NCBI RefSeq assembly: GCF_019565455.1
Contig: NZ_CP067377.1
Coordinates: 2,858,001 to 2,922,000 of the forward strand
Source: Flavobacterium oreochromis
GTDB lineage: Bacteria > Bacteroidota > Bacteroidia > Flavobacteriales > Flavobacteriaceae
Reading direction: 5' to 3'
Length of the DNA stretch: 64,000 nucleotides
The translations under genes were made by a program, and so were the position numbers. Under the pieces are notes generated by a model, which ran no database searches, was not told the origin of the DNA, and was given only the letters and a program-made list of their open reading frames with translations. This document shows positions 1-64,000 of the stretch, piece by piece; position 1 is the first letter of the stretch, and each line of letters begins with the position of its first letter.

Positions 1-516
1 AATACTGTTTTTTCCATCCCCTTTAATGATCATAAATTCTTTAGATACAATTCCTGTAATACGACCTTGTTTTTCATTAGGAAAACGAACGTAAAATATC
101 CCAATTTCATTAGAAAAAGGAATTAATTCTTGAATTAAGTAATTAAACTGAACATTTTTATGGTAGTGTTTTAATTCATCAAGGGAATAAATTCGCTTTA
201 CAGCACTTCCACGTAAACCTATATCAGGTTTTACTATAAAAGGAAAAGAAAGGGTATGATTATTAAGATTGTCTATTGATTCTTTATGATTTATTAAATG
301 AGTTTTAGGATAGTATTTTTGAGGGATTAGTTTATAAATTTCATTTTTACTTTCATTAAAAAAGCCTCCATTTTTAATTGTTGGATTAACAGCATTAAAG
401 AAGAATAAGGATCTAGAACGTAAAGCATAATATATCCATAAAAAGTAAATAGGGATGTAGAGTACTTGAAATGGCCAATATTCCCAATGTGTTAATTTGT
501 GTATAAAAAGTTTCAT
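1..516 (-). CDS. ATP-grasp-like protein, C-terminus missing
   Basis: This minus-strand frame runs off the left edge of the window, so only the first 172 or so residues are visible. It opens MKLFIHKLTHWEYWPFQ and has an aromatic, hydrophobic stretch near residues 13-30. It then reads FIVKPDIGLRGSAV at about residues 92-105, which resembles the nucleotide-binding lysine/glycine region of ATP-grasp ligases, and LIQELIPFSNEIGIFYVRFP further on. The start overlaps the stop of the NRDE gene by one base (TAATG), which suggests translational coupling. Flavobacterial homologues are often labelled D-alanine-D-alanine ligase-like, but I see nothing that fixes the substrate. Confidence 0.6.
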   Translation of the reverse strand, partial: MKLFIHKLTHWEYWPFQVLYIPIYFLWIYYALRSRSLFFFNAVNPTIKNGGFFNESKNEIYKLIPQKYYPKTHLINHKESIDNLNNHTLSFPFIVKPDIGLRGSAVKRIYSLDELKHYHKNVQFNYLIQELIPFSNEIGIFYVRFPNEKQGRITGIVSKEFMIIKGDGKNSI

Positions 517-1226
517 TATAACATTAAAAAAGTGTTTTCGTAAGTTTGAGCGGTAATTAAATCCTTGTGGCTAAAAACCATTTTATTTTGGTTAATTATT
601 GTTTGGGTAATACTTTGAGTAATTAGAGTATTATTCCGGTTTATGATTAGTCCATTTTCCTTATCTTCTTGATTTGTATATTCATGAAAATGAACTATAT
701 CTTTTGCATTAATTATATCTTTACTTTTGATAAAAATATTAAATAGAGACTCTCTTTTTTTTCTAATATTAGGAGAATATAAGGTAGATGATGACCATAT
801 ATATTTACCTTCATGATCTAACTTTTGTGTGTCTTTTGTGATACCATTCCAGCGTAATTGATAAAGTTGTTTATTGATATATGCTATTAGTGTAAAAGGT
901 TCTATATCGGTAAGATTAATGGTTAACCATTTGTCTAGACAATCACAACTATCAAATATTTCTAATAGGATTAAACCGCGACTTTTTCGGTAATTTTCTT
1001 CAGAAATATGTTTTTCTATTGCACCGTTTAATAAAACAATTATATTTCCTTTGTCATCTAGTATATACCAAGTACCTCCTGCTTTAGAATCTTTAGGGAA
1101 AAACATTTTTTTACGTTCACCCATATAAGATTTAGGAATCAATGCTTTAGGGCGAGCTATTTTTTCATCTCTATTAGAAGTAATAATGATGGTTTGGTTA
1201 CTAAAAATATAACTTACTGTACACAT
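516..1226 (-). CDS. NRDE (TANGO2-like) family protein
   Basis: The 236-residue product begins MCTVSYIF and carries the family-defining Asn-Arg-Asp-Glu motif at residues 18-21 (TSNRDE). It also has the GGTWYILDDKG and LLNGA segments typical of PF05742. The N-terminal Cys2 could become an N-terminal nucleophile after Met removal, as the fold relatives suggest, but the biochemical role of bacterial NRDE proteins is not settled. The gene overlaps the DinB gene upstream and the ATP-grasp gene downstream, so the DoxX-DinB-NRDE-ATP-grasp set is probably one transcript. The length is close to normal for bacterial members and the frame is intact. Confidence 0.85.
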   Translation of the reverse strand: MCTVSYIFSNQTIIITSNRDEKIARPKALIPKSYMGERKKMFFPKDSKAGGTWYILDDKGNIIVLLNGAIEKHISEENYRKSRGLILLEIFDSCDCLDKWLTINLTDIEPFTLIAYINKQLYQLRWNGITKDTQKLDHEGKYIWSSSTLYSPNIRKKRESLFNIFIKSKDIINAKDIVHFHEYTNQEDKENGLIINRNNTLITQSITQTIINQNKMVFSHKDLITAQTYENTFLML

Positions 1227-1701
1227 AATTTACGGAATTCAATAGTAGATGGTGCAACACCAAATGTTTCTGAAATTTGAACATGATTAAAATCTAATAA
1301 AGCAACTTTTATTAAGGCTTGATGATGGATGCAATGCTCTAAATTATAAAGTACTTCTCTGAAATAATTGGTTTCTAAAAAAGTTGGAATTCCAGAAATA
1401 CAATGTTCCATTACCAGTTTTTATTTTCTTTTTCAACCTCATTAATAATTTTATTAATAGCATTTATTGCTTGTATTCTAATGGTTTGGATGGTTTTGTC
1501 ACGTTCTCTATTGTCATAGTTAATTATCCCATTGTTATATCCTTTTATAAGGGCTTGATATAATTCAATAATATGACGAGTATGTTCTCCTATTGTGGCA
1601 TTGCTTAAACAAAAATTAGGAGTTATAAAATCGTGATCATTTAATTGTATAATAATGTCTTTTAGTTCTAAAAGTGTATTTTTAATAGAGGTAAAATTCA
1701 T
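1214..1701 (-). CDS. DinB-like family protein, frame broken
   Basis: Two overlapping frames together make one DinB/YfiT-like four-helix protein of about 161 residues. The first part gives TIGEHTRHIIELYQALIKGY and the second gives NYFREVLYNLEHCIHHQALIK. The histidines of GEHTRH and EHCIHH are the metal ligands expected in this superfamily. The frame breaks in a run of five T on the plus strand (1418-1422). Adding one base restores a continuous reading through KKLVMEHCISGIP. The pattern matches many other breaks in this window, so I take it as one gene. Family members are metal-dependent transferases or hydrolases, and the substrate here is unknown. Confidence 0.75.
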
Positions 1702-2099
1702 AAGAATGTATTTTTAAATTGATTGAAATTTTTAATAAAATCATTTTTATATAGAAGTGATAAATAACTACTTATTGTAAAAGAAATACACGCTAATATG
1801 TAAAGGGTTCCTCCGTCATCTATAATTTCAAGCCCTAGAATAGATAAATGAGACAATAAAGCAATAGTCATAGTACCTAAAATTAGTAGAGAAGCATAAA
1901 ATCGAGTTCTATTGAAAAATAATAAAACAGAGCTAATCAATTCTATGATCCCAGTGAAAATTCTACCAAAAGGTTCTATATTAAGTTTTTTAAATATATA
2001 AATGGATTCAGGGTTAGCTGTAAATTTGAAAAATAGAGTTTGAAGTAATATAATCGCTAAAATTAATTTTAATATGAAATGTATTTTAGAAGAGTCCAT
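1698..2099 (-). CDS. DoxX-like membrane protein
   Basis: This 133-residue protein has four hydrophobic segments at roughly residues 8-25, 45-62, 68-90 and 98-116, with LLQTLFFKFTANPESIYIF after the first helix. That is the usual layout of small DoxX/MauE-type integral membrane proteins. The start overlaps nothing upstream, and its stop overlaps the DinB start by four bases. It is the first gene of the minus-strand group running to the left edge. The function of DoxX proteins is poorly defined; some are linked to thiol or oxidative stress. No defect is visible. Confidence 0.75.
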   Translation of the reverse strand: MDSSKIHFILKLILAIILLQTLFFKFTANPESIYIFKKLNIEPFGRIFTGIIELISSVLLFFNRTRFYASLLILGTMTIALLSHLSILGLEIIDDGGTLYILACISFTISSYLSLLYKNDFIKNFNQFKNTFL

Positions 2100-2398
2100 T
2101 ATTGAAAAAATTAAGTTACGATAGGTTTTTGTTTTATTCTTAAAATTTATTTTCTTTATTTCGACATTTTAAAAATATTTAAGATTGCCCGAAAAGTAAA
2201 TATGTTCAAATAATTTGCTTATGAATAATAAGAAAAATAATAATCTGAAATTTGAACAAAGTTTTTTTGATTGAATCAAAATTTTAAACTATTCTATATA
2301 CTTTTCAGGCATCTTTGTATAAATATTTAATTAAAATAACGTATTGTCTAATGTTTAATCGTAACTTATTAATTATATAGGAATTAAAATAATAAATT

Positions 2399-3425
2399 TT
2401 ATTGTTTATTTCTTTTGTAATAAGTCAGACCAAAAGGGTTATTTTCTACTGTTATATCTTGTTCATGTATTAGTTTGTTTTGACTTATTTTATATACTGA
2501 TACACTCGTATTGTTTGGTCCAGAATGAGTTGCAAAAATTTTAGTACCTTCTTTATTTAAAACTATATTATGCGGAATGGGTTTACTACTTGAAATAGGA
2601 GACTCATTTTGTGTTAGATCATTTGTTTTAAGAGAATATATCTGACCACCAGTAATGTTTGTAATAAAAATAGTTTCTAAATTAGGACTAGGGTATAATC
2701 CATGAGCACCAGGATATAATTTTTGAGAAATGATTTCTAATTTTTCTCCATCTATATTATATACTTCTCCTGACTGACATGGTACAATTAACTTATTATA
2801 ATTAGATAAATGGAATAAATGAGGATCTTTACCCACATTTACTTCTTTCAGTTTTTCATAATTATTAGTAGAATATAGATATACTTTATCGGGCACTGAT
2901 TGATTCGAATTAATAACGGATATATAAGCCTTAGTTCCATCTTTTGTTAAAAAAACATCATGCGGTTTCATATCCACATTTATTGTTTTAATAATTGAAT
3001 TTGAGCTTAAATCAATAACAGAAATAGTGTTATCTATATCATTATTAACCCAAAGTCGTTTCCCTAATTCGTCAGCCCACATATGAAAAACGCCATTTCC
3101 TACGGATATAGAATTTTCTATTTTTTTTTGTGCTAGGGTTTATGATATGAACCTGTTTGTTTTTTCTATCTCCTACGTATAATTTATCTTTAGTAGGTAC
3201 AAAAACTACGTACATAGGTTCTGAATTAGGAATTTTTAGAGTACTGATTATAGAATTTGTGTTAGCATCAAAAAAACTAATAGAAGAAGAATTTCTATTG
3301 GCAACAGCTACAGTTTCTTCGTACATAATATTTTCTGTACTAGTGTCATTATTTTTTTCACAGGATAAAATGAAGAAACTAATAAAAAAAGTTTTTAATG
3401 CAAGAATTGGAAATGTATTTCTCAT
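2399..3425 (-). CDS. YVTN beta-propeller lipoprotein (YncE-like), frame broken
   Basis: The product starts MRNTFPILALKTFFISFFILSCEKNN, a lipoprotein signal with lipobox LSC. It continues through propeller blades such as VAVANRNSSSISFFDANTN and IDNTISVIDLSSNSIIKTIN, the YVTN/YncE type of repeat. The frame is broken by a nine-T run on the plus strand at 3121-3129. Removing one base gives a continuous NPSTKKIENSISVGNGVFHMWADE. The full protein is about 342 residues. It lies 6 bp downstream of the exported thioredoxin gene and is probably co-transcribed with it. The ligand is unknown; I infer a periplasmic, membrane-anchored protein. Confidence 0.75.
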
Positions 3426-3431
3426 GATAGA

Positions 3432-3826
3432 TTAATTTAATTTTTTGATAAGTTCTTCTTCCGTTATAAATCCTAAGTTTTCCCAAACTAACTTTCCATT
3501 TTTATAATAGTGTAAAGTAGGAAGCCCTTCAACATTTAATTTTTGAGCTAATTCTGGATTTTTGTCAGTATCTATTTTAATAAGTTTTATTTTTTTTCTT
3601 TTGAAACTTTTTCTAAAATAGGAGCTAATTTTTTGCAAGGACCACACCATTTTGCATTAAAATCAACAATACTTATAGGATCTTGTGATAATAATTGATT
3701 ATACTTTTCAATTGTTAATTTTTCTAATTTAATTTTTTCCTGTTTATTAGATTTTAAGGAAGTATTAGTCTGTCCTAAAAAAGAAAAACTAATTAATAAT
3801 GTGGCAATTGTGATAGGTAGTCTCAT
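3432..3826 (-). CDS. exported thioredoxin, frame broken
   Basis: An N-terminal signal peptide (MRLPITIATLLISFSFLGQ) is followed by a thioredoxin fold with the active site WCGPCKK at residues 60-66. A second part reads KLIKIDTDKNPELAQKLNVE and GLPTLHYYKNGK, containing the cis-proline loop. The frame breaks in an eight-T run on the plus strand at 3590-3597; nine would restore it. The whole product is about 131 residues. It is 15 bp downstream of the peroxiredoxin-like gene and just upstream of the YVTN lipoprotein gene. A periplasmic disulfide reductase that could recharge the neighbouring peroxiredoxin is an inference from context. Confidence 0.8.
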
Positions 3827-3841
3827 GTTTCGTTTTTTAAA

Positions 3842-4432
3842 TTATAAATTTTTTAATACGTTTAATAATAATTTTTCAGAAATTCGATGTTTATAGTCAG
3901 GAGCTATATATTCAAAAATTACTTTATTATCTTCATTTATTACGAACAATGAGGATACAGGTAAGAAATTTTTATTTACCATGTTAGATCCTTTACTAAT
4001 TACAGATTTATAATTTAGAGGGGCTTCATAAGTAATTCCCATAGCTGTTAATAAATCTCCTTTGCTATCAGAATAAAGAGTATATTTAAGCTTGTCTTTT
4101 TCAGAAGTTTTCATTAAAGATTCAGGTGAATCAGGACTGATAGCAATTATTTGATACCCTAATTTAACAATATCATTTTCTACTGCTCCAATATTACCTA
4201 AATGTACATTACAATAAGGACACCATCCGCCACGATATACAATTAATACCGTTTTCTTTTTGTTTATAACAGTATGTGTAGAAACAAAACTACTGTCTGT
4301 TTTTTGAATTTTTGCATTAGGAAGAGTCTCGCCAATTAAAATTGGACTAATTTCTGTAGCAGAAGTTGCTATATTCTTTTGGCCTAAAAGCGTTAAAGGA
4401 AAAAGTAGTAAATAAAAAAATACATTTTTCAT
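3842..4432 (-). CDS. exported peroxiredoxin-like (AhpC/TSA) protein
   Basis: The protein has a signal peptide (MKNVFFYLLLFPLTLLGQ) and an AhpC/TSA thioredoxin-like domain. YRGGWCPYCNVHL places a CxxC at residues 71 and 74, followed by AISPDSPESL and LYSDSKGDLLTAMGI. The GGWCPYCN signature is typical of the peroxiredoxin-like seleno/thiol family rather than of classical TlpA. At 196 residues the frame is intact. It sits between a Crp/Fnr regulator and an exported thioredoxin, which suggests a periplasmic thiol-peroxidase pair. The substrate (H2O2 or organic peroxide) cannot be read from the sequence. Confidence 0.8.
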   Translation of the reverse strand: MKNVFFYLLLFPLTLLGQKNIATSATEISPILIGETLPNAKIQKTDSSFVSTHTVINKKKTVLIVYRGGWCPYCNVHLGNIGAVENDIVKLGYQIIAISPDSPESLMKTSEKDKLKYTLYSDSKGDLLTAMGITYEAPLNYKSVISKGSNMVNKNFLPVSSLFVINEDNKVIFEYIAPDYKHRISEKLLLNVLKNL

Positions 4433-4516
4433 AATTCTCTTTATTTTATTGTTATAGTGTAAAATTAAGAGGGTTGAAAAATGTATTTTGTAAGGTAGTT
4501 TACAAAAGGCTAAAAT

Positions 4517-5197
4517 TTATTGTAAAAGATTAATATTGGGAATAATAATTTCTTTACGGGTATATAAAATAAGACCTTCTTCTTCTAATTCTATTAATAA
4601 TTTAGTAGCTGTAGGTCTAGATGTACAAATAATTTGAGCGATATCAGTTTGAGTTAAATAATTCTCTAACGTTATATTATCTCCTTCTTTTTTTCCTTCT
4701 TTTTCAGACCAATCTAGTAAAAATGTTTTAAGACGGGTTTTAGCGTCTTTAGACATAAGATTTGAATAATTGTTTTTAATTCTTTTTAGTTTGAGACCTA
4801 CAAACTTCATGTAACTTAGTGCTAAATCAGGATGTTTGAGCATTAAATTTTCAAAATCAGATAATAAAAAACTACATATTGATACTTCTTCTGTAAGTGC
4901 TATTGCTAATTCATTAGATGTTTTATCAGGTTCTAAGGTTAATTCTCCAAAAAGATCTCCTTTTTGTATAATATCCTTTATGGTTTCATTACCTTCTTGA
5001 TCTATAGCTACAATTTTTATACTTCCTTTTTTTAATAAAAAAACACGAGGTGTTTCAGAATCAGAGAAATAAATAATTTCACCTTTTTTAGCTTTTTTAA
5101 AGCCAACGATGATACATAACTGCTTAAGTTGTGACATACTTAAGGTTCTGAAAAGTTTATGATCTCTTAAATACCAATATTTTAATTCTTCATACAT
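4517..5197 (-). CDS. Crp/Fnr family transcriptional regulator
   Basis: This 226-residue protein has an N-terminal cyclic-nucleotide-binding-like beta barrel (residues about 20-125, with GEIIYFSDSETPRVFLLKKGSIK and IIQKGDLFGELTL). The C-terminal winged helix reads LTQTDIAQIICTSRPTATKLL. There is no N-terminal cysteine cluster, so it is not an FNR-type Fe-S sensor. It is transcribed toward the peroxiredoxin/thioredoxin/YVTN genes with an 84-bp gap, so it may control them; that is inference. No palindromic Crp-like site was identified with confidence. Confidence 0.85.
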   Translation of the reverse strand: MYEELKYWYLRDHKLFRTLSMSQLKQLCIIVGFKKAKKGEIIYFSDSETPRVFLLKKGSIKIVAIDQEGNETIKDIIQKGDLFGELTLEPDKTSNELAIALTEEVSICSFLLSDFENLMLKHPDLALSYMKFVGLKLKRIKNNYSNLMSKDAKTRLKTFLLDWSEKEGKKEGDNITLENYLTQTDIAQIICTSRPTATKLLIELEEEGLILYTRKEIIIPNINLLQ

Positions 5198-5522
5198 ATA
5201 TCTGAGATTGAATGTTAAAATTAAGCAATTGTGTTAGAAAAGTAGAGGGATTAACAAAATTTTGTGTTTATTTTATTTTATTCAATTTAAAAAATGAAGG
5301 CTTTATTTTTTTAAAGTAGTAGTATCATAGATCTAATACTTTTTTACTATTAAATGTATTTTTAATTTATTATTACAGATAATTTAAAAGTATTTTATTG
5401 CTAAAGATCCTAGATTGTAATTATTTCAAATAAAATAGGGAAGTATAAGAAGGTGTAAAAAAGGAGAAATTATTTTTGTTTTAATTCTTGACAGTTTTTA
5501 AAACTGCCAAGAATTAAGAAAA
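5198..5522. other. intergenic region between Crp/Fnr and sodC
   Basis: This 325-bp, very AT-rich stretch holds no convincing gene. It contains the hairpin listed separately at 5483-5515 and presumably the promoter of the Crp/Fnr gene. I found no match there to TAnnTTTG in the required orientation. Confidence 0.5.
5483..5515 (-). terminator. hairpin after sodC
   Basis: AATTCTTG..CAGTTTT pairs with AAAACTG..CAAGAATT in an almost perfect stem with one mismatch, placed 8 bp beyond the sodC stop. The T-tract on the sodC side is weak, so this may be a terminator or a 3' stability hairpin. Confidence 0.55.
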
Positions 5523-6044
5523 TTATTTTAAGATACCAGCACAAGCAATTCGACCTCCAGCATTACCGGTTGGTTGTGTTGTAAAATCATCAACACCTTT
5601 ATGGATGATTAAACCTTTACCTGTTATATCTCTGGCAGGATCACCGCAACCAATACACCACTCGTCAGTAGCAAAATTCACCACTGCATTGCCATTTGCA
5701 TCAGCAGTAAAGTTTCCTATATCACCTCTATGGTATTCAGCTTGACCCCATTTACCATGTTTTTTAAAAGTAGGGTTCCAGTGTCCGCCTGTTGAAGTAC
5801 CATCAGGAGCAGAACAATCTGCTTTTTCATGTAAATGAATAGCATGTTCTCCAGGAGTTAATCCATTCATATTTGCTACCATTGTGATGATACCATTTTT
5901 TTCTGAAAATATAGCGGTACCAGTTACTTTACTATCACTTTTTGAAGTAAGTTCAACTTTTATTTCATTTTTAGTAATATGTGAACTTTGACAGCTACCA
6001 TATATTGCCAACATGAAAAGACTAAATGCAATTGTTTTTTTCAT
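5523..6044 (-). CDS. sodC: Cu/Zn superoxide dismutase lipoprotein
   Basis: The 173-residue product carries a lipoprotein signal ending in the lipobox YGSC at residues 15-18. It has the complete SodC metal-site pattern: HAIHLHEKADC, GGHWNPTFKKHGKW, EYHRGDIGN and the C-terminal GNAGGRIACAG. The disulfide cysteines are present. It dismutates superoxide in the periplasm or at the outer membrane. A possible -7 box on the minus strand (CAAATTTA at 6140-6147 on the plus strand) lies about 95 bp upstream. It is probably monocistronic, with a hairpin downstream. Confidence 0.92.
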   Translation of the reverse strand: MKKTIAFSLFMLAIYGSCQSSHITKNEIKVELTSKSDSKVTGTAIFSEKNGIITMVANMNGLTPGEHAIHLHEKADCSAPDGTSTGGHWNPTFKKHGKWGQAEYHRGDIGNFTADANGNAVVNFATDEWCIGCGDPARDITGKGLIIHKGVDDFTTQPTGNAGGRIACAGILK

Positions 6045-6216
6045 TATTTTAAAGATGTTTATGATTAAAGATTAAAAGTATTTTATTTAATACTTTTAGA
6101 ATGATTTCCTATTGTAGAAAATAGAAAGGTATCATATTGCAAATTTAAAATATAGAAACAATCATTTTACTGTTAATGATAGTTAAAATTTATATAAATA
6201 TAAGTTAAACAAAAAG

Positions 6217-6741
6217 CTATTTAGATTTTTCACCTATAAATTGATCCTTTTGCGATTTGAATAATACATTAAATGTAGTTAATGTACCATAAATACGTGT
6301 TATATATTGTTGTAATTCAATTTTTTCAATTTCTTCTAATTTACTAGCATTAATTTTTTGCTCCATTACACGAAGACGATCTCGTAGCATAACAATTTTA
6401 TGGAAAAAGGTATCAATAGGAATATCTTTTCCTTGTAATCCAGCCTGATTAGGAATTAATTTCATAGTACCACCTTTCCACTTATCACCTATAGCAACGG
6501 GCTCACCTAATCCATTCCATTTTTTTAAAATAGATAATAGACTTTGCTCAACATCATAAAAACTAATTGTATCTACTTCGTTGGTGGTTTCTTCAATAAT
6601 ATCAAAAGTACTATCTATTGAAATGGTTTCGAGTCCACTATCAATAAATGTAACCCAATAGTCTTTAGAAGATACATTGGTAATAACTCCCTTACCGTAT
6701 TGAGGATGATTTATTCTAGATCCGATGCCTAATAATTTCAT
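6217..6741 (-). CDS. conserved hypothetical protein with N-terminal Tudor/CarD-like motif
   Basis: The first 45 residues read IGSRINHPQYGKGVITNVSSKDYWVTF, the Gly/His/Gly-Gly-Val pattern of the small SH3/Tudor-like fold found in CarD and at the C-terminus of UvrD/PcrA helicases. The rest (residues 60-170) contains WKGGTMKLIPNQAGLQGKDIP and a helical segment, KIVMLRDRLRVMEQKINASKLEEIEKIEL. I do not recognise this part. It recurs, I believe, as an uncharacterised flavobacterial family. The frame is intact at 174 residues. A nucleic-acid or RNA-polymerase contact is only a guess from the N-terminus. Confidence 0.65.
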   Translation of the reverse strand: MKLLGIGSRINHPQYGKGVITNVSSKDYWVTFIDSGLETISIDSTFDIIEETTNEVDTISFYDVEQSLLSILKKWNGLGEPVAIGDKWKGGTMKLIPNQAGLQGKDIPIDTFFHKIVMLRDRLRVMEQKINASKLEEIEKIELQQYITRIYGTLTTFNVLFKSQKDQFIGEKSK

Positions 6742-6810
6742 AATAAATAAATTAAGAATTAATGTGTTACTTTAGCTTGTTTTTGTTAAATATAGAGAAA
6801 AGTTTAATAA

Positions 6811-6844
6811 AAAAAGGCCACTATATAAATTTAGTGACCTTTTT
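6811..6844 (-). terminator. terminator of the beta-oxidation operon
   Basis: AAAAAGGCCACTA pairs with TAGTGACCTTTTT (12 of 13) around a short AT loop, with A/T tracts on both sides. It lies about 27 bp past the acyl-CoA dehydrogenase stop and fits an intrinsic terminator on the minus strand. Confidence 0.75.
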
Positions 6845-6870
6845 AACCAAACTAATTAAAATTTAAAGGC

Positions 6871-8667
6871 TTAATAGCAATATCCATTTTCTGCAATCAT
6901 TTTTGCAGTAATTGTTTCGCGTAATGCTACTACATTTGGCATATTGGTATATTTTGTAAAACGGCGTAATCCCATTAACATCATACGTTGCTCATCTCCT
7001 TCAGCAAAAGAAACAATTCCTTCTTTTCCTTTTTGAGAAACGATGTCTACAGCTTGATATAAGTATAATTGCGCCATTGCAATTTGTTCTTTTATATTTT
7101 CAGCACCTTTAGCTTTAGCTAATTTTTCTGTACGTAAAATTCCTGATTCAGCCATGTAAATTTCAATTAACATATCTGAAGCAGCCATTAGTAATTGTTG
7201 GTGCTTCTCTAAATCTGGACCAAATTTTTGTACAGCAGATCCTGCTACCATTAAAAATGCTTTTTTCAATTTGCCGATTAATTCTTTTTCTTCAGCAAAT
7301 AATTCTGTGTAATCAGGAATATTGAAATCAGGAATACCCATTAATTCTTCAGCAACTTTCATTGCAGGTCCTAATAAATCCACTTGACCTTTCATCGCTT
7401 TTTTGATTAACATACCTACTGATAACATACGGTTGATTTCGTTTGTTCCTTCGTAGATACGTGCAATACGAGCATCTCTCCAAGCTGATTCCATAGGAGT
7501 TTCTTCAGAGAATCCCATACCACCAAAAATTTGGATTCCTTCGTCAGTACAGCTTTGTACGTCTTCAGAAACAGCTACTTTTAGGATAGAACATTCAATA
7601 GCAAATTCTTCCACTCCTTTTAATTCAGCTTCTTGGTGTGATTTGCCTTCTGCTTCACGTAATTGAATTCTCGTTTCAATATCTTTAGCAGCGCGGTAAG
7701 AAGCTGCTTCATCAATATAAGCATTAGTAGCCATATTCGCTAATTTAGCTTGAATAGCACCAAAGTTAGCGATAGGTGTTTTAAATTGGATTCTTTCATT
7801 TGCATATTTTACTGCTTCTGTAATCGTACGACGTTGTGCATCTAAACAAGCAGCTGCTAATTTAATACGACCTACGTTTAAAGCATTCATAGCAATTTTA
7901 AATCCTTCTCCACGACCTGCTAACATATTTTCAACTGGTACGACTGTATCGTTGAAGAAAACTTGACGAGTAGAAGAAGAACGAATACCTAATTTGTGCT
8001 CTTCTTCACCTAAAGTAATTCCGTTAGGATTTGCTGGATCATACTCAACAATAAAACCAGTGATATTTTTATCATCTTCAATACGAGCAAAAACGATCAT
8101 TAAATTACAGAAACCTGCATTAGAGATCCACATTTTTTGTCCATTGATTTTGTATGTTTTGCCATCAGCAGCTAATTCCGCTTTTGTTTTTCCTGAATTA
8201 GCATCTGATCCTGCTCCGGGCTCTGTTAAACAGTAAGCACCAAACCATTCGCCTGAAGCTAATTTAGGTACATATTTTAAACGTTGTTCTTCTGTACCAT
8301 ATAAAGTAATTGGCATAGTACCAATACCGGTGTGTGCACCAAAAGCAGTTGAGAAAGATCCAGTTGCTCCAGAAATGTAATCACAAGTTAGCATAGTAGA
8401 TACAAATCCCATTCCTAAACCTCCGTAAGCTTCAGGAACTGCTACGCCTAGGAAACCAAGTTCACCTGCTTTACGCATAACTTCTTCAGTATAAGCGTAG
8501 TCTTTTTTCTCAAATCTTGGTTTTTGAGCCCATAATTCTTTATCAACGAATTCTTTTATAGAATCACGCATCATGATTTGCTCCTCAGAAAAATCTTCTG
8601 GAGTAAAAACGTTTTCACATTTTGTTTCTTTAACAAGGAATTGACCTCCTCTTGTAATATCTTCCAT
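6871..8667 (-). CDS. acyl-CoA dehydrogenase, long form
   Basis: This 598-residue FAD enzyme catalyses the first step of beta-oxidation. Visible signatures are YCLTEPGAGSDANSGKTKAEL, KMWISNAGFCNLMIVFA, and near residue 400 QIFGGMGFSEETPMESAWRD followed by IARIYEGTNEINR, whose Glu is the catalytic base. Beyond residue 440 there is an extra C-terminal helical domain, as in ACAD9/VLCAD-like bacterial enzymes, which accounts for the length over the usual 380. It is the last gene of the MarR-linked operon. It is separated from the thiolase gene by a 155-bp repeat element and followed by a terminator. The acyl-chain preference is not readable. Confidence 0.92.
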   Translation of the reverse strand: MEDITRGGQFLVKETKCENVFTPEDFSEEQIMMRDSIKEFVDKELWAQKPRFEKKDYAYTEEVMRKAGELGFLGVAVPEAYGGLGMGFVSTMLTCDYISGATGSFSTAFGAHTGIGTMPITLYGTEEQRLKYVPKLASGEWFGAYCLTEPGAGSDANSGKTKAELAADGKTYKINGQKMWISNAGFCNLMIVFARIEDDKNITGFIVEYDPANPNGITLGEEEHKLGIRSSSTRQVFFNDTVVPVENMLAGRGEGFKIAMNALNVGRIKLAAACLDAQRRTITEAVKYANERIQFKTPIANFGAIQAKLANMATNAYIDEAASYRAAKDIETRIQLREAEGKSHQEAELKGVEEFAIECSILKVAVSEDVQSCTDEGIQIFGGMGFSEETPMESAWRDARIARIYEGTNEINRMLSVGMLIKKAMKGQVDLLGPAMKVAEELMGIPDFNIPDYTELFAEEKELIGKLKKAFLMVAGSAVQKFGPDLEKHQQLLMAASDMLIEIYMAESGILRTEKLAKAKGAENIKEQIAMAQLYLYQAVDIVSQKGKEGIVSFAEGDEQRMMLMGLRRFTKYTNMPNVVALRETITAKMIAENGYCY

Positions 8668-8671
8668 AAGT

Positions 8672-8826
8672 CTGCCCCCTAACCCCCGAAGGGGGAACTC
8701 CTACTAGGGGGTAAGTAGGGTTTTAAATACTTTTTGATTTCTAAAGTGAATTGAAAAAGTTTATGTTATACAATTTTAATGAACGTTTCTATTTGCTCCC
8801 CTCCTTTGGAGGGGCTGGAGGAGGCT
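8672..8826. repeat. paired G/C-rich palindrome element (copy 1)
   Basis: The whole gap between the acyl-CoA dehydrogenase and thiolase genes is bounded by two G/C-rich palindromes in inverted orientation. The left reads CCCCCTAACCCCCGAAGGGGG, a 21-bp block at about 8675-8695 with its core at ACCCCCGAAGGGGG. The right reads CTCCCCTCCTTTGGAGGGG at about 8796-8814. The AT-rich middle is about 100 bp. A second pair with the same design and span lies within icmF (32466-32620). They resemble the short palindromic repeats scattered in Flavobacterium genomes. Confidence 0.7.
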
Positions 8827-10007
8827 TATAACACTTCAAATATACCCGCAGTTCCTTGTCCAGTACCTACACACATCGTTACCATTCCGTATTTGTTACC
8901 ACGACGTTTCATTTCGTCAAATAGCTGAACTGAAAGTTTAGCTCCTGTACAACCTAGAGGGTGACCTAATGCAATAGCTCCTCCATTTATGTTGATGATT
9001 TCAGGGTTAAGATCTAATTCACGAATTACAGCTAATGATTGTGCAGCAAAAGCTTCATTTAATTCGAATAATTCGATATCAGAAATTTTTAAACCTGCTT
9101 GTTGAACTGCTTTTGGAATTGCTTTTACAGGACCAATCCCCATAATTCTTGGTTCTACACCTGCTGATGCAAAGTTTACTAAACGTGCGATTGGTTCAAG
9201 GTTTAATTCTTTTACCATTTCTTCGCTCATGATCAATACGAAAGCAGCACCATCACTCATTTGTGAAGAGTTACCAGCTGTAACGGATCCATCTGCAGCA
9301 AATACAGGTCTTAGTCCTGCTAATGCTTCTACAGAAGTTCCTGCACGTGGTCCTTCATCTTTAGTTACTACGTATGATTTTGTTTCTTTTTTACCCGCTT
9401 CATTGATAAATGTTTGGTCAACCGTAATAGGAGCAATTTGATTATCAAATTTTCCTTCTGCTTGTGCTTTTAGAGCTTTCATGTGCGATTGATAAGCAAA
9501 CTCATCTTGATCAGCACGAGAAATGTTGAATTGTTTTGCAACAGCTTCAGCAGTTAAACCCATTCCCCAGTAGTAATCTTCATTACCAGCCGCTGCTACT
9601 TTATAATCAGGAGTTGGTTTGTAACCGCCCATTGGGATATAGCTCATACTTTCTGCACCACCAGCAATGATACAATGTGCCATTCCTGATTGGATTTTAG
9701 CGGTTGCCATACCAATAGTTTCTAAACCAGATGCACAGTAACGGTTTACAGTTACACCAGGAACGTCAGTTACTTTTAATCCCATTAATGAAATTAAACG
9801 ACCTACGTTAAGACCTTGCTCAGCCTCTGGCATTGCGTTACCTACCATCACGTCATCAATTCTTGTTTTGTCAAAACCTGGTAACTGTGCCATCATATAA
9901 TCGATGGTTTCTGCTGCCAGTTCATCAGGTCTTTTAAAACGGAACAGTCCCTTAGGTGCTTTACCTACTGCTGTTCTATATCCTTTTACTATATATGCTG
10001 TTTTCAT
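8826..10007 (-). CDS. acetyl-CoA C-acyltransferase (thiolase)
   Basis: The 393-residue protein has all thiolase signatures: NRYCASGLETIGMA with the acyl-accepting Cys near residue 88, NGGAIALGHPLGCTGA with the histidine near residue 349, and the C-terminal CVGTGQG with the second catalytic Cys. It cleaves 3-ketoacyl-CoA in the last step of beta-oxidation. Its position between the dehydrogenase/hydratase fusion and the acyl-CoA dehydrogenase makes a degradative FadA-type role likely. A four-helix-bundle cassette lies between it and the fusion gene. The frame is intact. Confidence 0.93.
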   Translation of the reverse strand: MKTAYIVKGYRTAVGKAPKGLFRFKRPDELAAETIDYMMAQLPGFDKTRIDDVMVGNAMPEAEQGLNVGRLISLMGLKVTDVPGVTVNRYCASGLETIGMATAKIQSGMAHCIIAGGAESMSYIPMGGYKPTPDYKVAAAGNEDYYWGMGLTAEAVAKQFNISRADQDEFAYQSHMKALKAQAEGKFDNQIAPITVDQTFINEAGKKETKSYVVTKDEGPRAGTSVEALAGLRPVFAADGSVTAGNSSQMSDGAAFVLIMSEEMVKELNLEPIARLVNFASAGVEPRIMGIGPVKAIPKAVQQAGLKISDIELFELNEAFAAQSLAVIRELDLNPEIININGGAIALGHPLGCTGAKLSVQLFDEMKRRGNKYGMVTMCVGTGQGTAGIFEVL

Positions 10008-10020
10008 TGTCTTGTTGTTT

Positions 10021-10450
10021 TTGTATAATGTAAAACTGTAAATTGTATAATGTAATTTGCTATTAAACCTTTAAGGAAGATTGCAATTTTATAATCATGT
10101 TTTGTATATGCTGAATTTCAGATTCTAAGAATTTAAAGTCTTCAATTTGTATGAAATTCAAATTTTTACATATTATTAATTGCGTTTCAAATTCGAAAGA
10201 TGATCCTAAAGCAATTCCAAGAAAATTATTGAAATCTTTTTCCGTTCTTCTTCCACATCCTTCTGCAATGTTTGAAGGAATTGAAATGGCGCATCTTCTC
10301 ATTTGAGAAGTTAATCCATATACTTCTTCTTTCGGAAATTTTTGAGTTTTAAGATAAGTTTCAGTTACTAAATCAATGGCTTTTTGCCAAACTTTTAATT
10401 CTTTAAAGTAATTCATAGCTTTATACAATTTTGCAATATACTTTATACAA
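10021..10450. repeat. inverted repeats framing the four-helix-bundle gene
   Basis: Positions 10021-10052 and the reverse complement of 10419-10450 match at 24 of 32 bases. Each arm contains two copies of a TTGTATAA[A/T]G motif. They enclose only the four-helix-bundle gene and lie between two genes of the beta-oxidation operon. The layout suggests that the gene and its flanks moved in as a 430-bp unit. No transposase gene is present in it. Confidence 0.65.
10063..10416 (-). CDS. four-helix-bundle protein, 23S rRNA IVS-protein family
   Basis: The 117-residue product begins MNYFKELKVWQKAIDLV. It contains the hallmark QMRRCAISIPSNIAEGCGRR and KDFNNFLGIALGSSFEFETQL of the S23/IVS four-helix-bundle family, whose members form pentameric barrels. 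Some serve as accessory proteins of diversity-generating retroelements, but no reverse transcriptase is nearby. I chose the ATG at 10416 because the only upstream in-frame ATG, at 10428, lies within the inverted repeat. The gene interrupts an otherwise metabolic operon and is bracketed by inverted repeats, so it is probably a passenger or small mobile cassette. Its function is unknown. Confidence 0.8.
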   Translation of the reverse strand: MNYFKELKVWQKAIDLVTETYLKTQKFPKEEVYGLTSQMRRCAISIPSNIAEGCGRRTEKDFNNFLGIALGSSFEFETQLIICKNLNFIQIEDFKFLESEIQHIQNMIIKLQSSLKV

Positions 10451-10451
10451 T

Positions 10452-12841
10452 TTAGTTACGTAACGGTTTTCCTTTAGTTAACATAAATTGGATACGCTCC
10501 AATGTTTTTCTTTCTGTACAAAGAGATAAGAAAGCTTCTCTTTCAAGGTCTAATAAATATTGCTCAGTTACTAAAGTTGGTTCTGATAAATCTCCACCAG
10601 CCATTACGTAAGCTAATTTATTTGCGATTTTTTGGTCGTGTTCAGAAATATATTGTCCAGCTACCATTTGGTCAGTACCAACTAAGAACATACCTAAAGC
10701 TTGTTTACCTAAAACTTTGATGTCTTTACGACGTACAGGTTGTGTATATCCAGCTTCAGCCATTAATAAAGCGTGTTTTTTAGCTTCTGCAATTTGACGG
10801 TCTTTGTTAACTACTACTACGTCTTTACCTTTTTGTAAAATACCTAAATCAAAGGCTTCATACGCAGAAGTCGCTACTTTTGCCATACCAATGGTTAAGA
10901 AGTATTCTTGTAAAACGTTTAATTCAACGTCATTTTTACGGAACGTATCAGCAGCACGTAAAGCCATTTCTTTAGAGCCACCTCCACCAGGGATAACACC
11001 TACACCAAATTCAACTAAACCGATGTACGTTTCAGCAGCAGCAACTACTTTGTCAGCGTGCATTGAAAGCTCGCAACCACCACCTAAAGTCATTCCGTGA
11101 GGAGCTACTACAACTGGAATGGAAGAATAACGAGCACGCATCATCGTGTCTTGGAACATTTTGATTGCTAAGTTTAATTCATCGTATTCTTGCTCAACAG
11201 CCATCATAAAGATCATACCGATGTTAGCTCCTACTGAGAAATTAGTTCCTTGGTTACCAATTACTAACCCGTTGTATTCTTTTTCAGCTAAATCGATAGC
11301 TTTGTTGATACCTTGTAATACGCCACCGCCTATAGAATTCATTTTTGAATGGAATTCTAAATTTAAAATACCATCACCTAAATGGTGGATAGTACTATCT
11401 GCATTACCCCAAACTTTTTTAGATTCTCTAATATTGTTTAAGATAATAAAGGCATCCTGACCAGGAACTTTTACTTGAGATTTAGAAGTTGTATTGTAGT
11501 AATTTGTAGCCCCCTCTTTTACTGTATAGAATGAAGTGCTACCAGCAGCTAACATATCCGTTACCCAAGAAGCAGGAGTATAGCCTTCTGTTTGCATCAT
11601 TTCGATACCTTTTTCAACACCAATAGCATCCCAAATTTCAAATGGACCATTTTCCCATCCAAAACCGGCTTTCATAGCATCGTCAATTTTGTAGAAATCA
11701 TCAGTAATTTCAGGAACTCTGTTAGATACATAAGCAAACATTGCAGAGAAGTTTTTACGGTAAAATTCACCTGCTTTGTCTGTTCCTTTTACTAATACTT
11801 TGAATCTATCGATAGGTTTTTCGATTGTTTTAGTCATTTCAAGTGTTGTAAATGACGCTTTTTTATTTGTACGGTATTCTAATGTATTTAAGTCTAATGA
11901 TAGAATATCTTTACCTTCTTTTTGTAAAAACCTTGTTTTGTTTTGCTTCCTAACCATTTATTTTCCATCATAGTATTGATGAAATCAGGTAATTTAAATA
12001 AATGGTGGGCTTCGTCATTAGGGCAATTCTCATAAATACCATTAGCAACGTGTACTAAAGTATCTAATCCTACTACGTCAACTGTACGGAAAGTAGCTGA
12101 TTTAGGACGACCGATTACCGGTCCTGTTAATTTATCAACTTCTTCAATAGTTAATCCCATTTCTTTTACTTGATGGAATAAGCTCATGATTCCGAAGATA
12201 CCAATACGGTTACCAATGAATGCTGGTGTATCTTTAGCTACTACAGAAGTTTTTCCTAAGAATTGTTCACCATAATTATTTAAGAAATCCAATACTTCTT
12301 GAGAAGTTTTAGGACCTGGAATAATTTCAAATAATTTTAAATAACGTGCAGGGTTGAAAAAATGTGTTCCGCAGAAATGTTTTTGGAAGTCTTCACTGCG
12401 TCCTTCGTTCATGAAATTGATAGGAATACCAGAAGTATTAGAAGTAACAAGAGTTCCTGGTTTTCTGAATGTATCAATTTGTTCAAAAACTGATTTTTTA
12501 ATGTCTAATCTTTCAACAACTACTTCAATAACCCAATCTACATCTTTAATTTTTGAGATATCATCTGTTAAATTTCCTGTTGTGATACGATCAGCAAATT
12601 TCGGGTGATAAATTGGTGAAGGTTTAGATTTTAACGCGTTTGTTAAACTATCATTTACAATTCGGTTTCTTACCACTTTACTTTCTAGTGTTAAACCTTT
12701 TTTTTGTTCTGCTTCTGTAAGTTCACGAGGTACAATATCAAGTAGTAAGACTTCTACTCCAATATTAGCAAAATGGCAGGCAATTCCTGAACCCATAATC
12801 CCTGAACCAACTACAGCAACTTTTTTAATTGTTCTCTTCAT
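10452..12841 (-). CDS. 3-hydroxyacyl-CoA dehydrogenase / enoyl-CoA hydratase fusion, frame broken
   Basis: The protein of about 796 residues has an N-terminal NAD-binding dehydrogenase (VAVVGSGIMGSGIACHFAN, then THFFNPARYLKLFEIIPGP). A C-terminal crotonase domain follows, with GNQGTNFSVGANIGM, PHGMTLGGGCELSMHAD and GLVEFGVGVIPGGGGSKEM. That order is the reverse of E. coli FadB. It would hydrate enoyl-CoA and oxidise 3-hydroxyacyl-CoA. The frame breaks in a five-T run at 11919-11923 on the plus strand; one extra base restores QGFYKKEGKDILSLDLN. It is the first enzyme gene after the MarR regulator, separated by 7 bp. Confidence 0.88.
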
Positions 12842-12848
12842 TTTCTAA

Positions 12849-13292
12849 TTACTCTGGTTGATTGAATATTTTTTTATCTTGTATTAATTCATTTATAGTT
12901 TCTGAAACTTCAATAAAGTGCACTAGTTTTTCGTCATTAATGTGCTCTTTAATTGTTTCATTAAATTTAAGAACGGTTTGTTTAGATAGCTCTCTTTTTA
13001 ATCTGCCTTCTTTAGTAAGATAAATGAGAACACCTCTTCCATCTTTAGGGTTTGGCTTCCTTTCAATTAGACCTTTTTCTTCTAATGATTTTAAGGTTCT
13101 GGTAAGACTGGTTGCTTCCATTCCCATACGAGCACTTACACTGGTAGAAGGAGTTCCTTCTTCTTTATCTATACTTAAAAGAGCAAAACCAATTGCCATA
13201 GAACCCCCATATTTAGCAGCTTCTTCGTTATACATTCTAGAAACGGCTTGCCAAGTAGTTCTAAGCAAATAATCTATTGTTTTATCTTTCAT
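12849..13292 (-). CDS. MarR family transcriptional regulator
   Basis: The product (147 residues from the ATG at 13292; an upstream TTG at 13310 falls within the -7 box and is unlikely) has a winged helix. It reads STSVSARMGMEATSLTRTLKSLEEKGLIERKPNPKDGRG and then YLTKEGRLKREL. It heads the beta-oxidation operon and is followed 7 bp later by the fusion gene. By analogy with other MarR regulators of fatty-acid degradation I infer a repressor released by an acyl-CoA. The adjacent 30-bp palindrome is the likely operator and implies autoregulation. Confidence 0.88.
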   Translation of the reverse strand: MKDKTIDYLLRTTWQAVSRMYNEEAAKYGGSMAIGFALLSIDKEEGTPSTSVSARMGMEATSLTRTLKSLEEKGLIERKPNPKDGRGVLIYLTKEGRLKRELSKQTVLKFNETIKEHINDEKLVHFIEVSETINELIQDKKIFNQPE

Positions 13293-13307
13293 TTGGATTC
13301 TAAAATT

Positions 13308-13348
13308 CAAATATACGAAAAAAATAATATGCGCGCATATTATTTTTT
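13308..13348 (-). promoter_or_regulatory. MarR promoter and palindromic operator
   Basis: Positions 13319-13348 form a perfect 30-bp palindrome with core AATATGCGCGCATATT. On the minus strand it runs into TATATTTG (13315-13308), a match to the Bacteroidota -7 motif, 16 bp before the MarR ATG. The palindrome covers the spacer and -33 position, so protein bound there would block RNA polymerase. The palindrome is seen directly; its assignment to MarR is inference. Confidence 0.75.
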
Positions 13349-13393
13349 CTTTTTCATGTCGCTTTTTTACAATTTTTAATCATAGAAAAGAAA

Positions 13394-13401
13394 TAATTTT
13401 G
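13394..13401 (+). promoter_or_regulatory. -7 promoter motif of the ABM-AraC-DJ-1 group
   Basis: TAATTTTG matches TAnnTTTG and lies 60 bp before the ABM gene. It is divergent from the MarR promoter, and the palindrome is about 45 bp upstream. No clear -33 TTTG is present. Confidence 0.45.
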
Positions 13402-13461
13402 TCTCAGAAAATAAGTCTAGATTTATAATAGTTTTTAAAATTAAATTAATAAATAGCGGAT

Positions 13462-13752
13462 ATGAGTAAAAATGTAACGGTTAAGATAAAAGTTGAGAAT
13501 CAATACATATCACTTTTTTTAGAAATGGCTAAAATAATGATAGAAAATACAAAAAAAGAAAAAGGTAATATTTCATATACTTTATATAATGAGTATAATG
13601 ATCAATCTAGTTTTATTTTTGTTGAAGAATTTTTAGATTCAGAAGCTTTTGAATTTCATTTAAATACAGATTATTATAAAGAATTTATAAGAAAATTAAC
13701 TCCAATGTTAAGACAAGAACCTATTGTGAAATCTTATTTTGATAATAAATAA
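13462..13752 (+). CDS. antibiotic biosynthesis monooxygenase (ABM) domain protein
   Basis: The 96-residue product is a single dimeric alpha/beta-barrel ABM domain: MSKNVTVKIKVENQYISLFL, KKEKGNISYTLYNEYND, and SSFIFVEEFLDSEAFEFHLNTDYYKEF. This is the layout of YgiN-like quinol monooxygenases and related small enzymes. It is 15 bp upstream of an AraC regulator, and a DJ-1 protein follows, so the three may answer quinone or carbonyl stress. The substrate is unknown. The frame is intact and of usual size. Confidence 0.75.
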   Translation: MSKNVTVKIKVENQYISLFLEMAKIMIENTKKEKGNISYTLYNEYNDQSSFIFVEEFLDSEAFEFHLNTDYYKEFIRKLTPMLRQEPIVKSYFDNK

Positions 13753-13767
13753 ATTGAAAATGTATAT

Positions 13768-14559
13768 ATGGCTAAATGGTCAATAAAACCTTCCATTGAA
13801 TTACAACCTTATATAGATAGATATTTTTATGATGATAATACATATCATAATAAAGATCCTTTTCCTTTTTTTTTTACCTGGTACAGGTTTAGATCTTTTT
13901 TTCATTTTGGTGATAATATTTTTGATTTAAAACCTGAGTTAGGAGACTCATACCTTATTTGTCCAAGACAAATATTAGGTAAAAAAAGTGTGCCAAAAGG
14001 AGAATTTATAGCAGTTCGATTTAAATCAGGAATGTTTAGACATTTTTCGACTATACCATATTATGAAATAACGAATCAATTTGTTACCGCTGAAGATATT
14101 TGGGGAAATGATTTTAAAGAATTTCAAAAAATATTTTTAGATGAAGAAGCGATATCAGGTAAAATAAAATTGATTGAAAGTTTTCTAATTCAGTTGTTGT
14201 TTAATTTTAAAAAACAAGAAATAGTTAACTGGGATTATTTTAATCAAAAAATTTATGAAGAATATAGAGATATAAGAATAACTGATTTATCAGATTATTC
14301 AAGTTTTTCAAAACGAACATTTGAGCGAAATTTTAAAGAAAGTTTTGGTGTTAGTCCTAAAGTTTTTCAAAAGCTTGTACGTCTTGAAAAAACAATTAAA
14401 TCAATTCATCTCTCAGAAGGGAACTTGATAGATTCTCTTGAATTTGGTTATTATGATCAGAGTCATTTTAATAAAGACTTTAAAGAATTTATAGGAATGA
14501 CACCTAAAGAATATTTTAATAAAAATAATGTTCATTATTATTTTGAAAGTCTTAAATAA
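13768..14559 (+). CDS. AraC family transcriptional regulator
   Basis: This 263-residue protein has an unassigned N-terminal sensor half. Its C-terminal AraC DNA-binding domain contains ITDLSDYSSFSKRTFERNFKE, SFGVSPKVFQKLVRLEKTIK and the second-helix signature FGYYDQSHFNKDFKEFIGMTPKEY. The sensor half (FTWYRFRSFFHFGDN, ICPRQILGKKSVPKGEFIAVRF) resembles cupin-like sensors with no obvious ligand residues. It lies between the ABM and DJ-1 genes on the same strand with short gaps and probably regulates them. Confidence 0.85.
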   Translation: MAKWSIKPSIELQPYIDRYFYDDNTYHNKDPFPFFFTWYRFRSFFHFGDNIFDLKPELGDSYLICPRQILGKKSVPKGEFIAVRFKSGMFRHFSTIPYYEITNQFVTAEDIWGNDFKEFQKIFLDEEAISGKIKLIESFLIQLLFNFKKQEIVNWDYFNQKIYEEYRDIRITDLSDYSSFSKRTFERNFKESFGVSPKVFQKLVRLEKTIKSIHLSEGNLIDSLEFGYYDQSHFNKDFKEFIGMTPKEYFNKNNVHYYFESLK

Positions 14560-14581
14560 TAAAAAATAAATTATATAAACT

Positions 14582-15253
14582 ATGAATACAAAAATTTTAT
14601 TTGTTTTAACAAGTCACAATGTTAAAGGTAGCACAGGAGAAGCAACAGGTTATTATTTATCAGAAGTAAGTCATTGTTGGGAAGTTCTAGTAGATGCTGG
14701 TTATGAAGTAGACTTTGTGAGCCCTAAAGGAGGAATTGCTCCTGTTGAAGGGTTTGATCTTGAAGATCCTATTAATGCTAGATTTTGGAATGATGTAACT
14801 TATAACCACAAAGTACATAATACTTTAAAACCATCAGAAGTTAATGTAAATGATTATTCTGTTATTGTTTACATTGGAGGTCATGGAACCATGTGGGATT
14901 TTGCAGATAATGTTGAATTAGCAGAAATAGCAGCAAAAATTTACGAAAATAACGGTATCGTAGGAGGTATATGTCACGGTCCTTCTGGATTAGTAAATAT
15001 TAAGCTAAGCAATGGTAAATATTTAGTAGATGGTAAAAAAATAAACTCATTTACAAACGATGAAGAAATTTCTATAAAATTAGAAAATGTAGTTCCTTAT
15101 ATGCTTGAAACTAAATTAGTTGAAAGAGGTGCTATTTTTGAAAAATCTGGTTTATGGGAAAAACATATCACTGTAGATCAAAGAGTTGTTACAGGTCAAA
15201 ATCCAGCTTCAGCTAAAGGAGTAGGAGAAGCTATACTTCAATTATTGTCTTAA
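14582..15253 (+). CDS. DJ-1/PfpI family (Hsp31-like) protein
   Basis: The 223-residue protein has the type 1 glutamine-amidotransferase-like fold of DJ-1/Hsp31. VIYIGGHGTMWDFADN precedes the nucleophile elbow GGICHGPSGLVN, and the start has the acidic residue of GSTGEATGYYLSEVSHCW typical of Hsp31-type glyoxalases. The C-terminus gives RVVTGQNPASAKGVGEAIL. Such proteins act as glutathione-independent glyoxalases or holdases. It is last in the group with ABM and AraC, and a strong terminator follows. The exact activity is not determined by sequence. Confidence 0.87.
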   Translation: MNTKILFVLTSHNVKGSTGEATGYYLSEVSHCWEVLVDAGYEVDFVSPKGGIAPVEGFDLEDPINARFWNDVTYNHKVHNTLKPSEVNVNDYSVIVYIGGHGTMWDFADNVELAEIAAKIYENNGIVGGICHGPSGLVNIKLSNGKYLVDGKKINSFTNDEEISIKLENVVPYMLETKLVERGAIFEKSGLWEKHITVDQRVVTGQNPASAKGVGEAILQLLS

Positions 15254-15278
15254 TTTTTATCCACTCTCCATAACTCTT

Positions 15279-15321
15279 GGTATAATATCTTAAAAAAAAA
15301 TTAAGGTATTATACCTTTTTA
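15279..15321 (+). terminator. intrinsic terminator after the DJ-1 gene
   Basis: GGTATAATATCTTA pairs with TAAGGTATTATACC (13 of 14) across an A-rich loop and is followed by TTTTTATTTTA. Confidence 0.8.
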
Positions 15322-15458
15322 TTTTAGTAAATACATTATTTATATTCTTACCTAAAAAAATGTAAAAAGAAGCATATCTTTTTAGATTAAAATTGGTTTT
15401 ATTTTTTTGTTTACGAAATAAAACCAATAATTTTGAGTTTTATTTTTAAAGTAAAAAG

Positions 15459-16180
15459 ATGAAAATTTATAAGTTATTTATTGTTCTTTATTTAAGTTCA
15501 GCTAGTGTTTTTTCCCAAATAAAAAAAGATTTAGAAAATCAAACTAACGACAAAGGAGAGCGTATTGGTTTTTGGAAAGGATATTACCAAGGATCGAATA
15601 GAATACGTTACGAAGGTAATTTTAAAAACGGTGTAGAAATAGGAGTTTTTAAATATTTTGCTGATAATGATAAAAAAAGTTTAAAAGCCACACGTGAATT
15701 TGATGGAAAAGGAGGTGCTTATACTATTTTTTTTGATGAAAATGGATTAAAAGTAAGCGAAGGAAAAGTTGTTAATAAACTACGTCAAGGTATATGGAAG
15801 TATTATCATAAAGGTCTAAATGCGGTAATGTGTATTGAAAATTACATAGACGACAGAGTAGAAGGTAATAAAAAAGTATTTTTTACTGATGGTGTGTTAG
15901 CAGAAGAAGTAATGTATAAAAACGGCGTTAAGAATGGAATTTCTAAAATATATTCTAAAGGAGGTACTCTAAAAGAAGAAGCTCTATTTTTACAAGGTTT
16001 TATGCACGGTGATTATAAAGTCTTTGAAGACAATGGAGTAGTCTTGATTCAAGGACAATACAAAGAAGGTAAGAAAAAGGCCTTTGGAAATATTTTGATT
16101 CTAATAAAAATTTAATTAAAGAAATAAATACGGATACAATTAACGGTTACAAGAAGCCTTCATTGATTAAAAAGAAATAA
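15459..16180 (+). CDS. exported MORN-like (YwqK-type) repeat protein, frame broken near the end
   Basis: A signal peptide (MKIYKLFIVLYLSSASVFSQ) is followed by tandem repeats of the G-x-W/F-x-x-Y type: ERIGFWKGYYQGSN, RIRYEGNFKNGVEIGVFKYF, LRQGIWKYYHKG and VKNGISKIYSKGGTLKEE. These are typical of the family labelled MORN or toxin-antitoxin YwqK-like in Bacteroidota. The frame breaks at a five-A run (16074-16078). One extra base gives GLWKYFDSNKNLIKEINTDT and extends the end to 16180, about 240 residues. The function is unknown. It immediately precedes the mnmA promoter. Confidence 0.65.
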
Positions 16181-16181
16181 T

Positions 16182-16189
16182 TAACTTTG
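16182..16189 (+). promoter_or_regulatory. -7 promoter motif of mnmA
   Basis: TAACTTTG fits TAnnTTTG, 21 bp before the mnmA ATG. The -33 element is weak. Confidence 0.45.
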
Positions 16190-16210
16190 CAGGCTAAAAA
16201 TAAAAAACAA

Positions 16211-17397
16211 ATGAAAAGAGTTGTCGTAGGTTTATCAGGTGGAGTAGATTCAAGTGTGGCTGCTTATTTATTAAAAGAGCAAGGCTATGATGTAATTGGA
16301 CTGTTTATGAAAAACTGGCATGATGATTCTGTAACGATTTCTAACGAATGTCCTTGGCTAGAAGACAGTAATGATGCTTTGTTAGTAGCGCAAAAATTAG
16401 GAATTCCTTTTCAAACAGTTGATCTAAGTGAACAGTACAAAGAAAAAATTGTAGATTATATGTTTGCAGAATATGAGAAAGGACGTACACCTAATCCTGA
16501 CGTATTGTGTAATCGAGAAATTAAATTTGATGTTTTCCTTAAAATAGCCATGTCTTTAGGAGCTGATTATGTAGCTACTGGACATTATTGTCGTAAATCA
16601 GAAATTCAAGTAAAAGAACAACCTATTTATCAATTATTAGCAGGTATAGATGGAAATAAAGATCAATCTTATTTTTTATGTCAACTATCTCAAGAACAAT
16701 TGTCAAAAGCATTATTTCCTATTGGAGAATTAACAAAACCACAAGTAAGAGAAATTGCTGCTAAAATGGAATTAATTACAGCAGAAAAAAAGATTCTCAA
16801 GGATTGTGTTTTATTGGAAAAGTTCGTTTACCTGAATTTTTACAACAACAGTTACAACCAAAAGAAGGTTCTGTCTATGAAATTCCTGCTACAAACGAAA
16901 TTTATAGCTTGCCTAAACCTCAATTCGCTACAGAAGAAGAACGGTTGCAATTTGAGGCTTCTAATATAAAATATACACCTGAAATGGGAAAACTACTAGG
17001 AAAACACCAAGGAGCCCATTATTATACAATTGGTCAACGAAAAGGACTCAATATAGGAGGAACTAAAAATCCTTTATTTATAATAGCTACTGATATAGAA
17101 CATAATGCTATTTATACAGGTCAAGGGAATACTCATCCAGGCTTATTTAAAAAAGCCTTATTTGTAGCTAAAGATGAAATTCATTGGATTCGTACTGATT
17201 TAGCTTTAAATGTAGGTCATAAGATGCAAGTAAAAGCACGTATTCGTTATCGTCAAGAACTTAAAAATGCAACCTTACATCAATTTGAATCAGGTATGTA
17301 TGTAGAATTTGAAGAGCCTATGTCAGCTATAACTCAAGGGCAATTTGTCTCTTGGCATATAGGAGAAGAGCTTATTGGTTCAGGAGTAATAGCTTAA
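16211..17397 (+). CDS. mnmA: tRNA-uridine 2-sulfurtransferase, frame broken
   Basis: MnmA thiolates U34 of tRNA(Lys/Glu/Gln). The PP-loop [16 protein letters not shown] is at residues 5-20. The two catalytic cysteines lie in [12 protein letters not shown] and [11 protein letters not shown], and the C-terminal barrel has [15 protein letters not shown]. The ATG at 16211 ([11 protein letters not shown]) is the expected start. A seven-A run at 16785-16791 breaks the frame. Eight would give the conserved [18 protein letters not shown]. MnmA is near-essential in most bacteria, so the break is more likely a sequencing error than a real mutation. The repaired length is about 395. Confidence 0.92.
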
Positions 17398-17417
17398 TTT
17401 GCAAAAACTTTTTTGTG

Positions 17418-17425
17418 TATATTTG
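17418..17425 (+). promoter_or_regulatory. -7 promoter motif before the subtilase remnant
   Basis: TATATTTG is a full match to TAnnTTTG, 22 bp before the ATG at 17448. Confidence 0.4.
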
Positions 17426-17447
17426 AAATTAAAAGTACACAAAGATC

Positions 17448-18700
17448 ATGATAGAAAAAATTTTAGTTTTTTTGTTTATTTCAAATTTTTTCTTTGCTCA
17501 AGAAGAAGAAGCATGTTTTTTTTTAAAAGATAAACCAAATGCTCCTGCTTTTCTATCTGATCCACTTTCAGAATTAACACAGCGTTCCCTAGATAAACCA
17601 CACGTACAAGGAATCGTTCAAGATGTATCTATAGATAAGCCCTATGTAAATCAAATAACAATGCCTCCTAGGATCATTGTTTTAGTTAAATCAAAATGGT
17701 TAAATTATTTACATGTAAGAGGAACACAAGTTGATATGGCTGCTTTATCAAATCTCTCTTTTGTAGATTATGTTCAGTATATTAACCATGTTTTAAATAC
17801 TAAATTAAATTCTCAAAATAAAACAGTTTTGTTAGAAGGAAAGTTAGCCATGAATACATCAAAAAAGGCATGTAATTATGGTAATTCTGAAACTCAAATT
17901 CAGATGTTAAAAGGACATATCTTACATCAACAAAATTATACAGATGCTGGAAAAATCATGGCAATCTTTGATGCTGGTTTTCCTAGTGTAAATACTACAG
18001 CTTCCTTTGCAAATTTACGTTACCTAAATTTAATTCTAAGAGGCTATGACTTTGTAACTGATTCTAATTATTTTTATATAGCTCATTTAGATGATACAAG
18101 TGTATTATCTATTATAGGAGCTAATACTACTAATTTGATAAAAATTACTTCAGATGTTGTTATAGAAAAGTAATTGGGTCATCTAATTGGGTAGAAGTAA
18201 CAGAAGAAGCTGATCGTTTAGGAGTAGATGTTATTAATTTTTTCTTAGACAATTTTGATTCTGATACCCCAAATCATAGTTATGAATGTGCACATATGAA
18301 TAGTAAAACATCTGTTGCTAGTAGAGCAGTAGATACTACTTTTTTAAAAGGAACTAGGTGTGTGATTTCAATAGGTAAAAGAAGCTTGATGTTAGAATCT
18401 CATATAAGTACACCAGCAGATGCAAAAAATACGGTTACTGTAAGAGTACTTGATTCCTCTCGTATCTTATCAAGTTATACTAGAATAGGGACTACAGCTG
18501 ATAATCATATTAAGTCAGATCTTATGGCGATGGGAACTTCTTTTTTTAATTGTGATATGTTTGATAATGTGTTGAAGATAATTTAATTTGAATCAGAAAA
18601 ATTAAAAATAGAACTAAATTCAACAACGGATAGTATTACTTGTGAAATATTTTTAGATGCTATTAATTCAGAACTAAAAATTTCTACTGATTTAGGGTAA
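17448..18700 (+). pseudogene. decayed S8 (subtilisin-like) peptidase
   Basis: The N-terminal 241 codons encode a signal peptide, a propeptide-like region and the catalytic Asp block (GKIMAIFDAGFPSVNTTASF). The histidine block that should read HGT is AHLDDTSVLS, so the catalytic His is lost or displaced. A local duplication of TAATTGGGT around 18173-18205 interrupts the frame. Reading resumes as SNWVEVTEEADRLGVDVINF and CVISIGKRSLMLESHISTPADAKNT, then stops at 18586 before the catalytic Ser motif. A short tail with ELKISTDLG may be the C-terminal sorting-domain remnant. The combination of substitutions and indels indicates real decay. Confidence 0.75.
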
Positions 18701-18836
18701 TTCGTTCTTAATAACGTTTTGATAAATAATATAATATAGAAAATAAATTTAAGTCATTTAAATCAGGGTATTTACCATGTTATAATACTAAATTCTATAA
18801 AAAAGTACAAAGGAAATTAATTAAAAATTAAATATT

Positions 18837-19775
18837 TTGAATAAAATAACATCACTATTTGGAATTAAATATCCAATTATTCAAGGAGGAATGATTTGGA
18901 ATTCAGGTTATAAATTAGCTAGTGCTGTAAGCAATGCTGGTGGTTTAGGATTGATAGGAGCAGGTTCTATGTACCCAGATGTTCTTCGTGAGCATATTCA
19001 AAAATGTAAGCAGTCTACAGATAAACCTTTCGGGGTAAATGTACCTATGCTTTATCCGAATATAGAAGAGATAATGCAAATAATAGTAGAAGAAGGTGTA
19101 AAAATAGTTTTTACTTCAGCAGGAAATCCTAAGACGTGGACTTCTTTCTTGAAAGAAAAAGGAATTATTGTTGTACACGTTGTAAGTAGTACAAAATTTG
19201 CTTTAAAAGCACAAGAAGCAGGAGTAGACGCTATAGTGGCAGAAGGTTTTGAAGCAGGAGGACATAACGGACGTGAAGAGTCAACTACTCTTACTTTAAT
19301 TCCTATGGTTAAAGAACAGATTAGCATTCCACTAATAGCAGCAGGAGGAATTGCTACAGGGCGAGGTATGTTGGCAACGATGATTTTAGGAGCAGATGGA
19401 GTACAAATGGGGTCACGATTTGTAGCTTCAGTAGAGAGTTCTGCTCATGAAAATTTTAAACAAACAATAGTTACTACAGAAGAAGGAGGAACACAACTTA
19501 CTTTGAAAGAATTAGCACCTGTACGTTTAATTAAAAATAAGTTTTATAATGATCTTCAAGAGTTGTATACAAAATCTCCATCAGTTGATGAGTTAAAAGC
19601 ATTGCTAGGACGTGCAAGAGCAAAACGAGGTATGTTTGAAGGAGATTTGGAAGAAGGTGAGTTAGAAATTGGTCAGATTGCCGGATTAATAAGAGATATA
19701 AAGCCAGTTCAAGAAATAATAAATGAAATTATAAAAGAGTTTGAATTTGCCAAAAATGAAATCGTTAGTTTGTAA
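18837..19775 (+). CDS. nitronate monooxygenase (2-nitropropane dioxygenase family)
   Basis: The 312-residue FMN-dependent TIM barrel shows PIIQGGMIWNSGYKLASAVS, AGGLGLIGAGSMYP, VAEGFEAGGHNGREES and LIAAGGIATGRGMLATMILG, the phosphate-binding and active-site segments of the family. Translation appears to start at TTG (18837), since no in-frame ATG lies close upstream and NKITSLFGIKYPIIQGG is the usual N-terminus. It oxidises nitronates, although some relatives are FabK-like enoyl-ACP reductases. It ends in a strong hairpin shared with the convergent sirtuin gene. Confidence 0.87.
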   Translation: MNKITSLFGIKYPIIQGGMIWNSGYKLASAVSNAGGLGLIGAGSMYPDVLREHIQKCKQSTDKPFGVNVPMLYPNIEEIMQIIVEEGVKIVFTSAGNPKTWTSFLKEKGIIVVHVVSSTKFALKAQEAGVDAIVAEGFEAGGHNGREESTTLTLIPMVKEQISIPLIAAGGIATGRGMLATMILGADGVQMGSRFVASVESSAHENFKQTIVTTEEGGTQLTLKELAPVRLIKNKFYNDLQELYTKSPSVDELKALLGRARAKRGMFEGDLEEGELEIGQIAGLIRDIKPVQEIINEIIKEFEFAKNEIVSL

Positions 19776-19821
19776 AATTGTTAGAAAGAGGGATTTATAA
19801 CCCTCTTTCTAACAATTTTTT
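19775..19821. terminator. bidirectional terminator overlapping the sirtuin 3' end
   Basis: AAATTGTTAGAAAGAGGG pairs perfectly with CCCTCTTTCTAACAATTT over a loop of about 8 bp, with A and T tracts outside. The right arm encodes the last codons of the sirtuin (KKLLERGL), so one hairpin serves both convergent genes. Confidence 0.85.
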
Positions 19822-20478
19822 CATTCCTTCACTTGCACTTAAAGGAATTATTTCAATAGTATTTTGTAAATTTTTGACACTAGCTGGTTTTGGATCTATA
19901 TAGTAAATAGGCGTATTTGTTTGTGTATAATGCATCAGTCCAGCTGCTGGATAAACTTGTAAAGAAGTTCCAATAATAATTAAAATATCAGCTTTTTCTA
20001 GTATAGGAATTGCTTGGTTTATACCAGGAACAGCTTCACCAAACCAGACAATATGAGGTCTTAGTTGTGATCCGTCTGGAGCTAAATCGCCTAAGTGTAA
20101 ATCTTCTGTCCAGTTAATTATATAATCACTATTTTTAGTACTTCTTACTTTGGTTAATTCACCATGTAAATGTATGATTTTTGAGCTTCCAGCTCGTTCA
20201 TGTAAATTGTCTACATTTTGTGTTATAATTTCTACGTCAAACTCTTTTTCTAGTTCTGCTATTATTTCATGTCCTTTGTTTGGATTTACTTCCTTTAATT
20301 GAGCCCTTCGCTTATTGTAAAAATCTAAAACTAAAGCGGGGTTTTTTTGCCATCCTTCAGGTGAAGCTACTTCCATGATATCATGGTTTTCCCATAATCC
20401 ATTAGAATCTCGAAAGGTGCTAATACCACTTTCAGCACTCATGCCAGCTCCTGTTAAAATAACTAGTTTTTTTTTCAT
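19795..20478 (-). CDS. cobB: NAD-dependent deacylase, Sir2 class III, lacking cysteines
   Basis: The 227-residue sirtuin has LTGAGMSAESGISTFRDSNG, TQNVDNLHERAGSSKIIHLHGEL with the catalytic His, IVWFGEAVPG and IIIGTSLQVYPAAGL. FYNKRRAQL carries the Tyr-x-x-Arg pair (Y-N-K-R) that marks SIRT5-like desuccinylases and demalonylases. The protein contains no cysteine at all, so the usual zinc ribbon is absent; the region after LHGELTK reads VRSTKNSDYIINW. It would remove acyl groups from lysines using NAD. It is monocistronic and converges on the nitronate monooxygenase gene. Confidence 0.88.
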   Translation of the reverse strand: MKKKLVILTGAGMSAESGISTFRDSNGLWENHDIMEVASPEGWQKNPALVLDFYNKRRAQLKEVNPNKGHEIIAELEKEFDVEIITQNVDNLHERAGSSKIIHLHGELTKVRSTKNSDYIINWTEDLHLGDLAPDGSQLRPHIVWFGEAVPGINQAIPILEKADILIIIGTSLQVYPAAGLMHYTQTNTPIYYIDPKPASVKNLQNTIEIIPLSASEGMKKLLERGL

Positions 20479-20558
20479 TTATATGGGTAATTTTAGGATT
20501 ATTAAAATAGGCATAGTTATGATTAAAGGTAATTCATAAAACAACCATAACTTTTAAT

Positions 20559-20566
20559 TATTTTTG
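20559..20566 (+). promoter_or_regulatory. -7 promoter motif of the TrmH-like gene
   Basis: TATTTTTG matches TAnnTTTG, 24 bp before the ATG at 20591. Confidence 0.45.
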
Positions 20567-20590
20567 CCAAGATAATTAAAAACATTTACA

Positions 20591-21258
20591 ATGCAATCTT
20601 TATTTCAGGATGAAAAATATTTAGAATATTTAGAAACATTTATAACAGAAAATAGAAAGGAAGGCTTTAAGAAGATTTTAGCAAATAGAACTAAACATTT
20701 TACTGTAGTTTGTGAAGACGTTTATCAATTACATAATACCAGTGCTGTTATGAGAAGTTGTGAAGTTTTTGGTATTCAAGAATTAAATGTTGTAGAACAA
20801 CGTTTTGGAAAAAGAATTGATAAAGAAATTGCCCTTGGAGCAGAAAAATGGGTAGATATCAAGCGTTTTTCTAATAATCAAGATTGTATGAATGATTTGA
20901 GAGCAAGAGGATATCAAATTATAGCAACTACCCCACATGAAAAAGATAATGTCTTAGAAGATTTTGATATATCTAAACCATCAGCAATTTATTTTGGTAC
21001 AGAAAGAGTAGGAATTTCAGAAGAAGTTATAAAAAGGCAGATGGATTTTTGAAAATTCCAATGGTTGGATTTACAGAAAGTTTAAATATATCTGTATCAG
21101 CTGCTATTATTATACAAAGTTTAACAAATCGATTACGTCATTCTAATCTACAATGGCATTTATCAGATGCTGAGTTTTTAGAAAAAAGGATAGATTGGGC
21201 TCGTAAATCAATTAAAGATATTGATTTTATAACTCAAAAATATTTAGAGCAAGTCTAA
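20591..21258 (+). CDS. SpoU/TrmH-type tRNA 2'-O-methyltransferase, frame broken
   Basis: Two frames give one SPOUT methyltransferase of about 223 residues. The first contains VCEDVYQLHNTSAVMRSCEVFG (motif 1 with the Asn and Arg) and IYFGTERVGISEEV (motif 2). The second contains KIPMVGFTESLNISVSAAIII (motif 3). A five-A run at 21031-21035 breaks the frame; six would restore IKKADGFLKIPMVG. The sequence best fits TrmH, which methylates G18 of tRNA, but other SpoU targets cannot be excluded. The C-terminal helix WARKSIKDIDFITQKYLEQ follows. Confidence 0.82.
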
Positions 21259-21438
21259 ATTAAAAACCTTTTTAGAAGTTAAATAAAAAACAAAAAGTTA
21301 AAATATTTTTTTAAACAAAGTCTGTTATACATATAATAATATTAATTATTCCTAGTAAAAGATTAAGATAAAAGTACTTGAAAAGTCGTTTTTTATGTTT
21401 TTAAAATGACTTTTTAGTACAGGATAAAAAAATTGAAT

Positions 21439-21446
21439 TACTTTTG
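21439..21446 (+). promoter_or_regulatory. -7 promoter motif of the acyltransferase gene
   Basis: TACTTTTG matches TAnnTTTG, 28 bp before the ATG at 21475. Confidence 0.4.
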
Positions 21447-21474
21447 TATGAAATAGATATGAAGCCTCAAACAA

Positions 21475-22034
21475 ATGAAAAAAAGATTATATAGTTTTAT
21501 ATTTTTTAAATTAATGGGATGGAAAATAGTAGGAGACTACCAGTCCTGTATGATTGATATAAAAAAAAGTGTGATGCCTGTAGTACCTCATACTAGTTGG
21601 CATGATTTTTATATAGGTTTATTAACTAGAGGTTCATTAGGTATTAATATTAACTTTGTTGCTAAAAAGAACTTTTTTCTTTTCCTTTTGGTTATTATTT
21701 TAAATGGGTAGGAGGAGAGCCTTTAAATCGTTTTAAAAATGAAAATAAAGTGGATGCAATAGCTAAAATTTTTTCTCAAAAAGAAGAGTTTAGATTATCT
21801 ATTTCACCCGAAGGTACAAGAAAGAAAGTATCAGAATGGAGAACAGGATTTTATTATATAGCTTTAAAAGCAAATGTTCCAATTGTTCCAATTGGTTTTG
21901 ATTGGAAAAATAAACAAGTTATTGCTTTTCCTAAAATAGTTCCTTCAGGAGATCAACAAAAAGATTTCGCTATTTTAGAAAGCTATTTTAATGGGGTAAT
22001 AGGTAAAGTACCCGAATATAGTTTTACCAAGTAG
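21475..22034 (+). CDS. 1-acyl-glycerol-3-phosphate acyltransferase-like protein, frame broken
   Basis: The first frame carries HTSWHDFYIGLL, an H-x4-D acyltransferase motif. The second carries LSISPEGTRKKVSEWRTGFYYIA, the glycerolipid-binding PEGTR motif, and PIVPIGFDWKNKQV. A five-A run at 21664-21668 separates them. Six would give KKELFSFPFGYYFKWVGGEPLNR. The repaired product is about 186 residues, short for PlsC but normal for the flavobacterial family. It is probably a membrane-associated lipid acyltransferase; the acyl donor and acceptor are not evident. Confidence 0.8.
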
Positions 22035-22225
22035 TATTTCATTTCAAAATTATATACGAAAGAAATTACAGCTACCCAACTTTGTTAATTTGATTTTTAC
22101 ATTGCCTTTTTATTAATAAAGGGAAAAGTTTTTTTTAAGATATTAATGTTTTAAAAAAATAAGCTTTTTTCAAGGGGAAACTACGTAATTATTTTAATCA
22201 ATTTTTAATTAATTTGATCAAACAA

Positions 22226-23372
22226 ATGAAAGACTATTTAGATTATAAAGAAAAAAGTATTTCTGGACGTTATCTAACAAACGTACATTTAGAAAAAATA
22301 TTAGAAAAATTAAGTTTAAATTTTCAAAAAGCAGTTTTAGGTCAATCAGTTCAAGGACGTTCTGTTTATTCTGTTAAGTTTGGAACAGGACCTACAAAAA
22401 TATTTATGTGGTCACAAATGCATGGAAATGAATCGACTACTACAAAAGCCTTGTTTGATTTTTTTCAATTTTTTAGATACAGATAATTTATTAGCTAAAA
22501 AAATAGCAACGTCATGTACTCTTTTTATTATTCCTATAGTTAATCCTGATGGAGCTGCTGTTTATACAAGAGTAAATGCTAATCAAGTAGATTTAAACAG
22601 GGATTCAGTACAATTAACTCAACCAGAATCACAAATTTTACGAAAAGTATTTGAAGAATTTAAACCTGATTTTTGCTTTAATTTACATGATCAACGTACT
22701 ATTTTTGGCGTTGGAGATTCAGGTATGCCAGCAACGGTTTCTTTCTTAGCCCCTTCCTTTAACGAAGCTTGTGAATATAATGAATGTAGATTACGAGCTG
22801 TAAGTGTTATTTTGGCAATAAATGAGGAATTACAAAAATATATACCTAATCAAATTGGTAGATTTGATGATGCTTTTAATTTAAATTGCATAGGAGATTA
22901 TTTTCAGTCGTCAGGTGTTCCTACTATTTTATTTGAAGCAGGCCATTTTCAAAATGATTATGAAAGAGAAGAAACTAGAAAGTATGTTTTTATTTCGTAC
23001 ATCAGAGCATTACAACATATCATTTCTCAAAAAGAAGACGATGTGAATTTAAATGAATATTTGAATATTCCGCAAAATAAAATCAATTTTTATGACTTTA
23101 TTTATAAAAATGTTAGGTTAAAAGAGGATTCTTTAGATATTATTACTAAATTTGCATCCCACTATAAAGAAGTCCTTTTTCAAGAAAAGGTCCATTTTGA
23201 AGCAGAGATCGTAAAAATTGGAGATCTAGAAAGAAGTTTCGCGCATCAAGTTTATGACTTAGAAGGCGGACTTTATCAAGATGAATTTGGGAACTATCCC
23301 AAATTAGAAAAAAATACTAACTTTTCTGTAAACATTAACAATATTTTTGTGAATGGTCTACGTAAAAAGTAA
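22226..23372 (+). CDS. M14 family zinc carboxypeptidase-like protein, frame broken
   Basis: The repaired protein of about 381 residues has the M14 zinc site MHGNESTTTKAL (His and Glu ligands), IPIVNPDGAAVYTRVNANQVDLNRD, CFNLHDQRTIFG for the third ligand and TILFEAGHF near the catalytic Glu. I start at ATG 22226 rather than the TTG at 22214. Runs of seven and six T (22459-22465 and 22469-22474) contain one base too many; removing one gives ALFDFFNFLDTDNLLAKK. No signal peptide is seen, so it is probably cytoplasmic. The substrate is unknown. Confidence 0.82.
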
Positions 23373-23434
23373 TATTTTAGAGATATTTTTAAACAAAAAC
23401 TAAAAAAATAAAACACAAACAAAGAAATAATTAT

Positions 23435-23887
23435 ATGAGTAAGTTTAAATTAGATGAGGTTGATCATCAGATTCTTGATATGTTAATTGATAATACGAGA
23501 ATACCATTTACAGACATTGCAAAAAAACTTTTAATTTCAGCAGGAACTGTCCATGTACGTGTTAAAAAATTAGAAGATGCAGGTATTATTCAAGGATCCT
23601 CACTAACGTTGGACTATGAAAAATTAGGTTATTCATTTATTGCCTATGTTGGAGTATTTTTAAATAATACATCGCAAACTAAGTTTGTTTTAGAAAGAAT
23701 TAATGAAATACCTTTTGTCACAGTTGCACACGTAACTACAGGTAAGTTTAATATCTTTTGTAAAATTAGAGCAAAAGATACAAAACATGCTAAAGAAGTA
23801 ATCTATATGATTGATGATATAGATGGAGTATACAGAACAGAAACAATGATCTCTCTAGAAGAAAGTATTAATGATAAAAAAGATTAA
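23435..23887 (+). CDS. Lrp/AsnC family transcriptional regulator
   Basis: The 150-residue protein has an N-terminal helix-turn-helix (LDEVDHQILDMLIDNTRIPF, then AKKLLISAGTVHVRVKKLEDAGI). It also has a RAM ligand-binding domain (YSFIAYVGVFLNN, VTTGKFNIFCKIRAKDTKHAKEVIY). Such proteins sense amino acids or related small molecules. It stands alone before the variable region, and the target genes are not evident. Confidence 0.88.
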   Translation: MSKFKLDEVDHQILDMLIDNTRIPFTDIAKKLLISAGTVHVRVKKLEDAGIIQGSSLTLDYEKLGYSFIAYVGVFLNNTSQTKFVLERINEIPFVTVAHVTTGKFNIFCKIRAKDTKHAKEVIYMIDDIDGVYRTETMISLEESINDKKD

Positions 23888-24144
23888 TGCACACAATCTT
23901 TAGAGAAATGTAAAAGTGGATAGATTTAACTATTTTTGCTTAAGATCTAATTTTATGTGGCATAGTATTAGAAATGTAAAATTTAAGAGTGTTGGAATAT
24001 TAATTTCAATACTCTTTTTTGTTGGAATATATGCGTTTTTAATTGTATTTTCATAACCTAATTTCTTATTGCGAAGTATGTCGAAAAAGGCAAAATAAAT
24101 TGGACTACTCGATTGTTCGATTGATTTCCAGAGTGGAAAGCTAA

Positions 24145-24339
24145 AAGCCATCGAACATCACCTTACAAGAGTTACTGTCACACCGCGCAAGAATTCAACC
24201 TTTTCAGGGAGAAAACGATCCCGAAATACCCCCCTTTAAAGGTTCCAATCCCGAAAAAAGAAAACAATTTGGCGAATTTGTCTTAACACTTCAACCTAGG
24301 GGTACGATTATTAATGAGACGCTTGAAAGAGAATTATGA
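24145..24339 (+). pseudogene. orphan ORF fragment without recognisable start
   Basis: An open frame of 64 codons follows a stop at 24142 and reads LQELLSHRARIQPFQGEND, then PEIPPFKGSNPEKRKQFGEF and VLTLQPRGTIINETLEREL. The composition is protein-like and more G+C-rich than its surroundings. I do not recognise the family. It has no plausible ATG and could be the 3' piece of a displaced gene or an element-borne peptide. Confidence 0.35.
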
Positions 24340-24365
24340 TGTAAAAAAAGGCATTGGTAATAACT

Positions 24366-24512
24366 AATTTAATTAGGCTTAATAGTAATTAGATTTGGTT
24401 TAATACTAATTAAATCAGGCTTATTACTTATTTAATTTGGTTTATTAATTATTTAATTAGGTTTAGTGCTAACTTAATTAGGTCTAATACTTTTTGATTA
24501 GGCGGAATAGCT
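24366..24512. repeat. 21-bp tandem repeat, seven degenerate units
   Basis: Seven consecutive 21-bp units begin at 24366, 24387, 24408, 24429, 24450, 24471 and 24492, built on a core like TTAATTAGGTTTAATACT. The unit length is exact although bases vary. All frames contain stops, so it is not coding, and there are no spacers as in a CRISPR. Confidence 0.85.
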
Positions 24513-24589
24513 TTTAGCGTATAATCATTTTTCTAGTTGATAACGATAGTTTGATAAAAAAATTCTCTAGGTTATAAGCGCTTTACAAG

Positions 24590-24668
24590 TCTAGCTGCGG
24601 TAACCTTTCAAAGTCTGCAACTGCTTTAACCGCTTTCAGAGTCTCTGACTGCTGAAAGGGTTACTCAC
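24590..24668. repeat. palindromic repeat with AACC..TTTCA arms
   Basis: GTAACCTTTCA at 24600-24610 is mirrored by TGAAAGGGTTAC at 24653-24664. Between them a second half-copy, TAACCGCTTTCAGAGTCT, repeats the left arm. It looks like a REP-type intergenic palindrome. Confidence 0.55.
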
Positions 24669-24758
24669 AGATTTGTCCCTCGAAAATAGCAAAAAGAAAA
24701 TCAAAAACTAGAGTTAAGTAAGGATAAATAAGATATTGAAAACTCGTTGATTTCCCTT

Positions 24759-26006
24759 GCTAGGGCGAGCTTCTAGCGATAAGTGTTCGAAACCTTAAAT
24801 TTTATAATTTTACAAGAAACTATGCAAGTTTCGGAAGTGTTAAATTATATTCCAAAAGAGGAATTAGAAAGATTATCATTAAAGTACAAGGTTGATTACC
24901 AAGTTAAAAAGCTCAATGGGCAAACGATGTTTCAACTTTTACTTTTTTCAATGCTAAATGTAAAAAATAATAGCCTGAGGGTTATGGAGGAATTTTATCA
25001 TTCATTAGCATTTAAAAGTATTGCAAACAATAGTTTTGACGGAGTAAAATACAATTCGATAAGAGACCGATTAGTTACTATAAATCCGTGTTATTTCGAA
25101 GCAATTTTCAAAAGTTGCTTGAAACAATTTCAAAATAAATATCTTAATAAAAAGCACAACATCATTGCTTTCGACTCTACTTTAGTCAGTATTTCTTCTA
25201 AATTATTTGAAGAAGGAATGCAGATTAACAAACAAGGAGATAAAAGATTTGTGAAATTTAGTATGGCTTTTTCGAATGTTCCTATACACTCAAAGATATT
25301 TACAGAACAAGCTTTCGTTTCTGAAGATTTTGCTTTAAAAGATTTGATAAATGAATGTCCCCTAAGTCCAGAAAATATATTGGTCTTTGACCGCGGACTT
25401 CAGGCAAGAAGTGCATTTGAAAGTTTTAATAACCAGAATTTTATTTTTGTTACTCGTCTTAATAATTATACTCGATTTGATATAGTTGAGGAATTTAAAA
25501 TAGTTCAAAACGAAACAGAAAGATTATATATTGAAAGAGATTTGAAGGTCATATTGTTTGATAAACGAAATAAAAAAACAACTTCATTTTTAAGGTTAAT
25601 CATTGCAAGAGAAAAGGAAAGTAATGAAATATTCTATTTTTTAAGTAATAGTAATGACCTGACTTCTAAAGAGATTGTCGATATTTACAAAAAGCGATGG
25701 GAGATTGAAGTGTTTTTTAAATTTATAAAACAAAACTTAAACTTTAGTCATTTGATTTCTAGGAATCTAAACGGAATAAAGGTTGTTATGTATATGACTT
25801 TGATAATGGCGATCCTTTTGACAGTTTATAAAAAACTAAACAATCTAAAAGGGTACAAAATACCAAAACTAAAATTTGCTAACGAGTTAGAAGTATTAAT
25901 CATCAAAGATATTGTGGAAAAATGCGGTGGAAACCCAAATCAAGTTGAGGATATTTTCAAACCAAAATAGGGTTTCGAACACTTATGGCTGGAAGCTCGC
26001 GCTAGC
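24759..26006 (+). mobile_element. IS4-family insertion sequence, complete
   Basis: The element is bounded by 36-bp terminal inverted repeats (24759-24794 and 25971-26006) that differ at three positions and end in GCTAG. It encodes one intact transposase. A clear target duplication does not abut these ends. ATATTGAA occurs on both sides (24733-24740 and 26021-26028), but it would require longer ends, so I do not rely on it. Confidence 0.85.
24822..25970 (+). CDS. IS4-family transposase
   Basis: From the ATG at 24822 the product has 382 residues. An in-frame GTG at 24783 lies within the terminal repeat and is less likely. DDE residues are visible in HNIIAFDSTLVSISS, NILVFDRGLQARSAF and YKKRWEIEVFFKFIKQNLNF, the last being the Y-x2-R-x3-E-x6-K signature of IS4. 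The frame is intact, so the element may be active. The stop directly precedes the right terminal repeat. Confidence 0.9.
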   Translation: MQVSEVLNYIPKEELERLSLKYKVDYQVKKLNGQTMFQLLLFSMLNVKNNSLRVMEEFYHSLAFKSIANNSFDGVKYNSIRDRLVTINPCYFEAIFKSCLKQFQNKYLNKKHNIIAFDSTLVSISSKLFEEGMQINKQGDKRFVKFSMAFSNVPIHSKIFTEQAFVSEDFALKDLINECPLSPENILVFDRGLQARSAFESFNNQNFIFVTRLNNYTRFDIVEEFKIVQNETERLYIERDLKVILFDKRNKKTTSFLRLIIAREKESNEIFYFLSNSNDLTSKEIVDIYKKRWEIEVFFKFIKQNLNFSHLISRNLNGIKVVMYMTLIMAILLTVYKKLNNLKGYKIPKLKFANELEVLIIKDIVEKCGGNPNQVEDIFKPK

Positions 26007-26089
26007 TGAGGAATATCTTTATATTGAACAAACTATTTTACTTTTGGTAACTCAAAGTCAGGAACTTTTGCTAAGCTGAGTAAAAAACC

Positions 26090-27453
26090 GGCAGTATAAC
26101 ACAAACTGTGTAAGTTAAAAAGTTATTCTGAAAAATTAGCTCGCTTAAAAGAGCTAAAATTTTTCGGAAATAACTTTTTAACGTTTTATATATTTACATA
26201 GTTATGATAGACAAAGAAGACTTATTAAACAACAAGGATTTTTTTAAATCCTTTAAAAATGGAGAAGATTTATCTTCCTTTTTTAAGCAAATGCATAAAC
26301 GAGCAGTAGAACACATGCTCAATGCCGAACTAGATGCTCACTTAGATACCGAAAAACATCAAAAAACCTCTGACGGCAATTATCGTAATGGTCATGGAAC
26401 CAAGAAGATTAAGACTTCCTTTGGAGAAGATCAAATTAAAGTCCCAAGAGATAGAGAAGGTAGTTTTGAACCTGTTTTAGTCCCTAAAAGACATAATATT
26501 ATTGATGGTTTAGAGAATGTTATCATTTCATTTTATGCTAAAGGAATGAGTGTTAGTGATATTGAAGAGCAAATCAAAGAAATGTATAATTTTGACATTT
26601 CAACTTCTACCATTTCAAGAATTACTAATGCAGTAGCAAGTGAGATAGTAACCTGGCAAAACAGACCATTAGATGAAGTTTACTTAATTGTTTGGATGGA
26701 TGGAATTGTTTTCAAAGTTCGTGAAAACTCAAAAGTAATCAATAAAACTATCTATTTAGCAGTAGGACTTAATCATGAAGGACGAAAAGAAGTTCTTGGT
26801 ATGTGGTTAGGTAAGAATGAAAGTTCAAGCTTCTGGATGAGTGTTTTAACCGATTTAAAAGCCCGCGGAGTGGAAGATATTTTAATAACGGCTACCGATA
26901 ATTTAAACGGATTTACTCAAACCATACGTTCTGTTTTTCCTGAATCACAAACACAGATTTGTGTGGTTCACCAAATAAGAAATGCTTGTAGATATGTCGT
27001 ATGGAAAGATAAAAAGCAATTTACAACCGACATGAAACTAGTCTATACAGCACCAACAAAACAAGCCGCCGAGTTAGCTCTAGAAGATTTTGCTCAAAAA
27101 TGGGAATCTAAATATGGATATGCTATCAAATCTTGGAGGGAAAATTGGGACGAATTAACCATCTTTTTTGACTTCCCGTTAGAAATCCGCAAAATTATTT
27201 ATACCACAAATTTAATTGAAAATCTTAATGGGAAAATTCGCAAGTACACCAAAAACAAAATGTCGTTTCCAACAGATGAGGCGGTAATAAAATCGGTTTA
27301 CCTTGCCTTAAAAGAAGCAACTAAAAAATGGTCGATGCCAATACAAAATTGGGGTATTGTTTTAAACCAATTTAATCTTATATTTGAAAAAAGGCTCAGA
27401 TTATAAAATCCAAGCCTAAACTTTTTAACTTACACACTTTGTAGGATAGTGTC
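26090..27453 (+). mobile_element. IS256-family insertion sequence with 8-bp target duplication
   Basis: AAAAAACC occurs at 26082-26089 and again at 27454-27461, exactly flanking the element. The inner inverted repeats match at 23 of 24 positions (26101-26124 and 27419-27442), with weaker pairing to the outer ends GGCAGTAT and ATAGTGTC. The 1364-bp length, one mutator-type transposase and an 8-bp duplication are typical of IS256. The intact target duplication suggests fairly recent insertion. Confidence 0.92.
26204..27406 (+). CDS. IS256-family (mutator type) transposase
   Basis: The 400-residue protein shows the family landmarks: [61 protein letters not shown] with a catalytic Asp, [17 protein letters not shown] with the second Asp, [13 protein letters not shown] and [20 protein letters not shown] with the Glu region. 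It is intact and full-length. It sits inside the IS bounded by the AAAAAACC duplication. Confidence 0.95.
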
Positions 27454-27579
27454 AAAAAACCTAGCACTATAACTTTAAAATGTACTTTTCTTCTAATAAT
27501 ATTCAAAGTATAATAATTTGAATTCAGAAAATCATAGTATCTTCCCGCTTTAAAAAACAAAAGTTCATTCCTTTTTTCT

Positions 27580-29439
27580 ATGAAACATTTTTTATTATTG
27601 TTTTGCTCATTATCCTTATTTGCTAATGAGATAAAAATTAAAGCAACTACCAAAGAAGTAACCGTTTACACTTCAGGAGCACAAGTTTATGCTGAATCTT
27701 CTGTTACCATCCCAAAAGGAAATTCACAAGTTCGAATTATTGATTTATCACCATATATCAATCAAAACACTATTCAAATCAGTGGCTTAAAAGATGTTTC
27801 CATTCTTTCTTTTGGTTATGAGACCTTATTTTATCCTAAAAAAGTTACTTCAGAGAAAATGAGCAAACTCCAGAGCGAAATAGATGCTAAACTAAGAGAA
27901 GTTGCTTTTCTTGACAGTAAAATAAAAGGGCTGCAGGAAGAAGAAACTATTTTAGCTCAAAACAAGACATTAAGCAGTTCACAGCAATCGGTTACTTTAG
28001 AAAAAATACTGGTTCACAGCAACCATTACAGAGAAAGAGTACCAGTTATTAAAATGGAAATTTTCGACATTACCAAAAAAATAGAAAACTTGAAAAATGA
28101 ACTATCTGCAATGCATTTAGAAATGAACAAAATAAGTGGTGAAGAAAAAGAACAGAAAGGAGAGATTATTTTAAAATTCAACAATCCTAACGAAGACATC
28201 TTACTTAATCTCAACATAAAATACAACGTATCGAATGCTGGATGGAATCCTTCTTATGAAATTAAAGCTAAAAATACCAAAGACGCTTTACAATTTGCCT
28301 ACAAAGCACAAGTATACCAAACCACAGGCGAAAACTGGAATGACGTTAAACTAACACTTTCAACAGCAAACCCAACGGTTAATAACGAAAAACCTAAAGT
28401 TGACAGTCATTATCTTAATTTCATCAATTACTATGACAACAGACAAACATCTGCATTTAAAAATCAGAAATTTAATTACAACCCTCTAGTAAAAACAGTT
28501 TCTGGAATAGTTACTGATAAATCAGGTCCTCTTCCGGGTGTAAATGTTGTAATCAAAGGAACCACAAGAGGTGTACAAACTGGATTTGACGGAACCTACC
28601 AACTAAAAGTTGAGAACGGGAAAGAACTGGTATATTCTTTTTTAGGAATGGAAGAAGTAACTCTTCCAATTTACAGTAATACCATGAATGTAGTTTTAGA
28701 AGATAGTTCGGCCCAATTACAGGAAGTCGTTGTTGTGGGTTATGGGACAAAAAGCAAAAAAAGAGAAACAGACAAAGAAGAGGAAATACCAGAAGAAATT
28801 CTAACAGCAACAGGAGATGAGAAAGAAATAGCAATAAATTCAGTATTATTTAAAATTAAAAAGAATTATTCTATTCCATCTGACGAAGCTCCTTCTGTTA
28901 TTGAAATCGATAATTTTAGCATTCCGGCAGAATTCGAATATTATTCAGCTCCCCTTTTAAGTGAAAATGTATTCCTGACCGCCAAAATAAAAGAGTGGAC
29001 CAAATACGATTTACTACCTGGAGATGCCAGCATTTATACTGAAGGAAGTTATGCAGGTACCACCTACATCAATCCTTACCAGACGGATGAAGAATTGGTA
29101 ATTTCTATGGGAATAGACAACAATTTGGTAATAGAACGAAAACAAATCAACAATTTAAAAGACAAATCCTTATTAGGCACCACAAGAATTGTAGACCGTA
29201 ATTATGAAATCACATTACGCAACAACAAAGCTATTGATGCAGATGTAAAAATTTATGACCGCGTTCCGGTGAGTCAGAACAAGGAAATAAAAGTTGAAAA
29301 GGCGAATGTTGACAATGCCGATTACAAGGAAGATACTGGAATACTGTTCTGGAAAGTAAATATCCTTTCAAAAGGTCTTATAAAGAAACGATTATCCTAC
29401 CAGATCAAATATCCTAAAGGAAAGAAGATTAATTTATAA
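27580..29439 (+). CDS. DUF4139 (MuiA-like) protein with inserted CarboxypepD_reg/SusC-like module
   Basis: After a signal peptide (MKHFLLLFCSLSLFA) there is a DUF4140-like N-terminus (VTVYTSGAQVYAESSVTIPKG) and a coiled coil around residues 85-190. The first part of the DUF4139 beta domain follows (NVSNAGWNPSYEIKAKN, YQTTGENWNDVKLTLSTANP). Residues about 307-392 are unlike the family. They read VSGIVTDKSGPLPGVNVVIK, then TTRGVQTGFDGTYQL and QLQEVVVVGYGTKSKK, the regulatory domain and TonB-plug entry of SusC-type receptors. DUF4139 resumes to the end (IYTEGSYAGTTYINPY, SYQIKYPKG). The length is 619 residues. The base composition is richer in G+C than its neighbours, and the IS256 element lies just upstream. 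Confidence 0.8.
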   Translation: MKHFLLLFCSLSLFANEIKIKATTKEVTVYTSGAQVYAESSVTIPKGNSQVRIIDLSPYINQNTIQISGLKDVSILSFGYETLFYPKKVTSEKMSKLQSEIDAKLREVAFLDSKIKGLQEEETILAQNKTLSSSQQSVTLEKILVHSNHYRERVPVIKMEIFDITKKIENLKNELSAMHLEMNKISGEEKEQKGEIILKFNNPNEDILLNLNIKYNVSNAGWNPSYEIKAKNTKDALQFAYKAQVYQTTGENWNDVKLTLSTANPTVNNEKPKVDSHYLNFINYYDNRQTSAFKNQKFNYNPLVKTVSGIVTDKSGPLPGVNVVIKGTTRGVQTGFDGTYQLKVENGKELVYSFLGMEEVTLPIYSNTMNVVLEDSSAQLQEVVVVGYGTKSKKRETDKEEEIPEEILTATGDEKEIAINSVLFKIKKNYSIPSDEAPSVIEIDNFSIPAEFEYYSAPLLSENVFLTAKIKEWTKYDLLPGDASIYTEGSYAGTTYINPYQTDEELVISMGIDNNLVIERKQINNLKDKSLLGTTRIVDRNYEITLRNNKAIDADVKIYDRVPVSQNKEIKVEKANVDNADYKEDTGILFWKVNILSKGLIKKRLSYQIKYPKGKKINL

Positions 29440-29440
29440 A

Positions 29441-29470
29441 AAAAAGCCTCACATCGTGAGGCTTTTTTTT
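29441..29470. terminator. terminator after the DUF4139 gene
   Basis: AGCCTCAC and GTGAGGCT form a perfect stem with flanking A8 and T8 tracts, so it can work in both directions. Confidence 0.9.
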
Positions 29471-29494
29471 ATAATACTTTTATTTATAATAAAC

Positions 29495-29622
29495 ACTTCG
29501 AAAAGCTCAGTGTAAGTGACTCACACGAAATCTTTGAAAAAGATTTCGGTTCGCTGAGATGCTTCGACAAGCTCAGCATAAGCGATTCGCACAAAATCTT
29601 TGAAAAAGATTTTGGCTCTCTG
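29495..29622. repeat. two tandem copies of a 66-bp repeat
   Basis: A unit with CTTCGACAAGCTCAG, TCTTTGAAAAAGATTT and TCGCTG occurs twice at a 66-bp offset. Each unit holds the short palindrome AATCTTTGAAAAAGATT. The array fills the space between the DUF4139 terminator and the convergent icmF stop. Confidence 0.75.
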
Positions 29623-29623
29623 C

Positions 29624-32600
29624 TTACATATTTCTTCTATACTGCCCACCAACCTCAAACAACGCACTTGTAATTTGTCCTAACGAACAAACCTTAGCCG
29701 CATCCATTAACTTTTCGAAAATGTTTTGGTTTTGGATCGCTGTTTCTTGAATGATGGCTAGTTGTTCTTTTACTTTGGCATCATTGGCTTTATGCAGATT
29801 TTCTAGTGTTTGGATTTGGAATTGTTTTTCCTCTTCGGTCGCACGAATTACTTCGGCTGGAATTACCGTTGGCGAACCTTTAGAACTTAAGAAGGTATTT
29901 ACCCCTATAATTGGGAATTCACCTGTATGCTTTAAGGTTTCGTAGTACAACGATTCTTCTTGGATTTTAGAGCGTTGGTACATTGTTTCCATTGCACCTA
30001 ATACCCCACCTCTTTCCGTGATTCGATCGAACTCTGCTAATACCGCTTCTTCTACTAAATCGGTTAATTCTTCAATGATAAACGAACCTTGGATTGGGTT
30101 TTCGTTTTTCGCTAATCCTAATTCTTTATTTATAATCAACTGGATTGCCATTGCACGACGTACTGATTCTTCTGTTGGCGTGGTAATCGCTTCGTCATAC
30201 GCATTGGTATGTAATGAGTTACAGTTGTCGTAAATCGCATATAACGCTTGTAAGGTCGTACGAATATCGTTGAAATCGATTTCTTGTGCGTGTAACGAAC
30301 GCCCAGAGGTTTGAATATGGTATTTCAACATCTGCGCTCTTTCGTTGGCACCGTATTTATTTTTAAGTGCTTTTGCCCAAATTTTACGTGCTACTCGTCC
30401 TATTACAGCATATTCTGGATCGATACCATTAGAGAAGAAGAACGATAAGTTTGGACCAAAATCGTTGATATTCATCCCTCTACTTAAGTAGTATTCTACA
30501 TACGTAAATCCGTTCGCTAAGGTAAACGCCAACTGCGTAATAGGGTTCGCTCCTGCCTCTGCAATATGGTATCCTGAAATCGAAACCGAGTAAAAATTAC
30601 GAACGTTTTGCGTGATGAAGTATTCTTGTACGTCACCCATTAAACGTAAGGCAAACTCCGTCGAGAAAATACAGGTATTTTGGGCTTGGTCTTCTTTTAA
30701 AATATCGGCTTGAACCGTACCACGTACTTGTGCTAAGGTTTTTACTTTAATATCCTGATAGACATCGGCTGGTAATACTTGGTCACCGGTTAGTCCTAAA
30801 AGCATCAACCCTAATCCGTCGTTACCTTCTGGTAGTTCGCCGTTGTAACTTGGTCTTACTAAACCTTTGGCATCGTATAATTCTTTTTTCTTTTGTTCTA
30901 CTTCAGCCTCTAGACCATTTTCTTTGATGTATTTTTCGCAGTTTTGGTCAATCGCTGCATTCATAAAGAAGCCTAACAACATAGGTGCAGGTCCGTTAAT
31001 TGTCATCGATACCGAAGTCGCAGGATGACTTAAATCGAAACCTGAGTATAATTTTTTCGCATCGTCTAAACAACATATCGAAACCCCTGCATTACCAATT
31101 TTACCGTAAATATCAGGTCGATGATCTGGATCGTTTCCGTATAACGTTACCGAGTCGAACGCCGTTGATAAACGTTTAGCTGGCATGCCAAGCGATACAT
31201 AATGGAAACGGCGGTTGGTTCTTTCAGGACCACCTTCTCCTGCGAACATACGCGTAGGATCTTCGCCTTCACGTTTAAATGGATATAATCCTGACGCAAA
31301 TGGGAATTCTCCAGGTACGTTTTCTTGTAAGTTCCATTTTAAAATATCGCCCCACGCTTGGTATTTTGGAAGCGCTACTTTAGGAATTTGGGTATGCGAA
31401 AGTGATTCGCTATGTGTTTTTATTTCGATAACCTTATCACGCACTTTGAAAGCGTAAATTGGGTTTCTGTATTTATTTACTTTTTCGTCCCACGTTTGAA
31501 TAATTTCCCAGTTGTATGGGTCTAAATTCATTTTTACACGGTCGAATTCTTTGATTAACAAACCTAAGAAATCTTTGTTGCCTTCATTTATTTTCAACGA
31601 AGACTCGATGATTCCTGCTTTATCGATTTGTGGCAGATTCCCATTCACCGATTCGATAGTTTTGAAAATACCGTATAACTTTTGTGCTACTTCTACTTGT
31701 GATAAAGCGGTTTCGTCATATTTACGATTATTTTCGGCAATTTCAGATAAGTAACGAGTTCTATGCGGCGGAATCACGAAGATTTTCTCGCTCATTTCTC
31801 GCGTAATTTCAAAAGTCGATTTTAGGTTGGCACCTGTTTTTTCGACAATTTTATCCATAATTGACTTATACAAAGTATTCATTCCTGGATCGTTAAATTG
31901 CGAAGCAATCGTTCCAAAAACAGGCATCGTATCTGCCTCTACATCCCATAAATTATGGTTGCGTTGGTATTGTTTTTTCACATCGCGAATCGCATCTAAA
32001 GCACCACGTTTGTCGAATTTATTCAATGCTACTAAATCGGCAAAATCTAACATATCGATTTTTTCCAATTGGGTAGCCGCTCCAAACTCAGGTGTCATTA
32101 CATACAACGACACATCAGAGTGATCTAGAATTTCAGTATCCGATTGACCAATACCTGAAGTTTCCAGAATAATCAAATCGTATTTAGCCGCTTTCAATAC
32201 TTGAATCGCTTCGGCTACATATTTAGACAAAGCCAAATTCGATTGACGTGTTGCTAACGAACGCATATATACACGAGGATTATTGATCGCATTCATACGA
32301 ATACGGTCGCCTAATAAAGCCCCCTCCCGTTTTACGTTTTGAAGGGTCAACTGAAATTAAACCAATAGTTTTTTCTGGAAAATCGATTAAAAAACGACGC
32401 ACTAATTCGTCAACTAAAGACGATTTACCGGCACCTCCAGTACCTGTAATACCAAGTACGGGAAAAGCCCCCCCGCCCCCGAAGGGGGTGCCTGAAATAC
32501 TTTGTGAAAAGTATCGGGTTCGTTTTCTGCTAATGTTATAAGTCTTGATATGGTATTTACATCTTTTTCAGCCAATTTATCGTTTATCTCATTGGCTCCC

Positions 32601-33054
32601 CCTTCGGGGGCGGGGGGGCTGGTTCTGCTAGTTTGACCAATTCATTAATCATACCTTGTAATCCTAAAGCTCTTCCGTCGTCTGGGGAGTAAATTTTAGT
32701 GATTCCGTAAGCGTGTAACTCTTCAATTTCAGAAGGAAGAATTACACCACCGCCTCCACCAAAAATTTTGATATGACCTGCTCCTTTTTCTTTTAGCAAA
32801 TCATACATATATTTAAAATATTCGTTGTGACCTCCTTGGTACGAAGTCATCGCAATGGCATTGGCATCTTCTTGAATAGCAGTATTTACAACTTCTTCAA
32901 CACTTCTATCGTGTCCTAAGTGAATTACCTCTACTCCGGTAGCTTGGATAATTCGTCGCATAATATTAATCGCGGCATCATGTCCGTCAAATAATGACGC
33001 AGCTGTTACAATTCTTACTTTATTTTTGGGTTGATACGGTTGTGTTTGTTCCAT
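29624..33054 (-). CDS. icmF: fused B12-dependent acyl-CoA mutase IcmF, frames broken at three G/C runs
   Basis: The order is that of IcmF. A B12-binding domain ([38 protein letters not shown]) comes first. A MeaB-like GTPase follows, with P-loop [29 protein letters not shown] and NKFDKRGA. The mutase barrel comes last ([39 protein letters not shown]). It rearranges isobutyryl/n-butyryl-CoA or a related acyl-CoA using adenosylcobalamin, with the G-domain as chaperone. The ~1140-residue reading needs one base removed from each of three runs: G7 at 32612-32618, C7 at 32468-32474 and C5 at 32320-32324. The first two are in palindromes flanking the linker between the B12 and G domains. Confidence 0.88.
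32466..32620. repeat. paired G/C-rich palindrome element (copy 2), inside icmF
   Basis: AGCCCCCCCGCCCCCGAAGG at 32466-32485 continues as GGGTGCC. It is repeated in inverted orientation at 32594-32620, with one mismatch in 27. The 100-bp core encodes the icmF interdomain linker ([19 protein letters not shown] on the minus strand). The pair spans 155 bp, like the element at 8672-8826. The palindromes encode Pro/Gly-rich additions (PAPPPPKGE and APPSGAGGL). Confidence 0.8.
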
Positions 33055-33154
33055 TTTGATTTTTAATTATCGGGTGCAATTTACTGATTTTACGCTAAAA
33101 AAAAGGATGAAAAAAAATGAAACAAATAAAAAAAAATTAGGCACATAATTTGTG

Positions 33155-33162
33155 TAATTTTG
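33155..33162 (+). promoter_or_regulatory. -7 promoter motif of the DUF4197 gene
   Basis: TAATTTTG matches TAnnTTTG, 21 bp before the ATG at 33184. Confidence 0.45.
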
Positions 33163-33183
33163 ATAAATACAATTTTAATAAAA

Positions 33184-33906
33184 ATGAAAAGAATAGTTAT
33201 CCTAGCATTTTTGATTCCTACTATGAGTCAAGCTCAATTAAAAGATTTTATAAAAAAAACAACAGAATCTGTAATTACTAATTCAACAAAAAAAAATACT
33301 TTAGATATTGCAGGAGGATTAAAGGAGGCATTGAATAAAGGAGTTACAAATCAAGTTTCTAAACTTACGGCTGTTGATGGTTTTTATGGTAATCAATTAG
33401 TTAAAATAGTACTACCTGATGAACTACAAAAAGTAGATAGTATGTTACGAAAAGTAGGAATGGGAAATTTAGCGGATGATGGGGTAAAAGCATTGAACAG
33501 AGCTGCTGAGGATGCTGTAAAAGAATCGACTCCTATTTTTGTAAATGCAATTAAGAATATAACGATAACAGATGCAAAAAATATTTTATTAGGTCAGGAA
33601 GATGCTGCAACAGACTTTTTACAAACGGGAACCAGAAAACCTCTTTACTTAAAATTTAATCCTGTAGTTCAAAAATCTATTGGTAAAGTAGGAGCAGATG
33701 CTTTGTGGAAAACAATCATAGATCGTTATAATGCTATTCCTTTTGTGTCTAAAGTTAATCCTGATATAACAGATTATGTAACGAATAAGGCACTTGATGG
33801 GGTTTTTAAAATGATAGCTGTTGAAGAAAAAGATATTCGAACTAATTTAAATTCAAGAACTAGTGATTTGTTAAAAAATGTTTTTGCTTTGCAGGATAGA
33901 AAATAG
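33184..33906 (+). CDS. DUF4197 family exported protein
   Basis: From the ATG at 33184 the product has 240 residues with signal peptide MKRIVILAFLIPTMSQAQ. The body is helical and fits DUF4197: GGLKEALNKGVTNQVSKL, YGNQLVKIVLPDELQKV, ALNRAAEDAVKESTPIF, LLGQEDAATDFLQTGTR and ITDYVTNKALDGVFKMIAVE. The family is periplasmic with unknown function. An upstream in-frame start at 33160 overlaps the promoter and is unlikely. The gene is divergent from icmF. Confidence 0.82.
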   Translation: MKRIVILAFLIPTMSQAQLKDFIKKTTESVITNSTKKNTLDIAGGLKEALNKGVTNQVSKLTAVDGFYGNQLVKIVLPDELQKVDSMLRKVGMGNLADDGVKALNRAAEDAVKESTPIFVNAIKNITITDAKNILLGQEDAATDFLQTGTRKPLYLKFNPVVQKSIGKVGADALWKTIIDRYNAIPFVSKVNPDITDYVTNKALDGVFKMIAVEEKDIRTNLNSRTSDLLKNVFALQDRK

Positions 33907-33986
33907 TAGATTTTAAATTTTCAAGGGTCCTCTATATTAAAGTTAGCAGTAAGTTAATAAAAGAATTTTCCTAAATTGAAAGTTGA

Positions 33987-34381
33987 ATGACAGACGAATT
34001 TAAACCGCCAATAAAGGAAAGAAGTATAAAGCAGTTACTTGATATAGTCTGTGAACCAAAAAAATGGAATAAGCGAGCAGTTATGTTGGCTCAGAATGAG
34101 TTAGTAAATCGTAATGTGAGTAAGGAAACTATTCAGCAAAAAAATAAACAAAAAAAATATATAGCCAATAAAGAAAATAAAATTGAAAATTTACGTAAAG
34201 CAAAAGAAAAATGGGACTTATTAGATTTTATATTTTCCCTTGATGAAGTTTTAATGGAAGTGTTATTTACTTGGGATTTTAAAAAGAAGGTTATATAAAG
34301 AAAGCTAAACAACAGAAAATTATACTTTGTGTATTAACAATTGTTGTTTTGATTCTAATTATAGTTGCGAATATACTATAA
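33987..34381 (+). CDS. small protein with C-terminal membrane anchor, frame broken
   Basis: The first frame (103 codons) is polar and helical, with NKRAVMLAQNELVNRNVSKE and KENKIENLRKAKEKWDLLDF. A five-A run at 34281-34285 breaks it. One added base continues as EGYIKKAKQQKIILCVLTIV and VLILIIVANIL, a terminal transmembrane helix, giving about 131 residues. The family is not recognised. The tail-anchored layout and a coiled-coil-like middle are all that can be said. Confidence 0.5.
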
Positions 34382-34390
34382 CCTGTTTAT

Positions 34391-34701
34391 AACAATGGTA
34401 GCTGTTGCGCAACTCCTAATTTTTAAAAAATAATTCTCAAAAAACATAAAAAATGACCTCTTTAAAAGCAATTTTGGAGAGGTTTGTTTTTTTAGATGAA
34501 ATTTGAAAATTTATGTTGTTTAGAATTGAGTTTTTGAAGTCATAAGTAAGGTTCTTAAAAAGAGGAGGTTTTTCCCTTGTTTTAATGAAATAATTTGAGC
34601 TAAAGCACTCCTTTCAATGGAATGTCTTCTGAATGTTTAAATCCTTTAAAAATATCATCGATTAAATAAAAAAATGATATAATTTTGTCTTTGTAAAGCA
34701 T
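34391..34701 (-). mobile_element. remnant of an IS982-like element
   Basis: On the minus strand a short frame starts at 34701 with MLYKDKIISFFYLIDDIFKG, which resembles the N-terminus of IS982-family transposases, and then stops. It is followed by AQIISLKQGKNLLFLRTLLM in another frame, a hairpin (GACCTCTTT..AGAGAGGT-like) and an end sequence GGAGTTGCGCAACAGC. The large internal part of the transposase is missing. The end sequence is duplicated at 35041-35144. Confidence 0.45.
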
Positions 34702-34802
34702 TGGTTTAAGTTATTGGTTCGTAAAACGAATTTACTTAACCTTTGCTTTTTTATAACTACATAAGGAACAACTTGAATTAATAATTATAAAAATTTAAAA
34801 AA

Positions 34803-34988
34803 ATGGAAAGAAATTTAAAGAAAAATGTTCTTATCTTAATGATAACTGGAATTTTTGTAATTGCAACATCACAAATCTTAAACCGTTTTATAGAACTAAC
34901 TGATTTTACAAAGGGTGCACTAATTGGTATAGGTATTGGTTTTTTACTATTGTCTGTAACATTCGGAAATCTTAAATCAGCTAAATAA
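34803..34988 (+). CDS. small membrane protein with two hydrophobic segments
   Basis: This 61-residue frame (MERNLKKNVLILMITGIFVI..., then GALIGIGIGFLLLSVTFGNLK) has two transmembrane segments, charged ends and a good AT-rich translation-initiation context. It is not a recognised family. It lies between two copies of an IS-end-like repeat, so it may be a passenger gene. Similar short two-helix proteins are common in Bacteroidota. Confidence 0.5.
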   Translation: MERNLKKNVLILMITGIFVIATSQILNRFIELTDFTKGALIGIGIGFLLLSVTFGNLKSAK

Positions 34989-35040
34989 AAAATTAAGATT
35001 ATTGATACATATAGCAGTTGAAAAATAAAGCTGAACGGTT

Positions 35041-35144
35041 AACATTGGTAACTGTTGCATAACTCCTGATTTTTTAGAAAATAATTCTCAAAAAACAAAA
35101 AAAGACCTCTTTAAAAGATATTTTAGAGAGGTTTATTTTTTAAC
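35041..35144. repeat. second copy of the IS982-like end sequence
   Basis: This stretch matches 34391-34494 over about 104 bp at nearly 90%, including GGTAACTGTTGC, AATAATTCTCAAAAAAC and the hairpin ACCTCTTTAAAA..TTTTAGAGAGGT. The two direct copies are 650 bp apart and bracket the small membrane-protein gene. Confidence 0.7.
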
Positions 35145-35226
35145 TATATTTGACTGGTGCTGTGAGTTTTTTTACAGATTCATGTTGGCTGTAAGCATTC
35201 ATAAAAAACGCATAACATTGACAATT

Positions 35227-35838
35227 ATGAATTTTGATTTTACAGAAAAATATATTTTAGAAAACGACTGTGTTTTATTAAGGCCTTTGGAAATTTCGGA
35301 CAAAGAAAAACTAATAAACTTTGCAATTAATGAACCTGAAATTTGGAAGTTTAATATTAATGGGGGAAATGGTAAAGATAATTTTGACAGCTACTTTGAA
35401 ACAGCAATGAAGCTATTCAAAGACAAAAATCAATACACCTTTATTGTTTTTGACAAAAGAACTAACCAATATGCAGGAATGACAAGACTTTACGAAATTT
35501 CTAACGAATTTAAACGTCTTGATATTGGGTTTACTTGGTATGGAAAAAAATTTCAAGGAACTGGATTAAACAAAAATTGTAAATATCTTCTTTTAGAGTT
35601 TGCCTTTGATAAACTAAAAATGATAAGAGTAGGTTTCGGAGCAAATAGTAAAAACGAAAGAAGTATAAACGCAATGAAAAGTATTGGATGTAAAGTTGAA
35701 GGAATATTAAGACAATTTAGTAAAGATGCCGACGGAAAAATTATTGACGCAATAAAATTGAGTATTTTGAAAATTGAATGGGAAGATAATATAAAAAACA
35801 ATTTAAAAGAACAACTTGAAAAATATGCTAGCAGCTAA
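35227..35838 (+). CDS. GNAT family N-acetyltransferase (RimJ/RimL type)
   Basis: From the ATG at 35227 the product has 203 residues, starting MNFDFTEKYILENDCVLLRPL. It shows GNAT features: TFIVFDKRTNQYAGMTRLYE, KRLDIGFTWYGKKFQGTGLN with the acetyl-CoA loop, and GFGANSKNERSINAMKSIGC followed by KVEGILRQ. It acetylates a protein N-terminus or small molecule that the sequence does not identify. It lies among decayed mobile elements, so horizontal acquisition is plausible. No resistance role can be assigned. Confidence 0.82.
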   Translation: MNFDFTEKYILENDCVLLRPLEISDKEKLINFAINEPEIWKFNINGGNGKDNFDSYFETAMKLFKDKNQYTFIVFDKRTNQYAGMTRLYEISNEFKRLDIGFTWYGKKFQGTGLNKNCKYLLLEFAFDKLKMIRVGFGANSKNERSINAMKSIGCKVEGILRQFSKDADGKIIDAIKLSILKIEWEDNIKNNLKEQLEKYASS

Positions 35839-35877
35839 CAGCTAAGGTTTCGTTGGACTTGAATAACCAAGAATGAA

Positions 35878-36065
35878 GAGGCTGTCCTAAAAGTAAAAAA
35901 TCAACACACAGTTTGTTACTCTGATGGAAGGAGGAGTCTCATAATCAGTACTATGTGATTTGCTTCGCCTGTTTGATCGGAGCTCTCGGGTCTCTCTTTG
36001 GTCAACTAGAGCAAAGCGACTGGACGAAGTCAAATGACAAGATTGCGGACTTTTTGGATAGCCTC
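35878..36065. mobile_element. MITE-like element with IS1182-type ends
   Basis: The 188-bp stretch starts GAGGCTGTCCTAAAAG and ends with the inverted counterpart CTTTTTGGATAGCCTC (14 of 18 matching). No open frame is inside. The ends resemble those of Bacteroidota IS1182 elements, and an IS1182-like transposase remnant lies nearby, so it may be a non-autonomous derivative. Confidence 0.6.
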
Positions 36066-36432
36066 TTATAAAAATGGCGGGTTCAGTGTTAAATTGAACA
36101 ATAATTCTTCGTTTGAACTTTTGTGCAAAACTGATTATTTGTGCTTCGATTTCTACTACATCGCCAAGTCCCAAACCGTCAGGCTGTGAAAAACTTCCCT
36201 TTTAAAATCAATTGAGTTCCTAAAACTAATTTATTTGAGCTCTAAGCCTTGATTACTTTAAACTTATTTGAGTTGTCCAAAAAAACACAAACGTTAAAAA
36301 CGAGTTTAAATAAGTCGTTTTGATCAAAAACAAGTCTTTCTATTGTGAGATGAGTTCTATGTCTTGAATTTAGTTATTAAATTGAGTGCTCCAAGAATAT
36401 TTATCGTGCGTTTGATATTGTTATTTGCTCAT
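36066..36432. other. degenerate region between the MITE and the IS1182 remnant
   Basis: On the minus strand 36066-36190 carries a short protein-like stretch, SQPDGLGLGDVVEIEAQII then SFAQKFKRRIIVQFNTEPA, interrupted by the MITE on one side and a frame change on the other. I do not recognise it. The rest shows nothing. Confidence 0.35.
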
Positions 36433-36895
36433 GTTGTTATTTCTCTTTCTGTGTGATAGGCTTTGTAGACTAAAACGGTAAATGCTTCTATTTTTAAATT
36501 TTCTTTGACTTCTGAAGCTATGGTTGAAAGTGTATTTTTGTCGTTTCTGTTAATAGTATGAGTAGCTACTACTAAATTATGTTTGTTATCAACCGCTTCT
36601 TGTAGAGAAAACCCACTGCATTTTGATATTGGGAATATACTCTCTTTTTCGTTTTCTAGCGCTACGTATGTTGTTTAAATAACGGTATAAATAGATTTTA
36701 AGAAATACTTGAGTGTTGAAGCTGGATGATCTTCTCTTTTTAAAATAATGGAGGTAAAACCTGTTTTTATAAGGTCTATATACTCAACAAAAGCCTTTAT
36801 AAAACGTACTGTATTGTCAGGCGAAATTTTATCTTCTAAACAGGATAGATGTAACTGATTACGAGATATTCCTTGGATGTTTATATTATTAAAAA
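36433..36895 (-). pseudogene. decayed IS1182-family transposase fragment
   Basis: Minus-strand fragments read INIQGISRNQLHLSCLEDKI followed by SPDNTVRFIKAFVEYIDLIK. After a stop they continue with ALENEKESIFPISKCSGFSL, DNKHNLVVATHTINRNDKNT and FTVLVYKAYHTERE. These match the conserved segments of IS1182 transposases (SRxQLxLSxLED, DPDNPVRFIxAFV, KHxLVVxxTxTNxxDxxAL, ADKGYHxGxE). The catalytic D of the last motif is Tyr here, and internal parts are deleted. Confidence 0.75.
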
Positions 36896-37076
36896 TACAG
36901 TTTTCCGTATGTTCTGATAAGCTATTTTAGTTATATTTGAAAAGAGATGTGAGGTTTTTTTATAGATGAGAAAAAATAACAATCATTTTTTAAGGATTAA
37001 AAATAGGCTTAACATACTTTTACTTCGTTGTGGAAATCTTCATATAATTAAAATTTTCATTTATTCAGAATTTGTT

Positions 37077-37084
37077 TAATTTTG
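37077..37084 (+). promoter_or_regulatory. -7 promoter motif abutting the guaA start
   Basis: TAATTTTG ends 3 bp before the ATG at 37088, so a transcript from it would be leaderless or nearly so. There is no clear -33 motif. Confidence 0.35.
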
Positions 37085-37087
37085 TAC

Positions 37088-38617
37088 ATGCAACACAATG
37101 TACTTATTTTAGATTTCGGGTCGCAATACACACAGCTTATTGCACGCCGCGTTCGCGAGTTAAATATTTTCTGCGAAATTTTTCCTTTTAACCATGTTCC
37201 ATCAGACTTAAGCAGCTATAAGGCTGTAATCTTATCAGGTAGTCCTTTTTCCGTTAGAGCGGAAGATGCTCCTCATCCTGATTTGTCTCAAATAAGAGGT
37301 AAGATGCCTTTGTTAGCAGTTTGTTATGGAGCACAGTATTTAGCTCATTTTAATGGAGGAGAAGTGGCTCCTTCTAACATTAGAGAATATGGTAGAGCTA
37401 ATTTATCTTTTATAAAAGATGATGAAGTTTTTTTTGAAGAGGTAAATATTAATAGTCAAGTATGGATGAGTCATAGTGATACTATTAAACAACTACCTAC
37501 AAAAGGGGTTCGCTTGGCTTCTACTAAAGATGTTGAAAATGCCGCTTATCGTATAGAAGGAGAAACAACTTATGCTATTCAATTTCATCCAGAAGTTTAT
37601 CATAGTGAAGATGGTAAACAAATGCTCGAAAATTTCTTGGTAAAGATAGCTCAGGTGCCTCAAAATTTTACAGCTAGCTCATTTGTTGAAGATATAGTAG
37701 CTGAAATGAAAGCTAAAATAAATAATGATAAAGTAGTATTAGGATTATCTGGTGGTGTAGATTCTACAGTGGCAGCAGTTTTGCTAAATAAAGCTATAGG
37801 AGAAAATTTATACTGCATTTTCGTTAACAATGGTTTATTACGTAAAAATGAGTTTGAGAATGTATTAAATCAATACAAAGGAATGGGACTAAATGTAAAG
37901 GGAGTAGATGCTTCAGAACGTTTCTTGTCTGAGTTAGCAGGAGTTGAAGATCCAGAAACTAAACGTAAAATTATAGGTCGTGTATTTATAGAAGTATTTG
38001 ATGATGAAGCAAACCAAATTGAAGAGGTAAAATGGTTAGCACAAGGTACAATTTATCCAGATGTTATTGAATCTGTATCAGTTAAAGGACCTTCAGCAAC
38101 CATTAAGTCACATCATAATGTAGGAGGATTGCCTGATTTTATGAAACTTCAAGTAGTAGAACCTTTACGTATGCTATTTAAAGATGAGGTTCGTCGTGTA
38201 GGTAGAAGTTTAGGTATAGATGAAGAACTTTTAGGTCGCCATCCATTCCCAGGACCAGGATTGTCAATTCGTATTTTAGGAGATATTACACCTGAAAAAG
38301 TAAGAATTTTACAAGATGTAGATGCTATCTTTATACAAGGTCTTAAAGATCATGGTTTATATGATAAAGTATGGCAAGCAGGAGCAATCTTATTACCAGT
38401 AAATAGTGTAGGAGTAATGGGAGATGAACGTACTTATGAAAAGGTAGTAGCACTTAGAGCAGTAGAATCTACTGATGGAATGACTGCTGATTGGGTTCAC
38501 TTACCGTATGAGTTTTTGATGAAGATATCCAATGAAATTATTAATAAAGTAAAAGGTGTTAATAGAGTAGTTTATGATATTAGTTCAAAACCACCTGCAA
38601 CTATAGAGTGGGAATAA
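37088..38617 (+). CDS. guaA: GMP synthase (glutamine-hydrolysing)
   Basis: This 509-residue enzyme converts XMP to GMP. The class I amidotransferase domain has [16 protein letters not shown], the nucleophile [12 protein letters not shown] (Cys near residue 81) and [12 protein letters not shown]. The ATP pyrophosphatase domain has [15 protein letters not shown] near residue 220. The dimerisation domain ends [17 protein letters not shown], the expected C-terminus. I start at the ATG at 37088; the TTG at 37082 lies inside the promoter motif. The frame is complete. Confidence 0.96.
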
Positions 38618-38627
38618 TACCTTAAAT

Positions 38628-38666
38628 AAAAATGCCGTGTAAAATAGAAATACACGGCATTTTTAT
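38628..38666 (+). terminator. intrinsic terminator after guaA
   Basis: AAAATGCCGTGTA pairs with TACACGGCATTTTT around an AT loop and ends in a T tract. Confidence 0.88.
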
Positions 38667-38704
38667 TTAAATTGGTGTTCTCAAAAAAATAACTTACTAA
38701 TCTT

Positions 38705-40583
38705 ATGATCAAACACCTACTTATTAGTTTATTCTTTTTATCCCAATCTTATTATGCCCAACAAGAAAAAATATTTAGACATTTAATACAAAAAAATGAA
38801 ACTCTACAAGCAATAGCTCAGAAATATAAGGTATCCGTTTCAGATATTTTGAAATTAAATGCAGGAGCTGAAAAAGGAATTCAAGAAAATACGATTCTAA
38901 TGATTCCTAATGTACAGTCTATTTCTTATATGCTAAAAAAAAATGATGTAAATGCAGTACGTTATGAAAAACATCAAGTTTTAAATAAAGAAACACTTTA
39001 TAGTATAGCAAAACAGTATCAACTTTCAGTAGAAGAATTAAAAGAAGCAAACCCATTGCTTATGCAAAATACTGTTAAAGAAGGAGTTATTTTAAATATT
39101 CCTCAACAAGGTATTCCTTATCAAAAAAAATAGTTTTTGATGGCAAATTTCATGAAGTACAATCACAAGAAACATTATTTAGTATTGCCCGTTTATATAA
39201 TGTATCAGTAAAAGATTTAGATGAAAAAAATGAAATTTTATTAAAAGAAGGGCTTCAAATAGGACAAAAAATAGAAATTCCAAATAAGAAAAAGACGATA
39301 GATGGCAGAGCAAGGATTATTAATGAAGAATCTATTTTTCATATAGTACAACCGAAAGAAACAAAATATTCAATTGCAAAAAAATATGGCATAACGATTG
39401 ACCAATTAGAAATGCAAAACCCAGAAATTATTAATGGGTTAGCTATAGGAAACAAATTAGCCATTAATAAGACTATTGTTAAAGCAAAAAATGAAAATGA
39501 AGAGCTCATGATTGCATTGGCAGAAAAACAAGCAGTTATTGAAAAATCAAAAGCTCAATCTGTAAAAATTGAAGATTTAGAAGATCGTTTAAAAGTTCAA
39601 AAAGAGCTTAATAAAAAAATGATAACGTTAAATAAATTAAATATTAATTTAAATACAATAGATGAGACTAAAAATGGTTCAGTAGAACGATTGCGGTTAA
39701 TACTAGATGCTAATAAAAAAATACAAGAAGTTTTGATGGCAAAATTAGATTCTGTGGTTATTACAATGGAAAATGATTTAAAACAGTTGAAAATAAAAGA
39801 TATTGAATCTTTAGAAGAATCAAAACGATTACAAAAAGAATCAGAACAAAGAAGAAAAGAGGTAGCAAATTTAGTACAACAATTAAAACAAGATTTGGTA
39901 GAAAATCGTAGAATAATTGTTGGAGTTATGCACAAAGTTCAAAAAATAAATCAACAAGAAAATCAAGAGTATAAGAAAAAAGTACGTGAACAGCTTTCAG
40001 ATAGAGATCAAATAACACTTAATCAGATGAAAAGGCTAGATCATGATTTGACAATCAAAGAAGAAAGAAAAGAAAATTTATTATCAAAAATTAATGATTT
40101 AGAATCTGAAAAAAAATCGTTTTAAAACGAAAAATAGCTAAAGCAACCTTTTATAGTGCTGAGGCAAGAGAGTTTGATGATAAACTAGCATTAGTAAAAT
40201 TAGAGCGCGCTCAAAAAGAAATTCCAAAAGAACAAAATTCAGAAATTGTAACACTAGAAGAAAAAAGAAAAATTTTGAATGATAATACAAATGAAGAGTC
40301 TACTAAAATAGAAGTTATTAATAATCTTCCAGAATTAGAAACAGGTTATTATTTAGTAGCAAATACTTTTACAGAATCAATAGAACGTGATGAATTTGCA
40401 CTTCGTTTAAGTTATTCAGGAGAAAGACAAACTAAATTTTTTTATAATATAAATAATTTTGGATATTATGTATATACTAATAAATTTCAAACATTAGAGG
40501 AAGCTTTGTTTGAATATAAGGTAAAACCAAGATCTGATTTATTTAAAAAATTGTTCATTGTTCAAATCAAAAAAGAACTCTAA
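38705..40583 (+). CDS. exported multi-LysM protein with coiled coil, frames broken twice
   Basis: A signal peptide (MIKHLLISLFFLSQSYYAQ) is followed by four LysM modules: NETLQAIAQKYKVSVSDIL, KETLYSIAKQYQLSVEELK, QETLFSIARLYNVSVKDLD and KETKYSIAKKYGITIDQLE. After these come a long coiled coil and a C-terminal domain with ETGYYLVANTFTESIERDEF, which may be SPOR-like. Two eight-A runs (39123-39130 and 40109-40116) each lack one base. Repair gives about 626 residues. It probably binds peptidoglycan in the periplasm. The next gene has the same N-terminal design. Confidence 0.72.
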
Positions 40584-40765
40584 ATTTGGCCTTGCAAGTA
40601 GTTTAAAAAACTTTTATCTGAAAATGAGTAAAAAGATTTTGTTATCAATTATTTAGGTTAATAATAGAAAGTTTTTTTGATAAAATAAAGTTTACAGTTT
40701 AAGGTCTGTAATGAAAACTGATTGTAAAAAATAAAAGAGACTTGTAATAAATATAATTTACACAC

Positions 40766-42682
40766 ATGAAAAAAATTTTTGGGAGTTTATTGATTTTAAG
40801 TATGCAGTTTGTATCAGCTCAGGTAGCTATGATTAAACACAAAGTAATAAAAGGAGAAAATATTTCTCAGATTGCACAAAAATATGGTGTAACTCCTGCA
40901 GAAATTTATAGTCTTAATCCTGATGCTCGTACAAAAATAGCAGAAAATACAATCTTAGTAATAGCTGCAAAAAATAAAAAAGAAGCATATAAAAAAGAAG
41001 AACCTAAAATTATTAATCATACAGTAGCTGAAGGAGAAACGTTATTTAGTATTGCAAAAAAATACCAAGTTACTCTTAGCGAAATAGAAAAATATAATCC
41101 TTCTGTTATAAATGGTTTAAAGATGGATGAGATTATAAAAATACCTGTAAAATCAGAACCTAAAATAGTATCAAAAAAAACAAATTCATCTCAAAAATTA
41201 CTCTTAGAACATACTGTTTTAGCAAAAGAAACTAAGTTTGGTATAGCTAAACAGTATGGTATTACTGTAGATGAATTAGAAAATAAAAATCCTGATATTA
41301 TAGGGAAAGAATTAATAATTGGAGAGGTTTTAATCATTAAAGGAGGTAAAACAAAGGAAATAAGCAAATCAAAAGAAGGCGAGCTTAATCCGATAAAAAA
41401 AACAGAAACATTTAAAACTATCGGAATGAGTTACGAAGTTAAACCACAAGAAACATTATACGGTTTAACGAATCAATTTGGATGTTCAAAAGAAGAATTA
41501 ATAGCATTGAATCCAGAATTAAAAGAAGGTTTAAAAGAAGGAATGATATTAAAAATTCCTACTGTTACTAAAAGAAAAGAAATGAAAAAAGAAATCATTG
41601 ATTTTTCAACAAACATTTCAATGTCAACATCTAAAAAAGTAGCCCTTTTATTACCTTTTAATATAGCGAAACTAGATCAGGATACAATTAATTCAACAAA
41701 ATCAAGATTAAAAAAGGACAAATTTTTGAACATGACCCTCGATTTTTATTCAGGGGCATTAATGGCTATTGATTCTATTAATAAGTTAGGAGCAAAAGTA
41801 GATGTAACTATTTTAGATTCAGATGAAACACGTTCTTCCTCTAATATACCTGCTTTAGTTAACGAGTATGAATTAAAATCATACGATGCCGTTATTGGAC
41901 CTTTTTATCAAAATAATGTTGAAAAATTAGCTTCTATTTTAGAAACGGTACCTGTTATCTCACCATTATCTAAAGATTATGATAAAAAATACCCTAACCT
42001 TTACCAAGCTACTCCTTTACCTGATGATATAAAAAGAGCTATGTTTGATTTTATGCGATCTAAAAATGGAAACATATTAGCCATAGTAGATCCTAAAAAA
42101 CAATCTGCAAAACAATATATACAAGAAAATTATAAAGAAGTTAAATTTGTAAATGTTTCAGATTCAGGGGTTTTAGAAGTATCTAATTTAAAAGGATTAT
42201 TAGTTGCAGGAAGAACAAATTATGTTGTAATGGAAACAGAAAAAACAAATTTGATATTATCTATTACAACTAATCTTTTAGCACTACAAAAACAATATGA
42301 TATAAAGTTAGTTATACTAGGAGAAAATGAAGCACTTGATTTTGAAGAAATTCAAATGAATCGATTAACCAAGTTAAAAATGCACTATCCTTCTCAATAT
42401 AGAGTAAATGGATCAAAAGAATATCAGAATTTTGAAAACCAATATAGAAGAAAAAATAAAATCAATCCTAATACATTTGCAATCAGGGGATTTGATGTAA
42501 CGTTTGATACATTATTAAGACTCTCACAAGAAAAAGGCTTTGTTGAGATAGCTAACGAAAATAGCACAGAACAAACAGAGAGTAGATTTGATTATCAAGC
42601 TAATCCAGAAGGAGGATTTTATAACAAAGGAATTTATATTTTATATTACGATAAAGATTTAACAATTAAACAAGCAAATTAA
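40766..42682 (+). CDS. LysM protein with periplasmic-binding-protein-like domain
   Basis: The 638-residue product has signal peptide MKKIFGSLLILSMQFVSAQ. Four LysM repeats lie between residues 25 and 270 (GENISQIAQKYGVTPAEIYS, GETLFSIAKKYQVTLSEIEK, ETKFGIAKQYGITVDELE, QETLYGLTNQFGCSKEELIA). A type-1 periplasmic-binding fold follows (KKVALLLPFNIAKL, DFYSGALMAIDSINKLGAKV, YDAVIGPFYQNNVEKLASIL, TFAIRGFDVTFDTLLRLSQE). The family is often called an amino-acid ABC substrate-binding protein, but no permease genes are nearby, so a cell-wall-anchored sensor role is equally possible. The stop overlaps the next start (TAATG). Confidence 0.85.
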   Translation: MKKIFGSLLILSMQFVSAQVAMIKHKVIKGENISQIAQKYGVTPAEIYSLNPDARTKIAENTILVIAAKNKKEAYKKEEPKIINHTVAEGETLFSIAKKYQVTLSEIEKYNPSVINGLKMDEIIKIPVKSEPKIVSKKTNSSQKLLLEHTVLAKETKFGIAKQYGITVDELENKNPDIIGKELIIGEVLIIKGGKTKEISKSKEGELNPIKKTETFKTIGMSYEVKPQETLYGLTNQFGCSKEELIALNPELKEGLKEGMILKIPTVTKRKEMKKEIIDFSTNISMSTSKKVALLLPFNIAKLDQDTINSTKSRLKKDKFLNMTLDFYSGALMAIDSINKLGAKVDVTILDSDETRSSSNIPALVNEYELKSYDAVIGPFYQNNVEKLASILETVPVISPLSKDYDKKYPNLYQATPLPDDIKRAMFDFMRSKNGNILAIVDPKKQSAKQYIQENYKEVKFVNVSDSGVLEVSNLKGLLVAGRTNYVVMETEKTNLILSITTNLLALQKQYDIKLVILGENEALDFEEIQMNRLTKLKMHYPSQYRVNGSKEYQNFENQYRRKNKINPNTFAIRGFDVTFDTLLRLSQEKGFVEIANENSTEQTESRFDYQANPEGGFYNKGIYILYYDKDLTIKQAN

Positions 42683-43086
42683 TGGCAACTTCTAAAATAA
42701 CTTATTTAGGCGAATTACGTACGTCTTCAATTCATATTAATTCAGGATCAGAAATTATTTCAGATGCACCAGTAGATAATCATGGTAGAGGAGAAGCTTT
42801 CTCTCCAACTGATACAGTAGCTAATGCGTTAGCATCCTGTATGTTTACCATTATGGCAATTAAAGCAAGTGAAATGAATATTGATTTTTCAGGTTCTACT
42901 GCTGAAGTGACTAAAATCATGGGGACTGATCCGCGTCGTATCACTGAAATTCAAGTTACTTTTTCGATGTCTATCAACCCTGATGAAAAAAATAAAATAA
43001 TATTAGAACGTACCGCAATGACTTGTCCAGTATTTTATAGTTTACATCCTGATATTATTAAGAAAGTACATTTTAATTGGCAATAA
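42682..43086 (+). CDS. OsmC family peroxide reductase-like protein
   Basis: The 134-residue protein carries the two conserved cysteines of OsmC/Ohr, in ALASCMFTIMAIKASEM and MTCPVFYSLHPDI, with the usual SPTDTVANAL lead-in. It would reduce organic peroxides, although many short OsmC homologues are untested. Its ATG overlaps the stop of the LysM/binding-protein gene by one base, which indicates coupled translation. Confidence 0.87.
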   Translation: MATSKITYLGELRTSSIHINSGSEIISDAPVDNHGRGEAFSPTDTVANALASCMFTIMAIKASEMNIDFSGSTAEVTKIMGTDPRRITEIQVTFSMSINPDEKNKIILERTAMTCPVFYSLHPDIIKKVHFNWQ

Positions 43087-43433
43087 GAGAGTTTTAATAG
43101 GCAATATTCAGTACATAAAAATATTTAAATAAATGAAGTACTTTTTATTTAGTATAAATATTGCCTATTTTACAATTATTAATCTACTTAATTATTTATT
43201 TTAAAATCTCAAAAAGTTAACATATTGTTGTTAATTTTATTTACGTATTTTTTCCTTCTCTTCATGATCCACACCATAATCTTAGTATTTCAAAAGAAGG
43301 ATCTGAATGTCTTTTACCAGTAATTGGATTATTCATTGTGAACATGGGGCATTGGAGTCAGGTTTGTGTTATTAATAAATTTACTATATTATTTTTCAAA
43401 ATATAGTTTTAAAAAAATGAAAGATATTTAAAG
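43087..43433. other. intergenic region without a gene
   Basis: This 347-bp AT-rich region has no supportable gene. A short frame around 43260-43385 reads LHDPHHNLSISKEGSECLLP but has no start or recognisable homology. A weak hairpin from GGCAATATT and its complement AATATTGCC lies near 43100-43165 and may end the OsmC transcript. Confidence 0.4.
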
Positions 43434-43658
43434 ATGAACCAAGATCTTCTTATAAAACTTGCCCATACTAAAATGCCCTTTGGTAAATATCAAGGACGTT
43501 ATTTAATTGATCTACCAGAACATTATATAATATGGTATAAACAAAAAGGCTTTCCTACAGGAATTTTAGGTCAGCAACTTGAATTAGTATATGAATTAAA
43601 ACTTAACGGATTAGAAGATTTAGTACGTAATATCCAACGTAATTTTCCAAAAAAATAA
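43434..43658 (+). CDS. DUF3820 family protein
   Basis: The 74-residue protein matches the small DUF3820 family: KMPFGKYQGRYLIDLPEHYI then WYKQKGFPTGILGQQL. Homologues are found mainly in proteobacteria and Bacteroidota, and the function is unknown. The frame is intact. It precedes pyrG on the same strand after a 295-bp gap. Confidence 0.85.
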   Translation: MNQDLLIKLAHTKMPFGKYQGRYLIDLPEHYIIWYKQKGFPTGILGQQLELVYELKLNGLEDLVRNIQRNFPKK

Positions 43659-43886
43659 ATATAAAATTCAAATATTCTAGTTTTTGATTACCTTTTATGT
43701 TTTTTGAATATACATCTAAAAGTATATTTATATTAGATATATAAGAGTTCTTTTTGAAAATTATGACTATTATAAAATTTAATTATGGATTCAAATTTAA
43801 AACTCTAATTTAGTTTATATTTCAAAATTAACCTTTGAATCTTGAAGTTGAATCTTGAAATTTATTTGTTTTTTGTGATTTCTAAA

Positions 43887-43918
43887 TTGGAATTTCATTG
43901 TAAATAATTGTATTTTTG
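43887..43918 (+). promoter_or_regulatory. promoter of pyrG
   Basis: TTGG at 43887-43890 and TATTTTTG at 43911-43918 are 20 bp apart, as expected for -33 and -7 elements of Bacteroidota. The leader is 35 nt, starts GCGCGG and is rich in CAACA repeats. Confidence 0.6.
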
Positions 43919-43929
43919 CGCGGTTTTAA

Positions 43930-45567
<1,638 letters not shown>

Positions 45568-45645
45568 TTTAAAGTAAAACGTTTAGTGTTAAGTGGTTTT
45601 TAAGCATTAAACTTTCTGAATTTTAAACGCTGAACTAAAAAGGAA

Positions 45646-47529
45646 ATGGAAGAAAAAAAGTTAGACCTTAATTCGATTATCGGATTTACGTTAATTTTCG
45701 GTATCATGATGTGGATCATGTATAAAAATCAACCCACTCAGGCCGAAATTGATGCTGAAAAAGCTAAAAAAGAAAAAGTAGTAAAAGCTAAACAAGCAGT
45801 ACTTGCTAAAACAGTAGATTTAGCTGCTATAAAGGGTGATTCTACTCAAGTAACAGCAGCTTTGAAAGCAAAATTAGGAAGTTTTGCTTATTCAGCAACT
45901 TTACCTTCAGCTAAGGAAGAAGTTACAACCTTGGAAAACGAATTAGTAATTTTAAAAATTGCTAATAAAGGAGGATATATAGTAGATGCTACTTTGAAAA
46001 ACTTTAAGTCGATAGATGAAAAAGGACCGTTAGTGCAATTAATAAAAAATAATAATGCACAACTTAATCTAGCTTTTCAAACTAAAGATGGAAAAAGTTT
46101 AAATACAAAAGATTTGTTTTTTGAACCTGTTTTAACCAAAGAAGGAGTTAATCAAGTACTTTCAATGCGTTTAAAAACAGCTCAGGATGCTTACTTAGAA
46201 TATAAGTATGTTTTAAAACCAAATGATTATATGTTAGATTTTGATGTACACTCAAAAGGCTTAGCTACTGTGTTTAATACATCAACTCCAGCAAGTTTAA
46301 TTTGGAATTTAAAAACATATCGTAACGAAAAAAGTGTAAGTTATGAAAATCGTTATACAGAAGTAGTATACGAACACGAATCAGGAAAAGATAATTATTT
46401 AAATCAATCGGATGAAGAAGAAGAAATTTCTGATTTAACTTATGTAGCTTTTAAACAACATTTCTTTTCATCTATTTTATTAACTAAAACCCCTATTAAA
46501 ACAGCTAAATTATCAACTCAAAATTTAGTGAAGGATGCTGCGGTAGATACTACTTTTACTAAAAAATTTGGAGCAGTATTACCATTAGCTTATACTAATG
46601 GCGAGTTAGATTATAAAATGAATTGGTACTATGGACCTTCAGATTATAAAATTTTAAATGCTTATGATCGTAATTTAGACGAAATTATTCCATTAGGTTG
46701 GGGGATTTTCGGATGGATTAATAAGTTTGTCTTTGTCCCTTTATTTGGATTAATGAGTACTTTTTTACCTTATGGGATAGCAATTATCTTATTTACAGTA
46801 TTGATTAAATTGACTATGTCTCCATTTACTTATAAATCATTCTTATCACAGGCTAAGATGAAAGTATTACGTCCAGAGATGAACGAAATAAATGAAAAGT
46901 TTTCAAATGATCCAATGAAAAAGCAGCAGGAAACAATGAAACTCTATAATAAAGCAGGTGTAAATCCTATGGCAGGTTGTATTCCAGCTTTAATACAGTT
47001 ACCTTTCATGTACGCATCATTCCAGTTCTTCCCATCAGCTATTCAATTAAGACAACAAGGTTTTTTATGGGCTAAAGATTTATCATCATATGACTTAATA
47101 GCTAAGTTACCATTTAATGTCCCTTTATATGGAGATCATATTAGTTTATTCCCTATTTTGGCAGCTATAGCTATTTTCTTTTATATGAAATACACAACGG
47201 GAGATCAAGCTATGTCTGCACCGCCACAAGAAGGTATGCCAGATATGGCAGGTATCATGAAGATGATGATTTGGATTTCGCCTATTATGATGCTAATCTT
47301 CTTTAATAATTATGGTTCAGGTTTAAGTTTATATAACTTATTTTCTAACTTAATGACTTTAGGACTCATGTTTTATATTAAAAAATTCTTAGTAGATGAT
47401 GCAAAAATTCATGCACAAATACAAGAAAACAAACAAAAAGAGCCTAAAAAACCTGGTAAGTTCCAACAAAAATTACAAGAAGCTATGGAACAAGCTCAAA
47501 GACAACAAGAAGAAAAGAAAAGAAAGTAA
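45646..47529 (+). CDS. yidC: membrane protein insertase YidC
   Basis: The 627-residue protein is a Gram-negative YidC. It has an N-terminal membrane anchor (IIGFTLIFGIMMWIMY), a large periplasmic beta-sandwich domain and the conserved five-helix core. The core contains WGIFGWINKFVFVPLFGLMS, YGIAIILFTVLIKLTMSPFT, KSFLSQAKMKVLRPEMNEIN, AGVNPMAGCIPALIQLPFMY and a basic C-terminus. It inserts proteins with or without Sec. The pyrG-yidC order is typical for flavobacteria. Confidence 0.95.
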   Translation: MEEKKLDLNSIIGFTLIFGIMMWIMYKNQPTQAEIDAEKAKKEKVVKAKQAVLAKTVDLAAIKGDSTQVTAALKAKLGSFAYSATLPSAKEEVTTLENELVILKIANKGGYIVDATLKNFKSIDEKGPLVQLIKNNNAQLNLAFQTKDGKSLNTKDLFFEPVLTKEGVNQVLSMRLKTAQDAYLEYKYVLKPNDYMLDFDVHSKGLATVFNTSTPASLIWNLKTYRNEKSVSYENRYTEVVYEHESGKDNYLNQSDEEEEISDLTYVAFKQHFFSSILLTKTPIKTAKLSTQNLVKDAAVDTTFTKKFGAVLPLAYTNGELDYKMNWYYGPSDYKILNAYDRNLDEIIPLGWGIFGWINKFVFVPLFGLMSTFLPYGIAIILFTVLIKLTMSPFTYKSFLSQAKMKVLRPEMNEINEKFSNDPMKKQQETMKLYNKAGVNPMAGCIPALIQLPFMYASFQFFPSAIQLRQQGFLWAKDLSSYDLIAKLPFNVPLYGDHISLFPILAAIAIFFYMKYTTGDQAMSAPPQEGMPDMAGIMKMMIWISPIMMLIFFNNYGSGLSLYNLFSNLMTLGLMFYIKKFLVDDAKIHAQIQENKQKEPKKPGKFQQKLQEAMEQAQRQQEEKKRK

Positions 47530-47546
47530 AAATAGAATTTATACAT

Positions 47547-47583
47547 AAAATCAAAGGGAGCATTTAGCTCTCTTTTGATTTTT
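47547..47583 (+). terminator. intrinsic terminator after yidC
   Basis: AAAATCAAAGGGAGC pairs with GCTCTCTTTTGATTTT, nearly perfectly, followed by T residues. Confidence 0.82.
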
Positions 47584-47965
47584 AAATAAGTTTAGAAATC
47601 TATATTCTGAATGAAAAACAAAGATTTACAATTACTCTTAAATACTAATAACAGAATAATTCTAAAGTTATCAATACTATTTCTATCAACTTTGATGATT
47701 CAGAATATAAAAATAAAAAGACTTTGTTTTAGAAATTGAGAGTGCAAGTGTTTTTACATCCCAATTTTTATTTCTTTTATATTTTTCTAAAATATAAAAG
47801 AAAATTATAGATGATATAACTGATAATCAATTTTTATTCTTATAAATATAAAAGTATTTGTTTAACGTAAAATTATAAGATTTAAAAAAGATGTAACAAA
47901 TATTTTGTTTTGAGACTCATACAAGAATTTTAATAAAGTAAACATATAATCTAATTAGTTTTGAA
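47584..47965. other. intergenic region without a gene
   Basis: These 382 bp are about 80% A+T, with no plausible gene. TAGTTTTG at 47956-47963 fits the -7 motif but abuts the next ATG at 47966, so it would give a leaderless mRNA. Confidence 0.45.
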
Positions 47966-48274
47966 ATGTATAAAAAAGTAATTGCTATATCTTCACTGTC
48001 TTTTATCATGTCTAATTGTAATAATCATAAAGAAGATATAGTCAATGAGGTAGATAAAGAAGGATCTATTGAAACAGAAATGACCATAGAGCATATGACT
48101 GATGAAAAAGATCTTGTGATAACTAAACATAAGGTTTGGATTAAAGGAACCTTACTTAAAGAAGTAATTCATAAAGATACAATATCAGCATTAGGAGAAT
48201 ATGAAGAAGAAGATGAGAATGGAGAAAAAATGAAGGGAAAAAAAGAATATGAAATATATTTTACCGCAAAATAA
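47966..48274 (+). CDS. small predicted lipoprotein
   Basis: The 102-residue protein has a lipoprotein-like start (MYKKVIAISSLSFIMSNCNN, with SNC as a possible lipobox). The body is short and very acidic: EYEEEDENGEKMKGKKEYEI. I do not recognise the family. It ends one base before the ATG of the next lipoprotein gene, so the two are co-translated. The context with the YgiB/YgiC-like pair suggests a shared envelope role, which is inference. Confidence 0.6.
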   Translation: MYKKVIAISSLSFIMSNCNNHKEDIVNEVDKEGSIETEMTIEHMTDEKDLVITKHKVWIKGTLLKEVIHKDTISALGEYEEEDENGEKMKGKKEYEIYFTAK

Positions 48275-48615
48275 ATGAAAAAGACAAGTATTATTAATTT
48301 AGTATTAGTGGCAACGATTACAGCTGCCTGTGGCAAAAAGAAGAAGATTGGGAAGGAGGAGGATCTGATAGAAAAGTTTATTTACGTTCAGATACAACTG
48401 CTGCTTATACTAAAACGGAATATCATCATTATAACGGTGGATCTTATTATGCCTTTAGACCTTATAGTACTTCAAAAGGTACCAATAATTATTCAAAAAG
48501 AACAGGCTATTATTCAGATGCAATTCATTCTACTTCAAATACAGGATATAATAGTAGTAAATCAAGTATAAGTCGAGGTGGTTTTGGTCATTCCAGTTTT
48601 CATGTCTCATCATAA
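48275..48615 (+). CDS. YgiB-like (DUF1190-type) lipoprotein, frame broken
   Basis: It starts MKKTSIINLVLVATITAACG, a strong lipoprotein signal. A five-A run at 48335-48339 breaks the frame. One more A gives KKEEDWEGGGSDRKVYLRSD, then NGGSYYAFRPYSTSKGTNNY, ending SISRGGFGHSSFHVSS. The Ser/Gly/Tyr-rich body with a terminal SRGGFG resembles E. coli YgiB, and the following gene is a YgiC-like ligase, the same order as ygiB-ygiC. The YgiB assignment rests on context and tail and is tentative. Confidence 0.6.
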
Positions 48616-48710
48616 AAAGTAAACTTTAAATTTAGATTTATATGAATCTATTTATCTCTAAATTTTTAAAATAATTACTGATATAATTATTAAAATATAA
48701 CTAAACTAGA

Positions 48711-49843
48711 ATGAATAGAATAGCAATTATTCCAAGAACTGATTGGAAAATTAAGGTAGAACAAGTTGGTTTTGATTTTCATTCTATAGGAGAAAAATAT
48801 TGGGATGAATCAGTGTTTTATGAATTCTCTATAGATGAAATTACAAACATTGAAAAAGCTACCACTCAGTTATGGGAAATGTGCTTACACGCTGTTGAAT
48901 ATGTAATTGAAAATAATTTATTTCATAAATTCCATATTCCCAATTGGTTTATACCTCATATAAAAAGACATGGGAAAATGAGGATCCTTCTATTTATGGA
49001 CGTTTTGATTTTTGTTATAAAAATGGCAAGCTAAAATTGTTAGAGTTTAATGCTGATACACCTACATCCTTATTTGAAGCTAGCATTGTACAATGGTTTT
49101 GGTTACAAGAATGTTATCCATATTGTGATCAATTTAATTCTATTCATGAAAAACTAATTGATTATTGGGCATATCTAAAACCCTATTTAAAAGGTTCAAA
49201 ATTACATTTTGTCAGTATTCATGATTCATTAGAAGATATTACTACAGTACGTTATTTACAAGACTGTGCAATACAAGCTGGATTAGATACTCATTATACT
49301 ACTATAGATAAATTAGGATGGGATAACTATAATCAAATTTTTGTAGATGATAAAGATAATAGTATCGCCTCTATTTTTAAATTATATCCTTACGAATGGA
49401 TGGTTAATGAAGAGTTTGGGAAAAATATCATATTAGATAAAAATGAAACGTTTTGGATTGAGCCTAGTTGGAAAATGATTTTATCAAACAAAGCATTACT
49501 TCCTATTTTGTGGGAATTATATCCGAATCATGAATTCCTATTAGCTTCTTATTTTGATTCACCTAAAGATTTAACTTCTTGGTGTGAAAAACCAATTTTA
49601 TCTAGAGAAGGGGCTAATATAAAAATAGTAAAAGAAGGAGTATTATTAGCCAGTACAAAAGGCGAATATGGAGAAGAAGGTTTTATTTATCAAGAATTAG
49701 CTGAATTACCTAATTTTCAGGATAATTATCCTTTAATAGGAAGTTGGGTTATAGGACAAGAACCAGCTGGTATCGGAATAAGAGAATCAAAATCTTTGAT
49801 AACAGATAATACTTCTCATTTTGTACCTCATTTAATAAGATAA
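48711..49843 (+). CDS. glutathionylspermidine synthase-like (YgiC) ATP-grasp ligase, frame broken
   Basis: The repaired protein of about 377 residues has the family's segments: YGRFDFCYKNGKLKLLEFNA followed by DTPTSLFEASIVQW, LYPYEWMVNEEFG, WIEPSWKMILSNKALLPILWELYP, KPILSREGANIKIV and IGSWVIGQEPAGIGIRES. These are the ATP-grasp and acid-binding elements of GSP_synth. A five-A run at 48962-48966 breaks the frame; six gives IKKTWENEDPSIYGRF. YgiC-type enzymes make an ATP-dependent amide bond of unknown substrate. The lipoprotein gene upstream is probably the partner. Confidence 0.8.
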
Positions 49844-49923
49844 ATTTAAACGATAAAAAGCTAAAAAGGGTTGCTTGAAATTATCAGTAATGTTCTATTT
49901 GGTAGCATGTTATTTTATATAAA

Positions 49924-50832
49924 TCAGGCGGCTTCTTTTTTAAAATTTATTTTTAAATGAATTTTTAGTTTTAGGATAAGTAATAGAAAACAAAGTTTAT
50001 AATTACCATTTTTAAAATTCAATACAACTTCAAAATGTAGCATTTTAAGCATAGATATATTTTCTGTTCTATTTTTATTTAGCTTGTATATTTTGTTTAG
50101 TATTTTGTAAGTTGATTCATTTAATCTTTTGAAAGAGCATTGTTTTTTTGAAAAAATGTTGAAACATAGAGTTTTGAAGTTCTCTTTTTGAACTAAAATT
50201 TCATCAATATATTCAAAATTATATTTTCTAGCCATTTGTACCCAAATGTCTAAATCTTCAAAAGCAAGAGTTTCATCATAGCCTCCCAAAGACCTTAAAA
50301 TATCAGTTTTTATCATAGAAGAAACAGAGCACATTTTTTCTTTCCATCCTATAAGTGAAAGATAAATATCACCAGAAGGCGGTTTATTAATTGCTTTCTT
50401 ATATTTATTAATAGGATAATAATATCCTAAATGATTGTCTTTTTCATCAATCATTTCTAAATTTCCATAAACTAATCCTAAATTTTCGTACGTTGTATTT
50501 AAGAAAGTTTTTATTTGTTTTTCAACACAATCTAAACTTAAAATATCATCAGCTGCTAAGTCTATAATATATTCTCCTTTAGCTTGCTTAAAAAGGTTGT
50601 TAAAAGTTTTAGTATTTCCTAGGTTAACTTTATTCGCAATAAAGAAAACATCTGGATATTTTTCTATCCATTTTCTAATTACATCTACTGAATTATCATC
50701 ACTAGCATCGTCAGCTATAAGTAATTCAATATTTTTATAGGATTGTTTAATGACAGAATTTAATGTTTTTTCTACATACTGAGCATGATTATAACAAAGA
50801 CATATAATAGTAACAAGAGGGGGTTGTTTCAT
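49924..50832 (-). CDS. family 2 glycosyltransferase
   Basis: The 302-residue protein has an N-terminal GT-A domain: VTIICLCYNHAQYVEKTLNS, KNIELLIADDASDDNSVDVI and the metal-binding EYIIDLAADDILSLDC. A later GGYDETLAFEDLDIWVQMAR carries the acceptor-side ED motif. The C-terminus is basic. It transfers a sugar during surface polysaccharide assembly; donor and acceptor are unknown. It lies 15 bp downstream of another glycosyltransferase on the same strand. Confidence 0.88.
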   Translation of the reverse strand: MKQPPLVTIICLCYNHAQYVEKTLNSVIKQSYKNIELLIADDASDDNSVDVIRKWIEKYPDVFFIANKVNLGNTKTFNNLFKQAKGEYIIDLAADDILSLDCVEKQIKTFLNTTYENLGLVYGNLEMIDEKDNHLGYYYPINKYKKAINKPPSGDIYLSLIGWKEKMCSVSSMIKTDILRSLGGYDETLAFEDLDIWVQMARKYNFEYIDEILVQKENFKTLCFNIFSKKQCSFKRLNESTYKILNKIYKLNKNRTENISMLKMLHFEVVLNFKNGNYKLCFLLLILKLKIHLKINFKKEAA

Positions 50833-50847
50833 GATTAAGTATTGACT

Positions 50848-51660
50848 TTAATTTGATAAAAAAGATTTTCTTCCCTTTAATGCAATATTTAGTAAATTAT
50901 AAATATTGCTAACATTTATTTTTTTATCTTTTAGATCGTATCCTATTTTGATGATTATGAAAAGATAAAACCAGTATTTAAAAATTCTTGTATAAATAGC
51001 CCCAAAGTAAAAATATTTTTCATTAATAGATAATTTATCATAACTATTATCCTCTTCATGATACACTAAAATTTCAGGGATAAAAGTAAAATGACACCCT
51101 TTATTCTTTAAATCCATCAAGAAAATGGGTTCTTCGCCTAGTTTATAAATAGCATTAATGCCAAAATTTTCATCAAAAAGTAAAAAATTACCACGTTCTT
51201 TTATTTTTTCAAGATTCATTGTAATTTCTATAGTCCCGAAAGATAGAATTTTTAGTATTCCTAAGTTTGAAATTTTTCTAGTAGAATATTTTTTTAGACT
51301 CGTAGTACTGTTTTTATTCGCTTTGAAAAAAATCACTTCGGTATTATTTTCTGAGTAAGCTTTTACTAAAATTTTAATAAAATTTTCTGGATAGACAATA
51401 TCATCATCTGCAAATACAATTATTTTACCAATAGCATTTTCTAAAGCTATATTTCTATTTTTTGAAGAGCCTAAAGTCTTTGAATTGATAATACGAATAT
51501 TCTTAAAGTCAGAATTTAATTTTAAATCTTCGGAAGAGTATTGGTTTACAATAAGGATTTTATACTCATTTTTTGGAAAATCAGGAAACATTTTATAAAG
51601 AAAATCTAATGATTTACGATTTACTGTAGAAACGAGTATTTCAATATCACCTATATACAT
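50848..51660 (-). CDS. family 2 glycosyltransferase-like protein
   Basis: The 270-residue product reads IEILVSTVNRKSLDFLYKMF and NIRIINSKTLGSSKNRNIAL, then GKIIVFADDDIVYPENFIKIL, a GT-A nucleotide/metal site (DDD). The C-terminal part is hydrophobic with aromatic residues (YWFYLFIIIKIGYDL) and may touch the membrane. It is an outlying GT2 member. The gene is divergent from the FdtA-like gene and upstream of the other glycosyltransferase. Confidence 0.75.
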   Translation of the reverse strand: MYIGDIEILVSTVNRKSLDFLYKMFPDFPKNEYKILIVNQYSSEDLKLNSDFKNIRIINSKTLGSSKNRNIALENAIGKIIVFADDDIVYPENFIKILVKAYSENNTEVIFFKANKNSTTSLKKYSTRKISNLGILKILSFGTIEITMNLEKIKERGNFLLFDENFGINAIYKLGEEPIFLMDLKNKGCHFTFIPEILVYHEEDNSYDKLSINEKYFYFGAIYTRIFKYWFYLFIIIKIGYDLKDKKINVSNIYNLLNIALKGRKSFLSN

Positions 51661-51706
51661 TTTTTTGGATCTTCAAATTTTGATAAAAATAACTAGAAAT
51701 TTCTTT

Positions 51707-51714
51707 TATTTTTG
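51707..51714 (+). promoter_or_regulatory. -7 promoter motif of the FdtA-like gene
   Basis: TATTTTTG matches TAnnTTTG; a TTTG at 51679-51682 upstream is 24 bp away, slightly long for -33. The ATG follows 35 bp later. Confidence 0.4.
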
Positions 51715-51749
51715 ATAAATAATAAATTTACAATTATATAAACATTTTC

Positions 51750-52146
51750 ATGAATATTAAAATTATTCAAGTTCCTAAAATAGAAGATTACAGAGGAAAC
51801 CTAGGAGTTATAGAAGGAAATACTATTCCGTTTGAAATAAAAAGAGTTTATTATCTTTTTGATGTGCCTAGCAATGCTAGTAGGGGGAGGACATGCACAT
51901 AAAGCGCAGTTAGAATTATTAATTGCTATTTCTGGTAGTTTTGATGTATTGTTAGATAATGGAATAGAAAAAAAAATAGTAACACTGAATAAGCCTGATA
52001 AAGGATTATTAATTCCAACCTATATGTGGCGTGAATTAGATAATTTTTCATCAGGAGCTGTATGTTTAGTAATTTCATCAGGCGTATTTGATGAATCAGA
52101 TTATATTAGAGAGTACGATGATTTTCTTAAGAGTTGTAAATACTAA
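51750..52146 (+). CDS. FdtA/WxcM-like sugar 3,4-ketoisomerase, frame broken
   Basis: This single-domain cupin starts MNIKIIQVPKIEDYRGNLGV, then IPFEIKRVYYLFDVPSNASR and, after repair, GGHAHKAQLELLIAISGSF. The His pair in RGGHAHK is the catalytic signature of dTDP-4-keto-6-deoxyglucose 3,4-ketoisomerases. A five-G run at 51883-51887 has one base too many. The repaired length is about 131. It makes a dTDP-3-keto-6-deoxyhexose used in amino-sugar synthesis, but no aminotransferase or rmlAB gene is in view. It converges on, and overlaps by 20 bp, the next glycosyltransferase gene. Confidence 0.82.
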
Positions 52147-53068
52147 AGTCAATACCTTTTCTACGCAAATTTCTTTTAAAGTTTAATAATAAAACTAAAA
52201 TTACCCTAGGGAGTTTAAATAATATTTTATACATCGTATTCATATTATTTAAGTCAATAGAATTAAAATATTCATAAGCCTTTATTGAATTACCAGCTAT
52301 TTTAAAATGTAATCCATATTCTTTTCTGTAAGTATCTAAAAATTTTTTTAAAGAAGAATTAGAATTTTCATATATCTTAAATTGATTAAAATCGCATAAT
52401 GTCTTCTGGGTTATTAATGTTTTAGATAATTGATTTTCAATATTAAAATTATATTCAATAGTATATTTATTAGTGATAGCAACAGGATAGTGTATACCAA
52501 TTTGTGTGAAAAGTTCTAAATCTTGATCACAGTTAACATTTATATTATAATGATATCCTAAATTAAAGATTTCTTTTGGGATGCAAACAGCAGAAGTAAG
52601 ACTGATTCTATGAATTAAACTAGATTCAAAATAATCAGGTACAATTCCACAAAAAACCTTATTTACAGGATCAGGAAATTCAATTGGGATTACTTTTGTA
52701 GAATTAATTCTCATATAATAGCGGCTACAATATAATCCACAATTAGGCGTATTTTGGTAAAGATGATATAGTTCTGCTAAGTGATTATCAAACCAAATGT
52801 CATCAGCATCTAAAAAAGCAACTAAGGTTCCTGATGCTTTTTTTATTCCATAGTTTCTTGCACTTGATACACCTTTATTGACTTGGTGAAATAATTTGAT
52901 TCGAGAATCTATAATACTGTTAACTATTTTTATACTATTATCTGTACTTCCATCATTAATAATAATAATCTCAAAATCTTGAAAAGATTGAGCTAATACC
53001 TTTTGAAGGGTATTTTTTATATACAATTCTTTATTGTACAAAGGAATTATGACAGAAAAAAAAGGCAT
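52127..53068 (-). CDS. family 2 glycosyltransferase
   Basis: The 313-residue protein is a standard GT2 enzyme: FFSVIIPLYNKELYIKNTLQ, FEIIIINDGSTDNSIKIVNS, NKGVSSARNYGIKKASG and LVAFLDADDIWFDNHLAEL, with the DxD-type metal site at LDADD. The C-terminal basic helix (FKLPRVILVLLLNFKRNLRR) may associate with the membrane. It belongs to the polysaccharide fragment and is likely co-transcribed with the gene upstream at 53128. Confidence 0.9.
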   Translation of the reverse strand: MPFFSVIIPLYNKELYIKNTLQKVLAQSFQDFEIIIINDGSTDNSIKIVNSIIDSRIKLFHQVNKGVSSARNYGIKKASGTLVAFLDADDIWFDNHLAELYHLYQNTPNCGLYCSRYYMRINSTKVIPIEFPDPVNKVFCGIVPDYFESSLIHRISLTSAVCIPKEIFNLGYHYNINVNCDQDLELFTQIGIHYPVAITNKYTIEYNFNIENQLSKTLITQKTLCDFNQFKIYENSNSSLKKFLDTYRKEYGLHFKIAGNSIKAYEYFNSIDLNNMNTMYKILFKLPRVILVLLLNFKRNLRRKGIDFSIYNS

Positions 53069-53127
53069 ATCTTTAATTATTTAATTTAGAATAAAACTAA
53101 AACAAGCCATGATGTACTTTTAAAAAA

Positions 53128-54053
53128 TTAATCTAAATTGTTTACATCTTGATCTGTATCGCTATAAAAAAGTTTACAAAAATAACCAAGTCTATATAAA
53201 TCAAATATATGCAAAGATGGTTTTTTAGAAATTAAAATTTTAATTAAGATTTTATGATACAGAAGATGTAAATTGTATAGTAAATAATCCAGCTTTAAAT
53301 AACTCAATTGTAAGTATAATTTAGAAATTGAAGTATCTTCATAGGAAATAATTTTTTGTTCAATTAAAAATTTTAAATTTTTAAGAGAAGAATGATGCTT
53401 TTTGATAAACAAGATAGAATTATCAATTCCCAAATGGTAAACAGGATTTTCAATATGATTAATTTTATAACCATGATCTTTACAGTTTTTTATAAAGACC
53501 AAATCTTCAAATCCGTATTCTCTAATGGTTTCATTAAATGAAATGAAATTAAAAAGAGCTCTTTTAATCATTAAATTAGACGTTAATGTGTGTTTATAAG
53601 GTCTTTTTAATCTAATTTTTAAATCTGTCTCTTCTCTTTTTTACCAAATAACCATCGTAGTCTTTTATTATAATCAGGAGGAGTATTTGTATATTTTATA
53701 CCTCCGTATATTATCATATAATTATTTTTGTTTAATTCTTTGATATAATTTTTAATAAAATTAGAGTTACTTGGAAAAGTGTCTGCATCTAAAAATAGAA
53801 GAGTTTCATATTTTGCAATTTTTGCTAATCTATTTCGAATAGCACTTCGTCCTATGTTTTGTTCTAAATTTATATATTGAACAGTAGGTATATCTTTTAA
53901 TTTATTATTTTCTAAAAGTATTTGATTATTATTAGAAGCATCATCTATAACAATTATTTCATACCTAACAGTACAATAATTACACTGATTAATTAATTCA
54001 AGAACTAAATTAACAATATTATAATTGTATGTTGGGATTAAAATTGATATCAT
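53128..54053 (-). CDS. family 2 glycosyltransferase, frame broken
   Basis: The first frame gives ISILIPTYNYNIVNLVLEL, YEIIVIDDASNNNQILLENN, NIGRSAIRNRLAKIAKYETL and LFLDADTFPSNSNFI. The second gives LMIKRALFNFISFNETIREY then GFEDLVFIKNCKDHGY with the ED motif. The break is a six-T run on the plus strand at 53637-53642; seven would give KKREETDLKIRLKRPYKHT. The repaired protein is about 308 residues. It is the most upstream gene of the minus-strand glycosyltransferase series, and its specificity is unknown. Confidence 0.8.
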
Positions 54054-54412
54054 CTAATTTTATAACTCTGTATAAAGGTTGTATTCTCTTAATAAAGCAA
54101 TAGTAATTTATACTTGAAAAATTAATAGAAATACAAATGCTTAGTAAATATTTTAAATAATATAAAAAACAAAGATATACTTTTTAAATAATTCTGAAAT
54201 ATATTGCTGAAATAGCTATGTTTTATATAGATGATTTATGACCAGATTATTTAGTAAATAAAATATAAAATTGTTTTTCTGATGAAAACGAAATGTAGTT
54301 AAAAAAACAAAGAGTTTAACTGTATTACAACTCAAATGATAAAATACTATTCCTTTAATGAAGAAATAATTTATACATTTCAATATAAAAAGAGTTAGTA
54401 TTATATAAAAAA
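54054..54412. other. intergenic region without a gene
   Basis: This 359-bp stretch is about 75-80% A+T and has no frame of note. It should hold the promoter of the minus-strand glycosyltransferase genes, but no convincing TAnnTTTG is seen. Confidence 0.45.
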
Positions 54413-54886
54413 TTATTGATGATGATACGGTTCATTACGTAAAATAGTAAATCCTCTATAGATCTGTTCTATAAAGAATAAACGAACCATTTGATGAGAA
54501 AAAGTCATAGCAGAAAGAGATATTTTTCCATTTGCCTTATTGTAAACAGCATCACTAAAACCATAAGGTCCTCCAATAACAAAAACTAAAGTTTTAATTC
54601 CAGAATTCATCTTTTTTTGAAGCTCTTCTGCAAATCCTACGCTAGTAAAAGATTTTCCGTTTTCATCTAAAAGAATTAGTTGGTCTGTAGCGGTTAGTTT
54701 GTTTAAAATTAATTCGCCTTCTTTTTCTTTCTGTTGTGCTTCAGATAGATTTTTAGCATTTTTTATATCAGCTATAATTTCTAAATCAAATTTTACATAA
54801 AAAGACAAACGTTTTATATAATCGTCTATAAGTGTTTGTAAGTTTTTATTATCTGTTTTACCAATAGCTATTAATTTGATGTTCAT
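54413..54886 (-). CDS. rlmH: 23S rRNA pseudouridine-1915 N3-methyltransferase
   Basis: The 157-residue SPOUT protein is full length: MNIKLIAIGKTDNKNLQTL, LDENGKSFTSVGFAEELQKK, LVFVIGGPYGFSDAVYNKAN with the SAM knot glycines, and the C-terminal FFIEQIYRGFTILRNEPYHH. It methylates pseudouridine 1915 in helix 69. A minus-strand -7 box at 54911-54918 lies 25 bp upstream. It is divergent from pyrD. Confidence 0.95.
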   Translation of the reverse strand: MNIKLIAIGKTDNKNLQTLIDDYIKRLSFYVKFDLEIIADIKNAKNLSEAQQKEKEGELILNKLTATDQLILLDENGKSFTSVGFAEELQKKMNSGIKTLVFVIGGPYGFSDAVYNKANGKISLSAMTFSHQMVRLFFIEQIYRGFTILRNEPYHHQ

Positions 54887-54910
54887 AAGAAAAGTTAGAA
54901 ATTATGAGAG

Positions 54911-54958
54911 CAAAAATACAAAGCAATTTTAAATTCTGCTGTTGAATTGTTATTTTTG
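54911..54958. promoter_or_regulatory. divergent rlmH and pyrD promoters
   Basis: CAAAAATA at 54911-54918 is a minus-strand TATTTTTG (-7 for rlmH). TATTTTTG at 54951-54958 is the plus-strand -7 for pyrD, 21 bp before its ATG. Both match TAnnTTTG. Confidence 0.55.
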
Positions 54959-54979
54959 CACCACAACACAACAAATTAT

Positions 54980-56022
54980 ATGTATAAACAACTTATTCGT
55001 CCGTTACTTTTTAAATTTGATCCAGAAGAAGTACATTATTTTACTTTTAGTACAATTCGTTTATTAAATAAAATACCAGGAATTTCTTTTTAATAAAAAA
55101 GAAGTTTCAAATACAAGATAAGCGTTTAGAAAGAGAAGTTTTTGGATTAAAATTTAAGAATCCTGTAGGACTTGCAGCTGGTTTTGATAAAGATGCTAAA
55201 TTATTTAACGAATTATCTGATTTCGGATTTGGCTTTATAGAAATAGGTACATTAACACCTAAAGCACAAGAAGGAAATCCTAAAAAAAGATTATTCCGAT
55301 TGTTAGAAGATTCGGCTATTATTAATCGTATGGGATTCAACAATGGAGGGGTAGAAGCTGCTGTTCATCGTTTAAAGAAAAATAAAGGAGTACTTATAGG
55401 AGGTAATATTGGAAAAAATAAAATTACGCCTAATGAAAATGCGGTAGATGATTACAAAATATGTTTTGAAGCACTATATGATTATGTAGATTATTTTGTA
55501 GTAAATGTAAGCTCTCCTAATACACCTGGTTTACGTGAATTACAAGATAAAGAACCTTTAACAAATTTGTTAAAATCACTTCAAGAACTTAATTTTAAAA
55601 AATATGTAGGAGTAGAAGGTATGCAAGGTGAAGTAAAACCTATTTTATTAAAAATTGCACCTGATTTAACAAATGAGCAATTATTAGATATTATTGATAT
55701 AGTGAAAGATTCCAAAATTGCAGGAGTTATAGCTACTAATACTACAATTTCAAGAGATGGATTGCAATCAGTAAATAAAAATGAAATAGGAGGCCTTTCA
55801 GGAAAACCTTTAACAGAACGATCTACAGAAGTAATCCGTTTTTTATCAGAAAAAAGTAATAAAGCATTTCCTATCATTGGAGTAGGAGGTATTCATACCG
55901 TAAAGGATGCAATTGATAAGTTAAATGCAGGAGCTAGCTTAGTGCAATTATATACAGGCTTTATATACGAAGGACCTGCTTTAATTAAAGGAATTAATAA
56001 AAAAATATTAGAACAAGCCTAA
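54980..56022 (+). CDS. pyrD: dihydroorotate dehydrogenase (quinone type), frame broken
   Basis: The repaired protein of about 347 residues is a class 2 PyrD. It has an N-terminal membrane helix region ([20 protein letters not shown]), then [49 protein letters not shown] with the catalytic Ser (class 2), [25 protein letters not shown] and [21 protein letters not shown] five-T run at 55087-55091 breaks the frame after ISF; six gives [19 protein letters not shown]. It oxidises dihydroorotate to orotate in pyrimidine synthesis, reducing quinone. HMG-CoA lyase follows 18 bp later. Confidence 0.93.
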
Positions 56023-56040
56023 TTTTAGATAAAAACTCTC

Positions 56041-56910
56041 ATGAATGCCGAAAAAATTAAGTTAATCGAATGTCCTCGTGATGCAATGCAAGGCATAAAA
56101 GACTTTATACCAACTCATAAAAAGATACAATATATACAATCATTATTACGCGTTGGTTTTGATACGATTGATTTTGGAAGTTTTGTATCTGCTAAAGCAA
56201 TTCCACAAATGCAAGACACAGCTGAAGTTTTGGCTAAACTAGATTTGTCTACTACGCAGAGTAAATTATTAGCTATAGTAGCTAATACACAAGGAGCTCA
56301 AAATGCGGCACAATATAAAGAAATTAATTATTTAGGATTTCCTTTCTCTATTTCTGAAAATTTTCAAATGCGTAATACCCATAAAACTATAGCTGAAGCA
56401 TTAGTTACATTACAAGAAATAATGAATATAGCAGAACAATCAAACAAAGAACTTGTTACTTATATATCTATGGGATTTGGAAACCCTTATGGAGATCCTT
56501 GGAATGTAGAAATAGTTGGAGAATGGACTGAAAAATTAGCTTCTATGGGGGTAAAAATCTTATCTTTATCTGATACAATAGGTTCTTCTACTCCTGATGT
56601 TATTGAATATTTATTTTCAAATCTTATTCCTAAATACCCAAATATTGAATTTGGAGCCCATTTACATACCACCCCTGATAAATGGTTTGAAAAGGTAGAT
56701 AGTGCTTATAAAGCAGGTTGTAGACGATTTGATGGAGCTATAAAAGGATATGGAGGATGTCCAATGGCTACCAATAAATTGACAGGAAATATGCCTACTG
56801 AAAAAATGTTATCTTATTTTACAACTCAAAGAACAAATCATAATTTAAGTGCTATGAGTTTTGAAAGTGCTTATAATGAAGCATTAAAAATTTTTAATTT
56901 TTACCATTAA
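56041..56910 (+). CDS. hydroxymethylglutaryl-CoA lyase
   Basis: The 289-residue TIM-barrel enzyme reads ECPRDAMQGIKDFIPTHKKI, FDTIDFGSFVSAKAIPQMQ, ILSLSDTIGSSTPDVIEYLF, IEFGAHLHTTPDKW (metal-binding HxH) and GAIKGYGGCPMATNKLTGN with the catalytic Cys loop. It splits HMG-CoA into acetoacetate and acetyl-CoA at the end of leucine degradation. The start 18 bp after pyrD suggests one transcript, although the pathways are unrelated. The frame is intact. Confidence 0.9.
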   Translation: MNAEKIKLIECPRDAMQGIKDFIPTHKKIQYIQSLLRVGFDTIDFGSFVSAKAIPQMQDTAEVLAKLDLSTTQSKLLAIVANTQGAQNAAQYKEINYLGFPFSISENFQMRNTHKTIAEALVTLQEIMNIAEQSNKELVTYISMGFGNPYGDPWNVEIVGEWTEKLASMGVKILSLSDTIGSSTPDVIEYLFSNLIPKYPNIEFGAHLHTTPDKWFEKVDSAYKAGCRRFDGAIKGYGGCPMATNKLTGNMPTEKMLSYFTTQRTNHNLSAMSFESAYNEALKIFNFYH

Positions 56911-56938
56911 TTTAGATCATAAATTTATTTAAAAATAA

Positions 56939-56981
56939 TCTAAATAAACTTTGTTTTATTTAGAATCAGTCTTTATATTTG
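56939..56981 (+). promoter_or_regulatory. promoter and putative metal-regulator operator of the iron operon
   Basis: TTTG at 56950-56953 and TATATTTG at 56974-56981 are 20 bp apart, a full match to Bacteroidota -33/-7 elements. An inverted repeat, TCTAAATAAA-N6-TTTATTTAGA (56939-56964), is centred on the -33. Further copies of the half-site occur at 56910-56917 (AATTTAGA) and 57003-57011 (TCTAAATAA). The clustering suggests a Fur- or DtxR-type operator. The regulator identity is inference. Confidence 0.65.
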
Positions 56982-57020
56982 TAGTCTCTTATTTTTAAAT
57001 GATCTAAATAAAATATTAAA

Positions 57021-58218
57021 ATGAACTTCAATAAATTACTATTAGCCTCTTTACCCGTATTTTCTTTAGTAGTTACGTCATGTTCTCAGAACGAGCAAGT
57101 TATAACAGATACTACATCATATGTTACGCCAGCTACTTATACTTTTAATCGTAATGGTGTTACTACAATTGATCTTAGTGGTCAAAAGTCTAGAATTTTA
57201 ATGCTTCAGGAAATTGCAGATTATGTAAAAAATCAAGGAGCTAATGGACTTGCGGTAGATAATGCCAAGTTGTTAAATATGTATGAAAATACAAATTCAC
57301 CATTTGTAAATGCAGAACTTAATACAACTGTTACAAAACAATTAAAAGATAAAACAGCTGCTTCATTAGATTATTTTTCAACAAACAGTCCAGAGCAAGC
57401 TGCTGAAAGAATGTTTTTTGAAGACCAATTAAGAGCAATAGGAAATGCTGGTACTGGAGTAGCAGCTAATGGAGTGGCAGGTATTTTTGAAAAAAGATAT
57501 TATTCTGCTAACGGATTAGAGCCTGTTCAAGTTGTTCTTAAAGGTTTGATGGGGGGCTTGTTTTATTGATCAAATTTGTAATCATTATTTAAGTGTAAAA
57601 AAATTAGATGCAGGTACAAATAAACAAGACAATACAGTTAAAAAACTTAAAACAGGTACAAACTATACTGAAATGGAACATTCATGGGATGAAGCTTATG
57701 GCTATATTTACGGAGCTGGTCGTGATGCGGATGGTAAGAATGCTAAGTTTTGGGATAGTTATATAGATCAGGTAAATGCAGATAAAGATTTTAATACTAT
57801 AAAAGCAGATATAAATTTAGCTTTCAGAACAGGTAGAGCAGCCATCGTAAATAATGATTATGCTACTCGTGATGCTCAAATAGCTATAATTAAAGAAAAA
57901 TTAGCAAAAGTAGCAGCTGTACGTGCGGTGTATTATCTAATGGAAGGTAAGAAAAATTTAGCAGGAGGGGCAGCAAAAACTTTTCACGGATTATCAGAAG
58001 CTTATGGTTTTATTAAATGTTTAAGATATAGTAATAAACAAGCAAGTAATAGCCCTTATTTTTCTAAAGTAGAAGTAGAAGCAATGCTTAAAACTTTATT
58101 AGCTGGTAAAAATGGTTTTTGGGATACTGATTATTCAAAAAATAATTTAGAAATATTAGCAAAAAACATTGCGGATAGATTTGGTTTTACAGTAGCACAA
58201 GCACAAACAGTTGATTAG
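57021..58218 (+). CDS. DUF4856 domain lipoprotein, frame broken
   Basis: The lipoprotein signal MNFNKLLLASLPVFSLVVTSCS has lipobox VTSC. The body has the DUF4856 features YTFNRNGVTTIDLSGQKSRI, FEKRYYSANGLEPVQVVLKG, MEHSWDEAYGYIYGAGRDAD and YLMEGKKNLAGGAAKTFHGL. A six-G run at 57551-57556 contains one extra base; removal gives LMGACFIDQICNHYLSVKKL. The repaired length is about 399. Its neighbours are imelysin, HTTM and a FecA-like receptor, and DUF4856 is structurally imelysin-like, so a role in iron capture at the outer membrane is plausible but unproven. Confidence 0.82.
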
Positions 58219-58245
58219 TAGAATATATAAATAATAAACTAAATT

Positions 58246-58286
58246 ATAACCAAGTATTAATAAATATTAGTACTTGGTTATATTTG
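58246..58286 (+). promoter_or_regulatory. hairpin and -7 motif between DUF4856 and imelysin genes
   Basis: ATAACCAAGTA at 58246-58256 is perfectly inverted at 58271-58281 (TACTTGGTTAT). TATATTTG (58279-58286) overlaps the right arm and is 16 bp before the imelysin ATG. It could be an operator on an internal promoter or a processing or attenuation hairpin. Confidence 0.5.
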
Positions 58287-58302
58287 CATTTATAAAGAAA
58301 TT

Positions 58303-59415
58303 ATGAAAAAGATATTTTTTGCGCTTTTTTTATCCTTACTGATAAGTTGTTCAGATGATAAAAAAATTGATGAGCCTCAAATTACTATAGGTGATAATTA
58401 TGATAGAAAAGCCATGCTTACGAATTGGGCCGAAAACATTATTATTCCTGCTTATAAAAATTATCAAATAGAGGTTAATAAACTTTATGAAGACGCAAAT
58501 GTTTTTAAACAAAACCCTACAATTGATAATTTAAATAAAATCAGAACTTCTTGGCTTAATTCTTATAAGTCTTACCAGCATGTTGCTATGTTTAAGATAG
58601 GAAAAGCAGAGGATCTATATTTTATTAGCCATACTAATACATATCCTATTAATAGTATTGAAATTAATAAAAATATAAATCTACAAGGATATAATCTTAC
58701 TTCATTAACACAATTTGATAGACAAGGATATCCCGCTCTTGATTATATGCTTTACGGTTTAGCTGATACAGATCATTCTATTTTAATCTTTTATACAGGT
58801 CCAGATGCTCAAAAATATACAACCTACTTGACAGATCTAGTGACTGATTTAAAAAATACAGCAGATACACTATTAAATGATTGGAATACATATAAAAATA
58901 CATATATATCCAATACAAACAACACTACTTCAGGTTCTGTAAATTTAACTGTAAATGCCTATATAGAATATTTTGAAAAACATATTCGATTAGGAAAAGT
59001 AGGTTATCCAGCGGGTAAATTTTCCAATGGCATTCAACCAAATAAAGTAGAAGCATACTTTAAGAAAGATATCTCTAAAATCTTATTAAATGAAGCTGTG
59101 CAAGCAAGTGCTGATTTCTTTAATGGGAAATATTTTTCTAGTGATCAAACAGGTCCCTCATTAAAAAGTTATTTAGATCATCTGAATGTGCAAAGAAATA
59201 ATAAATTATTAAGTACTATTATTAATGATCAGTTTTCTTCAATACAAGTAAAAAACAATGCTCTAGATAATAATTTTGTGAATCAAATAAATACAAATAA
59301 TAACAAGATGTTAGAATCTTATGATGCTATGCAACTTAATGTATCTTATTTTAAGATAGATATGTTGACAGCCCTTAATATTGCAGTAGGTTATGTTGAT
59401 TCAGATGGGGATTAA
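58303..59415 (+). CDS. imelysin family lipoprotein
   Basis: This 370-residue protein has lipobox LISC (MKKIFFALFLSLLISCSDD) and imelysin-like repeats. Landmarks are ILTNWAENIIIPAYKNYQIE-like helices (actual start MLTNWAENIIIPAYKNYQ), IRTSWLNSYKSYQHVAMFKI, FDRQGYPALDYMLYGLAD matching the GxPAxxYLLxG motif, and GKVGYPAGKFSNGIQ. Imelysins (IrpA/EfeO-like) are iron-regulated surface or periplasmic iron-handling proteins. Its last codons overlap the HTTM start, which points to coupled expression. Confidence 0.87.
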   Translation: MKKIFFALFLSLLISCSDDKKIDEPQITIGDNYDRKAMLTNWAENIIIPAYKNYQIEVNKLYEDANVFKQNPTIDNLNKIRTSWLNSYKSYQHVAMFKIGKAEDLYFISHTNTYPINSIEINKNINLQGYNLTSLTQFDRQGYPALDYMLYGLADTDHSILIFYTGPDAQKYTTYLTDLVTDLKNTADTLLNDWNTYKNTYISNTNNTTSGSVNLTVNAYIEYFEKHIRLGKVGYPAGKFSNGIQPNKVEAYFKKDISKILLNEAVQASADFFNGKYFSSDQTGPSLKSYLDHLNVQRNNKLLSTIINDQFSSIQVKNNALDNNFVNQINTNNNKMLESYDAMQLNVSYFKIDMLTALNIAVGYVDSDGD

Positions 59416-60760
59416 TATTAAATCATATTTTAAAAAAACATCATTTTCCGAAACGCTAGCTTTTTACAGGATAGCGTTTGGTTTTATGATGCTTTTTAGT
59501 ATTATTCGTTTTTGGAGTTATGGATGGATAGAAAAATTATACATAACCCCAAAATATCATTTTACCTATTTTGGTTTTGAATGGATTAAACCCTTAGGAA
59601 TTTATACTTATCTGATTTTTTTTATTTGTGGACTATCAGCCTTTTTTGTCGCTTTAGGATATCGTTATAAAATAGCAGCTATATCCTTCTTTCTTAGTTT
59701 TACTTATATAGAATTAATGGATAAAACAACATATTTAAACCATTATTACTTCATATCTATAATTAGTTTTATTCTGATTTTCCTTCCTGTAAATTGTAAT
59801 TATTCTCTTGACGTATACTTAGATAAATTTAAATTACGGTCACACGTCTCACAATGGAATATTGATATTCTAAAATTAATGTTAGGAATAGTCTATTTTT
59901 ATGCAGGATTAATAAAATTAAATTCAGACTGGTTATTAGAAGCACAACCTTTAAAAACATGGCTTCCTATGAATTCAGGTTTGCCAATTATAGGAACTTT
60001 ATTACTTAAAAGTTGGGTGCATTATGGTATGAGTTGGGCAGGTGCTATTTACGATCTATCTATACCCTTTTTGTTACTCAATAAAAGAACTAGAATAATA
60101 GGATTTATATTAGTAGTAGTATTTCATATTTTTACAAAAATATTATTTCCCATAGGAGTTTTTCCTTATGTAATGATCATAAGTACTTTAATTTATTTTT
60201 CTCAAAATTTCCATAAAAAAATACTTCAAAAAACAATTGAAATATTACATATTCCTCGTTCTCGATTTGAAACAACATCTTATTCTAAAGCTACTACATC
60301 AAAATTTTCAGTGATTTTTTTGAGTCTTTTTATGTTGTTTCAATTAATTTTTCCTTTTAGATATTTGTTATATCCTCAAGAATTATTTTGGACAGAAGAA
60401 GGTTTTCGTTTTTCTTGGCGTGTAATGCTAATGGAAAAGGCAGGATATACACAATTTAAAATTGTAGATCAAACGGGAAAAGTAGCATTAGTAGATAATC
60501 ACAATTTTTTAACACCCTTTCAAGAAAAACAAATGTCATTTCAACCGGATTTTATATTAGAATATGCACATATTCTAAAAAAATACTACCAAGATAATGG
60601 ATTTGTAAACCCTAAAATATACGTAGAAAGTTTTGTAGCTCTTAATGGAAGATTGAGTCAACCTTATATAGATCCTACAGTAGATTTAGGATCAGAAAAT
60701 GAATCGTTCAAACATAAAACATGGATTTTACCATTTAAAGATGAAATTAAAGGATTTTAA
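59405..60760 (+). CDS. HTTM (vitamin K-dependent carboxylase-like) membrane protein
   Basis: From the ATG at 59405 the product has about 451 residues. It has at least seven hydrophobic segments in the first 300 (YRIAFGFMMLFSIIRFWSYG, IYTYLIFFICGLSAFFVALG, YFISIISFILIFLPVNC, KLMLGIVYFYAGLIKLNSDW, FILVVVFHIFTKILFPIG, then VIFLSLFMLFQLIFPFRYLL). These are the HTTM architecture of gamma-carboxylase homologues. A soluble C-terminus follows (FRFSWRVMLMEKAGYTQFKI). It overlaps both the imelysin gene upstream and the receptor gene downstream. Biochemistry in this setting is unknown. An earlier ATG at 59393 is possible. Confidence 0.83.
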   Translation: MGINIKSYFKKTSFSETLAFYRIAFGFMMLFSIIRFWSYGWIEKLYITPKYHFTYFGFEWIKPLGIYTYLIFFICGLSAFFVALGYRYKIAAISFFLSFTYIELMDKTTYLNHYYFISIISFILIFLPVNCNYSLDVYLDKFKLRSHVSQWNIDILKLMLGIVYFYAGLIKLNSDWLLEAQPLKTWLPMNSGLPIIGTLLLKSWVHYGMSWAGAIYDLSIPFLLLNKRTRIIGFILVVVFHIFTKILFPIGVFPYVMIISTLIYFSQNFHKKILQKTIEILHIPRSRFETTSYSKATTSKFSVIFLSLFMLFQLIFPFRYLLYPQELFWTEEGFRFSWRVMLMEKAGYTQFKIVDQTGKVALVDNHNFLTPFQEKQMSFQPDFILEYAHILKKYYQDNGFVNPKIYVESFVALNGRLSQPYIDPTVDLGSENESFKHKTWILPFKDEIKGF

Positions 60761-63164
60761 AATTATAGTACTATTATTACTAGTAACTAAAATGTTTTCG
60801 CAAAATACCATAATTGGAAAAGTTGTTTTTAATGGAGTGGGAGTTTCACAAGTTGAAATTTTAGATAAAAATTTAGGTTTAAACTATCTTTCTGATCTAA
60901 ATGGAAATTTTATAATAAAAAATAATAATCCAACAAACTTAGTTTTTTATAAAGAAGGTTACGAAATCATAGAAAAAAAATTAGTACCATCAGCACAGTT
61001 ACAGATTATAGAAATAGAACAATTAAAAAGATTATCGGAGGTAAAAATAGTTAGTCAACGTCAAAAAATAAGTGCTATTAGAACCTTAAAGGATGTTGAA
61101 GAAACCGCTATATATGCTGGAAAAAAAACAGAAGTAGTCGTACTAAATAATTTAACTGCTAATAAAGCAGTGAATAATGCGCGCCAAATTTTTTCACAAG
61201 TTGTAGGTATTACTATGAATGAAAGTATTGATGGTGGTTTACAACTTTCAATAGGAGGCCGTGGTTTAGACCCTAATCGAACAGCTAACTTTAATACACG
61301 TCAGAATGATTATGATATTAGTGCAGATGTTTTAGGTTATCCAGAAAGTTATTATGCTACTCCTACAGAGGCAATAGAAGAAATTCAAGTTATTAGAGGA
61401 GCTGCATCCCTTCAATATGGTACACAATTTGGAGGAATGATAAACTTTAAAATTAAAAAACCAACAGCTAAACCTCTAGAAGCTATTTCTCGTTTTACAG
61501 CCGGTTCTTTTAATACATATGCTAATTTTACTAGCTTAAGTGGAACAAAAGATAAATGGAGTTATTATACATTTTATAATTATAAAAAAGGAGATGGATT
61601 TAGACCAAATTCAAATTTTGAATCAAAAAATTATTTCGGTAATTTAAATTATAAGTTATCTGATAGAACGTCATTGCATTTAGATTATACACATTTTAAT
61701 TATTTAGCTAAACAGCCTGGAGGTCTTACAAATGGAATGTTTGCTAATGATCCTTTTCAAAGTAATAGATCCCGTAACTGGTTTTCTGTAAATTGGAATC
61801 TATTTGCTTTACGATTAAAACACAAATTTCATAATGATGCTGATTTTTCATTACAATTATTCGGATTAGACGCATATAGAAAAGCATTAGGATACCGTTC
61901 TAATAGAGTTTCTAATCCAGATACCCCTAATACTGAAAGAGACTTAATCATAGGAGAGTTTAAAAATTGGGGAGTTGAGGCACGATATTTAAATAAATAT
62001 ACCTTATGGAATAAACGTAATGCTTTTTTAATAGGAGCTAAATATTATCAATCTAAAAATTCAGGCGTACAAGGTCCTGGAAGTTCTACTTCAGATGCAG
62101 ATTTTGCTATTGCTGATGAACAATTTCCATATTATCAAAATCAATCATCTTATAGTTATCCAAATTTAAATATCTCATTATTTGGTGAAAATATTTTTAA
62201 ATTAACCGATCATTTTTCAATTACACCAGGTTTTAGATATGAATATATTAAAACTCAAGCCGTAGGTTTTTTTAGAGTAATTAATAGAGATTTAGCGGGA
62301 AATATAAATATTGATAAAACAGAATTTGAAGATAGAGTTTTTGAAAGAAAATTTGCACTACTCGGCTTAGGATTTAGTTATAAACCCAAACTTGGTGTAG
62401 AATTATATGCTAATGTAACACAAAATTATCGCTCAGTAACTTTTAATGACATAAGAACAGCCAGCCCAAGTATAGTAGTAGCAGATGATATAACAGATGA
62501 AAAAGGATATGGCTCAGATATAGGAATTCGAGGAAAAATAGGAAATATACTAAGTTATGATATTAACGGATTTGGTTTATTATATGACAATAAAATTGGT
62601 GAATATAGTGCTCGTGATCCAAAAGGGTTAAAGCCAGATGTACGCTTACGCGATAATATAGGAACAGGTATGACTTATGGTCTTGAATCATTAGTTAATA
62701 TCAATCTTTTAAAAATGATTTTACCTGATAACTTAAATTTTAAAATAGATGGATTTTCAAACATATCTATTACAAAATCTAAATACATAAAATCTGATAT
62801 TCCTAATATAAAAGGGAATCATGTTGAATTTGTTCCTTTATATAACCTTAAATCAGGAGTAACCTTAGGGTATAAAAATCTATTAATTAGCACACAATAT
62901 ACTTACGTATCATCACAGTTTACAGATGCTTCTAATAGAGTTTCTGATCAAAATGATTTATCAGGTATATTTGGAGGAATTCCTTCGTATAATGTACTAG
63001 ATTTATCTGCTTCATATAAATTCAATCGTTTTAAATTAGAAGCGAGTGTTAACAACTTGACAAATAATAAATATTTTACTAAAAGAGCAACAGGATATCC
63101 AGGACCAGGTATTATTCCCTCAGAACCTCGAGTATATTATTTAACTTTAGAAGTTAAGTTATAA
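60741..63164 (+). CDS. TonB-dependent receptor, FecA-like
   Basis: From the ATG at 60741 the protein has 807 residues, with signal peptide MKLKDFKIIVLLLLVTKMFS and a short CarboxypepD_reg-like domain (IIGKVVFNGVGVSQVEILDK). The plug contains QIFSQVVGITMNESIDGGLQ, IGGRGLDPNRTANFNTRQ, YYATPTEAIEEIQVIRGAAS and LQYGTQFGGMINFKIKK. A 22-strand-type barrel ends in RVYYLTLEVKL. The plug wording is close to ferric-citrate-type receptors. It imports a ferric complex or other metal chelate using TonB. It starts within the HTTM 3' end (20-bp overlap). Confidence 0.9.
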   Translation: MKLKDFKIIVLLLLVTKMFSQNTIIGKVVFNGVGVSQVEILDKNLGLNYLSDLNGNFIIKNNNPTNLVFYKEGYEIIEKKLVPSAQLQIIEIEQLKRLSEVKIVSQRQKISAIRTLKDVEETAIYAGKKTEVVVLNNLTANKAVNNARQIFSQVVGITMNESIDGGLQLSIGGRGLDPNRTANFNTRQNDYDISADVLGYPESYYATPTEAIEEIQVIRGAASLQYGTQFGGMINFKIKKPTAKPLEAISRFTAGSFNTYANFTSLSGTKDKWSYYTFYNYKKGDGFRPNSNFESKNYFGNLNYKLSDRTSLHLDYTHFNYLAKQPGGLTNGMFANDPFQSNRSRNWFSVNWNLFALRLKHKFHNDADFSLQLFGLDAYRKALGYRSNRVSNPDTPNTERDLIIGEFKNWGVEARYLNKYTLWNKRNAFLIGAKYYQSKNSGVQGPGSSTSDADFAIADEQFPYYQNQSSYSYPNLNISLFGENIFKLTDHFSITPGFRYEYIKTQAVGFFRVINRDLAGNINIDKTEFEDRVFERKFALLGLGFSYKPKLGVELYANVTQNYRSVTFNDIRTASPSIVVADDITDEKGYGSDIGIRGKIGNILSYDINGFGLLYDNKIGEYSARDPKGLKPDVRLRDNIGTGMTYGLESLVNINLLKMILPDNLNFKIDGFSNISITKSKYIKSDIPNIKGNHVEFVPLYNLKSGVTLGYKNLLISTQYTYVSSQFTDASNRVSDQNDLSGIFGGIPSYNVLDLSASYKFNRFKLEASVNNLTNNKYFTKRATGYPGPGIIPSEPRVYYLTLEVKL

Positions 63165-63240
63165 TGTAAATCAGGTTATAAATTAATTGTAGAATAGAAT
63201 ATTATTTTACTTTCTTTTTAATGATTATTTATTTTATATA

Positions 63241-63283
63241 AAAAAAAACTCCGTTTTAAACATGAAGCGGAGTTTTACTTTTT
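63241..63283. terminator. terminator after the TonB receptor
   Basis: AAAACTCCG pairs with CGGAGTTTT, with A8 before and a T-rich tail after. It lies between convergent genes and can serve both. Confidence 0.8.
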
Positions 63284-63298
63284 TAAGAAAAAATATAA

Positions 63299-64000
63299 TT
63301 ATAATTCTCCCTCGTGATCAAAATAGCCTTTAACTTTTATTTTAGTAGAAAAGAAATTTAAAAACAAGACCACAAAAGATAAGAAAAACATAGATTGTAT
63401 ACTTACTAATACTTTTCCTAACAAAGTTACAGGATGAAAATCACCATATCCTATAGAATTAGAAGTAATAAGACTAAAATAGATAGGTTCAAACCAATGT
63501 TTAAAAGGTTTATTCATCTGATGTCCCATAGCATATAATACTCCAAAACCAATAACAACTTCGGCATAATTTAAAAATAATAATAGCATAGATCGTTTAT
63601 ACGAACGAGGTCTTGAGAATAAATCAGAAGCAAATATTAAAGTTGGGATATAAAAAAATGTTTCTAACAGAAGATAAACCATTATACTAATTATAAAAAA
63701 ATTATTTTGGTATCCATTTATTAATATAGTAAGAGGAAAAATTACCTTAGCTAATACATAAAAATCTATTGTAATATCTTCATATTCAAAATTTATCTTG
63801 TGAGCCAGTTGTTTTATATAAATTCCTGGAAAAAGTAACTGAGAAGAAGATAATAATAGACGAACAATTTTTTCAATACCACTATCATCCTGATGGTCAT
63901 TATTCCATATTGAAATGATATTTAGTATGCGTTTTTTTATAGGATCCTGTTGAGGCTTATCTTTTTATGATGCCTTCCTAAAATTAGTTTTTTATTTAAA
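63299..64000 (-). CDS. potassium-channel-like protein, N-terminus off the window
   Basis: The visible 230 or so residues include FYVLAKVIFPLTILINGY, the segment YLLLETFFYIPTLIFASDLF, and the pore region PIYFSLITSNSIGYGDFHPV, whose SNSIGYGD is a K+-channel selectivity filter. A last transmembrane helix (VSIQSMFFLSFVVLFLNFFS) and a short basic tail follow. The frame is open leftwards from about 63960; a five-T run at 63962-63966 may carry another missing base. It resembles bacterial two-helix-pore ion channels with extra N-terminal helices. Gating is unknown. Confidence 0.78.

Follow-up and report, generated by a model that had tools for sequence, protein, structure and literature searches.

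The window, by which we mean the whole stretch of 64,000 nucleotides from Flavobacterium oreochromis that was analysed, carries four genes (DUF4856, imelysin, HTTM and FecA-fold receptor) that span 57021-63164 on the + strand. The gene calls bear out the placement and strand given in the initial annotation, and taking the inner ATG codons (59405 and 60741) as starts reproduces the overlaps of 11 and 20 bp that it described. The features of the locus are:

56927..56945, no strand: Fur-box-like site 1 (16/19)
56950..56981, + strand: promoter, read by eye, with a -33 element TTTG at 56950-56953 and a -7 element TATATTTG at 56974-56981
56958..56976, no strand: Fur-box-like site 2 (15/19), between the -33 and -7 elements
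56991..57009, no strand: Fur-box-like site 3 (14/19)
57021..57569, + strand: N-terminal half of the DUF4856 lipoprotein (PF16148, 1.5e-35), its frame broken within 57529-57563
57673..58218, + strand: C-terminal half of DUF4856, in a different frame (PF16148, 9.1e-76)
58303..59415, + strand: imelysin-like lipoprotein of the IPPA type (PF09375, 2e-20; family profile against 3pf0)
59405..60760, + strand: GGCX-type membrane enzyme (VKC) with HTTM and VKGC lumenal domains; longest frame from 59393
60741..63164, + strand: FecA-fold TonB-dependent receptor (PF00593, PF07715); longest frame from 60699

The DUF4856 gene is present at its expected place, but not as a single open frame: its two halves lie in different frames. 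Since pyrD, about 2 kb upstream of the operon, seems to be split likewise, the break is probably a sequencing or assembly error. DUF4856 had also been taken for a second imelysin-type lipoprotein. This reading is not supported: an hhalign comparison of its profile with imelysin aligns the signal peptide only. A simple lipobox pattern was found in 168/192 DUF4856 proteins and in 156/208 imelysins.

Upstream of these genes, a promoter overlaid by half-sites had been proposed. Its -33 and -7 elements are present, assigned according to what we take to be the Bacteroidota promoter consensus, and the half-sites are pieces of the three Fur-box-like 19-mers. In the whole window, sites matching at 14/19 or better number 41, against about 34 expected under a first-order model; in the 83 bp at the promoter, about 0.04 such sites are expected and 3 are seen. 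By itself, the decamer TTTATTTAGA is no rarer than chance would have it (3 copies in the window against 2.1 expected), but all three fall at the operon promoter. Among related operons, the best Fur-box match reaches at least 16/19 in 77 of 90 upstream regions, as against 2 of 900 shuffles. Fur may bind and repress the window operon.

A published iron response exists for Riemerella anatipestifer genes taken as putative orthologues of the window operon from their annotation and consecutive locus tags: RAYM_09779-09794, annotated as TonB-dependent receptor, vitamin K-dependent gamma-carboxylase, imelysin and hypothetical protein, are four consecutive genes up under iron restriction (PMC5609570, Table 4). 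However, loss of Fur does not abolish this response: in the fur mutant the same four genes are raised (Table 4) and still react to iron, with ratios of 2.70-3.07. The Riemerella system further differs in that its operon is absent from both the Fur-box table and the EMSA set of that study, which is silent on the carboxylase. The designation as an iron operon is supported.

The receptor family profile matches E. coli FecA, plug and barrel, at 3e-42, and at 1e-20 or better no solved structure other than FecA is related to the receptor. Unlike FecA, the receptor keeps 2 of the 8 citrate ligand residues, at what we presume to be the ligand positions (all 8 letters fit one offset), and it scores 75.5 on the FecA equivalog, whose cut-off is 1100. 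Ferric citrate, the growth substrate put forward in the initial annotation, thus appears doubtful as the ligand. The same ligand changes could be read to mean that the cargo is another metal complex or an organic ligand and that iron is the regulator only, and the canonical GxHxxE motif is missing from most of the imelysins (GxPxxD in 180/208, GxHxxE in 5/208); we consider this reading quite unlikely, as the Fur-box-like sites and the FecA fold of the receptor argue against it.

The imelysin scores 74 bits on the Pfam profile (cut-off 23.5), and its family profile matches P. arcticus 3pf0 through the last residue, which makes it IPPA type. In the window copy, GYPALD stands in place of the GxHxxE motif; GxxxxE forms have been read as a possible loss or change of function (Xu et al., PMC3143127). 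The C-terminus is DGD in 205/208 copies. This tail was considered as a signal for VKC and rejected: it is shared by five imelysins from operons without VKC and by Psychrobacter IPPA, and therefore marks the imelysin type.

In Fur-regulated imelysin operons such as PA4370-PA4373, imelysin is paired with a DUF1111 peroxidase, and imelysins are almost always accompanied by a DHOR peroxidase (Xu et al. 2011, PMC3143127). The window operon instead places DUF4856, VKC and a FecA-fold receptor beside its imelysin, and its own genome has no match to a DHOR/DUF1111 peroxidase, unlike the EfeUOB/ICMP imelysin systems. With VKC filling the enzyme slot of the operon, one could picture it handling iron directly, for example as a periplasmic quinol-dependent ferric reductase that replaces the peroxidase of other imelysin systems. 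We regard this as very unlikely, given that VKC keeps the GGCX Glu pocket in full and that five related operons do without VKC.

The name HTTM protein is correct for VKC as far as it goes, but incomplete: because the VKGC lumenal domain PF22777 is also present (200.7 bits, with 248 bits on PF05090), the protein is a full GGCX-type enzyme. It matches human GGCX at E=2.6e-42, with no counterpart to the human protein beyond residue ~505. Numbered from 59393, its K175 corresponds to human K218 and its H117 to human H160. In human numbering, N159, H160, K218, W223, G259, F286, F294, F299 and M402 are invariant in 203/203 operon-linked VKC; at the position of human Y395, all 203 carry Y or F. The fixed residues are the catalytic base, the Glu-pocket Asn/His and the quinone-ring contacts, with roles as given in PMC12589487. 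In contrast, the human-type substrate docking is not kept: N158 is replaced by L (203/203), K217 by A (199/203) and R436 by Q (190/203), and M401 and N290 are also replaced. The modifying role suggested earlier for this protein becomes more plausible because the GGCX active site is invariant. Carboxylation of Glu by VKC is a putative activity, and the least certain of our assignments.

No Gla-domain-like substrate emerged among the partner proteins. Within their densest 45-residue stretch, the median Glu count is 6 in DUF4856 and imelysin and 7 in the receptor, versus 6 in 403 background ORFs, so that candidate was rejected; no Glu-rich segment beyond background was found in them. Between VKC-bearing and the five VKC-less operons, no conserved Glu column of DUF4856, imelysin or the receptor separates the two groups. 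VKOR has 0 matches in the own genome; across the family genomes it is matched in 44/299.

An alternative is that VKC carries out GGCX-like quinone chemistry without carboxylating protein, either by oxidizing menaquinol (an epoxidase, oxygen or redox role) or by modifying a small molecule or lipid that aids iron capture. The fixed quinone pocket and base beside changed Glu-backbone contacts would suit such an enzyme, as would partner proteins without a Glu signature and the Leptospira homologue, which Rishavy in 2005 reportedly proposed to serve a role other than carboxylation. We nevertheless hold it to be unlikely, if worth serious weight, since N159 and H160 of the Glu pocket are invariant, Y395 is conservatively Y or F, and VKC is tightly linked with two exported lipoproteins, DUF4856-VKC pairs being kept in Roseivirga. 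The Leptospira protein, a bacterial GGCX homologue like VKC, is mentioned in PMC4555120, and its activity is reportedly altered. A Leptospira VKG adjoining the imelysin LruB was considered and set aside on the basis of two papers, which mention imelysins with a thiol peroxidase; "carboxylase" occurs in neither text. Our literature search found no established role for bacterial relatives of GGCX, the human vitamin K-dependent carboxylase of blood clotting.

The linkage is widely conserved. In Flavobacteriaceae, full order and strand are kept in 92 of the 94 loci examined among the matches listed, the other 2 ending at contig edges, and the four-gene operon was also met in 17 other families. A phylum-wide search gave the same order and strand in 31/40 loci examined among those listed. 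In named records, all four genes lie on one strand in 70/80, a count that tests strand and not order; as these are the best 80 among 570 confirmed relatives, the sample favours operon-type VKC. The initial annotation had named a lack of conserved linkage together with a lack of iron response as the outcome against it; what we found is conserved linkage and a published response of similarly annotated Riemerella genes. Near 93 operon copies, no further family exceeded the 12% recurrence limit. In Roseivirga (2/80 records) DUF4856 and VKC stay paired while imelysin and receptor are absent, and five related operons lack VKC; the VKC gene is a regular yet not obligatory member of the operon.

Starting from features that can be read in the DNA itself (the operon, its gene order, the Fur-box-like sites and the intact active site), we propose a self-contained, iron-repressed uptake operon whose VKC carboxylates the exported proteins of the operon, a scheme that we judge to stand at about even chances. 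When iron is sufficient, Fur would sit on the promoter; when it is short, the four genes would be made together. After export, the DUF4856 and IPPA-type imelysin lipoproteins would capture iron as such or in a complex, and the FecA-fold TonB-dependent receptor would import what they capture. We infer this export and these roles, iron as the cargo and the use of menaquinol. VKC would reside in the inner membrane with its active site toward the periplasm, using menaquinol and oxygen, and would carboxylate acidic residues of the exported operon proteins, most simply the lipoproteins, to create metal ligands; carboxylation and its targets are the least certain step. Our best guess for VKC is thus that it modifies the lipoproteins of its own operon in a menaquinol-dependent reaction. 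That a menaquinol-dependent carboxylase builds metal-binding residues into iron-capture lipoproteins, under iron control and widely in Bacteroidota, is a more tentative proposition, which we hold to be possible rather than probable. Counting against our best explanation are the five VKC-less operons, the lack of Glu tracking, the changed docking residues, the missing VKOR and DHOR/DUF1111 peroxidase, and, in Riemerella, the iron response that remains in the fur mutant and the absence of the operon from the Fur-box table and EMSA set.

Gene order across many families, together with the Fur-box-like sites, ties one clade of bacterial GGCX relatives to a single process and a set of three partner proteins. 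The operon makes the role of bacterial GGCX relatives directly testable, with the partner proteins as candidate substrates. Were carboxylation shown, it would amount to a novel route to iron ligands; otherwise, the operon would point to a further use of GGCX chemistry.

Of additional note, the loci examined among the matches listed comprised 91 high-scoring and 29 lower-scoring ones; of the latter, 2 (L127 and L133) are operon copies and 27 are unlinked. A separate VKC paralogue lies at ribF-serS, with operon linkage in 0/27 lower-scoring loci examined. The VKC tree took in 62/203 linked copies. In at least 2 genomes of the genus (G900 and G1002), DUF4856 does not adjoin VKC. Of 150 genomes of the genus, 20 have DUF4856, and every one of these is among the 26 with operon-type VKC, as counted by score alone (Fisher 6e-20).

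The four genes lie on the + strand at 57021-63164, and both position and strand agree with the initial annotation, as do its overlaps of 11 bp (imelysin/VKC) and 20 bp (VKC/receptor), with internal starts at 59405 and 60741.

Genes of the operon, in order
DUF4856 lipoprotein, + strand: PF16148, match divided over two frames
Imelysin, + strand: PF09375 (2e-20)
VKC, + strand: PF05090 (HTTM, 248 bits) and PF22777 (VKGC lumenal domain, 201 bits)
TonB-dependent receptor, + strand: PF00593 and PF07715

The third protein had been called a carboxylase-like HTTM protein, and this was borne out: since it carries the VKGC lumenal domain besides HTTM, VKC is, as judged from its domains, a full GGCX-type protein, GGCX being the vitamin K-dependent gamma-glutamyl carboxylase. 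A phmmer search of solved structures gave 8 distinct sequences at E <=1e-3, all of them carrying the name vitamin K-dependent gamma-carboxylase. The top match spans residues 20-448 with E 2.6e-42; from the numbering, we take these to be human GGCX. The source genome (3.54 Mb, single contig) has one locus each for HTTM, imelysin and DUF4856. The DUF4856 frame break falls inside 57529-57563, and unbroken copies occur in relatives. Upstream, pyrD (dihydroorotate dehydrogenase, 54908-56022) is apparently also in two frames, with a break around 55072-55093; we therefore suspect that both breaks are sequencing or assembly errors. A glycosyltransferase-2 gene on the minus strand (53128-54053) may likewise be divided into two frames, its Pfam match lying in the first piece only.

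The linkage of these genes is conserved in related genomes. PF22777 was found in 231 of 299 Flavobacteriaceae genomes, from which 91 high-scoring and 29 lower-scoring loci were taken with about 8 kb on each side where the contig permitted. Once the window is added to these, imelysin, VKC and receptor occur in that order and strand at 94 loci, and DUF4856 is also present in 92; the other two (L036, L123) stop at a contig edge. No further family recurred around 93 operon copies above the 12% limit. DUF4856 is found in 100 of the 299 genomes, 94 with operon-type VKC and six without; in G235, one of the 94, the contig end truncates it. In G272, VKC is present and DUF4856 gave no match. Within the genus sample of 150 genomes, VKC, counted by score alone at 193 bits or more, occurs in 26, and all 20 genomes with DUF4856 are among these. 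In 395 genomes drawn from across the phylum, PF22777 was found in 82; of the loci taken from these, 31 of 40 keep imelysin-VKC-receptor (DUF4856 matched in 23 of the 31) and nine are unlinked. The 31 cover 15 families outside Flavobacteriaceae, and two further loci bring two more. Among the best 80 of 570 confirmed relatives, 70 named loci have all four genes, and the closest named VKC proteins are from Flavobacterium (64-66%).

VKC is very regular in the operon, not obligatory. It is absent from five DUF4856-imelysin-receptor operons: the receptor directly follows imelysin in L155 and L160, a 93-aa hydrophobic frame stands in its place in L158 and L162, and a membrane FA_hydroxylase (PF04116) occupies its slot in L156 (5749-6699). 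The last, another type of oxygen-dependent membrane enzyme, is possibly a functional replacement, or a chance arrival. Conversely, four Flavobacterium records have imelysin-VKC-receptor with no adjacent DUF4856, two Roseivirga records pair DUF4856 with VKC but lack imelysin and receptor, and in L181 VKC stands without partners. In those four Flavobacterium loci (L213, L223, L234, L253), a second imelysin-like gene adjoins the operon, divergent, at 64-72 bits.

To compare VKC residues, we aligned GGCX with 203 linked copies and 39 other sequences, taking roles in catalysis, quinone binding, GLA backbone contact and domain coupling from PMC12589487 (human numbering). The catalytic and quinone residues treated there (N159, H160, K218, W223, G259, F286, F294, F299 and M402) are fixed in 203/203 linked copies; Y395 is Y in 148 and F in 55. 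Positions that contact the GLA backbone or link the domains in human GGCX carry other residues: N158 is L (203), R436 is Q (190) and K217 is A (199). M401 is also replaced by V (203) and N290 by T (202), and the match stops at GGCX residue 505 of 758. The chemistry looks intact and the substrate docking unlike that of human GGCX. In a tree sampling 62 of the 203 linked copies, all 62 fall within one 66-tip clade (support 0.89); its other four tips are L181, L209, which lies at a contig edge, and L235 and L263, the two Roseivirga pairs. The other 27 Flavobacteriaceae PF22777 loci (L126, L128-L132, L134-L154) represent a second GGCX-type paralogue, which retains K218 and H160, adjoins ribF in 27/27 and serS in 26/27, and has operon partners in 0/27; the window's genome has no copy of this paralogue.

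It seems reasonably probable that VKC performs live GGCX-type quinone chemistry. That it carboxylates the operon's own proteins is possible but less likely than not: no Glu cluster was found in them, no Glu column in them tracks VKC presence, and no VKOR match was found in the window's genome, all of which count against it. The imelysin family aligns to IPPA (3pf0) through its final residue, with a DGD C-terminus in 205/208 copies; instead of GxHxxE, the window has GYPALD, and 180/208 copies have GxPxxD. DUF4856 had been proposed as a second imelysin-type lipoprotein, a proposal that found no support, the profile similarity being confined to the signal peptide; a search of solved structures found no relative. 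For the receptor, FecA structures are the sole relatives at 1e-20 or better. It falls far short of the FecA equivalog cut-off and keeps two arginines of the eight positions that we take to be the citrate ligands, whose letters all agree with one offset.

In Riemerella anatipestifer, PMC5609570 (Table 4) lists four consecutive genes annotated as a TonB-dependent receptor, a vitamin K-dependent gamma-carboxylase, an imelysin and a hypothetical protein, which we liken to the window's operon by annotation and gene succession. Their low/high iron ratios are 2.11-3.07 in the wild type, and fur mutant/wild type ratios at high iron are 1.36-1.93; the paper's threshold is set on log2 ratios. Loss of fur does not abolish the iron response (ratios 2.70-3.07 in the mutant), and the operon is absent from the paper's Fur-box table and EMSA set; both count against simple Fur control there. 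The paper does not discuss the carboxylase, "vitamin" and "gamma-carboxylase" occurring once each. The legend of the imelysin-context figure of Xu et al. (PMC3143127) names FP1487, and the word "carboxylase" is absent from that text. Literature searches, with most subscription journals outside their reach, on imelysin with HTTM or gamma-carboxylase, on carboxylase with iron and TonB receptors, and on bacterial GGCX found no module description beyond the Riemerella table. The operon is of the imelysin/TonB-receptor kind and includes a GGCX-type enzyme.

We consider it very probable that the operon is an iron-responsive uptake module. By what we take to be the promoter consensus, its promoter has a -33 element TTTG and a -7 element TATATTTG, spaced 20 bp apart. 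Three Fur-box-like 19-mers overlie it, scoring 16, 15 and 14 of 19 against the sequence in the results of PMC5609570, whose abstract has another sequence. A best site of at least 16/19 lies upstream of DUF4856 in 77/90 relatives' regions versus 2/900 shuffles. Further 16/19 sites at 21242-21260 and 53084-53102 adjoin ORFs without obvious iron role and may be chance matches.
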